Assembly: GCF_000160455.2 (NCBI RefSeq)
Contig: NZ_ACJX03000001.1
Span: 1,808,001 to 1,872,000 of the forward strand
DNA from: Acetomicrobium hydrogeniformans ATCC BAA-1850
Lineage (GTDB): Bacteria > Synergistota > Synergistia > Synergistales > Acetomicrobiaceae
Direction: 5' to 3'
DNA: 64,000 nt
The position numbers were made by a program, and so were the translations under genes. Shown piece after piece: positions 1 to 64,000 of the stretch. Each line of letters begins with the position of its first letter. The stretch's first letter is position 1. The notes below the pieces were generated by a model. The model worked only from the letters and a program-made list of their open reading frames with translations, was not told the DNA's origin and ran no database searches.

Positions 1-1
1 T

Positions 2-688
2 GTAGAGTATTACAATACCGCCCAAAAGGAAATATCCTGGTTATCCGAAAGTCTCGTCGAACTGGAAAGATTAAAAGACGAGCTAAGCAAATTAAAAAAA
101 GACGTGAGCCAGCACGCGCTTGATCTACGCGCTTCTCGAATTAAAATAGCGAAGGAATTAGAAGAAGCCGTCAATTCTCATTTAAAGGATCTTGGAATGG
201 AGACTACTACGCTTACGATCAAAGTTGAGGAATTGAAGAAGGTTCGATCCAGCGGAGCGGAATCGATCAGTTTTATGATAGAGGCAAACGGCAATGCGCC
301 GTCACCTATTTCCAAAATAGCCTCAGGAGGGGAATTGAGTCGAATTTTGTTGGCACTGCAAATGGCATTACCGGAGGAAACCCTGCCCAAATTGCTGATA
401 GTCGATGAAGTGGAAGCCGGGTTGGGAGGCAAGGCTGCTCTGTTGGCCGGCCTTAAGCTTAAGGAGCTTTCGACTAAATGCCAGATTATACTCATAACCC
501 ATGAGGCTACCATTGCATCCCTTGCGGACCAGCATTTTCGGGTAACAAAGGAGGGTGAGGAATCTTACGTCAAAGAGTTAAACGAAGAGGAAAGGGTGCA
601 GGAAATTGCGAGGATGTTGTCGGGTACTAGCGAAATAAAAGAAGCTGTAGTCCACGCAGAAAGATTGCTTAGGCTTCGCGATGAATAG
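2..688 (+). CDS. recN: DNA repair protein RecN, C-terminal part
   Basis: Partial gene: the reading frame is already open at the first base and its start lies upstream of the window. RecN is an SMC-like ATPase that acts at DNA double-strand breaks. The visible 228 residues hold the end of the coiled coil (charged, Lys/Glu-rich) and then the C-terminal ATPase half: the ABC-type signature region (SGGELSRILLALQ), a Walker B (LLIVDEVEAGLGG) and the switch histidine region (IILITHEATIASLAD). The tail (MLSGTSEIKEAVVHAERLL) is typical of RecN. About 600 bases of non-coding DNA follow, so it is the last gene of its unit. Confidence 0.93.
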   Translation, partial: VEYYNTAQKEISWLSESLVELERLKDELSKLKKDVSQHALDLRASRIKIAKELEEAVNSHLKDLGMETTTLTIKVEELKKVRSSGAESISFMIEANGNAPSPISKIASGGELSRILLALQMALPEETLPKLLIVDEVEAGLGGKAALLAGLKLKELSTKCQIILITHEATIASLADQHFRVTKEGEESYVKELNEEERVQEIARMLSGTSEIKEAVVHAERLLRLRDE

Positions 689-958
689 TATTATAAAACT
701 TGTCTAATTTTGCCTATTTAACGATTATAGTAATTGAAGTAAAATACTACGAAAGATGCCAATTCCTTCATTGACACTTAACTCCTGTAAGGCTCCTTTT
801 TGTATTATATTTTTAAGCTGCTCATGTATCCGCGAAAACTTTCATAATCGGCCATGTTATGCAACAATGTTGCATTTATTGTTATTGTAAAAGGTAAAAT
901 TTTCTTTTTTTGATTAATAAACTATCTTGAATAAAACGTTTATTGATGCTACGATTAC
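689..958. other. intergenic AT-rich stretch, nothing recognised
   Basis: AT-rich DNA between recN and the molybdenum leader. I see no open frame with a ribosome binding site and no strong terminator after recN. It must hold the promoter for the downstream leader, but no clear -35/-10 pair stands out. Confidence 0.4.
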
Positions 959-975
959 GTGTATAAAATATACAC
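959..975. promoter_or_regulatory. perfect 7-3-7 palindrome, operator candidate
   Basis: GTGTATA-AAA-TATACAC is a perfect inverted repeat of two 7-base arms. It ends 5 bases before the conserved start of the candidate Moco riboswitch, so it would lie around the -10 region or start of that transcript. The TATAAA inside it could itself be a -10 element. The binding protein is unknown. Confidence 0.4.
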
Positions 976-980
976 ATATT

Positions 981-1095
981 GCTCCGAGCCATTTAACCTA
1001 AAGACCCTTCATGGGATCCATGGTTTCTGGCCAATGGGTATCTTTGGAAACGAAGATGCCTCCCATGTTTGGAAAGGAGGAGACGCTGAAGAGTG
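981..1095 (+). ncRNA. candidate Moco (molybdenum/tungsten cofactor) riboswitch
   Basis: The stretch opens with GCTCCGAGCC (981-990). It carries a hairpin capped by a GAAA tetraloop (stem 1041-1046/1051-1056), and the block CCTCC (1059-1063), which can pair either with GGAGG (1076-1080) or, as CCCAT (1062-1066), with ATGGG (1034-1038). The order of conserved start, GNRA hairpin, CCTCC and GGAGGA followed by ACGCTG resembles my recollection of the Moco RNA motif, usually found ahead of molybdopterin genes. The next gene encodes a molybdopterin-dependent hydroxylase and a terminator lies between, which supports the call. A covariance-model search was not possible here. Confidence 0.7.
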
Positions 1096-1129
1096 CTTAC
1101 AGACACAGATGTAAGTTTTCTTTGGCTGA

Positions 1130-1163
1130 AAAGGGTCGCCTCCTAAAGAGACGACCCTTTTTT
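1130..1163 (+). terminator. intrinsic terminator of the Moco leader
   Basis: Nine-base stem (AAAGGGTCG 1130-1138 with CGACCCTTT 1152-1160) followed directly by a T-run. It sits after the riboswitch candidate and before the Mo-hydroxylase start, the place expected for transcription attenuation. A second small hairpin (CTTAC 1096-1100 with GTAAG 1111-1115) lies between aptamer and terminator. Confidence 0.8.
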
Positions 1164-1296
1164 CAACCTCCTTTAGCGTTAGATGGATGCTTTAAGGCTG
1201 GTATGGCAAATTAGTAATTTAAAGAAAGGAGGTTACGCGGGTCGAAGTTTGCCATATTTGAGCTTTAGGGCGTTCGAAAAAACGAGGAGGGAAACC

Positions 1297-4092
1297 ATGA
1301 AACAGTATTTAAGAAAAAGCATCAAGGTCAACGGATGTCCCCACCACGTAGTTGCCTCCCCCGAGGCCATGCTGGTCAACATAATTCGAAAACAACTCGG
1401 GCTAACGGGAACGAAGCTCGGATGCGGATCAGGACAATGCGGAGCATGTGAAGTTATAATGAACGGCAAACTCGTACGTTCCTGCATCGTAAGATGGGAT
1501 AAGGTGCCTGAAGACGCTGAAATTCAGACCATCGAAGGTTTAGGGACGCCGGACAAGCTCCACGCCCTTCAGTGGGCATACGTAAAGACGGGTGCCATAC
1601 AATGCGGCTTCTGCACGCCGGGTTTCATAATGAGTTCCAAGGCCTTGATTGACGAAAACCCAAACCCGACCAGAGAAGAGGTTCGCGATTGGTTTCAGAA
1701 GAACAGAAACGCCTGCAGATGCACCGGTTACATCCAGATTGTCGATGCAGTCATGCTTGCTGCTAAAGTCTTGCGCGGCGAAGAACAAATGACGGATTTC
1801 TCGGAACTTGCACGAGACGGGAAAATATGGGGAAGCCATTATCCAAGGCCAAGCGCAGTATATAAGGCCACCGGTACATGGGACTTTGGCGATGACGTGG
1901 CGTTAAAGCTGCCTGATGAGACGTTATTTGCTGCCTGCGTATGTCCTGAAACTCATCATGCCATAGTCAAAAAGATAGATTTCAGCGAAGCAGAAAAGAT
2001 GCCCGGGGTATATAAGATCGTAACGGCAGCGGACATCTACGCAAATAAGGGCACGAACAGAATAAGGGGCCAGGTGGGATCTAAGACCGCTACGACCAAC
2101 GGATGGGAACGCCGAATCCTCGTAGAAGAAGGAGACAAGATCCGTCAGTGGGGGGAGGCAGTTGCCATTGTGTGTGCCGACACAGAAGAGCACGCAAGGG
2201 CAGCGGCCGACGCTGTAAAAGTAAAGATTGAAGAGCTGCCCCCGCTTTTAAACGTCAAAGACGCCATGACACCTAATGCCGTAAAGGTGCATGAGGACAT
2301 ACCCGATATAGACGGAATACCTAACGTGTTCAACAAACGACCCATAAAGAAGGGCAAAGACCCCAGGGAAGATCTGGACAAAGCCCCCTACGTAGTTGAT
2401 GATGAATTTTACAGTTCAAGACAGCCCCATCTGACGATAGAGACCGATTGCGGATTCGGCTATTTCGACGAAGAAGGCCGTCTGGTGCTTCAGACTAAAA
2501 GCATTTGTGTGTACCGCCATCAACTCATGATTGCCCGCGGTTTGGGATTACCCCCTTCGAAGATCCGCGTCATACAAAATAATATGGGTGCCACATTCGG
2601 TTACAAGGTCGGCCCAACAAACGAACACTTAATTGGTGCATGTGTAATCGCCACGGGAAGGCCCGTTTATATGAGACTCGACATGAAAGAGCACATCGTT
2701 CGCACGCCCAAGAGGTCGCCATTTTTGATGAGGATTCGTGTAGGGGCAGACGAAAATGGCAAGCTGGTAGGCCTTGAACACACCTGGTACGTAGACCATG
2801 GACCGTATTCCGAATCCAGCCAGGATTTAACCAACAAGGGCGGACAGTTCATGCTTGCGCCTTACAGGGTAAACAATATCCGGGGTTGCGGTTACACCGT
2901 ATTTACCAATCATAAATGGTGCACGGCCTTTAGATGTTATGGCGGACCTCAAACCTATTTCGGAGGAGAGCTTGCTATAGACATGTTGGCCGAAAGGGTA
3001 GGAATGGATCCCTTGGATTTCCGCGAGAAGAATTTAATTCAGCCAGGTGACACGCTACCTAGCGGTCAAAGACCGGAAGTTTATCCGCTTCAGACCATGA
3101 TCACTCATATACGGCCCCTTTACGAAGAGGCCAAAAAGCAAGCTGCCGCTTTGTCAAACGACAAGATAAAGCGAGGCGTAGGCGTAGCCATAGGTATTTA
3201 CAACTCAAACGACGACGGCCCCGACGAGGCAAACAGCCATATCGAGCTGACCAAAGACGGAGTAATACTTTACAACACATGGGAAGATCACGGACAGGGA
3301 GCAGACATGGGTTGTGTCGGCACGGCACACGAGGCGCTAAGGCCGTTAGGTTTAAGGCCTGATCAAATAAAACTTGTCTGCAACGATACAGCCAAGGCTC
3401 CCAACAGTGGAGCGGCAGCAGCCAGTCGTTCTCAGGTCATGGTCGGGATGGCCATCATAGACAGTTGCCGAAAACTACTTGACGCAATGCGAAAGCCTGA
3501 CGGCACGTATAGGACTTACGACGAGATGATAGCAGAAGGCATACCTACTTACTACGAAGGCTACTACAAGGCGACCGTGAGAAACGTAAATGGTGAGATT
3601 CAAAACTGCACGGGCATGGACGATGAAACAGGCCAGGGCTATCCCTTCGCCAATCACATGTTCGGCCTCTTTTTAGCAGAGGTGTCAGTGGACGTAACGA
3701 CAGGAGAGGTAAAGGTCGATCGCATGACGCTGGCATGTGATGTGGGAAAGATCAATAACTACGCCGTCGTTGAAGGGCAGCTTTACGGAGGCATCGCCCA
3801 GGGCATAGGGTTTGCATTGAAGGAAAACTTCGAGGACGTGAAAAAACACAACAACCTCTTAGCTTGCGGGTTTCCTTACATTAAAGATATACCCGACAAT
3901 ATCCGCCTGATACACATGGAATCTCCCAGGGAGTTCGGTCCCTTTGGCGCTTCCGGCACAGGGGAAGTCCCCCTTTCTGCCCCTCATGCTGCTATAATAA
4001 ATGCGATACATAACGCCTGTGGCATCAGGCTTAAGACGATTCCGGCAACTCCAGATTTGATATTAATGTCATTGGAGGAGGCCAAAAAATGA
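1297..4092 (+). CDS. molybdopterin-dependent aldehyde oxidoreductase (Mop/xanthine dehydrogenase family)
   Basis: Single-chain Mo-hydroxylase of 931 residues, close to the length of Desulfovibrio Mop (about 907), which oxidises aldehydes to acids. Residues 1-75 are a plant-type [2Fe-2S] domain (Cys43, 48, 51, 63); residues 76-160 are the second, helical [2Fe-2S] domain (Cys103, 106, 140, 142); the rest is the molybdopterin-binding part in two halves. The active-site glutamate is visible near the end (GASGTGEVPLSAP, Glu890). There is no FAD domain, so electrons probably leave to a ferredoxin or similar carrier. The start is ATG 1297 with GAGGAGGG five bases upstream; an in-frame ATG at 1183 lies just after the leader terminator and lacks a site. 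The substrate is not predictable. Confidence 0.9.
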   Translation: MKQYLRKSIKVNGCPHHVVASPEAMLVNIIRKQLGLTGTKLGCGSGQCGACEVIMNGKLVRSCIVRWDKVPEDAEIQTIEGLGTPDKLHALQWAYVKTGAIQCGFCTPGFIMSSKALIDENPNPTREEVRDWFQKNRNACRCTGYIQIVDAVMLAAKVLRGEEQMTDFSELARDGKIWGSHYPRPSAVYKATGTWDFGDDVALKLPDETLFAACVCPETHHAIVKKIDFSEAEKMPGVYKIVTAADIYANKGTNRIRGQVGSKTATTNGWERRILVEEGDKIRQWGEAVAIVCADTEEHARAAADAVKVKIEELPPLLNVKDAMTPNAVKVHEDIPDIDGIPNVFNKRPIKKGKDPREDLDKAPYVVDDEFYSSRQPHLTIETDCGFGYFDEEGRLVLQTKSICVYRHQLMIARGLGLPPSKIRVIQNNMGATFGYKVGPTNEHLIGACVIATGRPVYMRLDMKEHIVRTPKRSPFLMRIRVGADENGKLVGLEHTWYVDHGPYSESSQDLTNKGGQFMLAPYRVNNIRGCGYTVFTNHKWCTAFRCYGGPQTYFGGELAIDMLAERVGMDPLDFREKNLIQPGDTLPSGQRPEVYPLQTMITHIRPLYEEAKKQAAALSNDKIKRGVGVAIGIYNSNDDGPDEANSHIELTKDGVILYNTWEDHGQGADMGCVGTAHEALRPLGLRPDQIKLVCNDTAKAPNSGAAAASRSQVMVGMAIIDSCRKLLDAMRKPDGTYRTYDEMIAEGIPTYYEGYYKATVRNVNGEIQNCTGMDDETGQGYPFANHMFGLFLAEVSVDVTTGEVKVDRMTLACDVGKINNYAVVEGQLYGGIAQGIGFALKENFEDVKKHNNLLACGFPYIKDIPDNIRLIHMESPREFGPFGASGTGEVPLSAPHAAIINAIHNACGIRLKTIPATPDLILMSLEEAKK

Positions 4093-4502
4093 CGAATAAA
4101 GACCTTGAGCAACCCTTAGCAGGAAAGCTGGAAGATCTCCCAGAACTTAAAGCTTTTTCCCTTGGCGAAGGCGTGGTAAAGCGAATAGTCTTCGGACCGG
4201 AGCGTTTCTTCGATGATTATGTGGTTCGTTTCTTTACCCTTCCGCCAAACAGGATGATCTCCGAACACCAACACGAATGGCCGCACTACCTGATCACCCT
4301 GGAAGGGCACGGCCAGGTCATCATAGAAGGAGTCACGTGGGACCTGCCTGAAAAGTCCTGGGCCTTCGTGCCGCCTGACGTTTCTCATTCCTACGGAAAC
4401 GCCTCGGACAAACCCTTTAGATTCCTCTGCATAGTGCCGTGGTTTGGAGATCCCGACGGCAAGCGCGCAAGGGCAAGATTAGAAAGAACAAAGAGGGAGT
4501 AA
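4089..4502 (+). CDS. cupin-domain protein
   Basis: 137-residue single-cupin protein. Its start overlaps the stop of the Mo-hydroxylase (ATGA), so the two are translationally coupled. The first cupin motif is clear (EHQHEWPHYLITLEG, metal-ligand His and Glu), and the second half keeps a later histidine (PPDVSHSYGNASD), giving a plausible metal site in a small beta barrel. Function is unknown; coupling suggests a role with the oxidoreductase, for instance substrate handling or sensing. Charged C-terminal tail, no signal peptide. Confidence 0.8.
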   Translation: MTNKDLEQPLAGKLEDLPELKAFSLGEGVVKRIVFGPERFFDDYVVRFFTLPPNRMISEHQHEWPHYLITLEGHGQVIIEGVTWDLPEKSWAFVPPDVSHSYGNASDKPFRFLCIVPWFGDPDGKRARARLERTKRE

Positions 4503-4549
4503 GATCCAAGCTCCCCAATCCTTAGCCTGGGAATTTGAACCAAAATATG

Positions 4550-4606
4550 AAGGTGGTAAGGATCAGCACAACTCATTTGGGTGAGAAATGTGATTCTTAC
4601 CACCTT
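4550..4606. repeat. 16-bp stem palindrome sharing its arm with the IS leader
   Basis: Arms 4550-4565 and 4591-4606 pair over 16 bases with one G-T pair; inside the loop CTCA (4572-4575) can pair with TGAG (4582-4585). No T-run follows, so it is a poor intrinsic terminator. Its arm GGTGGTAAG recurs at the start of the transposase leader hairpin (4689-4697), and about 20 of 27 bases after it also match, pointing to shared origin. Confidence 0.7.
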
Positions 4607-4686
4607 AGTTATTCATGCTGGCAAAATAGAGCCATCCCCTCAGGCTCTATAATCTTTAGTGTGGAAAATTTGACATGAAAAATATA

Positions 4687-4738
4687 ATGGTGGTAAGAAC
4701 CAACCAAACCCATTAAGAAAGGAGGCTCCTACCACCAT
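4687..4738 (+). promoter_or_regulatory. hairpin burying the transposase start codon
   Basis: ATGGTGGTA (4687-4695) is the exact reverse complement of TACCACCAT (4730-4738), which includes the first two bases of the ATG at 4737. The ribosome binding site (AAAGGAGG, 4717-4724) lies in the loop flank. In RNA read through from outside, this fold would hide the start. Such protection is established for other IS families; here it is inferred from sequence only. Confidence 0.6.
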
Positions 4739-5957
4739 GGCCAAAGGCCATAAATATAATATCACCAATCTGCTCGGATTAGAAGGTCTAAAGGTATTAG
4801 AGGTAGTTGAAGAAGAGGAAGGTTTTATAGTAATTGAAGTTCAGGCCAAAAAGAGAAAGGCGTTTTGTCCTCATTGCGGCTCAAAGCACCTTTACAAACA
4901 CGGCCATGCAAGACCAAGGAGGGTGCTACATGCTTTTATCTGTGGCAAGAGGGTATATCTAAAGATACAGGGACTGCAGAGGTGGAAGTGCAGGATTTGT
5001 GGTCGCACCTTCACTCAAAGGCTTGAAATCTTAAGACCAAAAAGCAGGCTTACCAATATGGCCGAGATGTGGGTACTGTGGTTGCTAAAGTTCATGAGCT
5101 TCAAAGAGGTGGCAAAGCTTCTTCGCATATCCTACGGCAAAATTAAAAAGGTGTTGATGGACTTCGTGAGGATGGCAGACTTGCCGGAATCAATAATAGA
5201 CGACTTAGAAGAACTTCACCTTGGGATAGACGAACACAGCTTTTCTCATCAGGACATGGTGATAGTGGTGACAGACGTAAAGGCGAAGAGGGTGCTTGGA
5301 ATACTAAAGGACGACCGCCTTTCTACCCTGGAGGAGTTTTTAAGGAAGATCCCAAGCCAAAGGGTCAAGGAAGTATGCATAGACATGAAGGAGGGTTTCA
5401 GGAAGCTTGCTCAGAGGTTATTCCCTAAGGCTGACGTGGTCGTAGATCATTTCCACATCATAGCAGACGAAAAAACAGACGCATGGATGAGGCAAGAAGG
5501 ATAGAACAAGACGTACGTAACAAAAGAAAGGTAAGGATACCCAAAAAGATATTCCTCGTGGGATTTGAGCGGTTAAGCGAAAGCGGAAGAGAAAAGCTAG
5601 ACGAGCTTTTAAGCCAATACCCAAACCTCAAGGACTTTTACTGGGCTAAGGAAGCTTTGAGGAAACTTTACAGTGCAAGGGACAAAAAAGAAGCTTTAAG
5701 GCAGTTGGAGCTAGTCATCATGAACTTAAAGGCCTCTGATGATGCTAAAAGCTAGAAGGTGGGCAAATACGCTTAAAAGATGGCGTGAACCCATCTTAAA
5801 CTACTTCGAGGACAATACTACCAACGCCTATACCGAAGGATGTAATACGAAAGTAAAGATGCTGAAACGAATCTCTTTTGGTCTTAGAAACATAGAGGTC
5901 TACGTCAGAAAGATGATGCTAGGGTTCTTGCCACAGAAATCTTTCCACACTATTTGA
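4737..5957 (+). pseudogene. tnp: ISL3-family transposase, two frameshifts
   Basis: Full-length ISL3 transposase of about 406 codons read in three pieces: 4737 to about 5474, then one frame back to about 5748, then the first frame to the stop at 5957. The first shift falls in the A6 run at 5469-5474 (one more A restores EKNRRMDEARRIEQD); the second in the A4 run at 5745-5748 (one less A restores DDAKARRW). Domains: N-terminal zinc fingers (CPHCGSKH and CRICGRTF), a helix-turn-helix, then the DDE catalytic part with IDEHSF, CIDMKEGF and the late TEGCNTKVK glutamate. Catalytic residues are intact. Either real decay, homopolymer sequencing error, or slippage on the A6 run. Confidence 0.85.
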
Positions 5958-5976
5958 AATAGAGCCGATCGACCCA

Positions 5977-6005
5977 TTGACAAATTAAAAATATCCTTGT
6001 AAGAT
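5977..6005 (+). promoter_or_regulatory. promoter of the dap operon
   Basis: TTGACA (5977-5982), 17-base spacer, TAAGAT (6000-6005): a near-consensus house-keeping promoter. Transcription would start near 6012, just before the T-box leader. It begins 11 bases from the end of the insertion sequence, so the insertion left it intact. Confidence 0.75.
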
Positions 6006-6035
6006 TCATGCAACTCGTTTTTTAATATGATAACG

Positions 6036-6297
6036 GCGATGACGCAAGAGGCCGGAGGGTTAAGCATCAACAGAGAGGAGTGTTTACTGAGCTGAGAGGC
6101 GCTCTTGATGTACCGTAAGGCCCAAAGCTTGCGGGAGCTGACATGGAAAGGTAGTATGTAGCCGGAGTACATGTCCGGGTTGCCTCCGTTAAAGGGCTAA
6201 AGAGAGGAACACCCCGCGTTTATTTCATGGGGATGTTCAAGATGGGTGGTACCGCGGGTATTAAAGCTCGTCCCAGTTTTTTGGGACGAGCTTTTTT
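6036..6297 (+). ncRNA. T-box leader, probable lysine specifier, with terminator
   Basis: The T-box core GGGTGGTACCGCGGG (6244-6258) is followed by a strong terminator (13-bp stem 6263-6275/6282-6294 plus T-run). Stem I: a kink-turn-like ATGA (6039-6042) faces GGGA (6133-6136); the next helix is CGCAAG (6043-6048) with CTTGCG (6128-6133); directly beyond it on the 3' side is AAA (6124-6126) followed by the purine G6127, where the specifier codon is expected. AAA is a Lys codon, which fits the lysine-pathway genes downstream. Uncharged tRNA-Lys would pair with AAA and with TGGT in the T-box bulge to allow read-through. T-box class is certain; the specifier is my fold by hand. Confidence 0.9.
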
Positions 6298-6322
6298 ATA
6301 TCCAAATATAGGAGGGATAGAC

Positions 6323-7222
6323 ATGTTCAGGGGAACTGGCACTGCTTTGATAACGCCTTTTAATGAAGGTAAGGTAGATTTTGAGAGCCTCGAAAAGTTA
6401 CTTGATTTTCAAGTCAAAAACGGCGTGGATTTTTTGGTAGTGCTTGGAACCACAGGAGAGGCAGCTACGATCTCAAACTCGGAGAAAAATGAAATCATAC
6501 GTTTTTGCATCAATAAAGTGGGTGGCAAGGTCCCTATTGTAGTCGGAACCGGTTCAAACTGTACTCAAACGACAACTGAGACATCTCTTGCTGCGTTATC
6601 TTTAGGAGCTGACGCCGTATTAATCGTAACACCTTACTACAACAAACCGCCTCAGGAAGGGTTGTTTCGGCACTACGAGAGCATTGCAACGGCATTAAAA
6701 GGGGGGCGGATTATTATTTACAATGTGCCCGGAAGAGCAGGAGTAAACATCATGCCTGAAACTGTCTTAAAGTTGGCGGAAATATCAAACATAGTGGGAA
6801 TTAAAGAAGCATCGGGCAATATGGCTCAGATCGATGCGCTGATAAGGGCAGTAAAGGCTAAGAGAGAGGATTTTGCGGTCTTGTCCGGTAACGACGATCA
6901 GGCCTTTCATATCGTAAACTCAGGAGGAGATGGCGTGATTTCCGTTCTTTCAAACATTGCGCCCAAGGAGACTTCAGATATGGTCCGCCATGCTCTGGAT
7001 GGAAATATGGAAGATGCTCGCAAGCTTCATTTGCGGCTATTTCCCTTGATGAAGGGACTGTTTTGCGAGACGAATCCAATTCCCGTGAAATACGCCGCCA
7101 GTAAGGTGGGCTTGTGCAAAAACGAGCTGCGCCTTCCTTTGGTTCCCGCATCGCAGAAGGCGATGGCGGAAGTTGACAAGGCTATGGCAGAAGGGGGAAT
7201 ACTGCAATGCGTTATGGCTTAG
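6323..7222 (+). CDS. dapA: 4-hydroxy-tetrahydrodipicolinate synthase
   Basis: First step of the DAP/lysine branch: condenses pyruvate with aspartate semialdehyde in the cytoplasm. 299 residues, normal length. TIM barrel with the Thr43-Thr44 pair ([10 protein letters not shown]), catalytic Tyr133 (YNVPGRAG) and Schiff-base Lys161 (GIKEAS). Start ATG 6323 with GGAGGG seven bases upstream; the longer in-frame start at 6227 would lie inside the T-box. First gene of the T-box-controlled operon, and overlaps dapB by 16 bases. Confidence 0.96.
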
Positions 7223-7860
7223 TTGGGTCGACCGGCAGGATGGGACAGGAAATTAAGAAGGCCTTTGTCGATCATACCCTCTGTTTGACTGTGGATGCCG
7301 AAAAGACCTGGAGCGACGGCACTCAGCCGGAGGTGATCGTTGATTTCTCCAACAGAAGTTCTCTTCCGAATACCGTCAATTTATGTGTAGAGAATGGGTC
7401 CGCATTAGTCATAGGTACCACCGGTTTGAACGAGGACGACTTTTCGATGTTAAGAGAACTGGGGAAAGATGTTCCGGTCGTGCAGAGTTACAACTTTTCC
7501 CTGGGAGTTAACATTTTAAAAATGATTTTAGCAAGCTACTCAAAGCTGCTTGAGGATTGGGATTCGGAGATCGTCGAAATCCATCACAATAAAAAGAAAG
7601 ATGCTCCGTCCGGGACAGCCATCATGCTTCAGGAAGCATTGAAAAAACCTGCTGTGATGCATTCGCTGAGAATGGGTGGCATTCCGGGAGACCATTCGTT
7701 GATTTTCGCCAATGAAGGAGAAGTGCTTTCCTTCAATCATCGCGCCATCTCCAGGGCTGTATTTGCCTATGGCGCTCTAGAGGCTGCGGAATTTGCCCGA
7801 TCTGCCAATCCCGGATTTTACACCTTCGAGGAGGTATTGCGATGCAAGCTCAAGAAATAA
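7207..7860 (+). CDS. dapB: 4-hydroxy-tetrahydrodipicolinate reductase
   Basis: Second enzyme of the DAP branch, NAD(P)H-dependent. 217 residues, a short form like that of Thermotoga. N-terminal nucleotide-binding loop ([11 protein letters not shown]), then the family motifs [11 protein letters not shown] and the catalytic [15 protein letters not shown]. Overlaps dapA (16 bases) and dapH (19 bases), so translation is likely coupled. Confidence 0.95.
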
Positions 7861-8540
7861 TTAAGATGATAAGCGAATCGAAAAAAACTACCCCTTCTAT
7901 GGCATTTATTGCAGGTGAACTCGAAGGCCTGGAAGTTGAAAAGGCGAAATTCGTGGGTAGTAGCGCTTTTGGTGTTTTGATAGGAGATTACAAGGATATC
8001 GCAGATATATTGGAAAACAATAAAGAACGCATTCACAGTTATCATATAGAAGTAAAAGCGAGAAATTCGGCAATTCCATTGGCAGATCTCACTCAATACG
8101 ATGCTCGGATAGAGCCGGGGGCAGTAATACGGGATATGGTTGAGATAGGTAAAGGCGCCGTAATAATGATGGGAGCTGTGATAAACATAGGAGCGGTAAT
8201 CGGAGCAGGTACGATGATAGACATGAACGCAGTGATCGGCGGAAGGGCAATCATCGGATCCAACTGCCACATAGGAGCAGGTGCAGTCATAGCAGGCGTA
8301 ATAGAGCCACCCAGTGCCACTCCCGTCATCATTGGAGACAAAGTATTAATCGGTGCCAACGCCGTAGTCCTTGAGGGAGTAAAAATAGGAAGCGGTGCCA
8401 TAGTGGGCGCAGGCTCCATCGTTACAAAAGATGTACCGGAAAATGCCGTTGTAGTCGGTGCTCCCGCAAGGGTTGTAAAGATAGCAGATGAAAACGTCGC
8501 CCAAAAGAGCAAAATCGTGGAGGAGTTGAGGAATCTATAA
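7842..8540 (+). CDS. dapH: tetrahydrodipicolinate N-acetyltransferase
   Basis: 232 residues. Left-handed beta-helix enzyme with many hexapeptide repeats ([17 protein letters not shown] and following), preceded by the N-terminal domain of the DapH/YkuQ type. It transfers acetyl from acetyl-CoA, so the organism appears to use the acetylated DAP route as in Bacillus rather than the succinylase or aminotransferase route. Overlaps dapB. Later steps of the route are not encoded in this window. Succinyl use (DapD) is the alternative, but size and N-terminus favour DapH. Confidence 0.9.
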
Positions 8541-8564
8541 GCAATGACAAATTATTGGAGGGAT

Positions 8565-9773
8565 ATGTCCTTGATCGTACAAAAATACGGAGGTTCATCG
8601 GTTGCCACGCCTGAAAAGATTAAAAAGATTGCAGAGAAGATAAAAAAGAACGTTGAGGAAGAAGAAAAAGTATGTGTCGTGGTTTCGGCCATGGGAAAGA
8701 CCACTGACGAGCTGATAGCATTGGCAAAAAGAATTAGCGACTCCCCAAAGCCGCGTGAGTTGGACATGTTGCTGTCGACAGGCGAACAGGTTACGGCAGC
8801 TTTGCTTTCCATCGCACTGAACGACATCGGTGTGCCTTCTGTATCCTTCAATGCCTTTCAGCTCGAGATGGTCACAACTTCCGATTTCAACAACGCCCGC
8901 ATAATCGATATAAATGCCGAAAGGTTGCTCGATGAATTTCAAACCAACGACGTTATTGTCGTCGCCGGTTTTCAGGGAATAACAGATTTGAAGGACATCA
9001 CGACGCTGGGACGGGGCGGTTCGGACACGTCAGCCGTTGCAATAGCAGCTAAGCTGAATACTAAATGCGAGATTTACAGCGATGTGGCCGGAGTCTTTGC
9101 CTGCGATCCCAAGATTATTCCTTCTGCTAAAAAGCACGAATACATAACGTACGACGAGCTCATGGAGCTCGCATCCATGGGGGCAAAGGTCGTTCATTCA
9201 AGGGCTGTCGAGATAGCCAAGAAATTTAAAGTCGAGCTTTATTGTGCTTCTACTTTTTCCGACGAAAGGGGGACTTTTGTTGTGGATAGTTTGCCTGAAT
9301 GGCTAGAGCAACCTGTGGTAACGGGAGTGACGATGGATAAAAATCAAAGAAAATTTACTATTAGCCCCTTGCCGGGAGGACAAGAGGCACAGGTGCAATT
9401 ATTCATAGCCTTGGCCTCTAAAAAAATAAACCTTGATATGATCTCAACGGTAAAGGATAACGGCCAAGTGTATTTAACTTTCACTGTTGTAGAAGGTGCA
9501 AGCGAAAGGGTTAGGGAAGTCGTTGAAGAGGTGTTATCACAATATGGCGAATATAGGCTCATAGAAGACGACGAAGTTGTAAAGATAACGGCGGTAGGCG
9601 TAGGTATGGAGTCGGCACCCGGTGTTGCGGCAAGATTCTTTGCGGCCCTTAATAAAGAAGGCGTAAAATTGCTTGGCACCAGCACATCCGAGATCAAAAT
9701 ATCTACATTGGTTCCCAAATATGATGCAGAGAAAGCAGTTAGAGCAGTCGCTAGAGAATTTAGTTTAGCATAA
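8565..9773 (+). CDS. lysC: aspartate kinase
   Basis: Feeds aspartate into lysine, threonine and methionine synthesis. About 402 residues: kinase domain starting with the family hallmark VQKYGGSSVA, with GRGGSDTSAVAIAA further on, then two ACT domains (from about residue 260) that usually bind lysine or threonine for feedback. ATG 8565 gives the usual N-terminus (MSLIVQKYGG) but sits only two bases after GGAGGG; TTG 8571 is better spaced and equally possible. The ATG at 8544 lacks a well-placed site. Last gene of the T-box operon, so lysine control acts on both RNA and, probably, enzyme. Confidence 0.94.
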   Translation: MSLIVQKYGGSSVATPEKIKKIAEKIKKNVEEEEKVCVVVSAMGKTTDELIALAKRISDSPKPRELDMLLSTGEQVTAALLSIALNDIGVPSVSFNAFQLEMVTTSDFNNARIIDINAERLLDEFQTNDVIVVAGFQGITDLKDITTLGRGGSDTSAVAIAAKLNTKCEIYSDVAGVFACDPKIIPSAKKHEYITYDELMELASMGAKVVHSRAVEIAKKFKVELYCASTFSDERGTFVVDSLPEWLEQPVVTGVTMDKNQRKFTISPLPGGQEAQVQLFIALASKKINLDMISTVKDNGQVYLTFTVVEGASERVREVVEEVLSQYGEYRLIEDDEVVKITAVGVGMESAPGVAARFFAALNKEGVKLLGTSTSEIKISTLVPKYDAEKAVRAVAREFSLA

Positions 9774-9822
9774 AAACTGCACCTGAATCCCTTTCCTCTA
9801 ATTGGTTTTGAGTTCATGTCTT

Positions 9823-9859
9823 TTGTTTGGCGAAGAGTATGTTGTATAATTACTACAAC
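9823..9859 (+). promoter_or_regulatory. livJ promoter with overlapping palindrome
   Basis: TTGTTT (9823-9828), 16-base spacer, perfect -10 TATAAT (9845-9850). The -10 lies inside an inverted repeat GTTGTA-N7-TACAAC (9841-9859), a natural place for a repressor. The first gene starts 70 bases on. Confidence 0.65.
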
Positions 9860-9929
9860 TCGCTTGTAAACAAATCAAAATCCATAGTAATATAATAAAG
9901 AACACAACCAAAAGGAGGAGAGGGGAAAG

Positions 9930-11084
9930 ATGAAAAAGGCGTGGTTTTGTTTGTTTATAGTTTTTTTGTTCGTGCTTTCTGTGGGAGCTGTTGCAGCCGA
10001 GGAGAAGCCCATAAAGATAGGGTTACAAGCGCCTATAACGGGTCAGTGGGCATACGAAGGAGAAATGGCCAAAAATTCAGTTGAAGTAGCCCTTCAGATG
10101 ATCCAAGAGCAGGGGGGTATCCTCGGAGGGCGGAAGATCGAGATTGTGGTAGCTGATGATGCCTCCAACCCCAGAGACAGCGCATTGGCGGCTCAAAGGT
10201 TAGTTTCCCAACGGGTTGCAGCGGTTATTGGTACTTACGGTTCTTCCGTAAACGAACCGGCTGCCGATATTTACGAGGCAAGCAAGATGATCGATATAGG
10301 TTATGGCAGCACTGCCGTTAAGTTGACAATGGCCAAAGAACGTAAATACTTCTTCAGAACCTGCGGACGTGATGATACTCAGGGTCAATTCTTTAGTGAA
10401 TATGCAGTAGGGACGATGAAGGCGCGTCGTATAGCCATCATGCATGACAATACGACCTTTGCCCTGGGAGTTGCCGAAGAAGCTAGAAAGGCTCTTCAAG
10501 AATACCTGGACGCCGGAGTAGCCGAACTCGTTTTCTATGATGCCATAACACCAGGCGAGAAAGATTTTACACCCATATTAACAAAACTACGCGAGACCAA
10601 TCCCGATGTGTGGTATTTTACCGGTTACTTTCCGGAGGCCGGATTACTGGTGCGTCAGGGACGAGAATTGGGAATAAAGTGTCCCTTCGTCGGAGGAAAC
10701 GCAGCCATTAACGAAGATTTTGTTAAGATAGCGGGCATAGAGTACGCAAAAGGTTGCCTCATGACGCAAGAACCCATGCCTACAGATTTGGACACTCCAA
10801 AGGCAAAGCGGTTCCTGGAACTTTACAGACAAAAACATAACACCTTACCGACGAGTCCATGGCCTGTATACGCTGCTGATGCCCTTATTGCCCTTTCTTG
10901 GGCGATCGATAAGGCAGGTTCGACCGATACCGAGGCAATGTTGGAGGTACTGAGAACCGGTATGGAAGGCTGCGAGGGGATAACCGGAAGTATCGCCTTC
11001 ACGGAACGCGGGGATAGAAAGGGAATTATTTACAAGATGTATGTGGTGACCGAAGGGGGAGACATGGTGGTTTATCAACCATAA
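9930..11084 (+). CDS. livJ: branched-chain amino-acid ABC transporter, substrate-binding protein
   Basis: 384 residues with a clear signal peptide (MKKAW then a hydrophobic run, ending near VAAEE) and no lipobox cysteine, so probably periplasmic. The mature part is a type I periplasmic binding protein of the LivJ family (IKIGLQAPITGQWAYEGEM, then AVIGTYGSSVN). The ligand may be Leu/Ile/Val or another small amide; it cannot be read from sequence. GGAGGAG site nearby. Starts a four-gene transporter operon behind its own promoter. Confidence 0.9.
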   Translation: MKKAWFCLFIVFLFVLSVGAVAAEEKPIKIGLQAPITGQWAYEGEMAKNSVEVALQMIQEQGGILGGRKIEIVVADDASNPRDSALAAQRLVSQRVAAVIGTYGSSVNEPAADIYEASKMIDIGYGSTAVKLTMAKERKYFFRTCGRDDTQGQFFSEYAVGTMKARRIAIMHDNTTFALGVAEEARKALQEYLDAGVAELVFYDAITPGEKDFTPILTKLRETNPDVWYFTGYFPEAGLLVRQGRELGIKCPFVGGNAAINEDFVKIAGIEYAKGCLMTQEPMPTDLDTPKAKRFLELYRQKHNTLPTSPWPVYAADALIALSWAIDKAGSTDTEAMLEVLRTGMEGCEGITGSIAFTERGDRKGIIYKMYVVTEGGDMVVYQP

Positions 11085-11111
11085 AACTGATCAGGAAAGA
11101 AGGGGCTTGTC

Positions 11112-12023
11112 TTGTCGATAATCCTTGAACAGTTGCTTAACGGACTGACTATAGGTTCATTTTACGCCCTTATCGCTCTTGGATATTCCATGGTATATGG
11201 AGTGATGAAATTAATAAACTTCGCCCACGGTGATTTATTCGCTCTTGGGAGCTACTTGGGCTATACTCTTTTGGTTTGGAGTGCCGGGGCCGTAAGCCAG
11301 AGGTTTGGCCTGTGGGGAGGCATGGCTGCGGCCCTGCTTTTTGCTTTTTTCGCCGTAGGTTGTGCAGGCGTATTGATGGAGAGAGTGGCTTACAGACCTG
11401 TTCAAAAATCGGGAAGATTGCCACTCGTTGTCTCGGCTTTGGGTGTTTCCATATTCCTTGAAAATTTGATAATGGCTGTATGGGGGCCTAGGTATCAGGC
11501 TTATCCCGCTTCCGTCGTTCCCACCTATACCATCTCTTTAGGGTGGTTTCATATTACGTCAATGCAGCTGTTCATATTGATCTTATCCTTTGTATTGATG
11601 CTGATTTTATATTACATCGTCCAAAAAACAACCTTTGGTGCCGCCATTAGGGCTACAGCTTTGGACAAGGAGATGGCTTCCATGTTGGGCATTGATGTGG
11701 GGAAGATCACTTTATTTATATTCTTTCTGGGCCCTGCCTTGGGCGGCATGGCAGGAGTGATGAACGGCATGTACTATCGCCAGATCTCTTTCGTCATGGG
11801 GTGGAACTACGGTCTTAAAGCTTTTACTGCAACTATTTTGGGAGGGATAGGGAATATACCGGCGGCAATGCTTGGAGGATTGCTCCTTGGTTTGGTAGAG
11901 ATGTTTGGAGCAGCCTACATATCAAGCGCGTGGAAAGATGTGTTTACCTTTTTAATACTCATATTGATATTAATCTTCAGGCCTACCGGATTGATAGGCG
12001 AAAAAGTTGCGGAAAAGGTGTAA
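11112..12023 (+). CDS. livH: branched-chain amino-acid ABC transporter permease LivH
   Basis: 303 residues, mostly hydrophobic with about eight membrane segments; N-terminal motif (GSFYALIALGYSMVYGV...INFAHGD) is diagnostic of LivH permeases. Start is TTG 11112 after an AAGAAGGGG site. Lies 27 bases after livJ and 3 bases before the LivM-LivG fusion. Confidence 0.92.
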   Translation: MSIILEQLLNGLTIGSFYALIALGYSMVYGVMKLINFAHGDLFALGSYLGYTLLVWSAGAVSQRFGLWGGMAAALLFAFFAVGCAGVLMERVAYRPVQKSGRLPLVVSALGVSIFLENLIMAVWGPRYQAYPASVVPTYTISLGWFHITSMQLFILILSFVLMLILYYIVQKTTFGAAIRATALDKEMASMLGIDVGKITLFIFFLGPALGGMAGVMNGMYYRQISFVMGWNYGLKAFTATILGGIGNIPAAMLGGLLLGLVEMFGAAYISSAWKDVFTFLILILILIFRPTGLIGEKVAEKV

Positions 12024-12026
12024 CAG

Positions 12027-13835
12027 ATGAATAAAAGACATAAGAGATCTCGATTGATATTAGGGATGGTCATTGCCCTTTTTTTGGCATTTCCCTTTTT
12101 TTCGAATTTTTATTGGATTGATGTCGCCTTTTTCTTTGGGGTATACGCCTTGCTCGGTTTGAGTTTGAATATAGTACTGGGGGAAACGGGGTTATTTGAC
12201 CTTGGTCATGCCGCTTTTTATGCCATTGGAGCTTATGTTACTGCTATTTTAAATACTTTATATGGCATACCAATCGTATGGTTAATACCCTTAAGTGCCC
12301 TATGTGCAGGTTTTTTTGCCTATATTGTGACTTCTCCCATAATACACTTGAGGGGAGACTATTTATGTATAGTTACGATAGGAATTGGCGAAATCGTCAG
12401 GCTGGCTTTGATAAACAATCCCTTTGGACTTACGGGAGGACCAAATGGGATCACTGGAATAGGCAGACCCTCCTTCGGGTTGTTTGCAATAGATACATCT
12501 ATGAGGTTTTATTTTTACGTTTGGATCATACTGGCTATAGTAATTTTGGGCTTGGTCAGGTTGCAACGTTCTCGCATAGGGAGGGCCTGGAACTACCTTA
12601 GGGAAGATGAAATAGCTGCCGAAATGAGCGGTATAGATGTCAGGCACTTCAAACTGCTCTCCTTTGTCCTGGGGGCTGCCCTGGCAGGGGTTGCAGGCAA
12701 CATCTACGCTAGCAAATTAATGATAGTTTCTCCTGACACTTTTACTTTCATGGAATCCTCCATGCTCTTTTGCATTGTCATGTTGGGGGGGTTGGGTTCT
12801 ATTCCCGGTTCAATACTAGGAGCAGGTATTATCACAGTCTTTCCTGAAATATTCAGGGTAGTGGCAAACTACAGAATGCTCTTTTTTGGAGGCGCTTTGG
12901 TTTTAGCCATGATTTTTCGGCCCGGTGGGCTTTGGCCACGTAAGAGGGAGATTGCGATACCAAACGTTAGATCGGCAGAAGAAGCCGAAGAAAGGATAAG
13001 ACCTGTTGCCGTTGACCAAACTCGGACAACGGCGAAACAATCGGTTAACGGAGAAGCCAGCTCGTTTGAAAAACATATCTTGGTAACCGACAAACTTACC
13101 ATGAAATTCGGAGGCCTCGTTGCTGTAAAGGACTTAGATTTAGTTGTGGGCCATGGAAAGATAACTAGTATAATAGGTCCCAACGGTGCGGGAAAGACTA
13201 CTGTTTTTAATGTCGTAACCGGCATATATAAACCCGTCTCCGGAAAAATATACTTCGAAGGCAAAGATATTACCGGATTTAAGCCCCACAAAGTAGCGAG
13301 CCTTGGCATTGCAAGAACATTTCAAAACATACGCCTTTTTCCAGGCCTTACATGTGTTGAAAATATTATGGCCGGTCTTCATCATAGAATGAGTTCTTAC
13401 GTCTTTTCTTCGATCATGAGAACGGAATCTCAAATATTGGAAGAAAAGTGGGCCATAGAAACTGCCATGTATTGGCTTGATAAGGCAGGGCTTGCCGGCC
13501 TTTCCGACGAACTTGCCAAAAATCTTCCTTACGGTAAGCAAAAGCTTCTGGAGTTGGCCAGAGCCCTTTCCTCTTCGCCAAAGTTGCTCATCCTCGACGA
13601 ACCGTCCTCGGGCTTAAACGACAAAGAGACGGAAGACCTCATGATATTTCTTAAAAACCTTTTGGACGAGATGGATCTCTCTATTTTGCTCATTGAACAT
13701 GACATGAACTTGGTCATGGGTATCTCTCATTGGGTAGTTGCAATGGACATGGGCATGAAAATAGCAGAGGGAAGACCACAGGATATTTACAACAACTCCA
13801 GAGTCATCGAGGCATATCTTGGCAGGGAGGAGTAG
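12027..13835 (+). CDS. LivM-LivG fusion: permease plus ATPase
   Basis: 602 residues joining two subunits that are usually separate. Residues 1 to about 310 are the LivM permease (multiple membrane segments; LGETGLFDLGHAAFYAIGAY). A charged linker of about 40 residues follows (RSAEEAEERIRPVAVDQ). From about residue 350 to the end is the LivG ATPase: Walker A GPNGAGKTT near residue 383, Q-loop, ABC signature in the variant form LPYGKQKLLELARAL, Walker B LLILDEPSSGL and switch His (LLIEHDMNLV). No stop or frameshift separates the halves. The complex would hold one LivH, this fusion, and LivF. Confidence 0.93.
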   Translation: MNKRHKRSRLILGMVIALFLAFPFFSNFYWIDVAFFFGVYALLGLSLNIVLGETGLFDLGHAAFYAIGAYVTAILNTLYGIPIVWLIPLSALCAGFFAYIVTSPIIHLRGDYLCIVTIGIGEIVRLALINNPFGLTGGPNGITGIGRPSFGLFAIDTSMRFYFYVWIILAIVILGLVRLQRSRIGRAWNYLREDEIAAEMSGIDVRHFKLLSFVLGAALAGVAGNIYASKLMIVSPDTFTFMESSMLFCIVMLGGLGSIPGSILGAGIITVFPEIFRVVANYRMLFFGGALVLAMIFRPGGLWPRKREIAIPNVRSAEEAEERIRPVAVDQTRTTAKQSVNGEASSFEKHILVTDKLTMKFGGLVAVKDLDLVVGHGKITSIIGPNGAGKTTVFNVVTGIYKPVSGKIYFEGKDITGFKPHKVASLGIARTFQNIRLFPGLTCVENIMAGLHHRMSSYVFSSIMRTESQILEEKWAIETAMYWLDKAGLAGLSDELAKNLPYGKQKLLELARALSSSPKLLILDEPSSGLNDKETEDLMIFLKNLLDEMDLSILLIEHDMNLVMGISHWVVAMDMGMKIAEGRPQDIYNNSRVIEAYLGREE

Positions 13836-13838
13836 GTG

Positions 13839-14591
13839 ATGTCAGAGCTTCTGGTTTTAAAAGACGTGGTAGTGTCCTACGGAGCCGTGATGGCTCTTAA
13901 AGGCGTATCTATCAAACTTAATGAAGGCCAGATAATAGCTGTCCTAGGGGCCAATGGAGCGGGAAAATCTACTATGCTCAAATCGATTTCCAAAATAGTT
14001 CCTTTAAAAGAGGGAAAGATTTTCTATAAAGGGAAAGATATGGCCTCTCTTTCCGCACATGATCTTGCCTTCCAAGGAATTTCACATGTTCCCGAGGGCA
14101 GAAGGGTATTTCCGACTCTGACAGTTGAAGAAAACCTAAACCTGGGGGCTTATGGGGCGAGAAAGCGGCTGTTGGACGAGGAAGTTGAGGAGACAAAAAA
14201 ATGGATCTTTGAGCTTTTTCCTGTCCTTGCCGAAAGAAAAAACCAACTTGCCGGCACTCTTTCCGGGGGAGAGCAACAAATGCTTGCCATAGGGAGAGGA
14301 TTGATAGCGAAGCCGACTTTACTTTTGTTAGATGAACCTTCCTTGGGATTAGCCCCGATTTTAGTAAAGGAAATTTTTAATGCCATAAGAAAGATCCATG
14401 AAGAAAGCGGGACCTCCATCTTGCTTGTGGAACAAAACGCAAAAAAGGCCTTGGCCGAATCGGATTATGCTTACATTCTCGAGACGGGAAAGATAAGCAT
14501 TGAAGGACCTGCAAGTGAACTTGCTGGCGACGAAAGAGTGAAAGCTGCCTATTTAGGCGGGAGTGCGGTGACAAAAAAAGAGCAAAAATAA
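13839..14591 (+). CDS. livF: branched-chain amino-acid ABC transporter ATPase LivF
   Basis: 250 residues, cytoplasmic ATPase pairing with the LivG half. Walker A (GANGAGKSTML), signature (LSGGEQQMLAIGRGL), Walker B (LLLLDEPSLGLAP). ATG 13839 is preferred, six bases after GGAGGAG; a GTG at 13836 abuts the previous stop. Last transporter gene. Confidence 0.94.
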   Translation: MSELLVLKDVVVSYGAVMALKGVSIKLNEGQIIAVLGANGAGKSTMLKSISKIVPLKEGKIFYKGKDMASLSAHDLAFQGISHVPEGRRVFPTLTVEENLNLGAYGARKRLLDEEVEETKKWIFELFPVLAERKNQLAGTLSGGEQQMLAIGRGLIAKPTLLLLDEPSLGLAPILVKEIFNAIRKIHEESGTSILLVEQNAKKALAESDYAYILETGKISIEGPASELAGDERVKAAYLGGSAVTKKEQK

Positions 14592-14613
14592 CGAGGAAAG
14601 AGGCTATTAAAAC

Positions 14614-15165
14614 GTGAAAAAAGTACTATATATTTTTTGTTGTATAATAATTTTATGGCCAGTGCGTAATTTAATGGCAAATTCCACAGGCGATTATTTG
14701 GCGGAGGTGTGTGAAATGCAAATAAGAGTGACATCGCCGGCCTTCAATAATGAAGATTTCATTCCTTCAAAATATACCTGTGAGGGAAAGGATATTATGC
14801 CACCTCTTGCATGGGAGGGAGTACCGGAAAACACGCTAAGCCTAGTATTGATAGTAGATGATCCGGATGCGCCTAGCGGAACTTTTACTCATGCAATTTT
14901 CTTCAACATAGAACCCCAAAAAAGAGGTATAGAAGAGGGCGAATCTCCAGGAGTTGCTGGCGTAAATGACTTTGGTCGGCTGGGGTATGGCGGTCCCTGT
15001 CCTCCAAAGGGGCATGGACCACATCGGTACTACTTCAAAGTATACGCCCTTGATATATCTTCCCTCAACCTTAAAAGTGGGGCTCATAAGTCTGCCGTGG
15101 AAAAGGCGATCAAAGGCCATATATTGGCATATGGGGAATTGATTGGAAAGTACGAAAGGAAATAA
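14614..15165 (+). CDS. YbhB/YbcL family (Raf kinase inhibitor-like) protein, secreted
   Basis: 183 residues, GTG start. Residues 1-22 look like a signal peptide, so it is probably exported. The remainder is the bacterial PEBP/YbhB fold with the ligand-site motifs DDPDAPSGTFTHAI and YGGPCPPKGHGPHRYYF. Role in bacteria is not settled. It follows livF by 22 bases and may be read from the same transcript; a terminator follows. Confidence 0.85.
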   Translation: MKKVLYIFCCIIILWPVRNLMANSTGDYLAEVCEMQIRVTSPAFNNEDFIPSKYTCEGKDIMPPLAWEGVPENTLSLVLIVDDPDAPSGTFTHAIFFNIEPQKRGIEEGESPGVAGVNDFGRLGYGGPCPPKGHGPHRYYFKVYALDISSLNLKSGAHKSAVEKAIKGHILAYGELIGKYERK

Positions 15166-15195
15166 TAAAAACATCTGAAGATTGGTGATCTTACA

Positions 15196-15234
15196 GCGGC
15201 CTCCAATGCCAAATTTGGGGGCCGTAGTTTTTTA
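15196..15234 (+). terminator. intrinsic terminator after the liv/YbhB unit
   Basis: Stem CGGCCTCC (15197-15204) with GGGGGCCG (15217-15224), one G-T pair, then a T-run. Confidence 0.8.
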
Positions 15235-15269
15235 TAAGTTAGCAATTTAATATATGATTTTTATTTTGC

Positions 15270-15298
15270 TTGTATTTTATAGAAATATGTAGTAAAAT
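15270..15298 (+). promoter_or_regulatory. promoter of veg
   Basis: TTGTAT (15270-15275), 17-base spacer, TAAAAT (15293-15298), 33 bases ahead of the GTG start. Confidence 0.6.
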
Positions 15299-15330
15299 AT
15301 ACACAAATGACATTTGAGGAGTGATGTCCG

Positions 15331-15588
15331 GTGTCTGAGAAGTTACTTTGTATACGCGAAAAACTGGCTTCCCACATCGGTGATCGCGTTAGATATCGAC
15401 AGGCAAAGGGCAGGAGAAAGACAGAGGAACATGAAGGTGTTATCATGGAGACCTATCCGAATATATTTACTCTGTATGTGAAGGCCCAAAACAGCACTGT
15501 CTCTTTTCGCTATTCCGATCTCCTAACGCATGACGTGGAATTGGAATTTCTATCATCCAACGATCGAATACCTCACAAGGCCAGTTAG
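15331..15588 (+). CDS. veg: Veg family protein
   Basis: 85 residues, GTG start behind GAGGAGTG. Matches the Veg family: N-terminal helix, GDRVRYRQAKGRRKTEEHEG then a small barrel with FTLYV and SFRYSDLLT. In Bacillus Veg is abundant and linked to biofilm control; its molecular role is uncertain. Veg usually lies just before ispE and purR; here both occur about 3.6 kb downstream, past an inverted PTS cassette. Confidence 0.88.
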   Translation: MSEKLLCIREKLASHIGDRVRYRQAKGRRKTEEHEGVIMETYPNIFTLYVKAQNSTVSFRYSDLLTHDVELEFLSSNDRIPHKAS

Positions 15589-15617
15589 CATGATAATCTG
15601 CATTACAGGCAAACATA

Positions 15618-15650
15618 AAAGAGGCCCCTTGTGAAGGGGCCTCTTTACCT
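15618..15650. terminator. bidirectional terminator between veg and ptsG
   Basis: Perfect 13-bp stem (15618-15630 with 15634-15646) around a three-base loop. Serves both convergent genes; the T and A flanks are short. Confidence 0.8.
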
Positions 15651-17736
15651 ATAGTTTAATGTTTCCTGTGGCTACAGGTTGGCTCTTTATAATGCGCACG
15701 CAACCCATCTCTCCGATTTTCACATCTCTTTCCTCGATTATCTCGATTCTTTCGTTGGAGCTTAAATTTGTGAATATTATTGGAGATATCGTAGAGGTTG
15801 CATTTTTAGAGATGTACTCCAGATCCGCCTTAAGGAGAACCTGTCCCCGTTTGACGACGTCTCCCTGTTTTACAAATGCCTCAAAACCTTCTCCGTTTAG
15901 TTTTACTGTATCGATGCCTACGTGAATAAGCATCTCTAGTCCGTTGTCTGCAACTATTCCTATGGCATGTTTGGTGGGAAAGAAAACAGCTACTTTTCCG
16001 TCTGTCGGAGATACGACGGTGCCGTCCTTTGGCAATATGGCGAAACCGTCACCCAAGATTTTCTCTGAGAATGTCTTATCTGGTACTTCGGAGATAGGTA
16101 TCAGTTTTCCGGACATGGGCATTGCGATTACCATATCTTTGCCCGAAATGCTTCTTTCTTCTCCAAGTTGTTCGTCTTCCGAAGGAGACATATCGGATCT
16201 TTCTCCCTTTAGGATGTCTGCGATTTGTTCTTTTATCTTCTCCGACTTGGTCCCAAATATAATCTGAAGGTTTTTGTCTACCTGCATAATTCCCGAAGCT
16301 CCCAAGGCTCGCAACCTTTCTTTGTTTACCTTGGAAACATCTTTGACTGAAACGCGCAAGCGGGTAATGCAGGCATCGAGTTTAGCCAAGTTTTTCCGAC
16401 CGCCTAGGGCCTCAAGGACGTCGTAGGGCAAAGTTTCTGACGTTTTTGGAGTTGAAATGGGGATAGAGGCCCCGTTAAGTTTGGCCTCGGACTTTTCTCG
16501 TCCGGGAGTCGGCAGATCAAATTTTTTGATGGCAAAGGAAAAAACAGAATAATAGAGGAGCGCGTAAAGAGCGCCAACAGCAATAACAAGCCACCAGGGC
16601 TCACGGCCGGGAACCACTCCAAATAAGAAAAAGTCGATGGCTCCGCCGGAAAAAGTATAGCCTATGTTGATATCTAGAAAATAGAGTGCCACAAAGGCTA
16701 TGCCGTCTAAAATTGCGTGGAATAAAAAGAGCAAAGGAGACAGAAATAGGAAGGAAAATTCTATGGGTTCCGTAATTCCCGTCAAGAAAGACGTGAGCGC
16801 CGCGGAAGCCATTAAGCTGCCTACCCATTTCTTGTTCTCCGGTTTTGCCAATCTGTACATGGCTAAGGCCGCTGCCGGAAGACCGAACATCATTACGGGA
16901 AACTCGCCGGCCATGAAATGCCCCGCCGTTAAATTTGCTCCATCTTGCAACTGGGCAAAGAAAATATTCATGTCTCCACGCACTATATTTCCTGCCGCGG
17001 TTGTGTATTGACCGAACTCAAACCAGAATGGAGCATGCCAGATGTGGTGAAGGCCGAAAGGTATTAACAAACGTTTTACAAACCCGAAGAAGAACACTGC
17101 AATAGGGTAGGCTGACCCCATTAAATACTGCGATGTGGCGTTGATTCCCGCTTGTACGTGAGGCCATAGAAAAAACATTAAGATGCCAAGGAAAAAGGAG
17201 CTGAAAGCGGTGACAATAGGAACAAAACGTTTGCCGGCGAAAAAGCCCAAAAAGGGCGGCAACTCGATAGTGTAATACCTGTTATAACACCATGCTGCCA
17301 AAGCCCCGACGACGATACCTCCGAATACCCCAGTCTGCAGGGTGGGAATGCCCAAAACCAGGGCATAGGCCGGATTTGTCTGCGATATGACGCTATCTAA
17401 CGATATCCCACCCATCACGCTCATAGTGACGTTCATTACCAGGTAGCCTACTGATGCTGCGAGAGCAGCAGCCCCTGCTCCGCCAGATAATCCTACGGCG
17501 ACTCCCAAAGCAAAAATTAAAGCCAGGTTTTCAAAAATTATTCCTCCCGCAGATTGCATCATCGATGCCAAGCCGACAAAAGCGCCGTTCTGCAAAAAGG
17601 GCAAAAGAGCTACGACGTTTGGGCTTTTCATGCTGGTACCTATGGCAAGCAGCAATCCGGCCGCCGGTAAAATAGCCACCGGCAACATCAACGATTGACC
17701 TATCCTTTGCAATTGTCCAAATGATTTTTTGAACAC
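15649..17736 (-). CDS. ptsG: PTS system glucose-type transporter, fused EIICBA
   Basis: 695 residues in the order IIC-IIB-IIA. The IIC membrane domain (residues 1 to about 400) begins FGQLQRIGQSLMLPVAILPAAG and has GITEPIEFSFLF. IIB carries the phosphocysteine (LDACITRLRV, near residue 450). IIA carries the active histidine (LEMLIHVGIDTVKLNG). It imports and phosphorylates a hexose, probably glucose or N-acetylglucosamine. Start is GTG 17736 behind AGGAGG. HPr and enzyme I are not in the window. Controlled by the RAT/terminator upstream. Confidence 0.92.
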   Translation of the reverse strand: MFKKSFGQLQRIGQSLMLPVAILPAAGLLLAIGTSMKSPNVVALLPFLQNGAFVGLASMMQSAGGIIFENLALIFALGVAVGLSGGAGAAALAASVGYLVMNVTMSVMGGISLDSVISQTNPAYALVLGIPTLQTGVFGGIVVGALAAWCYNRYYTIELPPFLGFFAGKRFVPIVTAFSSFFLGILMFFLWPHVQAGINATSQYLMGSAYPIAVFFFGFVKRLLIPFGLHHIWHAPFWFEFGQYTTAAGNIVRGDMNIFFAQLQDGANLTAGHFMAGEFPVMMFGLPAAALAMYRLAKPENKKWVGSLMASAALTSFLTGITEPIEFSFLFLSPLLFLFHAILDGIAFVALYFLDINIGYTFSGGAIDFFLFGVVPGREPWWLVIAVGALYALLYYSVFSFAIKKFDLPTPGREKSEAKLNGASIPISTPKTSETLPYDVLEALGGRKNLAKLDACITRLRVSVKDVSKVNKERLRALGASGIMQVDKNLQIIFGTKSEKIKEQIADILKGERSDMSPSEDEQLGEERSISGKDMVIAMPMSGKLIPISEVPDKTFSEKILGDGFAILPKDGTVVSPTDGKVAVFFPTKHAIGIVADNGLEMLIHVGIDTVKLNGEGFEAFVKQGDVVKRGQVLLKADLEYISKNATSTISPIIFTNLSSNERIEIIEERDVKIGEMGCVRIIKSQPVATGNIKL

Positions 17737-17770
17737 CTACCACAACCTCCTGTCCTATGGATTCGAGCAT

Positions 17771-17832
17771 TAAAAAAGGCATGAGCAAAAGAGATACGGC
17801 ACTAATTTACCGTACACTCCTTTGCTCATGCC
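17771..17832 (-). terminator. attenuator terminator ahead of ptsG
   Basis: On the reverse strand, GGCATGAGCAAAGGAG (17832-17817) pairs with CTCTTTTGCTCATGCC (17793-17778) over 16 bases, followed by a T-run (17777-17772). An inner ACGG/CCGT pair extends it. Its first bases are the 3' half of the antiterminator RNA, so the two folds exclude each other. Confidence 0.88.
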
Positions 17833-17853
17833 TGTGCTTACACAGTAACACGC
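17824..17853 (-). promoter_or_regulatory. RAT: ribonucleic antiterminator target for the BglG-type protein
   Basis: Reverse-strand sequence with GTTACTG (17849-17843) and CAGGCA (17834-17829), the conserved blocks of RAT elements bound by BglG/LicT/SacT proteins, in the usual 29-30 base frame. CTG pairs with CAG and TG with CA around an eight-base loop, and outer GC bases close the stem. Overlaps the terminator stem by nine bases. A possible -10 (TATACT, 17865-17860) would place the transcript start at the RAT itself; its -35 is weak. Confidence 0.78.
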
Positions 17854-17939
17854 AAGAAGAGTATATTAGCTATCTATTGTTTATGCTGTAACTTATTACG
17901 AAACAATGAAAATTACGGCTGCAATGAAACTAACGCGCT

Positions 17940-18803
17940 TTAACACACTTCAGCGGTTCCAGCCCGAGCTATATTATACAATCTCTGTAAATGCAATGTC
18001 AAATACACTGATTCCGCCTCTGGAATTTTTTTCTTTAGTTGCTTCTGCATATATTTTATCATTTTCCAGGCAATGGAATAACAAAGCGCACATTCTTTTT
18101 GCAAAACATCTTTTAAGAACTCCGCATTATCCACATATTTTCCCGATTCTATTCGATCGAGAGAAAAATGAAGATGTCTGATGAAGCGCGAATAATTTAT
18201 ATCACTTCTATCTAAAGTTACTTTTAGCGAGTTCTCTGCAATAGCAATCAATTGGGAGACGATTTGCGTTCTTTTCGTTAGATTCGCTATGCTTGCCTTT
18301 GAAATGGCGCTATGGATGTGCAACGTTATAAACCCCACCTCATCTTCGGGAATGTTTACACTGAGTTCTTTCTCAAGCCATTCCGTCAATTCCTCAGCAA
18401 CAGCGTATTCTCGCGGATATGCCAGCTCAATTTCGAATCTGAAAGGATTTTTTATCTCCACACCGTTTTTCAAGCGTTTTAAGGCAAAATGTAAATGATC
18501 GGTAAGGCTGGTATGAATGTGTTCATTTAATGAAGTGCCAAGCTTGTCTTCAATGAAAGATATAGCATCGTTCATGATGCCGATAAAATTTTCATCAATT
18601 TCTTTTAGCATTTGAAGGTATTGCTCCTGTTCCTCAGGGTTTTTAAGGACAAACAGCTTTTCGGCATCAGCGTTAGATATGCTTTCGCCTGCCTTTTTGT
18701 TGAAACCTATACCCTTTCCCAGGAGTATAACCTCTTCATATGTGGGGTGTTCTGCGATAAGGGCATTATTATTTAACACTTTTTTAATTTTGAGCATACC
18801 CAT
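17940..18803 (-). CDS. glcT: BglG/LicT/GlcT-family transcription antiterminator
   Basis: About 287 residues: N-terminal RNA-binding CAT domain (KIKKVLNNNALIAEH), then two PRD domains with the phosphorylated histidines in context (HIHTSLTDHLHFAL, ITLHIHSAI, RFIRHLHFSLDRI, YLTLHLQRL). PTS phosphorylation of these controls dimerisation and RNA binding. It stands upstream of ptsG in the same direction and should bind the RAT between them. Several starts are possible (ATG at 18818, 18812, 18803, 18797); no strong ribosome site decides. The glcT name is by context; LicT-like is equally good by sequence. Confidence 0.9.
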   Translation of the reverse strand: MGMLKIKKVLNNNALIAEHPTYEEVILLGKGIGFNKKAGESISNADAEKLFVLKNPEEQEQYLQMLKEIDENFIGIMNDAISFIEDKLGTSLNEHIHTSLTDHLHFALKRLKNGVEIKNPFRFEIELAYPREYAVAEELTEWLEKELSVNIPEDEVGFITLHIHSAISKASIANLTKRTQIVSQLIAIAENSLKVTLDRSDINYSRFIRHLHFSLDRIESGKYVDNAEFLKDVLQKECALCYSIAWKMIKYMQKQLKKKIPEAESVYLTLHLQRLYNIARAGTAEVC

Positions 18804-18818
18804 CACACCCATCTGCAT

Positions 18819-19143
18819 TTATTATATTTAGCTAAAGCGACATTCATATTCTATAACGCAATAAAAAACTTGACAGATAATTTTAAACAATTTCTTAATT
18901 TATTCTATCCCACTAGGGGGAACAGAGCAAGCATGATAAAAAACAATAATGATGCGGTATAGTAGGTGAAACGTCAATATACTAAATGACCTTTGTATGC
19001 TCTTTGATATCATTGGACATATCTAATATAATTTCGAACATAAGTACTTATTTTTATCGGAGTGGCTAAAATGCATACGAAGAGCTTATAATAAGCCTTA
19101 AATTGGGTGGACAATTTTCGACACAAAGATCGGAGGTAGTACA
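18819..19143. other. intergenic region between divergent glcT and ispE
   Basis: AT-rich, divergently flanked, so it should hold promoters for both sides. TTGACA occurs at 18870-18875 but has no good -10 at 16-18 bases. GGAGGTAG (19133-19140) is the ribosome site of ispE. No gene or structured RNA seen. Confidence 0.4.
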
Positions 19144-20013
19144 TTGATCTATATACCGAGCTATATAAAAATTAACCTTAGTTTAAGAGTGTTTGTCCCC
19201 AGAGATGATGGCTATCATGAAATCTCTACGTTATTCCATAAGCTTGGGCCAATCGAATGGTTGGCTATTAGAAGGTTAAATGGAACAAATCGGGATGATA
19301 TTGTAAATTCCTATAATATTGGAATATCCGGGACGAATATTATTTCAAGGGCAATCGAATTTTTGAGGTCTAAATCTGTAAGGTTGCCTCCAATAGAATG
19401 CAACATCTGGAAAGTTTTACCCGTTGGAAGCGGCATAGGTGCCGGAAGCGGGAACGGAGCTGCCATATTAGAATGGGCTTCGACAATTTACGATTTATTT
19501 CTAGATCCTGCAGAACTTGCTGCACTTGGTGCCGATATCCCCTTCTTTCTTTCGAAGACGAAGACGGCATTGGCTACTGGCGTTGGGGAAAGGTTGAAAC
19601 TTTTGGACCCCCTCACAGGGATATATGCATTGCTTGCCATACCAAATATAAAAATTTCCACTGCTGAAGCATATAGAGAGCTCGATGAAAGCAGGAAAAG
19701 GGGCGAAGCCGAGATAGTGCCCGTCTCATTTGCAATATACGAAGCTTTAAACCTCTATGCTGACCTTGAAAAGAGAAGAAGGATCGGGTTTTTGCCAAAT
19801 GACTTCGTAACGGTTTTGAGAAAAAAAAGCGACTTTTACGACGGATTTTTCGATCTATGCAATTCAACTTTCAATAATAGCCTGGCTTGGGGTTTAAGCG
19901 GGAGCGGTTCATCCGTTTTTTGTCTTTTCACAGACAAGCACGAGGCTATCAAAGCGCAGGAATTGGTAAGCTCAAAGCTCGAATGTGATTGTAAAACCTT
20001 TGTGCTGGAGTGA
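19144..20013 (+). CDS. ispE: 4-diphosphocytidyl-2-C-methyl-D-erythritol kinase
   Basis: 289 residues, TTG start behind GGAGGTAG. Kinase of the MEP isoprenoid pathway (GHMP family). Motifs: KINLSLRVFVPRDDGYHEI at the N-terminus, the phosphate loop PVGSGIGAGSGNGAA (canonical form has SSDAA), and LSGSGSSVF near the end. The loop departs from the consensus but the overall pattern is clear. Six bases before purR, as in Firmicutes. Confidence 0.9.
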   Translation: MIYIPSYIKINLSLRVFVPRDDGYHEISTLFHKLGPIEWLAIRRLNGTNRDDIVNSYNIGISGTNIISRAIEFLRSKSVRLPPIECNIWKVLPVGSGIGAGSGNGAAILEWASTIYDLFLDPAELAALGADIPFFLSKTKTALATGVGERLKLLDPLTGIYALLAIPNIKISTAEAYRELDESRKRGEAEIVPVSFAIYEALNLYADLEKRRRIGFLPNDFVTVLRKKSDFYDGFFDLCNSTFNNSLAWGLSGSGSSVFCLFTDKHEAIKAQELVSSKLECDCKTFVLE

Positions 20014-20019
20014 TCTGAC

Positions 20020-20811
20020 ATGAAAATTTCCAGGCCGGAACGCATTGCAAGGATCGTTTGGAGGTTGGCAAAACATCCGTCTCAATCCTTTTCTCTAAGC
20101 GATATTGCTAAAGAATTTGAGGTATCAAAGACCGTGTTAAGCGATGATGTTGAGATCATCTCAAATGCAATGAACGATGAAGGATGCAGCAGAATTATCA
20201 TCGATAGAGGGAGAGGAGGAGGGGCATATTTAATCCCCTCCTTCAACGAAAGGGACAAAGTAAAATTCCTCGAAGAGATTGCTTTAGAACTTTCCAGAGA
20301 AGAGAGATTTCTGCCTGGAGGATTAATATACTATAGTGATATCATATTTAATCCCTATTATGCACAGTGGTTAGGTTGGGCCTTGGCTTCCATGTTCGTC
20401 GATTCAGGTGCCGATGTAGTGATGACTTCTGAGGTCAAGGGCATACCCATAGCTTTATTCGTTGCCCAAGCTTTAGGTCTTCCCCTGGCTGTTTGTCGAT
20501 TCAGAAACAGACCAAGCGATGGTCCGGCTGTGGCGCTTCACTTTCCTTCAGGTACAGGTGATGTTCGTACCATGTACATGGGCACTCGCAATTTAAAGAA
20601 AGGTTCCAAAGTTTTGGTCATCGACGATTTCATGCGTGGAGGCAGCACGATAGCGGGCATGATTATGATGACAAGAGAGTTCGATGCCGCTGTGGTGGGA
20701 AAAGGGATATTTATTGTGTCGGCTTTGCCTGAAAATAAAGCAATAACAGAATATAAGGCGCTATTAGTCCTGGAAAAAAATTTGGGGAAACCGTTAGTGA
20801 GAGTTTTGTGA
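20020..20811 (+). CDS. purR: PurR-type regulator with phosphoribosyltransferase domain
   Basis: 263 residues. N-terminal winged helix (RPERIARIVWRLAKHPSQSFSL region), then a type I PRT domain with the PRPP-binding loop VLVIDDFMRGGSTIAGM. In Bacillus this protein represses purine genes and responds to PRPP (and ppGpp). The order ispE-purR is conserved. No purine operon is present here. Confidence 0.92.
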   Translation: MKISRPERIARIVWRLAKHPSQSFSLSDIAKEFEVSKTVLSDDVEIISNAMNDEGCSRIIIDRGRGGGAYLIPSFNERDKVKFLEEIALELSREERFLPGGLIYYSDIIFNPYYAQWLGWALASMFVDSGADVVMTSEVKGIPIALFVAQALGLPLAVCRFRNRPSDGPAVALHFPSGTGDVRTMYMGTRNLKKGSKVLVIDDFMRGGSTIAGMIMMTREFDAAVVGKGIFIVSALPENKAITEYKALLVLEKNLGKPLVRVL

Positions 20812-20873
20812 TCGAAAATATTTGATTAGAACGAAAATACTGCTATAGTATGTGCCAAAGGGGGTGGAATTAC

Positions 20874-21056
20874 ATGAAGGTGGAACTGGATCAGGAACTC
20901 TGTATTGGATGCGGTGTTTGTTCCCAGGTGTGTCCGGAGGTCTTCGAGCTGGACGAAGAACTAGGCAAAGCCAAGGTGGTGAAGCCCAGCGGTGCTGAAT
21001 GTGCCATGGAAGCAGCAGAAAGCTGTCCTGTCAGCTGCATAACCGTTGAAAAGTAG
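20874..21056 (+). CDS. small [4Fe-4S] ferredoxin
   Basis: 60 residues. One cluster motif (CIGCGVCSQVCPEVF) and the distant fourth ligand (ESCPVSC); the remaining cysteines may form a disulfide as in Thermotoga-type monocluster ferredoxins. Acidic, cytoplasmic electron carrier. Start ATG 20874 behind GGGGGTGG. Confidence 0.92.
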   Translation: MKVELDQELCIGCGVCSQVCPEVFELDEELGKAKVVKPSGAECAMEAAESCPVSCITVEK

Positions 21057-21087
21057 GTAAATTTCGATAAAAAATACGACCTACTAC

Positions 21088-21116
21088 TTGCCCTAAACGA
21101 AACTCGTAGTTATAAT
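21088..21116 (+). promoter_or_regulatory. promoter of tRNA-Met
   Basis: TTGCCC (21088-21093), 17-base spacer, perfect TATAAT (21111-21116), 20 bases before the tRNA. Confidence 0.75.
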
Positions 21117-21135
21117 CATAAATGCTTAAGGGTTT

Positions 21136-21212
21136 GGGCCCATAGCTCAACAGGTCAGAGCCACCGGCTCATAACCGGAAGGTTCCTGGTTCGAGTCCAG
21201 GTGGGCCCACCA
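21136..21212 (+). tRNA. tRNA-Met (anticodon CAT)
   Basis: Cloverleaf by hand: acceptor GGGCCCA/TGGGCCC, discriminator A, CCA encoded. Anticodon loop CTCATAA in a CCGG/CCGG stem. A normal G1-C72 pair excludes the initiator. Elongator Met is likely; the lysidine-modified tRNA-Ile (CAT) is the alternative. Confidence 0.92.
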
Positions 21213-21221
21213 AAAGCCAAC

Positions 21222-21247
21222 AAAAGCCACCGAAAAGGTGGCTTTTT
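21222..21247 (+). terminator. terminator after tRNA-Met
   Basis: Stem AAAAGCCACC/GGTGGCTTTT with a five-base loop and T-run. Confidence 0.85.
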
Positions 21248-21284
21248 CTGTTAATTACAACCACTTATGCAAGGAGATGTTTTT

Positions 21285-22079
21285 ATGCCCTATGTCGTTG
21301 AGGACATTTTGGCAGCCATAGACGAGATAGCTCCTTTCAATGTGCAGGAAGAGTGGGATAACTCGGGATTAGTAATAGGTGATCTGTCTTGCAAGGTCGA
21401 TGGCCTGGCACTTGCTTTGGATTTGACGCACGAGGTCATAGATAAAGCTCGCGATTTGGGCGTCAATGTAATTGTTACCCACCATCCCCCCATCATTTCT
21501 CCAATGAAGAAGTGGGATGTTTCAAACTACAGCGCCTCTCTATTTTACAAATCTGCACATTATGGAATGAATGTAATTTCAGCTCATACAAATCTCGATA
21601 TGTCATATAATGGCATAAATGTTACACTAACTGAATCCCTTAAAATTCATGACTATAAGCCATTGATCTATTTCCAAGAAAACGCCTTTGGACTGGGGGC
21701 ATGGGGACATTTTGAAGCCGAAGTTTCAAAAGATGAATTGGCAGAGCTGATGTCCAGGGCTTGGAATGTTTCCTGGATAGCCTTTTACGGGCAAGGGGAA
21801 AGGTTTAAAAAAGTCGCCCTCTGTGGCGGATCGGGCGGCGAATTTTGGGTGAATGCTTTTAATGTAGGAGCTGATATTTATATAACTGCTGATATGAAGT
21901 ACCATCAAATAGCCGAGGCCCAGAGATATTTAACCCTGGCAATCGTCGATCACGGACAGATGGAGCGAGGCGGATTGTCAAAGTTTATGGAGAAATTAAA
22001 GCAACTTCCGGAAATAAGGGTATATGATCTGACGGAGATTAAAGCTTACGATGACCCAAAGATTATCTATATAGAATAA
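21285..22079 (+). CDS. Nif3-like dinuclear metal centre protein (YqfO family)
   Basis: 264 residues. Metal-ligand motifs VTHHPPI and SAHTNLDM in the first half and DHGQMERGG near the end are those of the Nif3/YbgI family, a hexameric toroid with two metal ions. The cellular role (sometimes named GTP cyclohydrolase I type 2 homologue) is unsettled. ATG 21285 has AAGGAG nine bases upstream; the ATG at 21267 precedes that site. Confidence 0.88.
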   Translation: MPYVVEDILAAIDEIAPFNVQEEWDNSGLVIGDLSCKVDGLALALDLTHEVIDKARDLGVNVIVTHHPPIISPMKKWDVSNYSASLFYKSAHYGMNVISAHTNLDMSYNGINVTLTESLKIHDYKPLIYFQENAFGLGAWGHFEAEVSKDELAELMSRAWNVSWIAFYGQGERFKKVALCGGSGGEFWVNAFNVGADIYITADMKYHQIAEAQRYLTLAIVDHGQMERGGLSKFMEKLKQLPEIRVYDLTEIKAYDDPKIIYIE

Positions 22080-22154
22080 AATACAGGCGATGTCTTTGTA
22101 ATATATATATAAAATTGGCATGAGAATTATATTGATAATGGGGTGATACATACA

Positions 22155-23144
22155 ATGAAAGAATGCGTGTTCAGCGGCATGCGTCCGACCGGAAAATTGC
22201 ATCTTGGCCATCTAGCGGGAGCCCTGTCCAATTGGTTGAAGCTTCAGGACGAATTTGAGTGCTATTACTGTATCGTCGATTGGCATGCCTTGATGTCGGA
22301 ATACATGAACAGCTCAAAAATTAAAGATTATTGCCGGGAAATTCTCCTGGATTGGCTTGCCGTCGGCTTAGATCCCGAAAAGGCGGTGATCTTTCAACAG
22401 TCCCATGTCAGTGGCCATGCCGAGCTTCATCTTGCTCTATCGATGATCGCTCCCCTTGGAAGGCTTGAGAGAAACCCCATATATAAAGAACAACTCGAAA
22501 ACATTGCCGACAAAGACCTTCAAACCTATGGATTTCTTGGGTATCCGGTGTTAATGGCGGCCGATATATTGTTATACAAAGCAACAAAAGTCCCTGTGGG
22601 CGAAGATCAATCAATACATCTAGAAATTGCCAAAGAGTTAGCGCGAAAATTCAATAGTACTTTTAAAGAGGTATTCCCAGAGCCGGAGATATTGCTCACC
22701 CCAACGCCCCGAGTCCCAGGCATTGATGGCAGAAAGATGAGCAAGTCTTACAATAATGCCCTTTTCATTTCAGAGGATCTAAACGAGATGTGGGACAAAG
22801 TCAGAACTATGATGACAGACCCCGCTCGGATGAGAAGGTCGGATCCCGGAGAGCCAGAGAAATGCCCTGTATGGCATTTGCACAAAATATTCACCCAGGA
22901 CGAGGAGAAAAAAAGAGAGCTTGCCTATGGATGTCGATCTGCAGGGATTGGCTGCATAGATTGCAAAAAGGTATTGATGGAATGGATCAGGTTCAAACTC
23001 GAACCAATTCAGAAGAGAAGAAAATATTATGAAGAACATGGGCTTGAGATGATGGATATTTTGCGGGAGGGAGCCGAGAGAGCTTCGAATGTGGCAGATA
23101 AGACCATCGAAGAAGTAAAAAGTGCCGTAGGCTTCATCCTGTAG
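22155..23144 (+). CDS. trpS: tryptophanyl-tRNA synthetase
   Basis: 329 residues, class I synthetase. HIGH-type motif GMRPTGKLHLGHLAG at the very start and KMSKS in GRKMSKSYNN. VGEDQSIHLE is the TrpS tRNA/tryptophan region. ATG 22155 follows GGGGTG by nine bases; no T-box is visible in the 75 bases ahead. Confidence 0.95.
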   Translation: MKECVFSGMRPTGKLHLGHLAGALSNWLKLQDEFECYYCIVDWHALMSEYMNSSKIKDYCREILLDWLAVGLDPEKAVIFQQSHVSGHAELHLALSMIAPLGRLERNPIYKEQLENIADKDLQTYGFLGYPVLMAADILLYKATKVPVGEDQSIHLEIAKELARKFNSTFKEVFPEPEILLTPTPRVPGIDGRKMSKSYNNALFISEDLNEMWDKVRTMMTDPARMRRSDPGEPEKCPVWHLHKIFTQDEEKKRELAYGCRSAGIGCIDCKKVLMEWIRFKLEPIQKRRKYYEEHGLEMMDILREGAERASNVADKTIEEVKSAVGFIL

Positions 23145-23177
23145 GAGATAAAGCGATCCCCACAAAAGGAGGACAAA

Positions 23178-23906
23178 GTGGCTGCCGGAGTAGATTATAA
23201 TAATTTTAGCGATACTATAAACAACTTGATTCGTTTACTTGAAAGTAGAGAAGTTGAAGCTTCAAACGTCAGTGTAAGCGAGGTCATAAAAATTTACGCT
23301 GCATATTTGCTTCGTTCGGAAAACTTTTCTTTAAGCGATGTAGCTGATTTTTTGGCACAGGCAGCCGCTTTAGTTTTGTCCAAAGTTCGCGCCATCTTTC
23401 CTCGCCCTGTATTCGAATGCGAGGAGGAAGAGGATGCCACATCGGATGATCAAGATGAACCCAACGAAAAACTTCATCATTTCCAGTTGGCGGCAATTTA
23501 TTTAGAGGTTTTACATTACCGGCGCTCCAAATATTTTACGAGACAGCTAGGAGAAACGAGACCTTTTTATGAAGTCGGTGACCTTTATTTTTTGGCCTCT
23601 CTTTGGTGGGGATTGATTAATAACTTCAATTTTAGGATAAATTCGCCCGAGGAAGACATCATCTCTATATCTATAGAAGAAAATCAAGGGTATTCAATTG
23701 AGGCCAGGATGGAGGACATCAAAAACTCTTTGCTCGAATATAAGGAATTGACGCTGAATGAGTTGCTTAAAGGAGAAAGGGATAAAAGCTTTGTTGTAAG
23801 CACTATCATAGCATTGCTAGAACTTGCCCGTATTGGTATTATTTACTTAAAACAAAGACAGCATTTTGGAGATATACATGTCCGACTCAAGGAATGCAAT
23901 GGATGA
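23178..23906 (+). CDS. scpA: segregation and condensation protein A
   Basis: 242 residues, GTG start behind AAAGGAGGA. Kleisin partner of SMC and ScpB: N-terminal helices (FSDTINNLIRLLESREVEASNVSVSEV), an acidic middle (ECEEEEDATSDDQDE) and a C-terminal winged helix (SFVVSTIIALLELARIGIIYLKQ). Overlaps scpB by 29 bases. The SMC gene is not in the window. Confidence 0.88.
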   Translation: MAAGVDYNNFSDTINNLIRLLESREVEASNVSVSEVIKIYAAYLLRSENFSLSDVADFLAQAAALVLSKVRAIFPRPVFECEEEEDATSDDQDEPNEKLHHFQLAAIYLEVLHYRRSKYFTRQLGETRPFYEVGDLYFLASLWWGLINNFNFRINSPEEDIISISIEENQGYSIEARMEDIKNSLLEYKELTLNELLKGERDKSFVVSTIIALLELARIGIIYLKQRQHFGDIHVRLKECNG

Positions 23907-24426
23907 GCTTGCAAGAAAAGTGGAAGCTATTTTATTTGTATCGTCGGAACCGGTGAAATCTGCAGACATTTCCAATGCACTTGGAGTCGACGTTAAAATT
24001 GTCGAGGAAAGATTTAACAACATCAAAGAACATTACAAATCTCACCACGGTCTTACCCTTATAAATGTGGCCGGGGGATGGCAGATGGCAACGGCCGGCG
24101 ATCTGAAAGATGTGATAGAGGAGTATAACAACTCTTATGGTTATAAGCTTCGTTTGAGCAAAGCCGCAATGGAGACGCTTGCGATAATTGCTTATAAACA
24201 ACCTATCACCAGGACCGAGATAGAAGAAATAAGGGGCGTGAGAAGCGATAAAGTTCTGGAGACCCTATTATCAACGGGATTGATCAAAGTGGCAGGCCGC
24301 AAAAAGGGGACAGGATCTCCCTTGCTATACAGAACAACTCAGGAATTTTTGGAGGCCTTTGGGATCAATTCCCTTAGCGAATTGCCCACTGAAGAGGAAT
24401 TGAAAAATGAAGGAAATTACAGCTGA
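23878..24426 (+). CDS. scpB: segregation and condensation protein B
   Basis: 182 residues. Two winged helices; conserved LARKVEAILFVSSEPV, then AAMETLAIIAYKQPITRTEIEEIRGV, the family signature. ATG 23878 lies eight bases after TTGGAGA; the longer frame would need a TTG inside that site. Overlaps both scpA and the next gene. Confidence 0.93.
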   Translation: MSDSRNAMDELARKVEAILFVSSEPVKSADISNALGVDVKIVEERFNNIKEHYKSHHGLTLINVAGGWQMATAGDLKDVIEEYNNSYGYKLRLSKAAMETLAIIAYKQPITRTEIEEIRGVRSDKVLETLLSTGLIKVAGRKKGTGSPLLYRTTQEFLEAFGINSLSELPTEEELKNEGNYS

Positions 24427-25156
24427 TGCGAATTTACATTATGATAAACTGATAAGGTTAAATAAGTACCTTGCCATGTGTGGCTTGGGTTCCAGGAGAA
24501 AGACAGAGGCTCTAATCGTAAGCGGAAGGGTTAAAGTGGACGGCGAGATCGCTGCAGGTCCCTGGATCATGGTCAATACAAGTTATAATGTGGAAGTAGA
24601 TGGGAAAATCGTAGCTCCTTTAAAGAATCTCTATTTGGTTATGAATAAGCCTCGCAATTGCGTTTGTGCCGTTGTGGATTCAAGATATACTACGGTGATT
24701 GACCTTCTTCCCAAAGATTTGATAGGGCACCGCCTTTTTCCTGTTGGAAGGTTGGATAAAAACAGCAGTGGACTATTGATATTAACGAACGACGGTGATT
24801 TCGCCCAAGATATAATACATCCTCGGAACGGCATAACCAAGACATATCGTGTCATGCTTAATAAGCCTATGACTTCAGGCGATTTGGAAAAATGGCGTAA
24901 GGGAGTTTATCTCGACGATAGATTAATAAAACCAAAAGATGTTAAAATACTCTCGGATAAATGGTGCGTAATAGAGATTTACGAAGGCAAGAAGCGTGAA
25001 ATTAGGAGAATGGCCGAATGTCTCGGATATAAGGTCGTCGAATTGGTCAGGATAAAGATAGGCCGCCTGGAACTTAAAACATTAGATGAAGGTTGTTTTT
25101 TGAAGTTCAGTAAAGATAAATTATTAAAAATGATTTGCAATGGGGGCGTAGTTTAA
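24407..25156 (+). CDS. rluB: RsuA/RluB-family pseudouridine synthase
   Basis: 249 residues. S4 RNA-binding domain (IRLNKYLAMCGLGSRRKTEALI), then the RsuA-type catalytic domain with the aspartate in FPVGRLDKNSSGLLILTNDG and the KKREIRRM motif. The scpA-scpB-rluB order is common and favours RluB (23S rRNA) over RsuA. Overlaps scpB by 20 bases. Confidence 0.9.
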   Translation: MKEITADANLHYDKLIRLNKYLAMCGLGSRRKTEALIVSGRVKVDGEIAAGPWIMVNTSYNVEVDGKIVAPLKNLYLVMNKPRNCVCAVVDSRYTTVIDLLPKDLIGHRLFPVGRLDKNSSGLLILTNDGDFAQDIIHPRNGITKTYRVMLNKPMTSGDLEKWRKGVYLDDRLIKPKDVKILSDKWCVIEIYEGKKREIRRMAECLGYKVVELVRIKIGRLELKTLDEGCFLKFSKDKLLKMICNGGVV

Positions 25157-25187
25157 ATCAATCCAGTTAAGATATGGGGGACAGGAT

Positions 25188-26078
25188 ATGCCAACAGATG
25201 GAAGTCCGAGGGAAATAGTAAAAAAACGCATACTCAAAAAGGTAAAAGATATTCCATCCCTGCCTCAGTTTGTGCTTTTAACACTCAAGAAGTTAGATGA
25301 CGAAAGAAGCAGTGCCTCCGACGTGGCCAACACTCTCTCAAAGGATCAGGGGTTGGTCGTTCGTGTCTTACGTCTGGCCAATTCTGCCTATTACGGGATT
25401 CCAAGGACAATTACCAGTGTAACCGAAGCTGTTGCCATATTGGGATATAAAACCCTTAGAAGCATAGTTTTGGCAGCAAGTATTTATCCCTATATGTCGG
25501 GATCGCAAAAGGGATATGCCCTCGATAAAGGAGAGTTGTGGCGTCATTCGTTGGGTGTGGCATACCTTTCCCGCTATATTGGTGAGAAGGTAGGCGGATT
25601 GGATCTGGAGGAATTGTACCTTGCCGGATTGTTGCACGACATAGGGAAAATAGTTCTCAACGAATATGTCAGATACGGATATTCGATAATAAGCAAGATG
25701 GTAGAAGAAGAGGCCGTCCCCTTTACTCAAGCAGAGAGGGAAGTTTTAGGATTCGATCACGCCGAAATAGGCGAAATGATAATAGATCAATGGGCTTTGC
25801 CGGAAGTATACGCTTTGGCCGCTCGATATCACCATACACCAGATGATTTGCCGGACGAGAAGGCCTCCTATAGGCCTGTTGTCGATGTCGTACATACCTC
25901 CAATTCTATATGTCTTATGTTGGGATTTGGACTGGGTGCGGACGGTCTCCAGCATTATATGTCGGAAAAATCGTTAGAAAGGCTGCAATTAAAGGACGAA
26001 ATTGAGCTTCTGATGTCTGAGGCAGTTAACATACTATACCAATTGGACGAAGAAATAAGATCAGAGGAGATCATATGA
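25188..26078 (+). CDS. HDOD-domain signalling protein
   Basis: 296 residues, nearly all HDOD domain (IPSLPQFVLLTLKKLDDERSSASD at the start, LRLANSAYYG, GLLHDIGKIVLNEY, FDHAEIGEMI). An HD-type motif is present, but HDOD proteins are usually without proven catalysis and act in signalling, motility or stress. ATG behind GGGGGACAGG. Its stop overlaps the start of cmk (ATGA), so it is part of the house-keeping run. Target unknown. Confidence 0.88.
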   Translation: MPTDGSPREIVKKRILKKVKDIPSLPQFVLLTLKKLDDERSSASDVANTLSKDQGLVVRVLRLANSAYYGIPRTITSVTEAVAILGYKTLRSIVLAASIYPYMSGSQKGYALDKGELWRHSLGVAYLSRYIGEKVGGLDLEELYLAGLLHDIGKIVLNEYVRYGYSIISKMVEEEAVPFTQAEREVLGFDHAEIGEMIIDQWALPEVYALAARYHHTPDDLPDEKASYRPVVDVVHTSNSICLMLGFGLGADGLQHYMSEKSLERLQLKDEIELLMSEAVNILYQLDEEIRSEEII

Positions 26079-26767
26079 AGAGCGGTAAAACGATAATAAT
26101 AACCATAGATGGTCCTGCGGGTTCAGGAAAAAGCAGCGTCGCTCGAAGGGTTGCCGAAGAATTGGGGTTCGCCTATCTTGATTCCGGGGCAATATACAGA
26201 GCTGTGTCTTTTTATTTATCTCAAAAGTGTATCTCTTCGAATGATGTTGCAAAAATTGAAGTGGAGCTCGAGAAACTGACAATTCAAATTGACGATCAAC
26301 AGCGTATTTTCGTGAACGGTGCAGACGTTACAGGGGAAATACGCTCTCCTAAAGTGGATGAAATTGTCTCTTTTTATTCTTCCTTGCCGGTAGTCAGGCG
26401 CCGGCTTCTTTCTATTCAAAGGGAGCTAGGGGATAGACAGAATTTGATAGCTGAAGGAAGAGATATGGGAACGGTTGTCTTCCCCAATGCTGATCTAAAG
26501 ATCTTCCTGAAGGCCAATGCAAGGACGCGAGCGGCAAGGCGATGGAAAGAACTGGCAGAACGAGGGGTAGAAATATCCTACGATGATGTATATTATCAAA
26601 TTATTCAAAGGGACGAGTTGGACAGCAAAAGGAAGTTATCCCCTCTGTTGCCAGCAGAGGACGCGATAATATTGGATACAAGCGACTTGACACTGGAAGA
26701 GGTCGTAGAAGCTGTTAAAAAACTGATAAAAGAGTGCGTTTTAAAGGTGAAAGAGTGTGACTGTTAA
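26075..26767 (+). CDS. cmk: cytidylate kinase
   Basis: 230 residues. Phosphorylates CMP/dCMP. P-loop TIDGPAGSGKSSVARRVA, then YLDSGAIYRAV and the AEGRDMGTVVFP motif. Couples to plsC by an 11-base overlap, the usual cmk-plsC pairing. Confidence 0.95.
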   Translation: MKSGKTIIITIDGPAGSGKSSVARRVAEELGFAYLDSGAIYRAVSFYLSQKCISSNDVAKIEVELEKLTIQIDDQQRIFVNGADVTGEIRSPKVDEIVSFYSSLPVVRRRLLSIQRELGDRQNLIAEGRDMGTVVFPNADLKIFLKANARTRAARRWKELAERGVEISYDDVYYQIIQRDELDSKRKLSPLLPAEDAIILDTSDLTLEEVVEAVKKLIKECVLKVKECDC

Positions 26768-27401
26768 ACGCAGCCCCCTTTTTTATGCCTTCTCTAAATG
26801 TCTGTGTAGAGTGTTTTTGGCTTTATACAATAGACTCAGCATCAATAACGCGCCCCTTCTCCCCGAGGGGAGGGCTGTTATCGTAGCTTCGAATCACAAT
26901 AGCAATTTGGATCCGGTAATCGTGGGTGTGGCCTATCCAAGGAAGTTGAGTTACCTGGCAAAGGAAGAGCTGTTTAAAGTGCCTTTCTTAAGCTTTATCA
27001 TAAGGCATCTGGGAGCAATTCCCGTTTCAAGGCAAGATGAGCTTAAAGCCGGGGTCGTATTGAGGACCATGCTAGACATTTTGCTCAGCGGAGAAGATGT
27101 ATTGATATTTCCCGAAGGAAGCAGGTCATTCGACGGAAAGCTTCAACCCCTTGAGGGTGGAGCGGCCATGTTGGCCTTACACTCAAATGCTCCTATTTTA
27201 CCAGTATACGTTAAAGGATCATTCGAGGCAATGCCTCGAGGTACCTCCTTCCCAAAACCAAAGAAGATAGAGGTCCTGTTTGGAAAGCTAATCGACCCCT
27301 TGGATTTGCCAACGGATATGAAGGACAAGCAGAAACGATTCCATTTGCTCGTACAGTTGGAAAAACAGATGGAGGAGATGATGTACGAACTTGGAAAATA
27401 G
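26757..27401 (+). CDS. plsC: 1-acyl-sn-glycerol-3-phosphate acyltransferase
   Basis: 214 residues, GTG start inside cmk. Second acylation in phosphatidic acid synthesis at the inner membrane. Catalytic motif NHNSNLDPVIVG (NHx4D), then FPEGSRSFDGKLQPLEGGA. Hydrophobic N-terminus suits membrane association. Confidence 0.93.
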   Translation: MTVKRSPLFYAFSKCLCRVFLALYNRLSINNAPLLPEGRAVIVASNHNSNLDPVIVGVAYPRKLSYLAKEELFKVPFLSFIIRHLGAIPVSRQDELKAGVVLRTMLDILLSGEDVLIFPEGSRSFDGKLQPLEGGAAMLALHSNAPILPVYVKGSFEAMPRGTSFPKPKKIEVLFGKLIDPLDLPTDMKDKQKRFHLLVQLEKQMEEMMYELGK

Positions 27402-28536
27402 ATATAATAAGGCCCTGCTTCTTTGCTTAGATAGACAAAGAAGCGACGAAGACCCCGATATACTTGCCGATGAACTGGCACTGCTTCTTGCCAATTTAAA
27501 CATAAAAGTCGTGGGTAGGATCGATCAAAAGCGGATATCTCCCGATCCTGCAACTTTTTTGGGAAAGGGGAAGGTTTTAGAAGCAAGGGAGTTGATAAAC
27601 CTTCTCGGGGTTAATATCGTTGTGTGCAACGACTCTTTATTGTCCACGCAATTGCACAACTTGCGCTCTCTCTTGGGCGTTGAAGTGTGGGACAGGCCCT
27701 TTGTCATTATGAAAATATTTGAATCAAGAGCGCATTCCGCTGAGGCCAAACTTCAAGTGGAACTGGCTATGTGTAAATATGAAATTCCACTATTAAAAGG
27801 TCTGGGTAAACAAATGTCTCAAACAGGGGGAGGTATTGGCACAAGAGGCCCAGGTGAAACAGAGTTCGAAAGACATCGTCGTAAGCTGGAACGGAAAGTC
27901 GTATCGCTTCAGCGCAAGCTCGAACAGGTGCGCAAAAGACGGTGCAACTCCAGAAAGCGGCGAAAAAGGAGCAATATTTCTACAGTTGCCATTGTAGGTT
28001 ATACGAACAGCGGCAAATCCACCCTTCTTAGAGCATTGAGTCACGACGATGAAATATACTGCGCAGATAAGCTTTTTGCTACTTTAGATCCCAAGGTAAG
28101 GAGAGTAAAACTTCCCGGCGGCAAGCATGTCCTTTTTGCCGATACTGTCGGCTTCATTCGCAAACTGCCGGTAGAGTTGGTTGCCGCCTTTCGAGCGACA
28201 CTAGAAGAAGTAAATGAAGCAAACTTACTATTGGTCGTCATAGATCCCCTTGACAAAGATCCATTGGAATCCTTAACCGTCGTAGAGGAGACCTTAAAAC
28301 AAATAGGGGCAGCCTCCATACCGAGGATCATTGTAGTGAATAAGATTGATATGATAGAAAAAGATCAGTTACAATCATTACTTGAGCGGCTGTCCTTGCC
28401 TTCGGGATTTGAGGCAGTGCCTGTAAGTGCACTTAAAAATATAAACATATCGACGCTTTTAAAAAGAATAGAATCTTCTTTGTCTCGCATTGATTCCGAT
28501 GTAAAGTTGTTTACAGATACCTATAAGTTAGCATGA
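27391..28536 (+). CDS. hflX: GTPase HflX
   Basis: 381 residues, TTG start overlapping plsC by 11 bases. N-terminal HflX domain (GKGKVLEARELI, ETGPGE-type segment GGIGTRGPGETEFE), a basic coiled segment, then a G domain: P-loop VGYTNSGKSTLL, switch DTVGFIRKLP, NKID. Ribosome-associated GTPase that splits or rescues stalled 70S particles. Ends 33 bases before the yicC ribosome site. Confidence 0.94.
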   Translation: MENRYNKALLLCLDRQRSDEDPDILADELALLLANLNIKVVGRIDQKRISPDPATFLGKGKVLEARELINLLGVNIVVCNDSLLSTQLHNLRSLLGVEVWDRPFVIMKIFESRAHSAEAKLQVELAMCKYEIPLLKGLGKQMSQTGGGIGTRGPGETEFERHRRKLERKVVSLQRKLEQVRKRRCNSRKRRKRSNISTVAIVGYTNSGKSTLLRALSHDDEIYCADKLFATLDPKVRRVKLPGGKHVLFADTVGFIRKLPVELVAAFRATLEEVNEANLLLVVIDPLDKDPLESLTVVEETLKQIGAASIPRIIVVNKIDMIEKDQLQSLLERLSLPSGFEAVPVSALKNINISTLLKRIESSLSRIDSDVKLFTDTYKLA

Positions 28537-28583
28537 TTAAATGCTTATATAATGACAATGCACATTGAATGGAGGGAGCCTCT

Positions 28584-29468
28584 TTGCTGATAAGCATGAC
28601 AGGGGTGGGCGGTGCCTATGATACCTTCGATTGGGGTACATTGCGTATAGATGTTTGTAGTGTCAACTCCAGGTACAAAGATATAATTGTTCGTTGCCCA
28701 AAGGAGCTTTCCATGTTGGAGAACTCTTTAAGAGAGGAACTTAAAAATCGTTTTGCAAGGGGGAAGATTACCGTTACCCTATATTCAACCTTTGCCCCAG
28801 AACTGAAAATGGCAAGCATTAACGGTAAGGTTCTCCGGAATTATTTCGAGGAATTAATGTCAATCCACGGTAAGTTAAAGCTCTTGGAAGAAATACAGCT
28901 CGAACTCCTCCTCGATTTGCCCGGCGTCCTAGAACAACCCGAAGGAAGAATGTTGGATCTTTACGAACAAATAAATAAGGACGCGATAGCCTTGCTGGAT
29001 AAAGCTTTGTCTGATTGGAACGAAATGAGAAAGAGCGAGGGTGAACACATATCCTCTTTTGTAAATGAATCTCTTGATAAATATGAAAAGCTGGTAAATG
29101 AGATAGCTGGTGAGTGGGATGTTGCATTCGAAGAGGAGCTTACGGAACTAAAGAGTAAAATAAATTTATTAGTTTCAAACATTGCTTTAGAGGACGACCC
29201 ATCCCATTTTGAAGCCGTAGCACACTTAGCAGATAAGTGGGACATAAAAGAAGAAATCACGAGAAGCAAGTCTCACATTGAAAAGTTTCGCGAAACGCTT
29301 AAATCGAATGTTTCGGAGGGCAAAAAACTTAGCTTTTTGTTGCAGGAGATGTTGAGGGAGATCAATACAATAGCTTCTAAAGTGAAAAACGCCAGAATTC
29401 GCTGGCATGTCGTTAAAAGCAAGTGCTTGTTAGAGCAAATGAGAGAGCAAATCCAAAACGTTGAATGA
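28584..29468 (+). CDS. yicC: YicC/YloC family endoribonuclease
   Basis: 294 residues. Starts with the family signature SMTGVGG and ends with a conserved block ([19 protein letters not shown]...). Family members act as RNases on small RNAs. TTG 28584 is chosen because GGAGGG stands eight bases ahead; the in-frame ATG 28569 overlaps that site. It heads the yicC-remA-gmk-rpoZ-coaBC-priA block known from Firmicutes. Confidence 0.9.
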
Positions 29469-29481
29469 GGGTCGATCTTAC

Positions 29482-29739
29482 ATGTATAAATTAGTTCACA
29501 TAGGATTTGGAAACGTAGTCGTAGCTAACAGGATAATCGCAATAATTCATCCCGATTCCTCGCCCGTTAAAAGGCTCAAAGACGAGGCAAGGGAACGGGG
29601 ACAGCTTATAGACGCCACTCAAGGCCGGAAAACAAGGGCAGTCATATTAACTGACAGCAATCATGTGATACTCTCGGCCATACAGCCCGAGACAATAGCT
29701 CATCGCTTCGAGGGAATTGCACAAAATGACGAACTATAG
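29482..29739 (+). CDS. remA: RemA-like regulator (DUF370)
   Basis: 85 residues. [18 protein letters not shown] at the start and [24 protein letters not shown] are typical of RemA/YlzA. In Bacillus RemA binds DNA and controls matrix and osmoprotectant genes; here it may serve another regulon. ATG 29482 is preferred over the earlier in-frame start inside yicC. Overlaps gmk by 14 bases. Confidence 0.9.
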
Positions 29740-30331
29740 CAATATAAATCACAAAAGGGAAAAAGGGTATCTCTTCGTAATTTCCGGGCCCAGCGGGGCA
29801 GGAAAAGGTACCATACGAAGGGAACTTTTTAAAAGGCTCTCCGATTTGGTCTATTCCATATCGTGCACGACGCGTCAACCAAGGGAGGGGGAGCAAGACG
29901 GCGTAGATTATTATTTCGTCGAGGGCGAGGAATTTGAAAAGAGAAAAAAGTCGGGAGATTTTTTGGAGTGGGCCTTTGTCCACGGGAATTACTATGGAAC
30001 TCCTAAAAAAGAGGTATTGAAGAACCTGGAAGAGGGAAAAGATGTCATCCTCGAGATAGATGTCCAGGGAGCTCTAAATGTGAAAAAGGTATTCCCCGAA
30101 GCAGTATTGATATTTATACTGCCCCCGTCAGAGGAGGTTTTAAGGGAAAGACTTATATCCCGTGGCACAGAGAACGAGGAATCTCTGCGCACCAGATTAA
30201 ATAACGCAGCGTGGGAGATGAAGTTGGCAGGCGTATACGACCATGCGATAATAAACGATGATGTAAATCGTGCTGCAGAAGAGCTTGTCAGGTTAATAAT
30301 GAACTACAGGAAAGGAGGCTGTAAGAAATGA
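29726..30331 (+). CDS. gmk: guanylate kinase
   Basis: 201 residues. GMP to GDP. P-loop [16 protein letters not shown], then [19 protein letters not shown] and EIDVQGA. ATG 29726 chosen; a TTG at 29717 is too near the GAGGG site. Stop overlaps the rpoZ start. Confidence 0.95.
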
Positions 30332-30549
30332 TATATGTCGATGTAAATCAGATCATGAGAAAATACAATATACCGAATAAATATGTTTTAACTATGCTGA
30401 TTGCAAAAAGGGCCAGAGCTCTTAGCGAGGACGCTTCGAAGCGTCTCTTTGGCGGAGATGGAGATAAGCCAATAAATACGGCCATAGAAGAAATTAAAGA
30501 GGGTAAGGTTGCGTTTGTCGTAAAAACAAAAAATAACCAAATAATTTAA
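30328..30549 (+). CDS. rpoZ: RNA polymerase omega subunit
   Basis: 73 residues. Contains the omega core (KYVLTMLIAKRARALSE, then INTAIEEIKEGKV). Stabilises RNA polymerase. Behind AAAGGAGG, between gmk and coaBC as in many bacteria. Confidence 0.9.
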   Translation: MIYVDVNQIMRKYNIPNKYVLTMLIAKRARALSEDASKRLFGGDGDKPINTAIEEIKEGKVAFVVKTKNNQII

Positions 30550-30561
30550 AAGGGGAAAATC

Positions 30562-31776
30562 ATGCTCAAATGGAAGACCAACAGAAAGGTTCTCTTGGGT
30601 ATTTCGGGGGGTATATCTGCATACAAGATCCCCGATGTTGTTAGTACGTTAAAGAAGTATAATAACGATATCGAGGTAATAATGACTCGATCTGCGTCTT
30701 CTTTTGTGACGCCCTTGTCCCTCTCCACATTGACGGGCAAAAAAACCTGGATGGAGGAGGACTTCTTAAGCGACCAACGTGGGTGGGAAATACCCCACAT
30801 TTCTTTGGCCGATTGGGCGGAAGTCTTCGTCATTGCGCCGGCAACAGCTAATGTAATCAGGAGGGCTGCCTTCGGAGAAGCAGAAACCCTTTTAGGGGCT
30901 ACCATGCTTGCAACGAGAGCACCGGTAGTAATTTTTCCTGCCATGAACATTCATATGTGGGAACATCCCGCAACTCAGCGTCATGTTAAGATGTCAGGTG
31001 AACTTGGCTACATCGTGATACCGCCTGAAGAAGGGTTCTTGGCTTGTGGATATGAGGGCAAAGGGAGGCTCCCAAAAAAAGAAGTCATACTCGAGATTTT
31101 GTGGAGGGTATTGTCCCCTAAGAGAGATTTAATTGGCAAAAAGATAATTGTGACCTCAGGGCCTACCAGGGAGTTCATGGACCCCGTCAGGTTTATCAGC
31201 AATCCAAGCTCCGGTAAGATGGGTTACGCTGTAGCAAGGACGGCATGGTATAGGGGTGCCGATGTCACGTTGATAAAAGGCCCTACATATATCGAGCCTC
31301 CTTTTGGTGTAAGAACAATAGACGTTACCACTGCCCAGGAGATGTACGATGCCGTATTAAAAGAGAGTGATGGCGCGGATATAGTAGTAAAGGCGGCAGC
31401 TGTAGGTGACTATAGATTTGCTCATACTTTAGATCAAAAGCTTAAACGAGAGGGCAGGGGCCGCCTCGAGGTAATCTTAGAAGAAAACCCCGATATTGCG
31501 GCGGAAGTGGGAAAAAGAAAGAGACAAGGGCAAATTCTGGTTGGATTTGCAGCCGAATCGACGGAAGTAGTAGAAAACGCCCTTTCAAAGCTCAACAAAA
31601 AAAATATGGACATGATAGTCGCCAATGATATCACGGCCAGGGGAAGCGGATTCGAATCGGATACCAATTCCGTAACGGTCATATGCAAGACAGGACGCAC
31701 CTCGAGGCTAGAAGGTTCAAAGGAAGAGGTTGCATGGGGCCTATGGGATATCGTTGAGGCGGAGTTTTTATCATAG
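30562..31776 (+). CDS. coaBC: bifunctional phosphopantothenoylcysteine decarboxylase/synthetase
   Basis: 404 residues. Coenzyme A synthesis. N-terminal CoaC flavoprotein: GISGGISAYK, active His in PHISLADWAEVFVIAPATAN, PAMN motif, and active Cys in FLACGYEGKGRL. C-terminal CoaB (from about residue 190): SGPTREFMDPVRFISNPSSGKMG and the KKNMDMIVAND lysine motif. Two bases before priA. Confidence 0.95.
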   Translation: MLKWKTNRKVLLGISGGISAYKIPDVVSTLKKYNNDIEVIMTRSASSFVTPLSLSTLTGKKTWMEEDFLSDQRGWEIPHISLADWAEVFVIAPATANVIRRAAFGEAETLLGATMLATRAPVVIFPAMNIHMWEHPATQRHVKMSGELGYIVIPPEEGFLACGYEGKGRLPKKEVILEILWRVLSPKRDLIGKKIIVTSGPTREFMDPVRFISNPSSGKMGYAVARTAWYRGADVTLIKGPTYIEPPFGVRTIDVTTAQEMYDAVLKESDGADIVVKAAAVGDYRFAHTLDQKLKREGRGRLEVILEENPDIAAEVGKRKRQGQILVGFAAESTEVVENALSKLNKKNMDMIVANDITARGSGFESDTNSVTVICKTGRTSRLEGSKEEVAWGLWDIVEAEFLS

Positions 31777-31778
31777 AA

Positions 31779-33578
31779 ATGTATGCCGATGTCCTTGTGC
31801 CTGGAGTTTGGTGGCATCCATTAACTTACAGAATATCGGCACCCGCGAAAATTGGCAGCAGAGTTCTGGTCCCTATGGGTCCGCGAGACAGCAAGAGATT
31901 GGGATTTCTTTCAGCGATAAAAGAAAATATCGAAAATAAGATTGTTTACGAGGTAAAAGAGGTAATTGAGATATTGGACGATGTGCCTCTTTTGGGGCAA
32001 GAGCTGTGGAGCTTAAGCGAGTGGACATCCCGACAATATCTATGCAGCCAAGGTGAGATATTAAAATTAATGTGCCCTACTCCCATCATCGAGGGCAGTA
32101 AAGTGAACAATATTCCTCCCCTTGTTTTTAACCCGCCGAAAGACGGCGATAGCGAACATTGCGTTTACGAGGTATACGATAATGAAAGATATGGACGCTA
32201 CAGGGAAATAATCGGCGAAGGCAAAAGCGGTCTCGTCTTCTTTCCTGAGGAATCGGTGGCCAGAACTTTTTGGAATGACCTTCCGGAAGACATTAAAAAG
32301 CAAGGCCTGTTATGGCCATCCAGCGGGGGCAAAAAAGCCTTTGAAGCGTGGCTGAAGGCTAGGCGGGGAGAAGTGTCTTTCTTGGTAGGGTCAGTGGGGT
32401 TGCTCTTCGCTCCATTATCCCCAATTAAGTTCGTTGTAGTGGAGGAAGAGGCCAGCTTTTCCTACAATTTAGCCCGATATCCTAATATATCCTTACGCCA
32501 TGTAGCAGCCAAAAGAGCTCAAATGTGGAAGGCGAAGCTAATCTTGGGAGGCAGGCTGCCATCATCCCGATTGTATTTCCTAAAAAAGCCAAAATTAAGC
32601 AAAAACGTTAAAGAACAGATTCGTTTCGTTAATATAAAGACTGCGAATAAAATTATTCTTCCGGGGATTTCTCAAGGACTTCCCATTAGCTCGTCTCTTT
32701 TAAAATCATCCCTAGAAGTCGTAAACCGCGGAGAAGTTGCGATGTGGATTTTGGACCGCAAAGGCTATGCCGGAGAGATATCCTGCGAGGAGTGCGGCTG
32801 GACCTTTGTGTGTAGTCATTGCGGCAGTATTTGCAGGATCAACGAAAATATTGTGATATGTCCCTTTTGCGGAAAAACATATGAAATGCCTACGATATGT
32901 CCATCCTGTATGTCCAGGCTTTTGACTGGTAAACGTCCGGGTCTGGAGGCGCTTCATGGAATAGCTCGAGCTCTGGCTGGGGACGTAGCACCGGTTTATA
33001 TGTGGTACAAGGAGAAAAGCGGAAAAAAACGTAAAACTGCAATGTTGCAAGAAATAGGAAAAGGCGGCCTTGTTGTTGGCTCTAGGTTGGCTCTTTCTCT
33101 TTGCGATGATTGTAATGTAGGTTTAATAGGATGGATCGATGCCGATGCCGAAACATGGCGGCCAAATTATAACGCTCGATTTATGGCATTCAGCATGATG
33201 TGGGAATCACGCTTCAGAGGTAATAATCCCAAAAGCAGAGAAGTTATAATTCAGTCCAGAAGGCCATATCATGGTTGGCAAAGGGGACTGAAAGATGGGT
33301 GGAACTTTTTTTGGGAGGATGAACTCAAAGAGAGGTACGAGCTTAATTTCCCCCCTTTCGCCCTGTTGATCGAAATATCTGCTCCGATAAAAGTAATCGA
33401 AGATATCTTTCTATTACTTGACAAATCCGGATTTGCCGTGTATAAGCCAATAGCTGATGAAGGCATAATATGGGTCAAAGCGAAAGATGCAAGGGTTCTT
33501 AGAGAGCTGTTGGAACCATACTTCCATATCTCGCGTTCTAAAATCGGATTCCCAAAGATAAGAATTTGGAGAGACTAA
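31779..33578 (+). CDS. priA: PriA-like primosomal protein, helicase motifs lost
   Basis: 599 residues, shorter than the usual 700-800. The N-terminal DNA-binding domain is present (ADVLVPGVWWHPLTY...VLVPMGPR), and so is the full zinc site (CEECG, CSHCG, CPFCG, CPSC, about residues 330-385). The helicase core is degenerate: the GxGKT loop is missing (IIGEGKSGLVFFPEE stands there), DEEH reads EEEA (residues 222-225), GSATPS reads GGRLPS, and the QVAGRAGR motif reads MWESRFRGNN. An ATPase-dead PriA is known from actinobacteria; here it would act as a structural loader in replication restart. Position between coaBC and der supports the identity. Confidence 0.85.
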   Translation: MYADVLVPGVWWHPLTYRISAPAKIGSRVLVPMGPRDSKRLGFLSAIKENIENKIVYEVKEVIEILDDVPLLGQELWSLSEWTSRQYLCSQGEILKLMCPTPIIEGSKVNNIPPLVFNPPKDGDSEHCVYEVYDNERYGRYREIIGEGKSGLVFFPEESVARTFWNDLPEDIKKQGLLWPSSGGKKAFEAWLKARRGEVSFLVGSVGLLFAPLSPIKFVVVEEEASFSYNLARYPNISLRHVAAKRAQMWKAKLILGGRLPSSRLYFLKKPKLSKNVKEQIRFVNIKTANKIILPGISQGLPISSSLLKSSLEVVNRGEVAMWILDRKGYAGEISCEECGWTFVCSHCGSICRINENIVICPFCGKTYEMPTICPSCMSRLLTGKRPGLEALHGIARALAGDVAPVYMWYKEKSGKKRKTAMLQEIGKGGLVVGSRLALSLCDDCNVGLIGWIDADAETWRPNYNARFMAFSMMWESRFRGNNPKSREVIIQSRRPYHGWQRGLKDGWNFFWEDELKERYELNFPPFALLIEISAPIKVIEDIFLLLDKSGFAVYKPIADEGIIWVKAKDARVLRELLEPYFHISRSKIGFPKIRIWRD

Positions 33579-33602
33579 TAAGGACAAAAGCGGTGAGTAA
33601 AA

Positions 33603-34934
33603 ATGGAGAGGAATACCAATGTAGTTGCGATAATCGGAAGAGCTAACGTAGGCAAATCTACACTCTTCAACAGGCTCATACAGAAGCGTATGGCGATAGT
33701 TGACGATATCCCCGGTGTAACTAGGGACAGGCTCTACGCCCAAGTAGAGTGGGCAGGGAAGAGTTTTTATCTTGTAGATACGGGAGGGTTTCCGAACGAA
33801 GATGAACCGCTTTTTGATTTGGTGGGAAAGCAAATAGACCGAGCTATAGAAGAAGCCAGCGTTATCATCTTTGTTGTGGATGGTAGAGAGGGAATATTGC
33901 CCCTTGATTTCAGGATAGCCGAGATCCTTCGGCGAAGTAATCGCAGGGTGATTGTGGCCGTCAACAAGATAGACGAACCCATGCATGAACCTCTCCTGTA
34001 CGAAGCTTTCGCCTTGGGTTTTGAGGACGTGATTGGAGTAAGCGCAGAACACAACAGAAACATTCCGGATTTGCTTGATAAAGTTGTATCGTATATAGAT
34101 AGCGAAGACTCTTTTCAAGAGGACGGCAAAACAATAAAAATATCAATAGTAGGAAGGCCTAACGTTGGAAAATCCAGTATCTTTAATTCTCTGATCGGGG
34201 AAGAGAGAGCTATTGTCAGTAATTTACCGGGAACTACAAGAGACCCTATTGATACGGAAATTACTTTTGAAGGGAAAAAATATCTGCTCATCGATACCGC
34301 AGGATTGCGAAAGAAAAGCAGGCTCAAAGACGATATAGAGTTTTATTCTCTCCTTAGGGCGGAACGTGCAATCGACAGATCCGATGTGGTTTTGCTCGTT
34401 TTGGATGTAACGGAACTAGTCACTGATCAGGATAAGCGCATAGCCGGCATCGCCCTGGAAAAGGGCAAAGGGATTGTTGTTGCGATCAATAAATGGGATC
34501 TGTTGCCAGAGGGGCAGCCAAAACTGGGGGATAACATCATAAAAGATGTTAAAGATCAGCTGTATTTTATAAATGACGCCCCTATAGTCACTATATCAGC
34601 TCTATCAAAAAGAAATCTTTTTAAAATTTTTAATGTCTGCGGAGAGGTTTACGCTCGTTGGCAGACCAGGATTTCCACTTCAAACTTAAATAATATAATT
34701 CGAGATATAATATCTTTCCAAAGGCTTCCCTCGGATGGAAAGGGGAGGTTTTTAAACATATTTTACGTGACACAAGTTGGAACGGCACCGCCGTCTTTTC
34801 TCTTTTTCGTAAACGATAAAAACCTGGTCGATAAACCATTTGAACGAAAAGTTATAAACGAACTTGTAAAGGTCGGCGATTTTAAAGGAGTCCCAATCAG
34901 GGTTTTTTGGAAAAACAGGCGAAAACTCGCTTGA
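33603..34934 (+). CDS. der: ribosome biogenesis GTPase Der (EngA)
   Basis: 443 residues with two G domains in tandem, unique to this family. First P-loop GRANVGKSTLF with DTGGF; second GRPNVGKSSIF with DTAGLRKKSRLKDD; NKID and NKWD specificity motifs; C-terminal KH-like domain. Needed for 50S assembly. Last gene of the long run. Confidence 0.96.
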   Translation: MERNTNVVAIIGRANVGKSTLFNRLIQKRMAIVDDIPGVTRDRLYAQVEWAGKSFYLVDTGGFPNEDEPLFDLVGKQIDRAIEEASVIIFVVDGREGILPLDFRIAEILRRSNRRVIVAVNKIDEPMHEPLLYEAFALGFEDVIGVSAEHNRNIPDLLDKVVSYIDSEDSFQEDGKTIKISIVGRPNVGKSSIFNSLIGEERAIVSNLPGTTRDPIDTEITFEGKKYLLIDTAGLRKKSRLKDDIEFYSLLRAERAIDRSDVVLLVLDVTELVTDQDKRIAGIALEKGKGIVVAINKWDLLPEGQPKLGDNIIKDVKDQLYFINDAPIVTISALSKRNLFKIFNVCGEVYARWQTRISTSNLNNIIRDIISFQRLPSDGKGRFLNIFYVTQVGTAPPSFLFFVNDKNLVDKPFERKVINELVKVGDFKGVPIRVFWKNRRKLA

Positions 34935-34959
34935 CCACAGCAATTAAAGCGTTGATAAT
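34931..34959 (+). promoter_or_regulatory. promoter of hup
   Basis: TTGACC (34931-34936), exact 17-base spacer, GATAAT (34954-34959), starting over the der stop codon, 44 bases ahead of hup. Confidence 0.65.
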
Positions 34960-35003
34960 TATTGTCGAGATGTATTTTTTATAAATCAAAGGGGGTGTAG
35001 GAA

Positions 35004-35282
35004 ATGACAAAAAGCGACATCGTTAGTGAAGTGGCGAAAGCTACGGGAATGAGCAAGAAAGACGCAGCTGTCGCAGTCGATGCCTTTATCAAATCTGTAG
35101 TGGATGCCCTGTCTAAAGGGGAAGAGGTTCAAATCATGGGTTTTGGTACCTTCGAGGTGCGCAATAGAGCTGCAAGAAAGGGCCGCAACCCACAAAATCC
35201 GGAGGAGATCATAGAGATCCCCGAGAAAACAGTTCCCGCTTTTAGAGCAGGGAAGATGCTGAAAGACGCCGTCGCCAAGTAG
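35004..35282 (+). CDS. hup: DNA-binding protein HU
   Basis: 92 residues. Clear HU: MTKSDIVSEVAKATGMSKKDAAVAVDAF-type helices split by short loops, GFGTFEVRNRAARKGRNPQ and the PAFRAGKMLKD end. Nucleoid protein that bends DNA. Ribosome site GGGGGTG. Probably its own transcript, ended by the hairpin at 35394 or read through it. Confidence 0.95.
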   Translation: MTKSDIVSEVAKATGMSKKDAAVAVDAFIKSVVDALSKGEEVQIMGFGTFEVRNRAARKGRNPQNPEEIIEIPEKTVPAFRAGKMLKDAVAK

Positions 35283-35393
35283 TTATCCTTATTTGGCAGC
35301 CTTTTAAAGCCTGTGTGTTACGTGTAGTGCTTGAAAATAAATTCTGTCGATGATAAAATTCAATACACAACGGGCTTTGGGGCATATCTTTTG

Positions 35394-35424
35394 GAGAGTG
35401 GGCAAATCCCACTCTTCTTTTTTT
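35394..35424 (+). terminator. terminator/attenuator before the rimP-nusA operon
   Basis: Perfect 8-bp stem AGAGTGGG/CCCACTCT with a five-base loop, then TTCTTTTTTT. It ends hup and also stands as leader to rimP-nusA. In Bacillus subtilis a leader terminator here lets NusA control its own operon; the same logic is possible. Confidence 0.8.
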
Positions 35425-35469
35425 AAAGCAAAAACGCCTCGTTAATTGACTTTTGGAGGAATAAGGGCA

Positions 35470-35955
35470 ATGCAACGTAAAAATGACGAATTGATGTCAA
35501 TAGAAAACGAAATAAGGGAAATAATAGAAGGATTGGGATATGACTTTGTGGGAATGGAATTGGTCCACGAACACGGAAGAATGATTTTAAGGATTTATAT
35601 CAATACACCTGGAGGAATAAACGTTAAAGATTGCGAAACTGTGTCGAGAAAAGTCGATAAATTTTTGGATTCCAGAGAAGAAATCTTCGGGGGGAGGTAC
35701 TATCTGGAAGTAAGTTCTCCCGGACTGGACGCCCCTCTATTTTATATAAAAGACTTCAAAAATTACGTTGGCAAAACAGTGCGTATAAAAACTCATGATC
35801 CCGTTGGATCGCGCAGAAATTTTAAAGGAAAAATTATCGAAATATTAAGTAATAACGATATCAAATTAGGGCTGGATGATGGAACGGAAATATTAATTCC
35901 CTTTCAGAACATATCAAAGGCAAGATTAGTGCCAGAAATTGATGACGGCGAGTAA
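35470..35955 (+). CDS. rimP: ribosome maturation factor RimP
   Basis: 161 residues. 30S maturation. N-terminal domain with LGYDFVGMELVHEHGRMILRIY and the GINVKDCETVSRKV block, YLEVSSPGLDAPL, then a small SH3-like barrel. ATG 35470 lies nine bases after GGAGGA. First gene of the nusA-infB operon. Confidence 0.93.
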   Translation: MQRKNDELMSIENEIREIIEGLGYDFVGMELVHEHGRMILRIYINTPGGINVKDCETVSRKVDKFLDSREEIFGGRYYLEVSSPGLDAPLFYIKDFKNYVGKTVRIKTHDPVGSRRNFKGKIIEILSNNDIKLGLDDGTEILIPFQNISKARLVPEIDDGE

Positions 35956-35981
35956 TCGTATTAAAGAGGGAGATGGTTGAG

Positions 35982-37100
35982 ATGGAGTTGGGACGAGATT
36001 TCATGAGAGCTTTAAAACAAATAGAAACTGAAAAGGGATTGCCTCTCGAAGTAATAATTTCTAGCATAGAGGCAGCCCTGGTTTCGGCATATAAAAAATA
36101 TAAAGGGACCAATTCAAATGTCGAGGTAGAACTCGATTCGGATAACGGAATTATAAAGATCTATGAAGTAAAAGAGGTAGTAGATACGGTTAGAAATCCT
36201 GCCTTTGAAATTTCCGTAGAAGAAGCTAAATCTATGGGATTAGACGATGCGAAAGAAGGGGAGATGATCAAAGTAGAGGTATCCCCCAGGGATTTTGGCA
36301 GGATTGCGGTTCAGACGGCCAGGCAGGTTATAACTCAAAGGTTGAAAGATGCAGAAAGGCAGATCATTTACAACGACTTCTCGGGAAAAGTGGGAGAGAT
36401 CGTCACCGGAGTGGTTTTCAGGGATGAAGGCGGCCAGGCTTTAGTGCGCATAGGAGATAAGATAGATGCCATGCTTCCGCGTGAGGAGCGAATTCCTACG
36501 GAGTCGTATCGGCCGGGAGACAGAAAGAAATTTTATGTATTGGATGTGCGCAAAACTTCCAAAGGTCCTCGCATAGTATTGTCAAGATCTCATCCGGGGC
36601 TTTTGAAGAGCCTTCTTGAATTGGAAGTCCCGGAGATAAAGGAAGGCGTAATAGATATCAAAAACATCGCAAGGGAAGCGGGGGTAAGAAGCAAAGTTGC
36701 CGTGACCACCTTGGACCCAAACGTCGATCCGGTAGGTGCCTGTATTGGCACTAAGGGAAATAGAATTAAAGCTATCAGCGACGAACTTGCGGGCGAGCGA
36801 ATTGATGTTATTATTTGGAGTAACGACCCAATAGCATATATCAAAAACGCACTTTCGCCTGCAAAAGTAGTCAAAATAGAGCCGAGGCTCGATGAGGATA
36901 AGGCAGTCAACGTTTACGTAAGGCCCGATCAGTTATCCTTGGCCATCGGGAAGGGAGGGCAGAACGTTAGGCTGGCGGCCAAACTTACAGGATGGAAGAT
37001 AGATATAAATGTAATGGAACCGGACCGACTTCCAACACTTCAAGATCTGTTCGAGGATATAATTAAGGGGGAATTGCCCAAAGAATGGGAAAAAGAGTAA
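35982..37100 (+). CDS. nusA: transcription termination/antitermination factor NusA
   Basis: 372 residues. RNA-polymerase-binding N-terminal domain, S1 domain (GEIVTGVVFRDEGGQALVRIG), two KH domains (VDPVGACIGTKGNRIKAI and LSLAIGKGGQNVRLAAKLT). Short form without C-terminal repeats. ATG 35982 is ten bases after GAGGGA; ATG 35973 abuts it. The stop shares a base with the next start (TAATG). Confidence 0.95.
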   Translation: MELGRDFMRALKQIETEKGLPLEVIISSIEAALVSAYKKYKGTNSNVEVELDSDNGIIKIYEVKEVVDTVRNPAFEISVEEAKSMGLDDAKEGEMIKVEVSPRDFGRIAVQTARQVITQRLKDAERQIIYNDFSGKVGEIVTGVVFRDEGGQALVRIGDKIDAMLPREERIPTESYRPGDRKKFYVLDVRKTSKGPRIVLSRSHPGLLKSLLELEVPEIKEGVIDIKNIAREAGVRSKVAVTTLDPNVDPVGACIGTKGNRIKAISDELAGERIDVIIWSNDPIAYIKNALSPAKVVKIEPRLDEDKAVNVYVRPDQLSLAIGKGGQNVRLAAKLTGWKIDINVMEPDRLPTLQDLFEDIIKGELPKEWEKE

Positions 37101-37378
37101 TGATGACGAAAAGACGTCCTAGGACCTGTGTGGCGTGCAAAACAGAAAAACCAAAGAAAGAACTCATTAGAGTCGTACGATCCCCCGAAGGGCACGTTTA
37201 TGTCGATCCTACCGGCAAGGGCCAGGGAAGGGGAGCCTACGTCTGTAGCGATCAAAATTGCATTGAACAGGCAAAGAAAAAGGACATTCTGTCCAAAGCT
37301 TTGAGGACAAAAGTTCCGGCGGAAATCTATGAGGATTTGTCGCAAAAGCTTGGCGAATCAGGAAATGCCGGCCAATGA
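37100..37378 (+). CDS. ylxR: YlxR/RnpM family protein (DUF448)
   Basis: 92 residues. RRPRTCVACKTEKPKKELIRVVR and GRGAYVCSDQNCIEQAKKK are the family signatures; it binds RNA and in Bacillus modulates RNase P. The start is taken at ATG 37100, which overlaps the nusA stop; ATG 37085 is possible. The small L7Ae-like ylxQ gene that often follows is absent. Confidence 0.88.
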   Translation: MMTKRRPRTCVACKTEKPKKELIRVVRSPEGHVYVDPTGKGQGRGAYVCSDQNCIEQAKKKDILSKALRTKVPAEIYEDLSQKLGESGNAGQ

Positions 37379-37399
37379 TTTTCAAGGGGGGAATGGCAT

Positions 37400-39406
37400 T
37401 TGGGAAAAAGAAAGATAAGGATATATGAATTGGCAAAGATGTTAAACATCGAAAATAAAAATCTGCTAGAAATTTTACAAGACTTAGGGGTGGAGGCAAA
37501 GAGCCATATGAGCTCCATAGATACAGATATTGCACAAATAGTTGAGGAAACGTTGCGGGAAGACAAGGAAGCAAAACATGGCGATTCAAAAGAAGCTACT
37601 GTAACTGCAAAGGAAGTTATAAGGATCGATGAAGGCTCTACAATTGAAAGGGTCGCAAAAATTTTGGGAAAGCCCGTTAATTTGGTGGTAAAAGAGCTTA
37701 TAACGGCAGGTTTCATGGTTCCTGCTAGCGCGATAGTGAATGATGAAATAGCTAAGGCAATCGGCAAAGCATTTAATGTGGTTTTATCGATAGTTCCTGT
37801 CGAAGCAGAGGTATCTGATGAAGAGAAAAAGGAAGTGGCAATACAATCTGAGAGAAAAAGACAACAGGAACCTCCCAAAAAATTATTACCACGGCCCCCT
37901 ATAGTCACGGTTATGGGTCATGTGGATCACGGCAAGACGACACTTTTGGACTACATAAGAAAGACCAACGTCACCGCAAAAGAGGCAGGAGGTATAACAC
38001 AACACATAGGAGCTTCTGTCGTTGAACACAACGGCAAAAAAATAGTTTTTTTGGATACCCCGGGACATGAAGCATTTACGTCTATGCGTGCCAGAGGGGC
38101 GCAAGTTACTGACATAGTAATACTCATAGTGGCTGCAGATGATGGAGTTATGCCACAGACCGTTGAAGCATTAAATCATGCTAAGGCAGCAAATGTGCCT
38201 ATAGTAGTGGCTATAAACAAGATCGACAAACCAAACGCAAAGCCCGATAGGGTAAAACAGCAACTTGCAGATCTCGGCCTTATCCCTGAAGAGTGGGGCG
38301 GGGATACCATCATGGTTGAGATATCCGCAAAAACGGGGCTCAACGTTGACGAACTTCTTGAAATGATACTCCTCGTTGCAGAAATGAACGAACTGGTCGC
38401 TGACTACGAGGCAAATCCGGAGGGGGTTGTCATAGAAGCTCAATTAGACAAAGGCAAAGGTCCGGTGGCGACGGTGATCGTCCAACAAGGGACCCTAAGA
38501 AGAGGAGATATACTGCTTTTTGAGACCACGTGGGGACGGGTTCGGGCGATGATAGATCATCTCGGGCGCAACATAAAAGAGGTCACGCCAAGCTTACCTG
38601 CTGAACTTTTGGGCTTAAACGATGTTCCTCAAGCCGGTGAACGGTTTGTAAGGGTTGAAGACGAAAAGGAAGCGCGCGATGCCATCGATAAATACTTAGA
38701 AAAGAAAAGACAGCAGGAAATGCAAGCTGTAAAAAGAGCCTCATTAGAAGAGCTCTTTGAGCAGATGGAAAAAGGCGAAATGCCCACAGTAAGGATAATA
38801 TTAAAATCTGATGTGCAGGGAACCTTGGAAGCTATAAAGTCCTCTTTGCTGCGTCTTTCCGTTGAAGAAGTAGGTATTGAGATCGTTCATGAGGGCGTTG
38901 GAAGGATTACAGAGTCCGATGTTATGCTCGCCGACGCATCGGATGCCATCATCATCGGGTTTAACGTAAGGCCTGACGGAAATGCAAGAAAATTAGCCGA
39001 ACAAAAGGGCATCCAGATACGACTTTATCGTACCATATATGACGTGATCGACGACGTTAAAGCAGCAGTTGAAGGGATGCTTGCTCCAAAACTAAAGGAA
39101 CACATCCTCGGAGAAGCGGAGGTCAGGGTAGTATTCAAGGTTCCCAAAGCAGGACAAGTCGCCGGTTGTTACGTAAAAGAAGGAACAATCAGACGAAATG
39201 CCAAAGCAAGAATTATAAGGGATGGCATTGTCATATGGGAAGGACCGCTATCCAGCCTCAAACGGTTTAAAGACGACGTAAGGGAAGTAAACGCCGGATA
39301 CGAATGCGGAATAGCTCTCGCTGGATTTCAAGACATAAAGGAAGGCGACATCATAGAGGCCTTCGAGATTTTAGAGGAAAAAAGACATCTAAGTGATGTT
39401 TCATGA
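37400..39406 (+). CDS. infB: translation initiation factor IF-2
   Basis: 668 residues, TTG start behind AAGGGGGG. N-terminal IF2-N modules ([21 protein letters not shown]), short linker, then the G domain ([32 protein letters not shown]), domains II-IV to the end. The N-terminal extension is short compared with enteric IF-2. Overlaps ylxP by four bases. Confidence 0.96.
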
Positions 39407-39732
39407 GAGATATCCCAAAATTATTCATTGCCGTTGTAATAATGACCGTAAAAATACCCTCTGCCGGCAGCCTGAAGGACAGACGTCAGGTCGTAAAATC
39501 TCTGATTGATCTTTTGAAAAAGAGGTTAAACGTATCGGTTGTCGATCTCGGTCCGGATAATATATGGGATTTGGCCTATATAGCTGTTGTTTCGGCATCG
39601 GCTTCCGCTAAGGAGGCCGAGTCTCTTCTCGATGCGGTGGAACGCCACGTCCTTTTGGCAGAAGCCAAAAACGGTTTCGAAATAATTAATTTCGATCGAG
39701 AGGTTGAATGTTATGGACAAATTGAGAATTGA
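39403..39732 (+). CDS. ylxP: YlxP family protein (DUF503)
   Basis: 109 residues. Small alpha/beta protein with KIPSAGSLKDRRQVVKSL and a C-terminal half typical of DUF503; thought to help ribosome assembly, as its place between infB and rbfA suggests. Overlaps both neighbours. Confidence 0.87.
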   Translation: MRDIPKLFIAVVIMTVKIPSAGSLKDRRQVVKSLIDLLKKRLNVSVVDLGPDNIWDLAYIAVVSASASAKEAESLLDAVERHVLLAEAKNGFEIINFDREVECYGQIEN

Positions 39733-40099
39733 ACGGGTCAACAAGGAGATGTTGAGAGAGATATCCGAATTTTTAGTGAACAATGCCAAAGATCCAATGT
39801 TGAAAAAGGTGGTCATCACAGAAGTAAGATGTACAAACGATTTGAGCATTGCCAAAGTATACTTCACCTCGATCGATAAATCCGATCTAAAGGAGATCGG
39901 CGATTCATTGAATAGCCTGGCAGGAGCTTTGAGCGGAATTGTTTGTAGGCAAATGAGACTCAGATTTGCGCCAAAGCTGGTCTTTGTCGTGGACGATACC
40001 GAAGACAGAGCTCAAAGAATTGAGGAGCTGCTCGATAAAATAGCCCACAAACATTCAAAACCGAAGAGAGACGAAAAGTTGTCAGACGATGAGGGATAA
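39713..40099 (+). CDS. rbfA: ribosome-binding factor A
   Basis: 128 residues. Cold-shock 30S maturation factor with a KH-like fold: RIERVNKEMLREISEFL, then VVITEVRCTNDLSIAKVYF and the RLRFAPKLVFVVDDT region. ATG 39713 after GAGAGG. Overlaps ylxP and nrnA. Confidence 0.93.
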   Translation: MDKLRIERVNKEMLREISEFLVNNAKDPMLKKVVITEVRCTNDLSIAKVYFTSIDKSDLKEIGDSLNSLAGALSGIVCRQMRLRFAPKLVFVVDDTEDRAQRIEELLDKIAHKHSKPKRDEKLSDDEG

Positions 40100-41081
40100 T
40101 GGGGATTCTTTAAAAGAAATCTTAAATGCCATATTGACTAAAAAAACATGGGCTATTTTTGTTCACGAGCGACCCGATGGTGATGCTATCGGTTCGGGCA
40201 GTGCTTTCTATTCCTGGGGCATGGCTCTTGGTAAAAGGTGCATTTGGGGAGGTACTCATCCTGTGCCCAAAGCATATGGATATTTGCCCTTTGTCGAGGA
40301 ATACCAAGTTATGAATTTTGTGCCCGATGTCGTAAGAGAGCCGGATACAGCAATAATAGTGCTAGATACCAGCAATCTCGAGAGGACCGTCCAGGGCATT
40401 CTTGATCTTTATGATTCTACTTTAATTGTAAACATCGACCACCACATGGATAATCAGAGGTTCGGTCGGCTCAATTATATAGATACATCTTCATCAGCCA
40501 CAGCTGAAATCATTTGGGACTTGCTTAATGATAGCAAGCTTCCTATTCCAAAGGACGCCCGTATTGGAATCTACACCGGAATAATTACTGATACGGGTCA
40601 TTTTACCTATTCAAATACTACGCCTAAGTCCCACTTAATTGCTCAGGACGTCTTGAGCTCCGGGATAAATCCCGAACAAATATTTAGATATATATATGCC
40701 AGCAGAAGACTCGAAGGCCTTAAGCTTTGGGGTTTAGCTTTTATGCGAGCCTTTTCCACGCCCGATGGAAAGGCGGTTGTCAGCTGGCTAAAAAAGGAAG
40801 ATTTTGAAAAGCTCAATGCTGATCCTTACGATTCAGAAGGTATAGTGAATCAACTTTTGTATGTCAAAGGAGCTATAATAAGCGCTCTGATGACAGAAGG
40901 AGAAGACGGCGAAGTAAGGGTTAGTTTCAGAGCGGTGACCGGCGTGTCCGTGAGAGAATTGGCACAGAAATGGGATGGCGGAGGTCATCCTCAGGCTGCA
41001 GCCTGTAAGATATACCTTCCCATAGAGAAAGCTTTGGATGTAGTGTCGAAATCGATCGAGGAATACGTCAAAAATGTGTAA
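40089..41081 (+). CDS. nrnA: DHH phosphoesterase, oligoribonuclease NrnA
   Basis: 330 residues. Degrades short oligoribonucleotides and dephosphorylates PAP. DHH motifs: HERPDGDAIGSG, VLDTSN, NIDHHMDN, TDTGHFTYSNT; DHHA1 end GGGHPQAAA. Sits between rbfA and truB as usual; overlaps both. Confidence 0.94.
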   Translation: MRDNGDSLKEILNAILTKKTWAIFVHERPDGDAIGSGSAFYSWGMALGKRCIWGGTHPVPKAYGYLPFVEEYQVMNFVPDVVREPDTAIIVLDTSNLERTVQGILDLYDSTLIVNIDHHMDNQRFGRLNYIDTSSSATAEIIWDLLNDSKLPIPKDARIGIYTGIITDTGHFTYSNTTPKSHLIAQDVLSSGINPEQIFRYIYASRRLEGLKLWGLAFMRAFSTPDGKAVVSWLKKEDFEKLNADPYDSEGIVNQLLYVKGAIISALMTEGEDGEVRVSFRAVTGVSVRELAQKWDGGGHPQAAACKIYLPIEKALDVVSKSIEEYVKNV

Positions 41082-41988
41082 ATCAGGTTTTCTTTTGATA
41101 AATAAGCCTAAAGGTATAAGCAGTGCTGCATGTGTTGCCCTGCTTAAAGAAAAAGTCGGGCGAAAGACTAAAGTGGGGCATGCCGGAACTTTAGATGTAC
41201 CCGCTTTCGGGTTGCTCATTTTACTCGTAGGTAAAATGACTCGTGCTTCATCTTACGTTATGGAGCTTCCCAAAAAGTATATAACTACAATAAAACTTGG
41301 AGAACAGACGGACACCGACGATGCAAGCGGAAGGGTCATAGGCACAGCCGAATGGCGGCATATCAAAGAAAGCGATATAGACTCAACTTTGCTGAGTTTT
41401 TTAGGGCACAGGTTACAGGTTCCTCCTAACGTATCTGCTGTATCCGTAAAAGGGAGTCGTGCCTACGAGCTTGTCCGCGCAAATAAAAAAGTCCTCTTAC
41501 AGCCAAAGGCGGTATTCATACAGAGCATCAAAAGAATAAGCCCTATCACGGAAGAGGGTAAGTTCATCATGGAAGTTGTTTGTTCTAAGGGTACATATAT
41601 TAGAAGCCTAGCTCGAGATTTAGGTTCTAAATTAGCCAGTTTGGCCCACGTTGCCTTCTTGGAACGCACTGAAATAGGGTCCTTTAAGTTGCAGGATGCC
41701 CTTAGTCTTGATTTTATTAAGCAACTTTCGAACGAAGCTGCAAAAGAAATGATAATCCCCCCTCAAGAAATGCTTAAAAACTTTTGTACCTGCGAAGCGA
41801 ATGAAACCGAGGAAGACAGGCTATTGAATGGACAGGAGTTAACAAACATCCCGGGAATAAAATGGTGGGGCATAATTGAACCCTCAAAGGCCTTTGTGGT
41901 AAAAGGATATAGAACAATATCGTTTTGTAATATCAGGTGGCTCAATGGTGGCTGTGCAATTAAACCGGACACTAACATTGTTCTTTAA
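41074..41988 (+). CDS. truB: tRNA pseudouridine-55 synthase
   Basis: 304 residues. Makes pseudouridine at tRNA position 55. KVGHAGTLDVPAFGLLILLVG holds the catalytic Asp; the canonical form reads GTLDPLATGLL, so the residues after the Asp are unusual. LGEQTDTDDASGRVIG and the SAVSVKGSRAYELVR motif are normal. Overlaps nrnA by eight bases. Confidence 0.92.
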   Translation: MCKSGFLLINKPKGISSAACVALLKEKVGRKTKVGHAGTLDVPAFGLLILLVGKMTRASSYVMELPKKYITTIKLGEQTDTDDASGRVIGTAEWRHIKESDIDSTLLSFLGHRLQVPPNVSAVSVKGSRAYELVRANKKVLLQPKAVFIQSIKRISPITEEGKFIMEVVCSKGTYIRSLARDLGSKLASLAHVAFLERTEIGSFKLQDALSLDFIKQLSNEAAKEMIIPPQEMLKNFCTCEANETEEDRLLNGQELTNIPGIKWWGIIEPSKAFVVKGYRTISFCNIRWLNGGCAIKPDTNIVL

Positions 41989-42018
41989 TTTTTACCAGAC
42001 GTGATCGGGGTGGTGTCT

Positions 42019-42990
42019 GTGATAGTGGTCTTGGGTTCATTTGACGGATTTCATAAGGGACATCAGGCTTTGTTTGAAGTTGCCAGAGATGCATCGGACA
42101 GGATGGATATGCTTTGGGGGGTAATGACCTTTGTGCCACACCCCCAAATCGTATTGGGAAACGGCTCTTTTGTTCCCCTTTTTACAGATTCGGAGAGGGA
42201 TTTTATAGCTTCTTTCCTCAATATTCCGGATTTTATAAAAATCCCCTTCAGCGACGTGAAAGATTTAAACCCAAAAGATTTCATCGAGGAGTTAGGATCT
42301 CGATATAAAGCAAGAGGAATAGTAGTGGGTGAAAACTTCAAATTCGGTAAACATCGCTCCGGTGATGTCGAATTCTTGAAAAGTTACTTAACAAAAAAAG
42401 GCTGGTTTTTCGCGGCTATACCGCCGTTTAAAATTGACGGTTCGGTTGTGAGCAGTTCCCTGGTAAGGCAGCTCGTGAAAAAAGGATATATGCAACAAAC
42501 CGAAGCCATGTTGGGATATCCCTATTTCATCATAGCACCAGTTACGGAAGGCGATCACAGGGGGCGAATACTGGGATTTCCTACGGCTAATTTGCCTGCA
42601 TCAGAGCTTAAACTGCTACCCCCTAAAGGGGTGTATGCGACGGCGGTCTTGGCTCATGGCAAATGGTGGAGTGGAGCTTTAAACATAGGATATAATCCCA
42701 CTTTCGAAAGAGGAGATGAAATTCGGATAGAAGTGCATTTGGATCAATTCGAAGGAGATCTCTACGGTGAAATGATCGCTGTTCTGTTGTTGGCCCAAAT
42801 AAGAGAAGAAAAAAAGTTTGAATCAGCGGAAGGGCTAGTTGCTCAAATGAAAGATGATGTCGAGAGGATAAGAGAAATTTGCCGTCCTTGGTTTTATAGG
42901 CGGGAGGGGCTGTTGTTTTCGCTAAAAGAATGCTGGAAAAGTTATGAGTATCGCTTGAAGGTTACGAATTATAATAGAATTTCTAGATAA
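42019..42990 (+). CDS. ribF: bifunctional riboflavin kinase/FAD synthetase
   Basis: 323 residues. N-terminal nucleotidyltransferase (GSFDGFHKGHQAL, then the SSSLVRQLV motif) and C-terminal riboflavin kinase (GRILGFPTANL, GVYATAV, NIGYNPTF). Produces FMN and FAD. GTG 42019 lies five bases after GGGGTGG; GTG 42025 is possible. Last gene of the rimP operon; no clear terminator follows. Confidence 0.94.
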   Translation: MIVVLGSFDGFHKGHQALFEVARDASDRMDMLWGVMTFVPHPQIVLGNGSFVPLFTDSERDFIASFLNIPDFIKIPFSDVKDLNPKDFIEELGSRYKARGIVVGENFKFGKHRSGDVEFLKSYLTKKGWFFAAIPPFKIDGSVVSSSLVRQLVKKGYMQQTEAMLGYPYFIIAPVTEGDHRGRILGFPTANLPASELKLLPPKGVYATAVLAHGKWWSGALNIGYNPTFERGDEIRIEVHLDQFEGDLYGEMIAVLLLAQIREEKKFESAEGLVAQMKDDVERIREICRPWFYRREGLLFSLKECWKSYEYRLKVTNYNRISR

Positions 42991-43184
42991 AGGCTTAATT
43001 ATGCTGTTGCAATATATTTGCAAATTATCAGCGTGTATATAAACTTGGTTTTGCTTGACCGTTATATTTAATGCGGTCGACATAGATACGTAATAAATAC
43101 AAGAAATATCATTTCACAGATTGTGAGAAGTGTTCAGTTACCTCTTAACCATCTCGTAATTTTTGGAATTTCTCTAAAAGGTAG
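42991..43184. other. intergenic region after ribF
   Basis: AT-rich, no gene. It holds a short inverted repeat (GACCG at 43058-43062, CGGTC at 43075-43079) with no T-run, of unknown meaning. Confidence 0.4.
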
Positions 43185-43212
43185 TTGAATCACAACCGTT
43201 GTTCATGATAAT
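43185..43212 (+). promoter_or_regulatory. promoter of tRNA-Arg(CCT)
   Basis: TTGAAT (43185-43190), 16-base spacer, GATAAT (43207-43212), 18 bases before the tRNA. Confidence 0.65.
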
Positions 43213-43230
43213 ATTAACTCCGTCGTTGAC

Positions 43231-43307
43231 GGGCCTGTAGCTCAGTAGGATAGAGCGACGGCCTCCTAAGCCGTAGGTCGCCGGTTCGAGTCCGGCCAGG
43301 CCCGCCA
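43231..43307 (+). tRNA. tRNA-Arg (anticodon CCT)
   Basis: Acceptor GGGCCTG/CAGGCCC, discriminator G, CCA encoded; anticodon stem ACGGC/GCCGT around CTCCTAA. Reads AGG. Confidence 0.94.
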
Positions 43308-43339
43308 TATAATGCAGTTCATCGAGTTAATGATGACAT

Positions 43340-43386
43340 AAAAAATAATAGACAGGTCTTTCAATTCGATCTGTCTATTATTTTTT
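43340..43386. terminator. strong terminator after tRNA-Arg
   Basis: Sixteen-base perfect stem (43340-43355 with 43371-43386) ending in A and T runs on both sides. Confidence 0.88.
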
Positions 43387-43442
43387 ATGTGCTGTTCTAT
43401 AGTATACTGGTAACAAACATTTCATATATAGGGTGAATTGAA

Positions 43443-44096
43443 ATGGCATCCCCAGATTGGCATGAAGAAGCAAGAGTGATGGTGGAAACTCAAATAAAAA
43501 GTCGCAATATAAAAAACGAAGCATTGCTTGAAGCGATGTCGAAGTTGCCGCGACATCTTTTTGTGCCCGATAATTTGCGACGCGTTGCCTATGCGGACTG
43601 CGCTCTACCTATCGGCGAAGGCCAGACAGTATCGCAACCTTACATCGTGGCCAAGATGACAGAATTGCTGGACCCTCAGAAGGGCGACAAAGTCCTTGAA
43701 ATTGGCACTGGATCGGGTTATCAGGCAGCGGTTTTGGCATTTTTAGGATGCGAGGTATACACAATAGAAAGGATCGCCGCTTTGTCGGAAAGGGCGAAAA
43801 AGGTCTTTGAGAAACTTGGAATTGCGGATAAGGTTCAGACAAAGATAGGCGATGGAAGGTTGGGCTGGGCAGAAGAATCTCCCTTCGACCGCGTCATTGT
43901 AACGGCAGCAGCGAGCAAAATAGAGGAGACATGGATAGATCAACTTGCAGAAGGCGGCAGGTTGGTAGTTCCCCTGGTCGTATCCTTCAGAACGGAACAA
44001 TTGATTAAAATAACAAAACTCAAAGGCAGGCTTCATGAAGAACGACATGACTATTGCTCTTTTGTGCCGCTTTTGCCAGGAGTGAAAGAGATATGA
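43443..44096 (+). CDS. pcm: protein-L-isoaspartate O-methyltransferase
   Basis: 217 residues. Repairs isoaspartyl damage in aged proteins, useful at high temperature. N-terminal RNIKNEALLEAMSKLPRHLFVP and IGEGQTVSQPYIVAKM, SAM-binding VLEIGTGSGYQAAVLA. Overlaps the next gene by four bases (ATGA). Confidence 0.94.
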   Translation: MASPDWHEEARVMVETQIKSRNIKNEALLEAMSKLPRHLFVPDNLRRVAYADCALPIGEGQTVSQPYIVAKMTELLDPQKGDKVLEIGTGSGYQAAVLAFLGCEVYTIERIAALSERAKKVFEKLGIADKVQTKIGDGRLGWAEESPFDRVIVTAAASKIEETWIDQLAEGGRLVVPLVVSFRTEQLIKITKLKGRLHEERHDYCSFVPLLPGVKEI

Positions 44097-44566
44097 GAAA
44101 AAAGCTCAGCTTGATATTGCTTTGTTTGCTTCTTTTGTTTGCTGAAATCTATTTATTGTTTGTTCCGCAGTATTGGTTATGTCTTTCCCATGCAAGCGGA
44201 AGGGACGGATTTTTGGTTCCCCTGGGGCAAGGGATGGTTTTAAGCTATATTCACAGCCTCGAGCGAACTCCCGTCGAAGATGTGTTCATATTACAGGGGG
44301 ACCGCATATGGCTTTACGAAGAGAGGGTTAAATCCCACAATGCGGGGCTGCCGACATTTGACCAATATCCTGGTTCGATGATAAAGACGAAGGATTGGCT
44401 GATATTTCGTGGAGGTAGACGTCATTGGCCATATGTTCAATGCAGAGTGGGTAATGATTCGATAGGTGAAAATATATTGACCATAGGCAGAGAGCGATAC
44501 GAACTCTACAATACTTATCGAGGAGAGTCGATTCGTCTAAACGTGCTAATGAGACCCTTATTATAG
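44093..44566 (+). CDS. DUF1850 protein, TRAP-associated
   Basis: 157 residues. N-terminal hydrophobic anchor (residues 4-24), the rest outside the membrane. SYIHSLERTPVEDVF and YPGSMIKTKDW fit DUF1850, a family found beside TAXI-type TRAP permeases. Function unknown, probably an accessory to the transporter that follows 38 bases later. Confidence 0.78.
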   Translation: MRKKLSLILLCLLLLFAEIYLLFVPQYWLCLSHASGRDGFLVPLGQGMVLSYIHSLERTPVEDVFILQGDRIWLYEERVKSHNAGLPTFDQYPGSMIKTKDWLIFRGGRRHWPYVQCRVGNDSIGENILTIGRERYELYNTYRGESIRLNVLMRPLL

Positions 44567-44604
44567 TAAAATAAAGAAAATTCATTCTTAAAGGGGGACG
44601 CTGA

Positions 44605-46542
44605 ATGGTGGACAATAAGCCTCAGGATCAAGTAATCGATCTAAATGAAGTCATGCGTCAATACGATACTGAATCGCGTTATCGAACGCTAAAGGGGTGG
44701 CAGAATTATTTTATCTTAGCGGTAGCTGTTGCAATGTCGCTCTTTCATCTTTACACAGCTGGTTTCGGTCTTCTCTTGGCCATGAAGCAGAGGGCGGTTC
44801 ACCTGGCATTTGTTCTGTTTTTGACCTTTTTAATGTATCCTGCTACCAAAAAATCCCCAAGTGGTAAAATTCCTTGGTATGATTTTATTCTTGCAACTAT
44901 CGCGGCATATACTGTGCTTTATATGGTGATACATTTTAACGAGCTTATCATGCGCTCCGGGCTTCCAACGACCATGGACATTTTCATTGGATTCTTGGGT
45001 ATTGGCATGCTTCTTGAAGCCACCAGGAGAGTTTCAAACCCTGTGTTGCCGATCCTTGCTATTATTTCTATCATCTATTGCTATTTCGGCAGATATTTTC
45101 CTTCGCTTTTTGCCCACAGGGGGTTTAACACCGCTCGTATAATTAACCATATGTACTTGGGCACAGAGGGAGTTTTTGGAGTGCCTATTTCCGTTTCGGC
45201 AACTTTTGTCTTTATGTTCATCCTCTTTGGCTCCATTCTTCAGGAGACGGGGATGGGTAAATTCGTAATAGATCTGGCATTGGCCATAGCCGGCAAGTCT
45301 ACGGGAGGTCCCGCAAAAGTGGCCGTATTAAGTTCGGGAATCATGGGGACCATATCAGGTTCGTCGGTAGCAAATGTCTGCACAACCGGCACTTTTACCA
45401 TTCCTCTTATGAAGAGCATAGGATATAAACCACATTTCGCAGCTGCCGTTGAAGCCGTTGCTTCCACCGGCGGACAGATCATGCCCCCAATAATGGGCGC
45501 AGCTGCCTTCATCATGGCTGAGTTTTTGGGCGTTCCTTATATAAAGGTTGCCCTGGCAGCCGTAATTCCGGCACTTTTATATTATGCTGCCGTCATCATA
45601 CAGGTACACCTCGAAGCTACAAGGCTTGGCCTGTTGGGGTTGCCTAAGGAAAGATTGCCCGAACTCTGGAAATTGCTGAGAGCAAAGGGGCATTTGCTCA
45701 TTCCATTGTTTGCAATCATATATTTCCTCGTTGCCGGATATACTCCCATGAAGGCTGCTTACTATGGCGTACTTACCACAATAGCCGTGTCCTTCATATC
45801 TAAAGAAACGAGGCTTACGTTTACCAAGTTAATTGACGGCTTAGCCAACGGAGCCAAGGGTTCTCTTGGAGTGGCTTGCGCCTGCGGCACGGTTGGGATC
45901 ATAGTAGGAATGGCCACATTGACGGGTCTCGGACTTAGAATTGCGAGCCTGATAATTACGATTTCTCAAGGAAATTTGTTAATAACACTACTTCTTACAA
46001 TGGTAACCTGTATATTGTTGGGAGCAGGTCTTCCTACGACGGCGAACTTCATCGTAACGAGCACAATTGCAGCACCTGCCCTTCTTCAGCTCGGCGTCGC
46101 TCCCATAGCGGCATATATGTTCGTCCTTTACTTTGGTATTGCCGCAGATTTGAGTCCGCCGGTAGCTTTGGCGGCTTACGCCGGGGCGGGCATTGCAGGG
46201 TCTGAACCAATGAAAACAGGCGTTACTGCCGTCAAACTGGCTCTGGCAGGTTTTTTGGTTCCTTATATATATGTAATGAACCCGATGCTTGTATTGGTGG
46301 ACGTAACACCTATACCTTTTGTCCTGGCCATAGCAACGGCCATGATGGGCGTATTTCTCCTTGGAATGTCGACCATAGGATACTATAAAGCCCAAATACC
46401 TTTTTGGCTCAGAATTATAATTTTCTGTGGGGCCATAGGCCTTTTAAAGCCTGGATTATACTCCGATACCCTTGGTCTGGCGGTCATGATATTTACCATC
46501 TTCTTCCAAAAAAGGAGAGCATTAAGAAAAGTTGAAAAATAA
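44605..46542 (+). CDS. TRAP transporter permease, fused 4TM/12TM (TAXI type)
   Basis: 645 residues, about 16 or more membrane segments. The small (4TM) and large (12TM) TRAP subunits are joined, as in TAXI transporters; conserved blocks GSSVANVCTTGTFTIPLMK, GGQIMPPIMGAAAFIMAEF and GAGLPTTANFIVTS. Uptake of an organic acid or similar solute driven by an ion gradient. The TAXI solute-binding gene that normally lies upstream is absent here. Confidence 0.9.
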   Translation: MVDNKPQDQVIDLNEVMRQYDTESRYRTLKGWQNYFILAVAVAMSLFHLYTAGFGLLLAMKQRAVHLAFVLFLTFLMYPATKKSPSGKIPWYDFILATIAAYTVLYMVIHFNELIMRSGLPTTMDIFIGFLGIGMLLEATRRVSNPVLPILAIISIIYCYFGRYFPSLFAHRGFNTARIINHMYLGTEGVFGVPISVSATFVFMFILFGSILQETGMGKFVIDLALAIAGKSTGGPAKVAVLSSGIMGTISGSSVANVCTTGTFTIPLMKSIGYKPHFAAAVEAVASTGGQIMPPIMGAAAFIMAEFLGVPYIKVALAAVIPALLYYAAVIIQVHLEATRLGLLGLPKERLPELWKLLRAKGHLLIPLFAIIYFLVAGYTPMKAAYYGVLTTIAVSFISKETRLTFTKLIDGLANGAKGSLGVACACGTVGIIVGMATLTGLGLRIASLIITISQGNLLITLLLTMVTCILLGAGLPTTANFIVTSTIAAPALLQLGVAPIAAYMFVLYFGIAADLSPPVALAAYAGAGIAGSEPMKTGVTAVKLALAGFLVPYIYVMNPMLVLVDVTPIPFVLAIATAMMGVFLLGMSTIGYYKAQIPFWLRIIIFCGAIGLLKPGLYSDTLGLAVMIFTIFFQKRRALRKVEK

Positions 46543-46587
46543 ATAAGGGTACTATATTCATGTCATTATGTGTATAATGCACTTTAT

Positions 46588-46620
46588 AAGGTGCCGCTTA
46601 TGTCTTTGCGGCACCTTCTT
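46588..46620 (+). terminator. terminator between TRAP gene and ileS
   Basis: Ten-base perfect stem AAGGTGCCGC/GCGGCACCTT with a ten-base loop, weak T-tract. A TATAAT at 46573-46578 just ahead may be the -10 of an ileS promoter, making the hairpin a leader element. Confidence 0.65.
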
Positions 46621-46647
46621 AAACAACGATTCTAGGAGGTTTTGTAA

Positions 46648-49431
46648 ATGCCGGACGACTATAAAGACACGTTGAATTTGCCTAAAACTTCATTTCCGAT
46701 GAAAGCTAACCTTGCAAAAAGAGAATTGGATATGTTGAAGTTCTGGGAGGACATCGATATCTATGAAAAATTAATGGAAAAAAGAAGGGGTGCCGAACCC
46801 TTTATCCTACATGACGGCCCCCCTTATGCAAACGGAAATATACACATCGGGACTGCTTTTAACAAGATATTAAAGGACATGATACCTAAGTATAAATGGA
46901 TGAGGGGTTATTTTTCGCCCTATGTGCCCGGCTGGGATACTCACGGCCTTCCTATAGAGCTTAGAACCCTGAAGGATGAGGGACTCGATAAAGATTCCCT
47001 GCATCCCATCGAATTAAGAAAAAAATGCATGCAATACGCGGAACGCTACATAGATGTTCAACGCGATGAGTTTAAGCGTTTGGGAGTAATCGGAGATTGG
47101 GAAAACCCTTATATCACCTTCAAGTCGGAATATGAAGCTATTGAACTTGAGGCTTTCGCAGAAATGGTAGACCATGGGTACGTATATCGGGGCCAGAAGC
47201 CCATTTACTGGTGCACGGATTGCCAAACTGCACTTGCAGCCGCAGAAATAGAATACGAAGATATCTATTCGCCATCTATATACGTCGCCTATTCATTGAA
47301 AGCGAGCGACTTTTCTTTTTTGAAGGGAAGAGAAGCCTATGCCATCATATGGACTACTACGCCATGGACTCTTCCCGCAAGTCTCGCAATAGCTGTCCAT
47401 CCTGATTTCGATTATGTCTTCGCGAGTTCCGGGGACAAGATCTTCCTATTGGCAAAGGGGCTGATTGAGAAGGTCCAGCACCAGACAGGTATTCATTTCG
47501 ACAGTATACTTCACGAGATAAAGGGAAAAGAATTAGAAGGTCGGAAGGCCATTCATCCCTTCTACGATGACAGAGAGATATTATTCGTTCTCGGAGAATA
47601 TGTCTCCTTGGACGAAGGAAGCGGTTGCGTCCATACTGCACCGGGGCATGGCGTCGAGGACTTCGAAACCGGAGTAAAGTATGGACTCGAAATATACAAT
47701 CCCGTCGACGACAGAGGCTATTTCACCCCGGAGACGCCGTTGGTTGGCGGTTTAAGCCTGGACGACGGATCTAAAAAATTGATGGGCGTTTTGAGGGAAA
47801 GAGGAAGGCTTTTGGGAGAGGGCAAGATAATGCACTCCTATCCTCATTGTTGGCGGTGCAAAAAGCCGGTTATTTTCAGGGCGACGAATCAATGGTTTAT
47901 TGCCGTGTCAAAATTCAGGGATGATTCGTTAAAGGCGATATCGTCGGTTCAGTGGATACCCTCCTGGGGACAGGATAGAATTGCCAACATGGTAAGAGAC
48001 AGGTCGGATTGGTGCATCAGCAGACAGAGGATTTGGGGTGTTCCCATACCTGCATTTTATTGCAACGACTGCGGAGAGCTAATTCTCACAAGCGATCGCA
48101 TTAGAAGGGTAAGCGAGAAGGTGCGCCAAGGAGGTAGCGATTGCTGGTGGCAGCTGGAACCGGCGGAGTTATTGGATAATCTTGCTTTTTGCCCGAAATG
48201 CAAATCGAAGTCCCTCCGAAAAGAGACTGATATATTCGACGTGTGGTTCGATTCGGGGACTAGCCACATGGCGGTTCTGACGACACGACCCGAGCTAAAG
48301 TGGCCTGCCACAATGTATCTGGAGGGGAGTGACCAGCATAGAGGGTGGTTTCAAACTTCTCTGCTTACGTCCGTTGCCACAAGAGGAAGAGCTCCCTTTG
48401 AGATGGTGTTAACCCATGGATTCATCGTAGACGGTGAGGGCCGCAAGATGTCAAAGTCCCTCGGTAATGTGGTACAACCTCAGGAGGTCATCGGCAAATA
48501 CGGGGCAGATATATTGCGCCTATGGGTTGCCTCTACCGATTATAGAAACGATATAAGGATATCGGAAACCATATTGCGCAATTTGGTCGAATCCTACAGA
48601 AGGATAAGAAACACTTTGCGATATATCCTTGGCAACCTTAGCGATTTCGATCCCCATAAAGACAGCGTTCCCTTTGAGGAAATGGAGGAGATGGACCTTT
48701 GGATACTCTCTAAACTTCAGGGCGTGATAAGCAAGGTCACCAAAGGATTTGAGAACTTTGAATTCCATGTTCCCACCTTCACGATTCATCAGCTGTGCGT
48801 CAACGAGCTTTCGGCATTTTATCTGGACGTGAATAAGGATCGACTTTACGTGGAGGCATCTGACTCGAAGTTGCGGAGAAGCTGTCAGACTGCTTTATGG
48901 AATATAATAAAAGAGTTAACATTAATGCTTTCGCCCATACTGAGCTTCACTTCCGAAGAGGTATGGCAGTACTTACGTCAAATAGATAACTCGCTTTCCG
49001 AAAGCGTATTTCTGGAGGATTGGCCGGTACTGGATTCGAATCTTTATCACGAGTCGCTGGAGGAGAAATGGGACAGGATTCTATGGCTCCGGGGAGCGGT
49101 AAGTAGAGGCCTCGAAATTGCCCGCAACCAAGATCTGATTGGGCAATCTCTGGAAGCCTGTGTAAACATAAAACTTGATGACGAAACTAGAAACTTAAAG
49201 GACCTCCTATCCTCCTACTGGTGGAAGGAAGTTTTTATAGTATCTGACGTTCAGTGGGTTGAAGATTTGCCGGAAGCGCCGGTAATGCACGATGACGATG
49301 AGACGGGTGTCAAAGTAGCGATTGCCAGGGCCAAGGGAGAGAAGTGTCCGAGATGCTGGATGTATGCGCCTGAAGTGTCAGAAATCGGCCTTTGCAACAG
49401 GTGCAATCAGGTGTTGCAACAATCTCGGTAA
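46648..49431 (+). CDS. ileS: isoleucyl-tRNA synthetase
   Basis: 927 residues. Class I: HIGH motif HDGPPYANGNIHIG, editing domain, KMSKS in GRKMSKSLGNVV, and C-terminal zinc finger CPRC...CNRC, the short bacterial form. AGGAGG site. No T-box in the 105 bases ahead. Possibly co-transcribed with the DksA-like and rluD genes. Confidence 0.97.
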   Translation: MPDDYKDTLNLPKTSFPMKANLAKRELDMLKFWEDIDIYEKLMEKRRGAEPFILHDGPPYANGNIHIGTAFNKILKDMIPKYKWMRGYFSPYVPGWDTHGLPIELRTLKDEGLDKDSLHPIELRKKCMQYAERYIDVQRDEFKRLGVIGDWENPYITFKSEYEAIELEAFAEMVDHGYVYRGQKPIYWCTDCQTALAAAEIEYEDIYSPSIYVAYSLKASDFSFLKGREAYAIIWTTTPWTLPASLAIAVHPDFDYVFASSGDKIFLLAKGLIEKVQHQTGIHFDSILHEIKGKELEGRKAIHPFYDDREILFVLGEYVSLDEGSGCVHTAPGHGVEDFETGVKYGLEIYNPVDDRGYFTPETPLVGGLSLDDGSKKLMGVLRERGRLLGEGKIMHSYPHCWRCKKPVIFRATNQWFIAVSKFRDDSLKAISSVQWIPSWGQDRIANMVRDRSDWCISRQRIWGVPIPAFYCNDCGELILTSDRIRRVSEKVRQGGSDCWWQLEPAELLDNLAFCPKCKSKSLRKETDIFDVWFDSGTSHMAVLTTRPELKWPATMYLEGSDQHRGWFQTSLLTSVATRGRAPFEMVLTHGFIVDGEGRKMSKSLGNVVQPQEVIGKYGADILRLWVASTDYRNDIRISETILRNLVESYRRIRNTLRYILGNLSDFDPHKDSVPFEEMEEMDLWILSKLQGVISKVTKGFENFEFHVPTFTIHQLCVNELSAFYLDVNKDRLYVEASDSKLRRSCQTALWNIIKELTLMLSPILSFTSEEVWQYLRQIDNSLSESVFLEDWPVLDSNLYHESLEEKWDRILWLRGAVSRGLEIARNQDLIGQSLEACVNIKLDDETRNLKDLLSSYWWKEVFIVSDVQWVEDLPEAPVMHDDDETGVKVAIARAKGEKCPRCWMYAPEVSEIGLCNRCNQVLQQSR

Positions 49432-49459
49432 ACTGGATGGGGGCAGGCGTTGGTATAAA

Positions 49460-49828
49460 ATGGACAATTACTGTGAGGACATGAAAAAGAAATTAATTCA
49501 GAAGAAGGAAGAGCTTGGCAAAGTGGTGGAATCGCTGCTGCTAGAGGCGACGGACATTAATGTTGGTGAATTATCGACGCTGGATACAAATCACCTTGTT
49601 GATACTGCAATGGACATGCTCGACCGTGAGCAAATAACCGGGAAATTGGAAAGTATAAAGGCAATGATTGCCGATATAGACCATGCCCTTGCCAAGCTCG
49701 AAAAAAAGAGCGATAAGTTTGGATTATGCGAACGATGCGGTAACGTAATAGAAAATGAACGGCTACATGCTATGCCGTGGTCTCGCTATTGCATAACCTG
49801 TAAAAGCAATATGGATAAACGGAGATGA
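49460..49828 (+). CDS. DksA/TraR-type zinc-finger protein
   Basis: 122 residues. N-terminal helices forming a coiled coil (MKKKLIQKKEELGKVVESLL...), then the C4 zinc finger CERCGNVIENERLHAMPWSRYCITC. Like DksA it may act through the RNA polymerase secondary channel; the acidic coiled-coil tip of true DksA is not evident, so it may be a YteA/YocK-like member. Sits between ileS and rluD. Confidence 0.82.
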   Translation: MDNYCEDMKKKLIQKKEELGKVVESLLLEATDINVGELSTLDTNHLVDTAMDMLDREQITGKLESIKAMIADIDHALAKLEKKSDKFGLCERCGNVIENERLHAMPWSRYCITCKSNMDKRR

Positions 49829-49842
49829 CGATATCCTAGAAT

Positions 49843-50742
49843 ATGGCTGAGAAAGTTGAAGTCGTCGTTTCGGATGAATTTATAGGTGAAAGACTCGACG
49901 TTGCTGTGTCCAAAATAACAGCCAGATCCCGAAGTCAAATTCAAAGAGCTATGAGGGAAGCGGGTTTTAAGCCATCGATGAAAGTAAGAGAGGCCATGAA
50001 CCTCGAGCTAAGCTTTCATGATGAAGAGAAGGAGGCAACGCTCGAGCCTGAACCTGTAAATTTTGAAGTGCTTTACGAGGATGCCGATATCATAATTATA
50101 GATAAGCCTGCACCCCTTGTCGTTCATCCTGCTGTCGGTCACTGGTACGGCACCTTGGTACACGGGCTTGTATATCGATACCCTGAGCTTGCTGATTCGG
50201 ATATGAGAAGACCGGGTATAGTCCATCGCCTGGATGCCGGAACATCGGGACTAATGGTAATAGCCAGAAACCTTTTCTCGAAACAGAAACTTACAGATGC
50301 CTTTAAAGCGCGCTCTGTTAAAAAAGAATATCTAGCCTTAGTATATGGGAGTCCCAATAAAGAAAAGGGAACTATTGCAAGCCCCATAGGCAGACATCCG
50401 AAGAACCGGCTGAAGATGGCTGTCGTATCTGGAGGCAGAGAGGCTGTCACTGAATATGAGGTTCTTTGGAGTAACGATAAATTTTCTTTCTTACGCTGCA
50501 CGATCCATACCGGCAGGACTCACCAGATAAGGGTTCATTTAAAGGATATGGGATGTCCCATCGTTGGAGACAGGCTTTACGGATGCAATTTGAAAGCAGA
50601 ATGGGTTCCCAAGGATCGTTTCTTTCTTCATGCATGGAAGCTTGCTTTTCCGCATCCTAGGGATGGCAGGATAATGTCTTTTAGGTCCTTCTTACCCTTG
50701 GAACTTAAGAAAGCTCTTTTAGGAGCTCGAACCACAAATTAG
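49843..50742 (+). CDS. rluD: RluD-family pseudouridine synthase
   Basis: 299 residues. S4 domain (GERLDVAVSKITARSRSQIQ) then RluA/RluD catalytic domain with IVHRLDAGTSGLMVIA; the common form is HRLDKDTSG, so two residues after the catalytic Asp differ. GRTHQIRVHL near the end is normal. Its 3' end overlaps the convergent rqcH by 38 bases. Confidence 0.92.
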   Translation: MAEKVEVVVSDEFIGERLDVAVSKITARSRSQIQRAMREAGFKPSMKVREAMNLELSFHDEEKEATLEPEPVNFEVLYEDADIIIIDKPAPLVVHPAVGHWYGTLVHGLVYRYPELADSDMRRPGIVHRLDAGTSGLMVIARNLFSKQKLTDAFKARSVKKEYLALVYGSPNKEKGTIASPIGRHPKNRLKMAVVSGGREAVTEYEVLWSNDKFSFLRCTIHTGRTHQIRVHLKDMGCPIVGDRLYGCNLKAEWVPKDRFFLHAWKLAFPHPRDGRIMSFRSFLPLELKKALLGARTTN

Positions 50743-52387
50743 GCGAAACTCTAATCGAAGAAAAGTTGGTATAGGTGACATGTCCGGGGCCTGATTTCGG
50801 CAATGCCTTCACGTGCTTTCTTAGAGTGTAGTCAACAATATGATATGATGTATTTTTTGCCTTGCTGTAATAGGCTGCCAACGAAGCGGCGAATTCGACT
50901 AATCTGTCATTTACTTCATTCCCAGATAATTTTAAAATTACATGTGACCCTGAAACTTCCTTGGCATGAAACCAAATGTCCTCCGGCGAAGCTACTTCAA
51001 ATGTAACATATCTGTTTGCCTTTGCGTTTAATCCGACATACACTATGTATCCGCCCTTGAGGTCAAACCTCTTATGGGGGGGTGTGTATTTTTTCTTTCT
51101 TTTTGAGTCCTCAGTGCCGATGCCATTAAACGTAAAATCATCCAATATCTTTTTTATATCGCTAATGTCGGTTAAAATTGAGACAAAATCACGATATTCG
51201 TCAAGTTCCCTTATGGAAGCCTGTAAGGTCTCCATTTCCCTTTGAAGCTTTTCTTGATCTCTATGATATTTTTTGGCAAGGTTAAAGTATCTTTTTGCGT
51301 TTTCAATAGGTGATAGCTTCGGGTCAAGTTCTATTTCAACCGTTCCGAAGCGTTCTTCCCAACTCCTTAATTTAACCAAAGAAGATCCCTTGCGGACCTC
51401 ATGAGCATAAGATACCAGCAGGGTGCCGTAGTGATTCCATTTTTCTGCTTTCTCGACCATGGAAATGAGGTTCGATAATCCCCTAATTTTATGCATTAAT
51501 CTCCGCCTATCGGAATCAAGGATTTTGTATATCTGTTGGAGCATGGCTTCTCTTTCTCGACTGAAAAGCTGAAAGAGGATCTTCCTGGAAAAAAGGAGGG
51601 GAGTTTCGTCGCACTTCAAGGCTTTGTCCAAAATAATTGGGAAAACGGTCAAATAGCCGTCTATATCCTGGCAAATTAATTCCCTTAAGGGGAGAGAGTA
51701 AAGCCTCTGCAAATAGGGTTCAAAATCGAGGAACTTATTTTCCCATTCCTTCGACAAAATTCCTGCCAAAGTGGTTCCAATGCCTCGATACCTCTTTAAG
51801 TTCGCCATATCCTCTTTGCTGAAGTTTTCAACGTCAGGACCGCTGAAAGGCGGAGGAGATACATAAGGCAGCCCGGGAAGTATGGATCTATACCTGTTTA
51901 TTTCGGGGTGAACGTGTTTTGCGGTCTCTATGACTTTTTCTTTGTCATCTAAAATTATCAAGTTAGCCTGTCTTCCCGTTGCTTCAAATACGATAAAGCG
52001 GGAAACGTCAACTCCGGCTCCCAGTGGTCTTGAAAATTCCAACACTAATACACGATCTCTGTTCAATTGAAAGGCACGAACCAACGACCCGCCGACAATA
52101 TGGCTTTTGACGACTCCAAAAATGGGGTGAGTTTTGTTTTTGAGATCCTTTAAAATTTCCAATTCATGTCTATCTATCAATGCCATCCCGCAACAGCGAC
52201 TATCCCAACTCAACCAAAGCCAGTCTCCGTTATGTCCAAGTTGTAATGCCAACCATTCAGGTCCGGCTTCACAACGGTAAAGTTTCTTGTTTGCGAATCG
52301 CCCGTTTATATCCAAAACCCAACCATGGGTCATCTCCGGTCCGTAGTGCACTTGAGATTTCTCCTTTATCATTTGTTCAAATCCCAT
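50705..52387 (-). CDS. rqcH: RqcH / NFACT-family ribosome quality control protein
   Basis: 560 residues. N-terminal NFACT-N with the DR motif needed for alanine tailing (FQLNRDRVLVLEFSR), helical coiled-coil middle, and C-terminal NFACT-R (GGYIVYVGLNAKANRYVTF, DIWFHAKEVSGSHVIL). It binds split 50S with stuck peptide and directs poly-Ala tails. Often annotated as fibronectin-binding protein. Its start overlaps the ttuA stop region by 19 bases; its end overlaps rluD. Confidence 0.88.
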   Translation of the reverse strand: MGFEQMIKEKSQVHYGPEMTHGWVLDINGRFANKKLYRCEAGPEWLALQLGHNGDWLWLSWDSRCCGMALIDRHELEILKDLKNKTHPIFGVVKSHIVGGSLVRAFQLNRDRVLVLEFSRPLGAGVDVSRFIVFEATGRQANLIILDDKEKVIETAKHVHPEINRYRSILPGLPYVSPPPFSGPDVENFSKEDMANLKRYRGIGTTLAGILSKEWENKFLDFEPYLQRLYSLPLRELICQDIDGYLTVFPIILDKALKCDETPLLFSRKILFQLFSREREAMLQQIYKILDSDRRRLMHKIRGLSNLISMVEKAEKWNHYGTLLVSYAHEVRKGSSLVKLRSWEERFGTVEIELDPKLSPIENAKRYFNLAKKYHRDQEKLQREMETLQASIRELDEYRDFVSILTDISDIKKILDDFTFNGIGTEDSKRKKKYTPPHKRFDLKGGYIVYVGLNAKANRYVTFEVASPEDIWFHAKEVSGSHVILKLSGNEVNDRLVEFAASLAAYYSKAKNTSYHIVDYTLRKHVKALPKSGPGHVTYTNFSSIRVSPNLWFELLKELS

Positions 52388-53268
52388 AAGGCGCAGAAAG
52401 AACAGACTTCATTCCAAGAAGGAGTGTCACAGATCTCGCAGCGGGAGTCAGGCATGTCTATATTCCGGGCTTTAAAGATATCTATGTATTTGACGTATCC
52501 GAGGTAAAAAGCTTGTTTTGCACCCGGAGAGTTTTCTTCGATCTCATTTAGAATGTGCTTCCAGCGCAGGAACGTAGCACCCTCGGAATAGGGACACTCC
52601 TTCTGGATATAATCAATCCCCTGAAGCAAGCAATATACGGTATTTTCCTTCTCCGTACAAAGAATCAACGGTTTGGCTTTAGCAAATTCGCCCTTCCAGA
52701 GGGGAGGAGAGTAGGGAGCTCCTTTGGCAAGATAATCGAACTTCCAGTAAAGGAGGTTTCCAAGCAGGGCAGCCGCCTGATCATCCAAATTGTGTCCTGT
52801 TACTATTACGTCAAAATTTCCCTCTCTGGCTGTTTTGTTCATGTAATACCTCTTCGTTACTCCGCATACTGAGCAGGTCTTGCGTTTTTTTGAATACGCC
52901 TTATCGGGAATTGACATGCCGTGAATCTCTTTGACGTTTACGACGTATAGCTTTTTCCCGATACGATTTGCAAATGTCCTTGAGAGCTCTTCGCTTTCAT
53001 TGGAGTAATCATTTTCTTCTATGCCTAAATTTATGTACAAGCCATGAGCATTGTAGCCGAGACGAGTGAGTATATCCCAAAGCGCCAAACTATCCTTGCC
53101 GCCCGATACGGCTACCAATATCTTGCTATCTTTGGTAAACATCTTAAATTCATCTATAGCTTTGGCAGCTCGTTTCAACATCCAATTGTCGAAGTGATCG
53201 GCACAGAGGGCCAAATTATGTTGAGGCAAGCCTATAATGGCCTTTTCACGGCAAATTCTGCACTTCAT
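52369..53268 (-). CDS. ttuA: tRNA 2-thiouridine-54 synthase TtuA (TtcA/TtuA family)
   Basis: 299 residues. N-terminal zinc finger (CRIC...LCADHF), PP-loop VSGGKDSLALW, two cysteines of the Fe-S/active site (KTCSVCGVTKR and KECPYSEGAT), GHNLDDQAA, and a second C-terminal zinc finger (CEICDTP...CSFC). Both zinc fingers are diagnostic of TtuA, which makes s2T54 in tRNA and stabilises it at high temperature. The preceding ubiquitin-like TtuB gene six bases away supports this. Confidence 0.87.
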   Translation of the reverse strand: MKCRICREKAIIGLPQHNLALCADHFDNWMLKRAAKAIDEFKMFTKDSKILVAVSGGKDSLALWDILTRLGYNAHGLYINLGIEENDYSNESEELSRTFANRIGKKLYVVNVKEIHGMSIPDKAYSKKRKTCSVCGVTKRYYMNKTAREGNFDVIVTGHNLDDQAAALLGNLLYWKFDYLAKGAPYSPPLWKGEFAKAKPLILCTEKENTVYCLLQGIDYIQKECPYSEGATFLRWKHILNEIEENSPGAKQAFYLGYVKYIDIFKARNIDMPDSRCEICDTPSWNEVCSFCALWDLNK

Positions 53269-53274
53269 AGATGC

Positions 53275-53463
53275 TTAACCCCCGCTGACGGTATCGATGA
53301 TCCGGACTTCGTCGTCGGGATTGAGCATCTCATCCTCGGTGACGATTGCTCCATTTCTTATGACGACCACTTCGCCTTTATTTAAAGCCATTTTTTTTAA
53401 AAGTTTATTTACTGACATCGTCTCTATAAATTCAAGCACTTCTTTTTTGTAGCGAACCCTCAC
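53275..53463 (-). CDS. ttuB: ubiquitin-like sulfur carrier TtuB (MoaD/ThiS family)
   Basis: 62 residues ending in the diglycine tail (IIDTVSGG) that is thiocarboxylated to carry sulfur. The beta-grasp pattern is visible: VVVIRNGAIVTEDEMLNPDDEVRII. GTG 53463 follows AAGGGGG by about ten bases; the longer open frame runs backward through tRNA genes and is not real. Donor for TtuA next door; the E1-like activating enzyme is elsewhere. ThiS is possible, but no thiamine genes are near. Confidence 0.83.
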   Translation of the reverse strand: MRVRYKKEVLEFIETMSVNKLLKKMALNKGEVVVIRNGAIVTEDEMLNPDDEVRIIDTVSGG

Positions 53464-53540
53464 TATTTCAGAGCCCCCTTGTGCTGTTAATAATGAACAG
53501 GTATTGACGTGAAAAAATACCATATCACATGTAATGATGC

Positions 53541-53570
53541 TTGACAAGCGAGCGATAAGACGCTTACAAT
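53541..53570 (+). promoter_or_regulatory. promoter of tRNA-Ala/Pro
   Basis: Perfect TTGACA (53541-53546), 18-base spacer, TACAAT (53565-53570), 13 bases before tRNA-Ala. Confidence 0.72.
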
Positions 53571-53583
53571 GAATTTCGCTTAA

Positions 53584-53658
53584 GGGGCTGTAGCGCAGAG
53601 GGAGCGCGTTTCCTTCGCACGGAAAAGGTCGGGGGTTCGAGTCCCCCCAGCTCCACCA
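53584..53658 (+). tRNA. tRNA-Ala (anticodon CGC)
   Basis: Acceptor GGGGCTG/CAGCTCC contains the G3-U70 pair that marks tRNA-Ala; discriminator A, CCA encoded. Anticodon stem TTTCC/GGAAA around TTCGCAC. Reads GCG. Confidence 0.93.
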
Positions 53659-53667
53659 ATAAAATTT

Positions 53668-53745
53668 CGGGGCGTAGCGCAGTCTGGTTAGCGCACCTGC
53701 TTTGGGAGCAGGGGGTCGAAGGTTCAAATCCTTTCGCCCCGACCA
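53668..53745 (+). tRNA. tRNA-Pro (anticodon TGG)
   Basis: Acceptor CGGGGCG/CGCCCCG with the C1-G72 pair typical of Pro; discriminator A, CCA encoded. Anticodon stem CCTGC/GCAGG around TTTGGGA. Confidence 0.94.
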
Positions 53746-53755
53746 AAATGACAAT

Positions 53756-53801
53756 AAAGGGCAGGACATTATCGTTAGATATGCTTTATCCTGCCCTTTT
53801 T
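53756..53801 (+). terminator. terminator after tRNA-Pro
   Basis: Stem AAAGGGCAGGA (53756-53766) with TCCTGCCCTTT (53789-53799), then T-run. Confidence 0.85.
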
Positions 53802-53889
53802 AATTGTGGTTGTGGAAGTTTGACATGTAGTATTTGAGAAATAGAGAATTTTATGATTTTCTTGCCTTGATTTTTTAACGTCCAAGGTA

Positions 53890-53918
53890 TTGCGCAAGCA
53901 CATTCGTTATGCTAGTAT
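53890..53918 (+). promoter_or_regulatory. promoter of tRNA-Gly/Arg
   Basis: TTGCGC (53890-53895), 17-base spacer, TAGTAT (53913-53918), 14 bases before tRNA-Gly. Confidence 0.6.
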
Positions 53919-53932
53919 TATTCGCGTCGAGG

Positions 53933-54009
53933 GCGGGAATAGCTCAGCTGGCTAGAGCGACGGCCTTCCAAGCCGTAGGTCGCGGGTTCGAATCCCGTTT
54001 CCCGCTCCA
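53933..54009 (+). tRNA. tRNA-Gly (anticodon TCC)
   Basis: Acceptor GCGGGAA/TTCCCGC, discriminator T, CCA encoded; anticodon stem ACGGC/GCCGT around CTTCCAA. Reads GGA/GGG. Confidence 0.94.
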
Positions 54010-54022
54010 GTTTATTTGAAGG

Positions 54023-54099
<77 letters not shown>

Positions 54100-54218
54100 T
54101 AGTTTGTACGGTGTTTTATCTTAACAATATCAATGAAAAAACAATGAAAACTTTTCCTGCGATATAGCGGTTTGCTCACAGATAGCAATATCCCTTAAAC
54201 ACTTCGCCGAGTATCAGG

Positions 54219-54265
54219 TATAACAGTCCCTTGTATGCCAAAGAAGGCAGCAGGGGACTGTTATA
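54219..54265. repeat. 47-nt near-perfect hairpin in a gene-free region
   Basis: Fifteen-base stem (54219-54233 with 54251-54265, one G-T pair) and an inner TGCC/GGCA pair around AAAGAA. No T-run on either side, so it is not a normal terminator. It stands in a gap of about 535 bases between the tRNAs and the ATPase operon; the rest of that gap shows no gene. Confidence 0.65.
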
Positions 54266-54397
54266 GTAGTATCTGTTAATTAAGCTCCGGTTAATATTAT
54301 CTATAAGCGTAGTGATAAATTCTATCAGTTAATAAGTCGGCCTATCAGTACAATGATATTAAATGCATTTGATTTTTAAGAATATTCTTTTGAATCA

Positions 54398-54427
54398 TTG
54401 ATATTAAATTATGATTTGTGATAGTAT
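54398..54427 (+). promoter_or_regulatory. possible promoter of the ATPase operon
   Basis: TTGATA (54398-54403), 18-base spacer, TAGTAT (54422-54427), about 208 bases ahead of atpH. Weak; the long leader between has no recognised element. Confidence 0.35.
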
Positions 54428-54634
54428 ATCATGGGGCGCGATCGGGCAGGTCATAATTGGCCAAATGCTCTATTCCCGATGATTGCTCCATTTTTTTTAT
54501 ACAAAGGAACTCTATCGATTTGACACGGCGTCTAAAAATGATTACACTGAGTTCTGATTGTGTTGTTCATAACAAGGTTTTTGCATCCCGTCAATAAGCG
54601 GTCTCACAATTTCTAAGCAAAGGAGTTGATAACA

Positions 54635-54961
54635 TTGCCGGCAGATATAGCGCAGGAGCTCAAGGAGACTGAAGAATCTGCGAAGAAGTTGGTGGCAGAG
54701 GCCAAATCTAAAGCCAACGGCATCATCGAAGAAGCTCGGGTGAAGGCAGAAGAAATTATCAAAGAGGCAAAAGCCAAAGCAAGAGCTCAGTACAGGGAAA
54801 TAGTTCAACAAGCTCAAGCCGAAGCTGAGAAAAAAGCCCAATCTATTATTGAGCAAGGCAAAAAGAAAATCTCCTCTGAAAGAGAGACCTACCTTCCTAA
54901 AGTAGATCGTGTTGCTGCTTTAGTGATGGAAGAGGTGATGAAAACGTATGGCAATAACTAA
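54635..54961 (+). CDS. atpH: A/V-type ATPase subunit H (G), peripheral stalk
   Basis: 108 residues, almost all a long Ala/Glu/Lys-rich helix (AEAKSKANGIIEEARVKAEE), the peripheral-stalk coiled coil that pairs with subunit E. TTG 54635 lies ten bases after AAAGGAG; the TTG at 54626 is too close. First gene of atpHIKECFABD; overlaps atpI by 14 bases. Confidence 0.85.
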   Translation: MPADIAQELKETEESAKKLVAEAKSKANGIIEEARVKAEEIIKEAKAKARAQYREIVQQAQAEAEKKAQSIIEQGKKKISSERETYLPKVDRVAALVMEEVMKTYGNN

Positions 54962-56981
54962 GTTTTGCAAGCTCGATCTCGTCGTTCATGAGTCCGTAAG
55001 AGAAGAGGTTATGAGCGAACTTCAGCGTCTCGGGTGCTGTGAGGTAATTACTACAGAGCGAGCTGAAGAAGATCAATGGCGACCCGAAAGCATTAAATCT
55101 CTCGACGAAAAGCTGTCCGACGCAAGATTTGCTATAAGATTTCTCGAGCCCTATTATCGGGGAGAGGGAAGCAAAATTGCCAGAATGCTTGGAAACAAGC
55201 CTAAGGTATCACTTGACGAAATATCGAGGCTGGAAGAGAGTTTTGACATCGTTCAATATTCGGCTAAGTTGAGAGAGGTCGAAAAGAAATTATCTGAAAT
55301 AAGGGCAGAGCTTTCCAGGCTCAGGAACATTGAAGGAATAGTAGCAAAAATCGTCGATTTTCAACTTTCTCTTTCGTTGATAACAAAGGGAACGGATTAC
55401 GTAACCGGCATAATGGCTGCTATACCGGTCGAACAAACCATGGTGTTTAAATCGTTGCTGGAAGGTTCAATCAATTCGGACGAAGGTGATTTCTTCATAT
55501 CTACCCCCAAAGAAAAGGACAAGGAGGTATATCTGATTGCCCTTTTCGTAAGGGAGAAAAAGGAAGAAATCAGAAATTTGTTGACGTCTAACGGAGCTTC
55601 AATAATAGAGCTCGATCCCAGATTGCTTGGAACGCCAGTTGAAGAGCTTGAAAACATGGCAGAGACAAAGAAGGAACTCATCGCTGAAGAAGAAAAACTA
55701 TTTGCATCAATCTCCGATGAAGCTAAAAAGAATTTCATGTACCTCCAGCAACTCCACGATTATTATGATTTAATTAAACGAAGGATTGAAGCTATTGGTT
55801 CCGGGCTTTCGACGGAACATGCCACTTGGAGTAAGATGTGGGTTCCAAGGATTGCGATCGATCGCATACAGTCTGTATTGTCTTCCTATGACTCATTAGT
55901 TCACATGGAAATTTCGGAACCGGAGGAAGAGGATGAACCGCCTGTATATCTAGTCTCAAGGAAATGGGCATCTCCCTTTGAGCCATTGACAAAACTTTAC
56001 GGATTACCAGAGTACAATGGTATCGATCCAACACCTTTTTTTGCCCCCTTTTATTTTTTATTTTTCGGCATGTGTTTAGGTGATGCAGGATATGGTGCTG
56101 TCTTAGCCTTGATCTTTTTGTATGCTATTAAGAAGTATTGCCCCCGTAAGGATGCCTTTAAATTCTTTGCTTTGTTTGTTTTGGCAGGAATTTCATCGGT
56201 ACTTGTGGGTGTTTTGACTGGCTCGCTGTTCGGAGATATGATCGATGCATTTCCCATATTAGCATCACTTCGAGATATCAAAAATTCATTAAAGATCACT
56301 GACGTAATGTACAATCCCATGCCTTTCCTCGGTTTTTCTCTGTTCATTGGTTTCGTACAAATAATCTTCGGGCTCTTCATCGCCTTTTTCGATAATCTTC
56401 GAAAGAAGGATTACATCGGAGCGATAGGGGACCAAGGCGGTTGGATAACTTTCCTTCTGGGTTTGGCTCTTTATATACTCGTTCGTGCTGGAATGTTGCC
56501 GCCTTCGCTTTCTTCTCCCAGCGCAATAGCCACAATTGCAGGAGTCTGTATACTGGTTGCAACGCAGGGAAGGGAAAAGAAAAATATCTTTTCCAAATTG
56601 TTTTCCGGTATCATGAGCCTATATTCCGTAACATCGTACTTAGGTGACGTGTTAAGTTACAGTAGGCTCTTAGCGCTTGGTTTAGCCACGTCAGCCATAG
56701 CGATGATCATCAATACACTTACGTTGCAGCTATTTCATATTCCTTACATAGGCTGGCTATTGGGGATAATTTTGTTCGCAGGTGGACATATATTTAGCAT
56801 AGCTGTTAACGTTTTAGGGGCATTTGTCCATTCCTTGCGTCTCCAATACGTCGAATTCTTCAGCAAATTTTACAAAGCCGGAGGAAGAGCATTCGAACCA
56901 TTTGATATGAATGCACGTTATGTTGACATTGCAGAAAGCTATGATTTCGATCATTTAATTCGCGTAAAAGCTTCCAGTTAG
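54948..56981 (+). CDS. atpI: A/V-type ATPase subunit I (a)
   Basis: 677 residues. Cytoplasmic N-terminal half with coiled coils, then about eight membrane segments from residue 370. The essential arginine of the ion half-channels is in SYSRLLALGLATSAIA. Anchors the stator and forms the ion path with subunit K. Confidence 0.93.
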   Translation: MAITKFCKLDLVVHESVREEVMSELQRLGCCEVITTERAEEDQWRPESIKSLDEKLSDARFAIRFLEPYYRGEGSKIARMLGNKPKVSLDEISRLEESFDIVQYSAKLREVEKKLSEIRAELSRLRNIEGIVAKIVDFQLSLSLITKGTDYVTGIMAAIPVEQTMVFKSLLEGSINSDEGDFFISTPKEKDKEVYLIALFVREKKEEIRNLLTSNGASIIELDPRLLGTPVEELENMAETKKELIAEEEKLFASISDEAKKNFMYLQQLHDYYDLIKRRIEAIGSGLSTEHATWSKMWVPRIAIDRIQSVLSSYDSLVHMEISEPEEEDEPPVYLVSRKWASPFEPLTKLYGLPEYNGIDPTPFFAPFYFLFFGMCLGDAGYGAVLALIFLYAIKKYCPRKDAFKFFALFVLAGISSVLVGVLTGSLFGDMIDAFPILASLRDIKNSLKITDVMYNPMPFLGFSLFIGFVQIIFGLFIAFFDNLRKKDYIGAIGDQGGWITFLLGLALYILVRAGMLPPSLSSPSAIATIAGVCILVATQGREKKNIFSKLFSGIMSLYSVTSYLGDVLSYSRLLALGLATSAIAMIINTLTLQLFHIPYIGWLLGIILFAGGHIFSIAVNVLGAFVHSLRLQYVEFFSKFYKAGGRAFEPFDMNARYVDIAESYDFDHLIRVKASS

Positions 56982-57049
56982 TTCAACAATTACATTAAAA
57001 ATATGGCAATTTACGCCATTAATAATTCTTGAAAGGAGTGTATTTGATT

Positions 57050-57523
57050 ATGGAATGGGGACTTGCATTAGCTATATTAGGTGCTGCATTGGCTGCGGGG
57101 TGTGCCGGTTCGGGTTCTGCTCTTGGTGTAGGTGTTGCTGGTGAATCAGGAGCTGGGGTCATGACAGAGGATCCCGGGAAGTTCGGTCTGGTTTTGTTAC
57201 TTCAGGCACTGCCTGGAACTCAGGGGATATATGGTTTGCTGATAGGATTTTTTACCATCATGCAGGTTGGACTGCTTGGCGGTGAACCGGTTGCGGTTAG
57301 TTTGGAACAGGGGATGGCCATACTCTTCGCCTGTTTGCCAATCGCAATAGTCGGATATATTTCAGGATATTCGCAGGGCAAGACATCAGCTGCCTGCATT
57401 CAGCTTATTGCTAAAAGGCCTGAGGAAACTGGTAAAGCAGTTATATTGCCTGCGATGGTGGAGACTTATGCCGTTTTGGCTCTTTTGATGAGCATCATAT
57501 TGCTGAACGGCATTAGCTTATAG
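57050..57523 (+). CDS. atpK: A/V-type ATPase subunit K (proteolipid ring)
   Basis: 157 residues: a duplicated hairpin with four membrane segments, as in Enterococcus hirae NtpK. Only the second hairpin has the ion-binding acid (AMVETYAVLALL, Glu138). Thr57, Gln58 and Tyr61 (LPGTQGIYG) and Gln109 (SQGK) match the residues that bind Na+ in NtpK, so sodium coupling is predicted. Start ATG 57050; TTG 57044 is better spaced from AAAGGAG and adds two residues. Confidence 0.93.
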   Translation: MEWGLALAILGAALAAGCAGSGSALGVGVAGESGAGVMTEDPGKFGLVLLLQALPGTQGIYGLLIGFFTIMQVGLLGGEPVAVSLEQGMAILFACLPIAIVGYISGYSQGKTSAACIQLIAKRPEETGKAVILPAMVETYAVLALLMSIILLNGISL

Positions 57524-57535
57524 AGGTGTTGCCAA

Positions 57536-58126
57536 ATGGCATTGGCTGATGTCAAGACAAAAATAGAAGATGATGCAAGAAAACAGGCTGACGAAATATT
57601 GGAGAAGGCCAAAAAACAAGCCGAAGAGATAATTTCAAAGGCTCAAGAGGAAGCTCAGAAAATACAGGAAGAATGGATGCGACAGGCGAAAGAAGAAAGA
57701 GAAAATATTTTTAAGAGAAGAGAAATTGTCGCGGACCTGGATCTAGGGAAGATTGAACTATCGATGAAAAGATCGCTGATCGAAGAGACGCTGACGAAAG
57801 CCAGAAAAAAGATGAACGCACTTGATCCTAAGAAATATGCTTCATTCGTCGAAACGGTCTTGAAGACTGCCGTCAAAGAGTCGGAAAAATCCGAAGGGTT
57901 GATCTATGTCGGTGAAGAAGAGGCGATTATAGACGAAGAATGGGTATCTAATTTCAATCAGAAAAATGATACAAAATTGAGTTTAGCCGATGAAAAGCTA
58001 CCTTTTAGAGGGGGTTTTATCCTAAATGTCGGCGATATAGATATAAACTGCTCCTTTGATATGCTAATAGCAAGCATCCAAGACGATCTCGAATTGATAA
58101 TTGCAAGGGAACTTTTCTCGGAATAG
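57536..58126 (+). CDS. atpE: A/V-type ATPase subunit E
   Basis: 196 residues. N-terminal long charged helix (DEILEKAKKQAEEIISKAQEEAQ) pairing with subunit H, and a globular C-terminal domain that holds the top of the catalytic head. Starts 12 bases after atpK. Confidence 0.88.
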   Translation: MALADVKTKIEDDARKQADEILEKAKKQAEEIISKAQEEAQKIQEEWMRQAKEERENIFKRREIVADLDLGKIELSMKRSLIEETLTKARKKMNALDPKKYASFVETVLKTAVKESEKSEGLIYVGEEEAIIDEEWVSNFNQKNDTKLSLADEKLPFRGGFILNVGDIDINCSFDMLIASIQDDLELIIARELFSE

Positions 58127-58147
58127 CCCTTTTATAGGAGATGAATC

Positions 58148-59185
58148 ATGACATATTTAGGGTCGGTGAGACAATTGGAAGCCAGAAGCGAATACACCTA
58201 TGCCGTATCCCGCTTGAGGGCGATGGAAAATAGAAAGATCGATACTTCGGCCATGCAACAAATGGCAGAGGCGGAGAGCTTTGAGTCTGCATGGAAATTG
58301 TTCATGGAGACGTGCTATGGGTACTGGGCTGCTGAAATGGGCAACAACTCTTCATACGATAATTTATTGGAAGCAGAGCTTTCATACACCTATGGAGAGC
58401 TCAGAAAATTCGTTCCTGACCCACAGCTGGTTCAGCTTTTTCAAATCCCTTATGACTTCCATAATTTGAAGGTCATATTAAAGGGAATGTTTGCCCAGAG
58501 AGAAGGCGGTAAAAGTCGATGGGATCTGTTGGTCTCCATGGGTTCATATCCGGCAGACGATATGATATTAGCTGTTGAAAGCGAAGATTACCGACTCCTT
58601 CCTCATCAGTTGCACAGGATAATTCCATCATGCGTAATGATATGGGAACAGACGAAAAATATTCTAGAGATCGAACAACTTTTAGACAGACACATGTTTT
58701 ATATAATGCGCATGATTGCAAATGAGCTTTCTTATAACGGGGTAAAGGAATATGTTCGTTTTCGGATCGACGCGGAAAATATCAGAACGATATTGCGGCT
58801 CAAGAGGATGAATGCCGATGCGTCACAGATATCGAACTATCTTCATTCCGGCGGCACATATTCAATGGAACTTTTAGCACAGCTGTACTCCGAACCAAAG
58901 GAATCATGGGCTAGGGAACTCGCCTTTGGTTATATGGGACGTATATTGGATAACGTCGAAGAAATGGATGCGTCGAGGATTTTGCCCGAAATTGAAAAAC
59001 GATCCGATGGAATGATCAGCAAATACTTAAACAAATATCAATACGATCCTTTTGCCCCTGAACAGGTTCTCCGCTTTCTCTGGCTGAAAGAGACAGAGGT
59101 TAAAAATTTGAGAATTATACTCGTGGGCAAGGCCAGCGGGGTAGAGAAAGATATGATAAAGGGGTTGTTGCGCCATGCAGCGTAG
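58148..59185 (+). CDS. atpC: A/V-type ATPase subunit C (d)
   Basis: 345 residues, helical, no membrane segment. Matches the subunit that sits on the proteolipid ring as socket for the central stalk (YAVSRLRAMENRKID at the start; VKEYVRFRIDAENIRTILRLK). Ends ten bases inside atpF. Confidence 0.9.
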   Translation: MTYLGSVRQLEARSEYTYAVSRLRAMENRKIDTSAMQQMAEAESFESAWKLFMETCYGYWAAEMGNNSSYDNLLEAELSYTYGELRKFVPDPQLVQLFQIPYDFHNLKVILKGMFAQREGGKSRWDLLVSMGSYPADDMILAVESEDYRLLPHQLHRIIPSCVMIWEQTKNILEIEQLLDRHMFYIMRMIANELSYNGVKEYVRFRIDAENIRTILRLKRMNADASQISNYLHSGGTYSMELLAQLYSEPKESWARELAFGYMGRILDNVEEMDASRILPEIEKRSDGMISKYLNKYQYDPFAPEQVLRFLWLKETEVKNLRIILVGKASGVEKDMIKGLLRHAA

Positions 59186-59513
59186 GACACATCCCATAGC
59201 AGCAGTGGGGGATTATGAAAGCGTTTTACCCTTCCAGGCGATAGGTTTAAAACAGTTTGTAATAGATGACCCGAATGACGATAAAAAATTTAGAGAAATA
59301 TTGATTGATATCATTAATAAACAATACGCTATCTGTCTTATCACCGAAGATATTTACGAGAAATTCGATAGTATTATCGATGAACTGACGCGGGACAACA
59401 TGTTAAGCGTAATTCCGGTACCAACTTTAAAGTACTCTACGGGTTTTGGTTCAACGCAGATTAAGAATTGGGTAGAGAAAGCAGTAGGTATTGATATTTT
59501 CGCAAATAAATAA
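59175..59513 (+). CDS. atpF: A/V-type ATPase subunit F
   Basis: 112 residues, small Rossmann-like central-stalk subunit (IAAVGDYESVLPFQAIGL at the start, YAICLITEDIYEKF, late VIPVPTLKYSTGFG). Overlaps atpC. Confidence 0.9.
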   Translation: MQRRTHPIAAVGDYESVLPFQAIGLKQFVIDDPNDDKKFREILIDIINKQYAICLITEDIYEKFDSIIDELTRDNMLSVIPVPTLKYSTGFGSTQIKNWVEKAVGIDIFANK

Positions 59514-59549
59514 TTGAGCAAAATTATTTGAATTTGGAGGGAGTTTTCG

Positions 59550-61352
59550 ATGGGCGAGACGGCTCGTAAGCAGATAAAGGGATCGATCACGAGAATATCA
59601 GGGCCATTGGTGGTAGCAAGCGGCATGGCCGGCGCCTCGATGTACGATGTCGTTCGAGTTGGCGACCTGGGTTTGGTCGGGGAAATTATCGAGTTGAAGG
59701 GAGATAACGCTTTCATTCAGGTTTACGAGGAAACATCAGGTTTGAAGCCAAAGGAACCTGTTATAAGCACAGGAGCTCCTTTAAGCGTAGAATTAGGCCC
59801 CGGACTTATAGAACAATTTTTCGACGGAGTACAAAGGCCTTTGAACATGATCGAAAAAGAAGCACAAAGTCCATATATCACTAGGGGCATTGATGTACCT
59901 GCCCTCGATAGAAAGAAAAAGTGGGAGTTTGTTCCAAAAGTCAAAAACGGAGAATCCGTGGGCCCCGGAGATATACTGGGGATCGTTCGGGAAACTGTTC
60001 TCGTTGAACATCGCATATTGGTTCCCTATGGAGTTGAGGGTAAAGTCAGGTCCATAAAAGAGGGAGAATATACTGTTGAAGATGTGATTGCCGAGATAGA
60101 AGACGAGAAGGGCAATGTGCATAAGGTTACAATGATGCAGCGCTGGCCCGTAAGATTTCCCAAGCCGGTAGCCCGAAGGTTAAAACCTGAAATACCGCTG
60201 CTCACCGGCCAGCGCGTCGTAGATATGTTTTTTCCTATTGCCCGAGGAGGGACTGCATGCGTTCCCGGCCCATTCGGCAGCGGCAAGACGGTCATCCAGC
60301 ACCAGCTTGCCAAATGGGCAGACGCCGAGATTGTAGTGTATGTTGGATGTGGAGAGCGTGGCAATGAAATGACTGACGTTTTGCTGGAATTCCCCGAATT
60401 GCAGGATCCGAGATCCGGGCAACCTCTCATGAAGAGAACAGTCCTCATAGCAAACACGTCAAATATGCCTGTGGCCGCTCGGGAAGCCAGTATATATACG
60501 GCCATCACAATAGCTGAGTATTATAGAGATATGGGATATTCAGTTGCTTTGATGGCGGATTCGACAAGCCGATGGGCAGAAGCTTTAAGAGAAATATCCG
60601 GTCGTTTGGAAGAAATGCCCGGCGAAGAAGGTTACCCTGCATACTTGGGAACAAGACTGGCATCTTTCTATGAGCGAGCCGGTAGAAGCATATGCTTGGG
60701 TAAAGATGAAAGGGAAGGTGCCATAAGCGTTATAGGTGCCGTTTCTCCTCCTGGCGGAGATCTTTCGGAACCCGTAAGCCAGAACACCTTAAGGGTTACA
60801 AAGGTATTCTGGGGATTGGATGCATCGTTGGCTTATCAGAGGCATTTCCCTGCCATAAACTGGCTAAACAGTTATTCTCTATATACCGATGTGTTGGGAG
60901 AATACTGGGATGAAAAGTACGACGGCGAATGGAGCATGCAACGGGTCGAAGCCATGTCTCTCCTGGAGGAAGAGTCACAATTGCTGGAAGTGGTGAGGTT
61001 AGTCGGTATTGACGCACTTTCTCGGGAGGAGCGCTTGGTTCTGGAAACGGCTAAATCGATAAGGGAGGATTTTCTGCATCAAAATGCTTTTCATGAGGTC
61101 GATACATATGCCTCCATGGATAAGCAGTTTAAGATGCTTCGCAATATCTTAACTTTCCATCATGCAGCGAAAGATGCATTGCGTCGAGGAGCAGACATAA
61201 AGAAACTTTTCGAACTTCCCGTTAGGGAAAATATAGCGAGAATGAGATATGTTTCTGAAGATAAGTTAGATTCCCTTGATCAACTTGAAGCTGAGATTCG
61301 CTCTCAAATCAACAAGATAATACCAACGGGAGGCGACAATTATGCTGCCTAA
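59550..61352 (+). CDS. atpA: A/V-type ATPase catalytic subunit A
   Basis: 600 residues. Walker A GPFGSGKT at 240-247, [12 protein letters not shown] with the catalytic Glu, [33 protein letters not shown] written here in parts: [12 protein letters not shown] and [14 protein letters not shown]. Long non-homologous insertion before Walker A typical of A-type subunits. GGAGGGAG site. Overlaps atpB by 11 bases. Confidence 0.97.
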
Positions 61353-62772
61353 AGAATACAGAACAATCAGCGATCTTTCGGGCCCCCTCATGGTGGTTGA
61401 AAAAACGGCTGACGTTCGCTACGACGAGCTCGTCGAGATCTCGTTGAGCAACGGCGAAAGAAGACGAGGCCGTGTTTTGGAGATATCGACAGATAGGGCT
61501 CTTGTCCAGGTCTTCGAAGGGACTACTGGAATAGATCTTGAAAACACGAAGGTTCGTTTTCTAGGAAAAGTATTGATGATTCCCGTCTCGAGGGGATTAT
61601 TGGGAAGGATCTTTAACGGGAGGGGTGAGCCCATAGACGACGGTCCGGCCATAATCCCGGAGAAGCATTTGGATATAAACGGATATCCTATCAATCCTTA
61701 CTCTAGAGATTATCCGTCGGAGTTTATACAGACGGGGATATCCACTATAGACGGGATGAACCCAATCGTCCGCGGACAGAAGCTGCCAATATTTTCAGGA
61801 AGCGGTATGCCTCACAATAAGATGGCTGCTCAAATTGCGCGTCAAGCTACCGTCTTGGGTTCTCAAGAAGGATTTGCCGTAGTATTTGCTGCAATGGGCA
61901 TCACATTTGAAGAAGCTTCTTTCTTCATGGATGACTTTCGAAGAACGGGAGCTATCGAGCGTGCCGTTATGTTCCTCAATCTTGCCGATGACCCTGCTAT
62001 TGAACGTATAACTACGCCAAGGCTCGCCCTTACCTGTGCGGAATATCTGGCTTTTGAGCTCGACATGCACGTACTCGTCATATTAACTGACATGACCAAC
62101 TATTGCGAAGCCTTAAGGGAAATATCAGCAGCCAGAAAAGAGGTGCCCGGCAGAAGAGGTTACCCCGGCTACCTTTATACTGACCTAGCTACGATGTACG
62201 AGAGGGCAGGCCGCCTGCGTGGCTATAAGGGCTCCATAACACAGCTTCCCATACTAACAATGCCCGAGGATGATATAACTCACCCGATTCCTGACCTGAC
62301 GGGCTATATAACGGAAGGGCAAATTATTTTGAGCAGAGGTCTTCACCGTAAAGGCATATATCCCCCCGTCGATGTGCTGCCTTCTCTTTCGCGATTGAAG
62401 GACAAGGGAATAGGAAGGGATAAAACGCGAGAAGACCATGCCGACCTTTTAAATCAGTTGTTCGCGGCATATGCCAGAGGAAAAGAGGCTAAAGAGCTGG
62501 CCGTTATCCTTGGCGAGGGAGCATTAACGGAAAGTGATAAGGCATTCGCAGAGTTTGCCGATAAGTTTGAAGATAGATATGTAAGGCAAGGCGAGTACGA
62601 GAACAGAACCATATTGGAGACTCTCGAGCTTGGGTGGGAACTGCTTGCGCCTCTGCCTTTGACAGAGCTGAAGCGGGTAAGGGATGAATACATCGAGAAA
62701 TACCTAAAACCCAAACGTCAGGACGACGAAACAAATAAAGACGAGGTGGCCACCTCTTCTGCTACGTCGTAA
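61342..62772 (+). CDS. atpB: A/V-type ATPase subunit B
   Basis: 476 residues. Non-catalytic nucleotide-binding partner of A: no GxxGKT loop but [18 protein letters not shown] in its place, then [14 protein letters not shown] and [13 protein letters not shown]. Charged tail. 20 bases before atpD. Confidence 0.96.
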
Positions 62773-62792
62773 ATTTAAAGGAGTGATAAGAG

Positions 62793-63425
62793 TTGGCCAA
62801 TAAATTGAACGTCAATCCCAACAGAATGATGTTAAACGTCATCAAGAGGCGACTTGCGGCCGCAAAAAGAGGACATAAATTATTAAAAGACAAGCAGGAT
62901 GCATTAATAAAGGAATTCTTGCAGAAAGCAAAAGATGTAAAGGAATTGCGCGAGAAAGTGGAAGCGGCCATTTTCGCCTGTTATCGAAGCTTCCTGATGG
63001 CGCGTGCCCAAATGGTGCCGGCCGTGTTGGAGCAATCTTTATTAATGGCTGGCGGCGGAGAAACAGGCGTTCATGTAAAGACTCGCAACCTTATGAGCGT
63101 CGTGGTTCCCGAATATACAATAGACAAAGCAGAAGAACAGGTGAAAGGTTACGGCTTTGCCATGACATCCGGCAGCCTGGATTTGGCGTTGGAGCAATTT
63201 CAGGAACTGCTCCCCGACTTGATACGCCTTGCCAGCGAAGAGAAGGCATTACGGTTGATGGCCATCGAAATAGAACGTACACGCAGAAGGGTTAATGCCC
63301 TCGAATATGTTATGATCCCGGCCTTTGAGGAAACGATAAGAGATATAACTATGAGATTAGACGAAATGGAACGATCTAACTTAAGCAGGTTAATGCGGAT
63401 AAAGGAAATAGTCAGATCCCATTAA
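62793..63425 (+). CDS. atpD: A/V-type ATPase subunit D
   Basis: 210 residues, TTG start behind AAAGGAG. Central rotor shaft: NVNPNRMMLNVIKRRLAAAKRGHKLLKDK at the start (two long helices) and RRRVNALEYVMIPAFEETI near the end. Last gene of the operon. Confidence 0.94.
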   Translation: MANKLNVNPNRMMLNVIKRRLAAAKRGHKLLKDKQDALIKEFLQKAKDVKELREKVEAAIFACYRSFLMARAQMVPAVLEQSLLMAGGGETGVHVKTRNLMSVVVPEYTIDKAEEQVKGYGFAMTSGSLDLALEQFQELLPDLIRLASEEKALRLMAIEIERTRRRVNALEYVMIPAFEETIRDITMRLDEMERSNLSRLMRIKEIVRSH

Positions 63426-63453
63426 GTAATTGACTATCTCCGTTGTTTGCGCG

Positions 63454-63499
63454 AAATCCCGCGGGATGTTCTTTATAAAAAATCCCACGGGATTTTTTA
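63454..63499. terminator. bidirectional terminator between atpD and cheR
   Basis: Fourteen-position stem (63454-63467 with 63482-63495, one mismatch), A-rich before and T-rich after, between convergent genes. Confidence 0.85.
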
Positions 63500-63503
63500 T
63501 CTT

Positions 63504-64000
63504 TTATTTTCTCCTATATAAAAATTGTCCCAGGGGCTCCAAATCGAGGCTGCGATAATCGTAAATATGCTCAGTGGCACCAACCATCATTATGCCTCCC
63601 GGACGTAGAGCCTTGACGAACTTTTGATACAAAGTTTTCTTAGTCTCTGCAGAAAAATATATCACGACATTTCGACATAATATTAAGTCATATTTGTTCT
63701 GAGGGAAGGGGGTATTGAGCAGGTTCATGATTTTAAATTGGACTCGTCTTCTTATCGTGTCCTTAACTTTAAAATGTTCTTCGTCAATTTTGACGAAATA
63801 TTTATCGATCCAATTTGGGGGTACATTTGCTAATTGTCTTTGGTGATATATGCCCTTTAAAGCAATGTTTGTTGCCTCTTCGTCAATATCCCATGCATCT
63901 ATGTAAGGCGGACACAAGAGCTTAAGCTCTTCAGCCAGAATTGCCAGAGAATAAGCTTCCTCTCCTGTAGCTGAGCCGGCACTCCACATATTAAGACGTC
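63504..64000 (-). CDS. cheR: CheR-type protein methyltransferase, C-terminal part
   Basis: Partial: the frame is open to the right edge and the start lies outside. 165 residues of the SAM-dependent domain that methylates chemoreceptor glutamates: MWSAGSATGEEAYSLAI (SAM loop), DAWDIDEEA, DLILCRNVVIYF, and LRPGGIMMVGATEH. Suggests a motile or at least chemosensory organism. Confidence 0.92.
   Translation of the reverse strand, partial: RLNMWSAGSATGEEAYSLAILAEELKLLCPPYIDAWDIDEEATNIALKGIYHQRQLANVPPNWIDKYFVKIDEEHFKVKDTIRRRVQFKIMNLLNTPFPQNKYDLILCRNVVIYFSAETKKTLYQKFVKALRPGGIMMVGATEHIYDYRSLDLEPLGQFLYRRK

Follow-up and report, generated by a model that had tools for sequence, protein, structure and literature searches.

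Helicase-type PriA proteins, represented by those of Escherichia coli and Klebsiella, the TIGR00595 family and the solved structures 4nl4 and 8fak, have a 3' DNA-binding domain, two helicase lobes, a zinc region with eight cysteines and a C-terminal domain. Their motor is described as well conserved, with Deinococcus-Thermus as a notable exception (PMC4504706). The PriA of Deinococcus radiodurans has no ATPase and no unwinding activity; it binds fork DNA (108 nM) and DnaB (PMC4504706). When the Walker A lysine of E. coli PriA is exchanged for arginine, ATPase and helicase activity are abolished, and primosome assembly and viability are spared (PMC4504706). The K230A variant has been used for DnaB loading onto forks in vitro, and the zinc region of PriA swings, forming a pore round the lagging-strand ssDNA and exposing a partner dock at which PriB docks (PMC10175261). 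The actinobacterial PriA (PRK14873) is another type in which the helicase motifs are absent.

The window analysed here is a stretch of 64,000 nucleotides from the genome of Acetomicrobium hydrogeniformans ATCC BAA-1850, a member of the Synergistota. It contains an open reading frame of 599 amino acids, the ATG of which lies 2 nt past the stop codon of coaBC, in the local order gmk-coaBC-priA-der-hup (Table 1). The predicted protein gives 148 bits with TIGR00595, under the curated cut-off of 230 bits, so that the helicase equivalog level is not reached, and up to 169 bits with PRK05580; the PriA models are the best scoring, yet all matches are below their curated cut-offs. At the N-terminus, the model of the PriA 3' DNA-binding domain, PF17764, is matched with 67.9 bits (cut-off 22.7). 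Among the solved structures of PriA, 4nl4 matches the protein with E=5.5e-37 (amino acids 22-112 and 144-566), and 8fak does so as well. Profiles, solved structures and gene position thus all identify the protein as a PriA orthologue. Near-relative PriAs with 99% and 97% identity are found in metagenome-assembled genomes of Acetomicrobium. A profile search of the Acetomicrobium genome (99.9% complete) with TIGR00595 gave no second PriA, and the protein is not, as would be conceivable, a relic beside a full PriA. Among the other weak TIGR00595 matches, one was verified to be RecG, and two more resemble Mfd and a UvrB-type protein in size and in the region matched.

Table 1 Features of priA and its neighbours in the window (positions are those of the window)
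Feature	Position	Strand	Basis or remark
coaBC, conserved neighbour upstream	30562..31776	+	ORF, gene order
priA, predicted pseudohelicase-type replication restart protein	31779..33578	+	ORF, family matches, sole PriA of genome
3' DNA-binding domain, aa 4-100, kept	31788..32078	+	PF17764; Tyr17, Gly26 and Pro100 invariant across the phylum
Short linker, aa 101-130, where E. coli PriA has the winged helix and the stretch ahead of motif I	32079..32168	+	Alignment
Former Walker A, aa 131-141	32169..32201	+	Catalytic Lys replaced by Arg137; Arg in 94/94 Synergistota
Former Walker B / DEEH box, aa 222-225, EEEA	32442..32453	+	His lost, triplet still acidic
Former motif III GSATPS, aa 257-263, GGRLPSS	32547..32567	+	Alignment (E. 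coli GSATPA)
Zinc region, aa 336-377, eight Cys	32784..32909	+	100% in 94 sequences
Former motif V, aa 434-441, GTQMLAKG to GSRLALSL	33078..33101	+	Alignment
Former motif VI, aa 476-483, QVAGRAGR to ESRFRGNN	33204..33227	+	Lineage motif ES.WRG instead
End of lobe 2 and C-terminal domain, aa 511-599	33309..33575	+	F511, E515, R519, P525 and P526 as in helicase-type PriA
der, neighbour downstream	33603..34934	+	ORF, gene order

The window protein shares with helicase-type PriA the domain plan described above, and differs from it in being without the motor motifs and the winged helix. It was compared with E. coli PriA and with 94 PriAs extracted from all 12 families of Synergistota, f11 and f12 being outgroup lineages. 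The Walker A sequence GVTGSGKTEVY of E. coli is replaced by EVYDNERYGRY, with loss of all glycines of the loop and with R137 in place of K230, a position occupied by lysine in 87/87 helicase-type PriAs. The threonine following the lysine, the serine and threonine of motif III, the Lys-Gly of motif V and R587 of motif VI are also gone. Ser356 of motif III is replaced by glycine in 89/94 Synergistota sequences, P261 and S262 being 99% kept, and in the sequence that replaces motif VI in the order S477 is 100% and G481 99% conserved. Of the DEEH box the acidic triplet stays, with aspartate or glutamate at the E. coli positions 320, 321 and 322 in 94/94, 92/94 and 94/94 of the Synergistota sequences, respectively. 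The initial annotation had all helicase motifs of the protein degenerate, which is accurate for Walker A, III and VI, and extends to V, but goes too far for the DEEH box, only part of which is lost.

From these replacements, ATP hydrolysis and DNA unwinding are predicted to be lost, and the window protein is probably a PriA orthologue turned pseudohelicase, that is, an ATP-independent fork-recognition scaffold that would hand DnaB to the fork. The retained acidic triplet may still provide some metal or nucleotide binding. It is conceivable, but improbable, that Arg137 and the triplet form a non-canonical site which binds a nucleotide, perhaps without hydrolysis, and thereby switches the zinc region between conformations: Arg137 is invariant and the triplet is kept, and R137, W323, W452, S477, G481 and R487 are lineage-specific invariants that arose in the order, some of them flanking the old ATP site. 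All glycines of the P-loop, its threonine and the residues of motifs III, V and VI named above have however been lost. The change of lysine to arginine alone kills the ATPase of E. coli PriA, and the D. radiodurans protein, which carries this change, has no ATPase either (PMC4504706).

The domains outside the motor were kept in part. All eight zinc cysteines (336, 339, 345, 348, 361, 364, 374 and 377, aligning with C436-C479 of E. coli) are present in the window protein and in all 94 Synergistota sequences, as the initial annotation had noted for this gene. Its statement that the DNA-binding domain remains applies to the 3'-binding domain; the winged helix, together with the stretch before motif I, is deleted. 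The region corresponding to E. coli residues 106-200 has a median length of 8 amino acids in the 94 Synergistota PriAs and of 150 in those of other phyla, and is short also in several other degenerate PriAs. Loss of the winged helix might weaken fork binding. A structure prediction made from four sequences (the window protein and L035-L037) had a pLDDT of 39 and a pTM of 0.30 and was set aside.

A role in fork recognition and loading, which was also the initial suggestion, is the best reading of this pattern of retention and is likely because the parts needed for it are the parts kept in Synergistota PriA. An abandoned fork or D-loop would be recognised via the leading-strand 3' end, and the exposed lagging-strand ssDNA would be clamped by lobe 2, the zinc region and the C-terminal domain. 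The protein would then act as a docking platform which brings DnaB, with DciA as the probable loader, to the lagging strand. Where the lagging strand is duplex, RecG or another enzyme would first have to expose ssDNA. As a guess, Arg137 could face the acidic triplet and form a salt bridge in place of the nucleotide, locking lobe 1. With such a protein it can be tested whether the zinc region and the recognition of the 3' end are the irreducible core of PriA, and how the lagging strand is opened when PriA does not unwind it.

The joint loss of winged helix and motor and the appearance of new invariants (W323, W452, S477, G481 and R487) could also be taken to mean that PriA has adopted another job, for example in a checkpoint, in transcription or in SSB-related scaffolding, and that replication restart runs without it. 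This appears quite improbable, as conservation is best in the 3'-binding domain and the zinc region, on which the recognition of forks and the assembly of the primosome depend, and the D. radiodurans protein with a like loss binds forks and DnaB (PMC4504706).

In the Acetomicrobium genome DnaB is present and RecG was identified. DciA, the loader candidate, is a protein of 162 amino acids encoded in the order dnaA-dnaN-recF-mnmG-dciA (L250:6755-7240; G000:C1 about 963254-963739); it matches Pfam DciA with 35.7 bits and is without an NCBIfam match. No DnaC/DnaI loader was found in the genome among the matches to the PF01695 family, the three matches being DnaA and, judged by reading of their sequences, a PhoH-like and a ClpX-like ATPase. 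Neither was DnaD/DnaB_2 found in the genome by a search in which the Bacillus subtilis and Lactococcus lactis controls matched. No association of the pseudohelicase form with DciA was seen in the survey of other phyla described below, DciA accompanying degenerate PriA in 11/14 and helicase-type PriA in 53/66 cases; since it is equally common beside both types, its presence gives no special support to DciA as the loader. At the search sensitivity used, a DciA match was missing in 28/188 Synergistota genomes.

The initial annotation had presented the loss as a feature of this genome. A priA gene was found by profile search in 176/188 Synergistota genomes and in 115/116 of those of good quality, and 94/94 of the extracted PriAs have arginine at the K230 position, intact zinc cysteines and no winged helix. 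A PriA with a predicted dead motor is therefore a fixed trait of Synergistota, seen in every member sampled, and chance is excluded because the arginine and the eight cysteines occur together in all 94. The predicted loss dates back to the ancestor of the Synergistota sampled, or further. No PriA above the TIGR00595 helicase cut-off was found in any genome of the order. In the outgroup Synergistota (L038-L042), four of the five genomes have a PriA that passes this cut-off although its motor motifs are lost, so that the TIGR00595 score alone misleads. Automatic annotation will label these four outgroup proteins 'replication restart helicase PriA'.

Compared with its near relative L008, the window priA has a dN of 0.023 and a dS of 0.095, giving a dN/dS of ~0.24, which is ~2x the value for der and coaBC, and constraint is similar over the helicase lobes, the zinc region and the ends of the protein. 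The dead motor thus appears to be a scaffold that is still needed, and the initial claim that the gene is under selection is borne out. The frame is intact in every complete priA copy fetched, the gene order gmk-coaBC-priA-der is conserved, and coaBC and priA are adjacent even in the outgroup class, confirming that the gene is intact in its usual place; with open frames in all relatives, a pseudogene or an assembly error is ruled out. That priA is a decaying, functionless relic on its way to loss, as its substitution rate of ~2x that of its neighbours der and coaBC might suggest, is extremely improbable for a sole PriA with intact frames, purifying selection, a conserved gene order and phylum-wide invariants which include the eight cysteines.

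The closest tested precedent is the D. radiodurans protein, which the initial annotation did not mention. Like that of Synergistota, the PriA of Deinococcus-Thermus has, throughout its phylum, arginine for the Walker A lysine and degenerate motifs I and II, with the DNA-binding and zinc parts kept. The Synergistota proteins differ from it in belonging to another phylum, in being known from sequence, and in the loss of the winged helix, of motif V and of motif VI, which is documented for all members sampled. Synergistota PriA is a further, much older case of the kind shown biochemically in Deinococcus. Synergistetes are not mentioned in the Deinococcus PriA paper (PMC4504706), and no report of a motor-less PriA in Synergistota was found in a literature search for which subscription journals were mostly out of reach. 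With the lysine fixed as arginine and the motor lost in another phylum, the K230R experiment would have been done by nature repeatedly or very anciently.

The survey of other phyla covered ~110 phylum-level lineages, with a single genome for each, and yielded 102 PriAs. A protein was regarded as clearly degenerate when it kept at most two of K230, D320, E321, R584 and R587. Ten of the 102 were clearly degenerate (L227, L235, L236, L237, L239, L242, L243, L244, L245 and L246) and four more partly so (L203, L231, L240 and L241), amounting to ~1 in 7 of the representatives; L249 is partial only because of a contig end and was left out of the degenerate set. For Synergistota and the phyla with such proteins the annotation 'replication restart helicase' would be wrong. 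Five of the other-phylum degenerate PriAs have arginine at the K230 position, as in Synergistota. One of these degenerate proteins with arginine, L239, which is also without the winged helix, could belong to Deinococcota.

The protein L244 is of the actinobacterial type (PRK14873, 770 bits). It shares with the window protein the absence of the helicase motifs, the retention of the zinc cysteines, its status as single PriA and the presence of DciA, but has tryptophan at the position of the Walker A lysine and no acidic box. The window protein reaches at best 61 bits with the PRK14873 models (cut-offs 812 and more), compared with up to 770 for L244. The loss in this genome, which had initially seemed independent of that in actinobacteria, may be independent or may share its origin: the residue patterns and scores differ, and a common origin of all degenerate PriAs is not rejected, the p-AU of a single clade of them being 0.337.

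In the PriA tree inferred with a mixture model, Synergistota were grouped with L231, L235, L236, L237 and L241, all of which are degenerate (92/89), and the actinobacterial protein paired elsewhere with L239 (100/94). Eleven of the 12 Synergistota were together in this tree, and a clade of all 12 was compatible with the data (p-AU 0.278). Joining Synergistota with only the actinobacterial protein was marginally rejected (p-AU 0.043), and the p-AU rose to 0.184 when L239 was included. The branches in the PriA tree are long and the grouping may be due to attraction; the FastTree tree split the Synergistota through long branches. The pseudohelicase form, defined here by the change of lysine to arginine in the P-loop and by a winged helix that is gone or changing, could tentatively be seen as one old form which predates Synergistota and is shared vertically with the neighbouring lineages G233, G265, G200, G206 and G214, a reading that we consider possible but doubtful. 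If it were true, replication would be restarted without a PriA motor throughout an entire part of the bacterial tree.

Synergistota were united in the RpoB and in the RpoB+RpoC trees (1.0; bootstrap 100), with the sister lineage not resolved. The L235 and L236 lineages were placed near Synergistota in the RpoB and RpoC trees with weak support.

A PriA-like gene was not detected in the surveyed genomes G218, G219, G221, G246, G264, G277 and G287, in which there were only weak matches of the RecG, Mfd or UvrB kind. These seven lineages may restart replication without PriA, may have very diverged copies or may be represented by incomplete genomes. The partly degenerate protein at L240:1018-2802 (G252), a PriA-like protein of 595 amino acids, is the reverse of the window case: the zinc region is cleanly absent (profile positions 213-270 and all eight cysteines), and the Walker A lysine and a DEES box are kept. 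The RpoB frames of L255, L263 and L269 (G281, G252 and G225) are 2465-2627 amino acids long and continue into RpoC; these apparent rpoB-rpoC fusions occur in three phyla which also carry a degenerate PriA.
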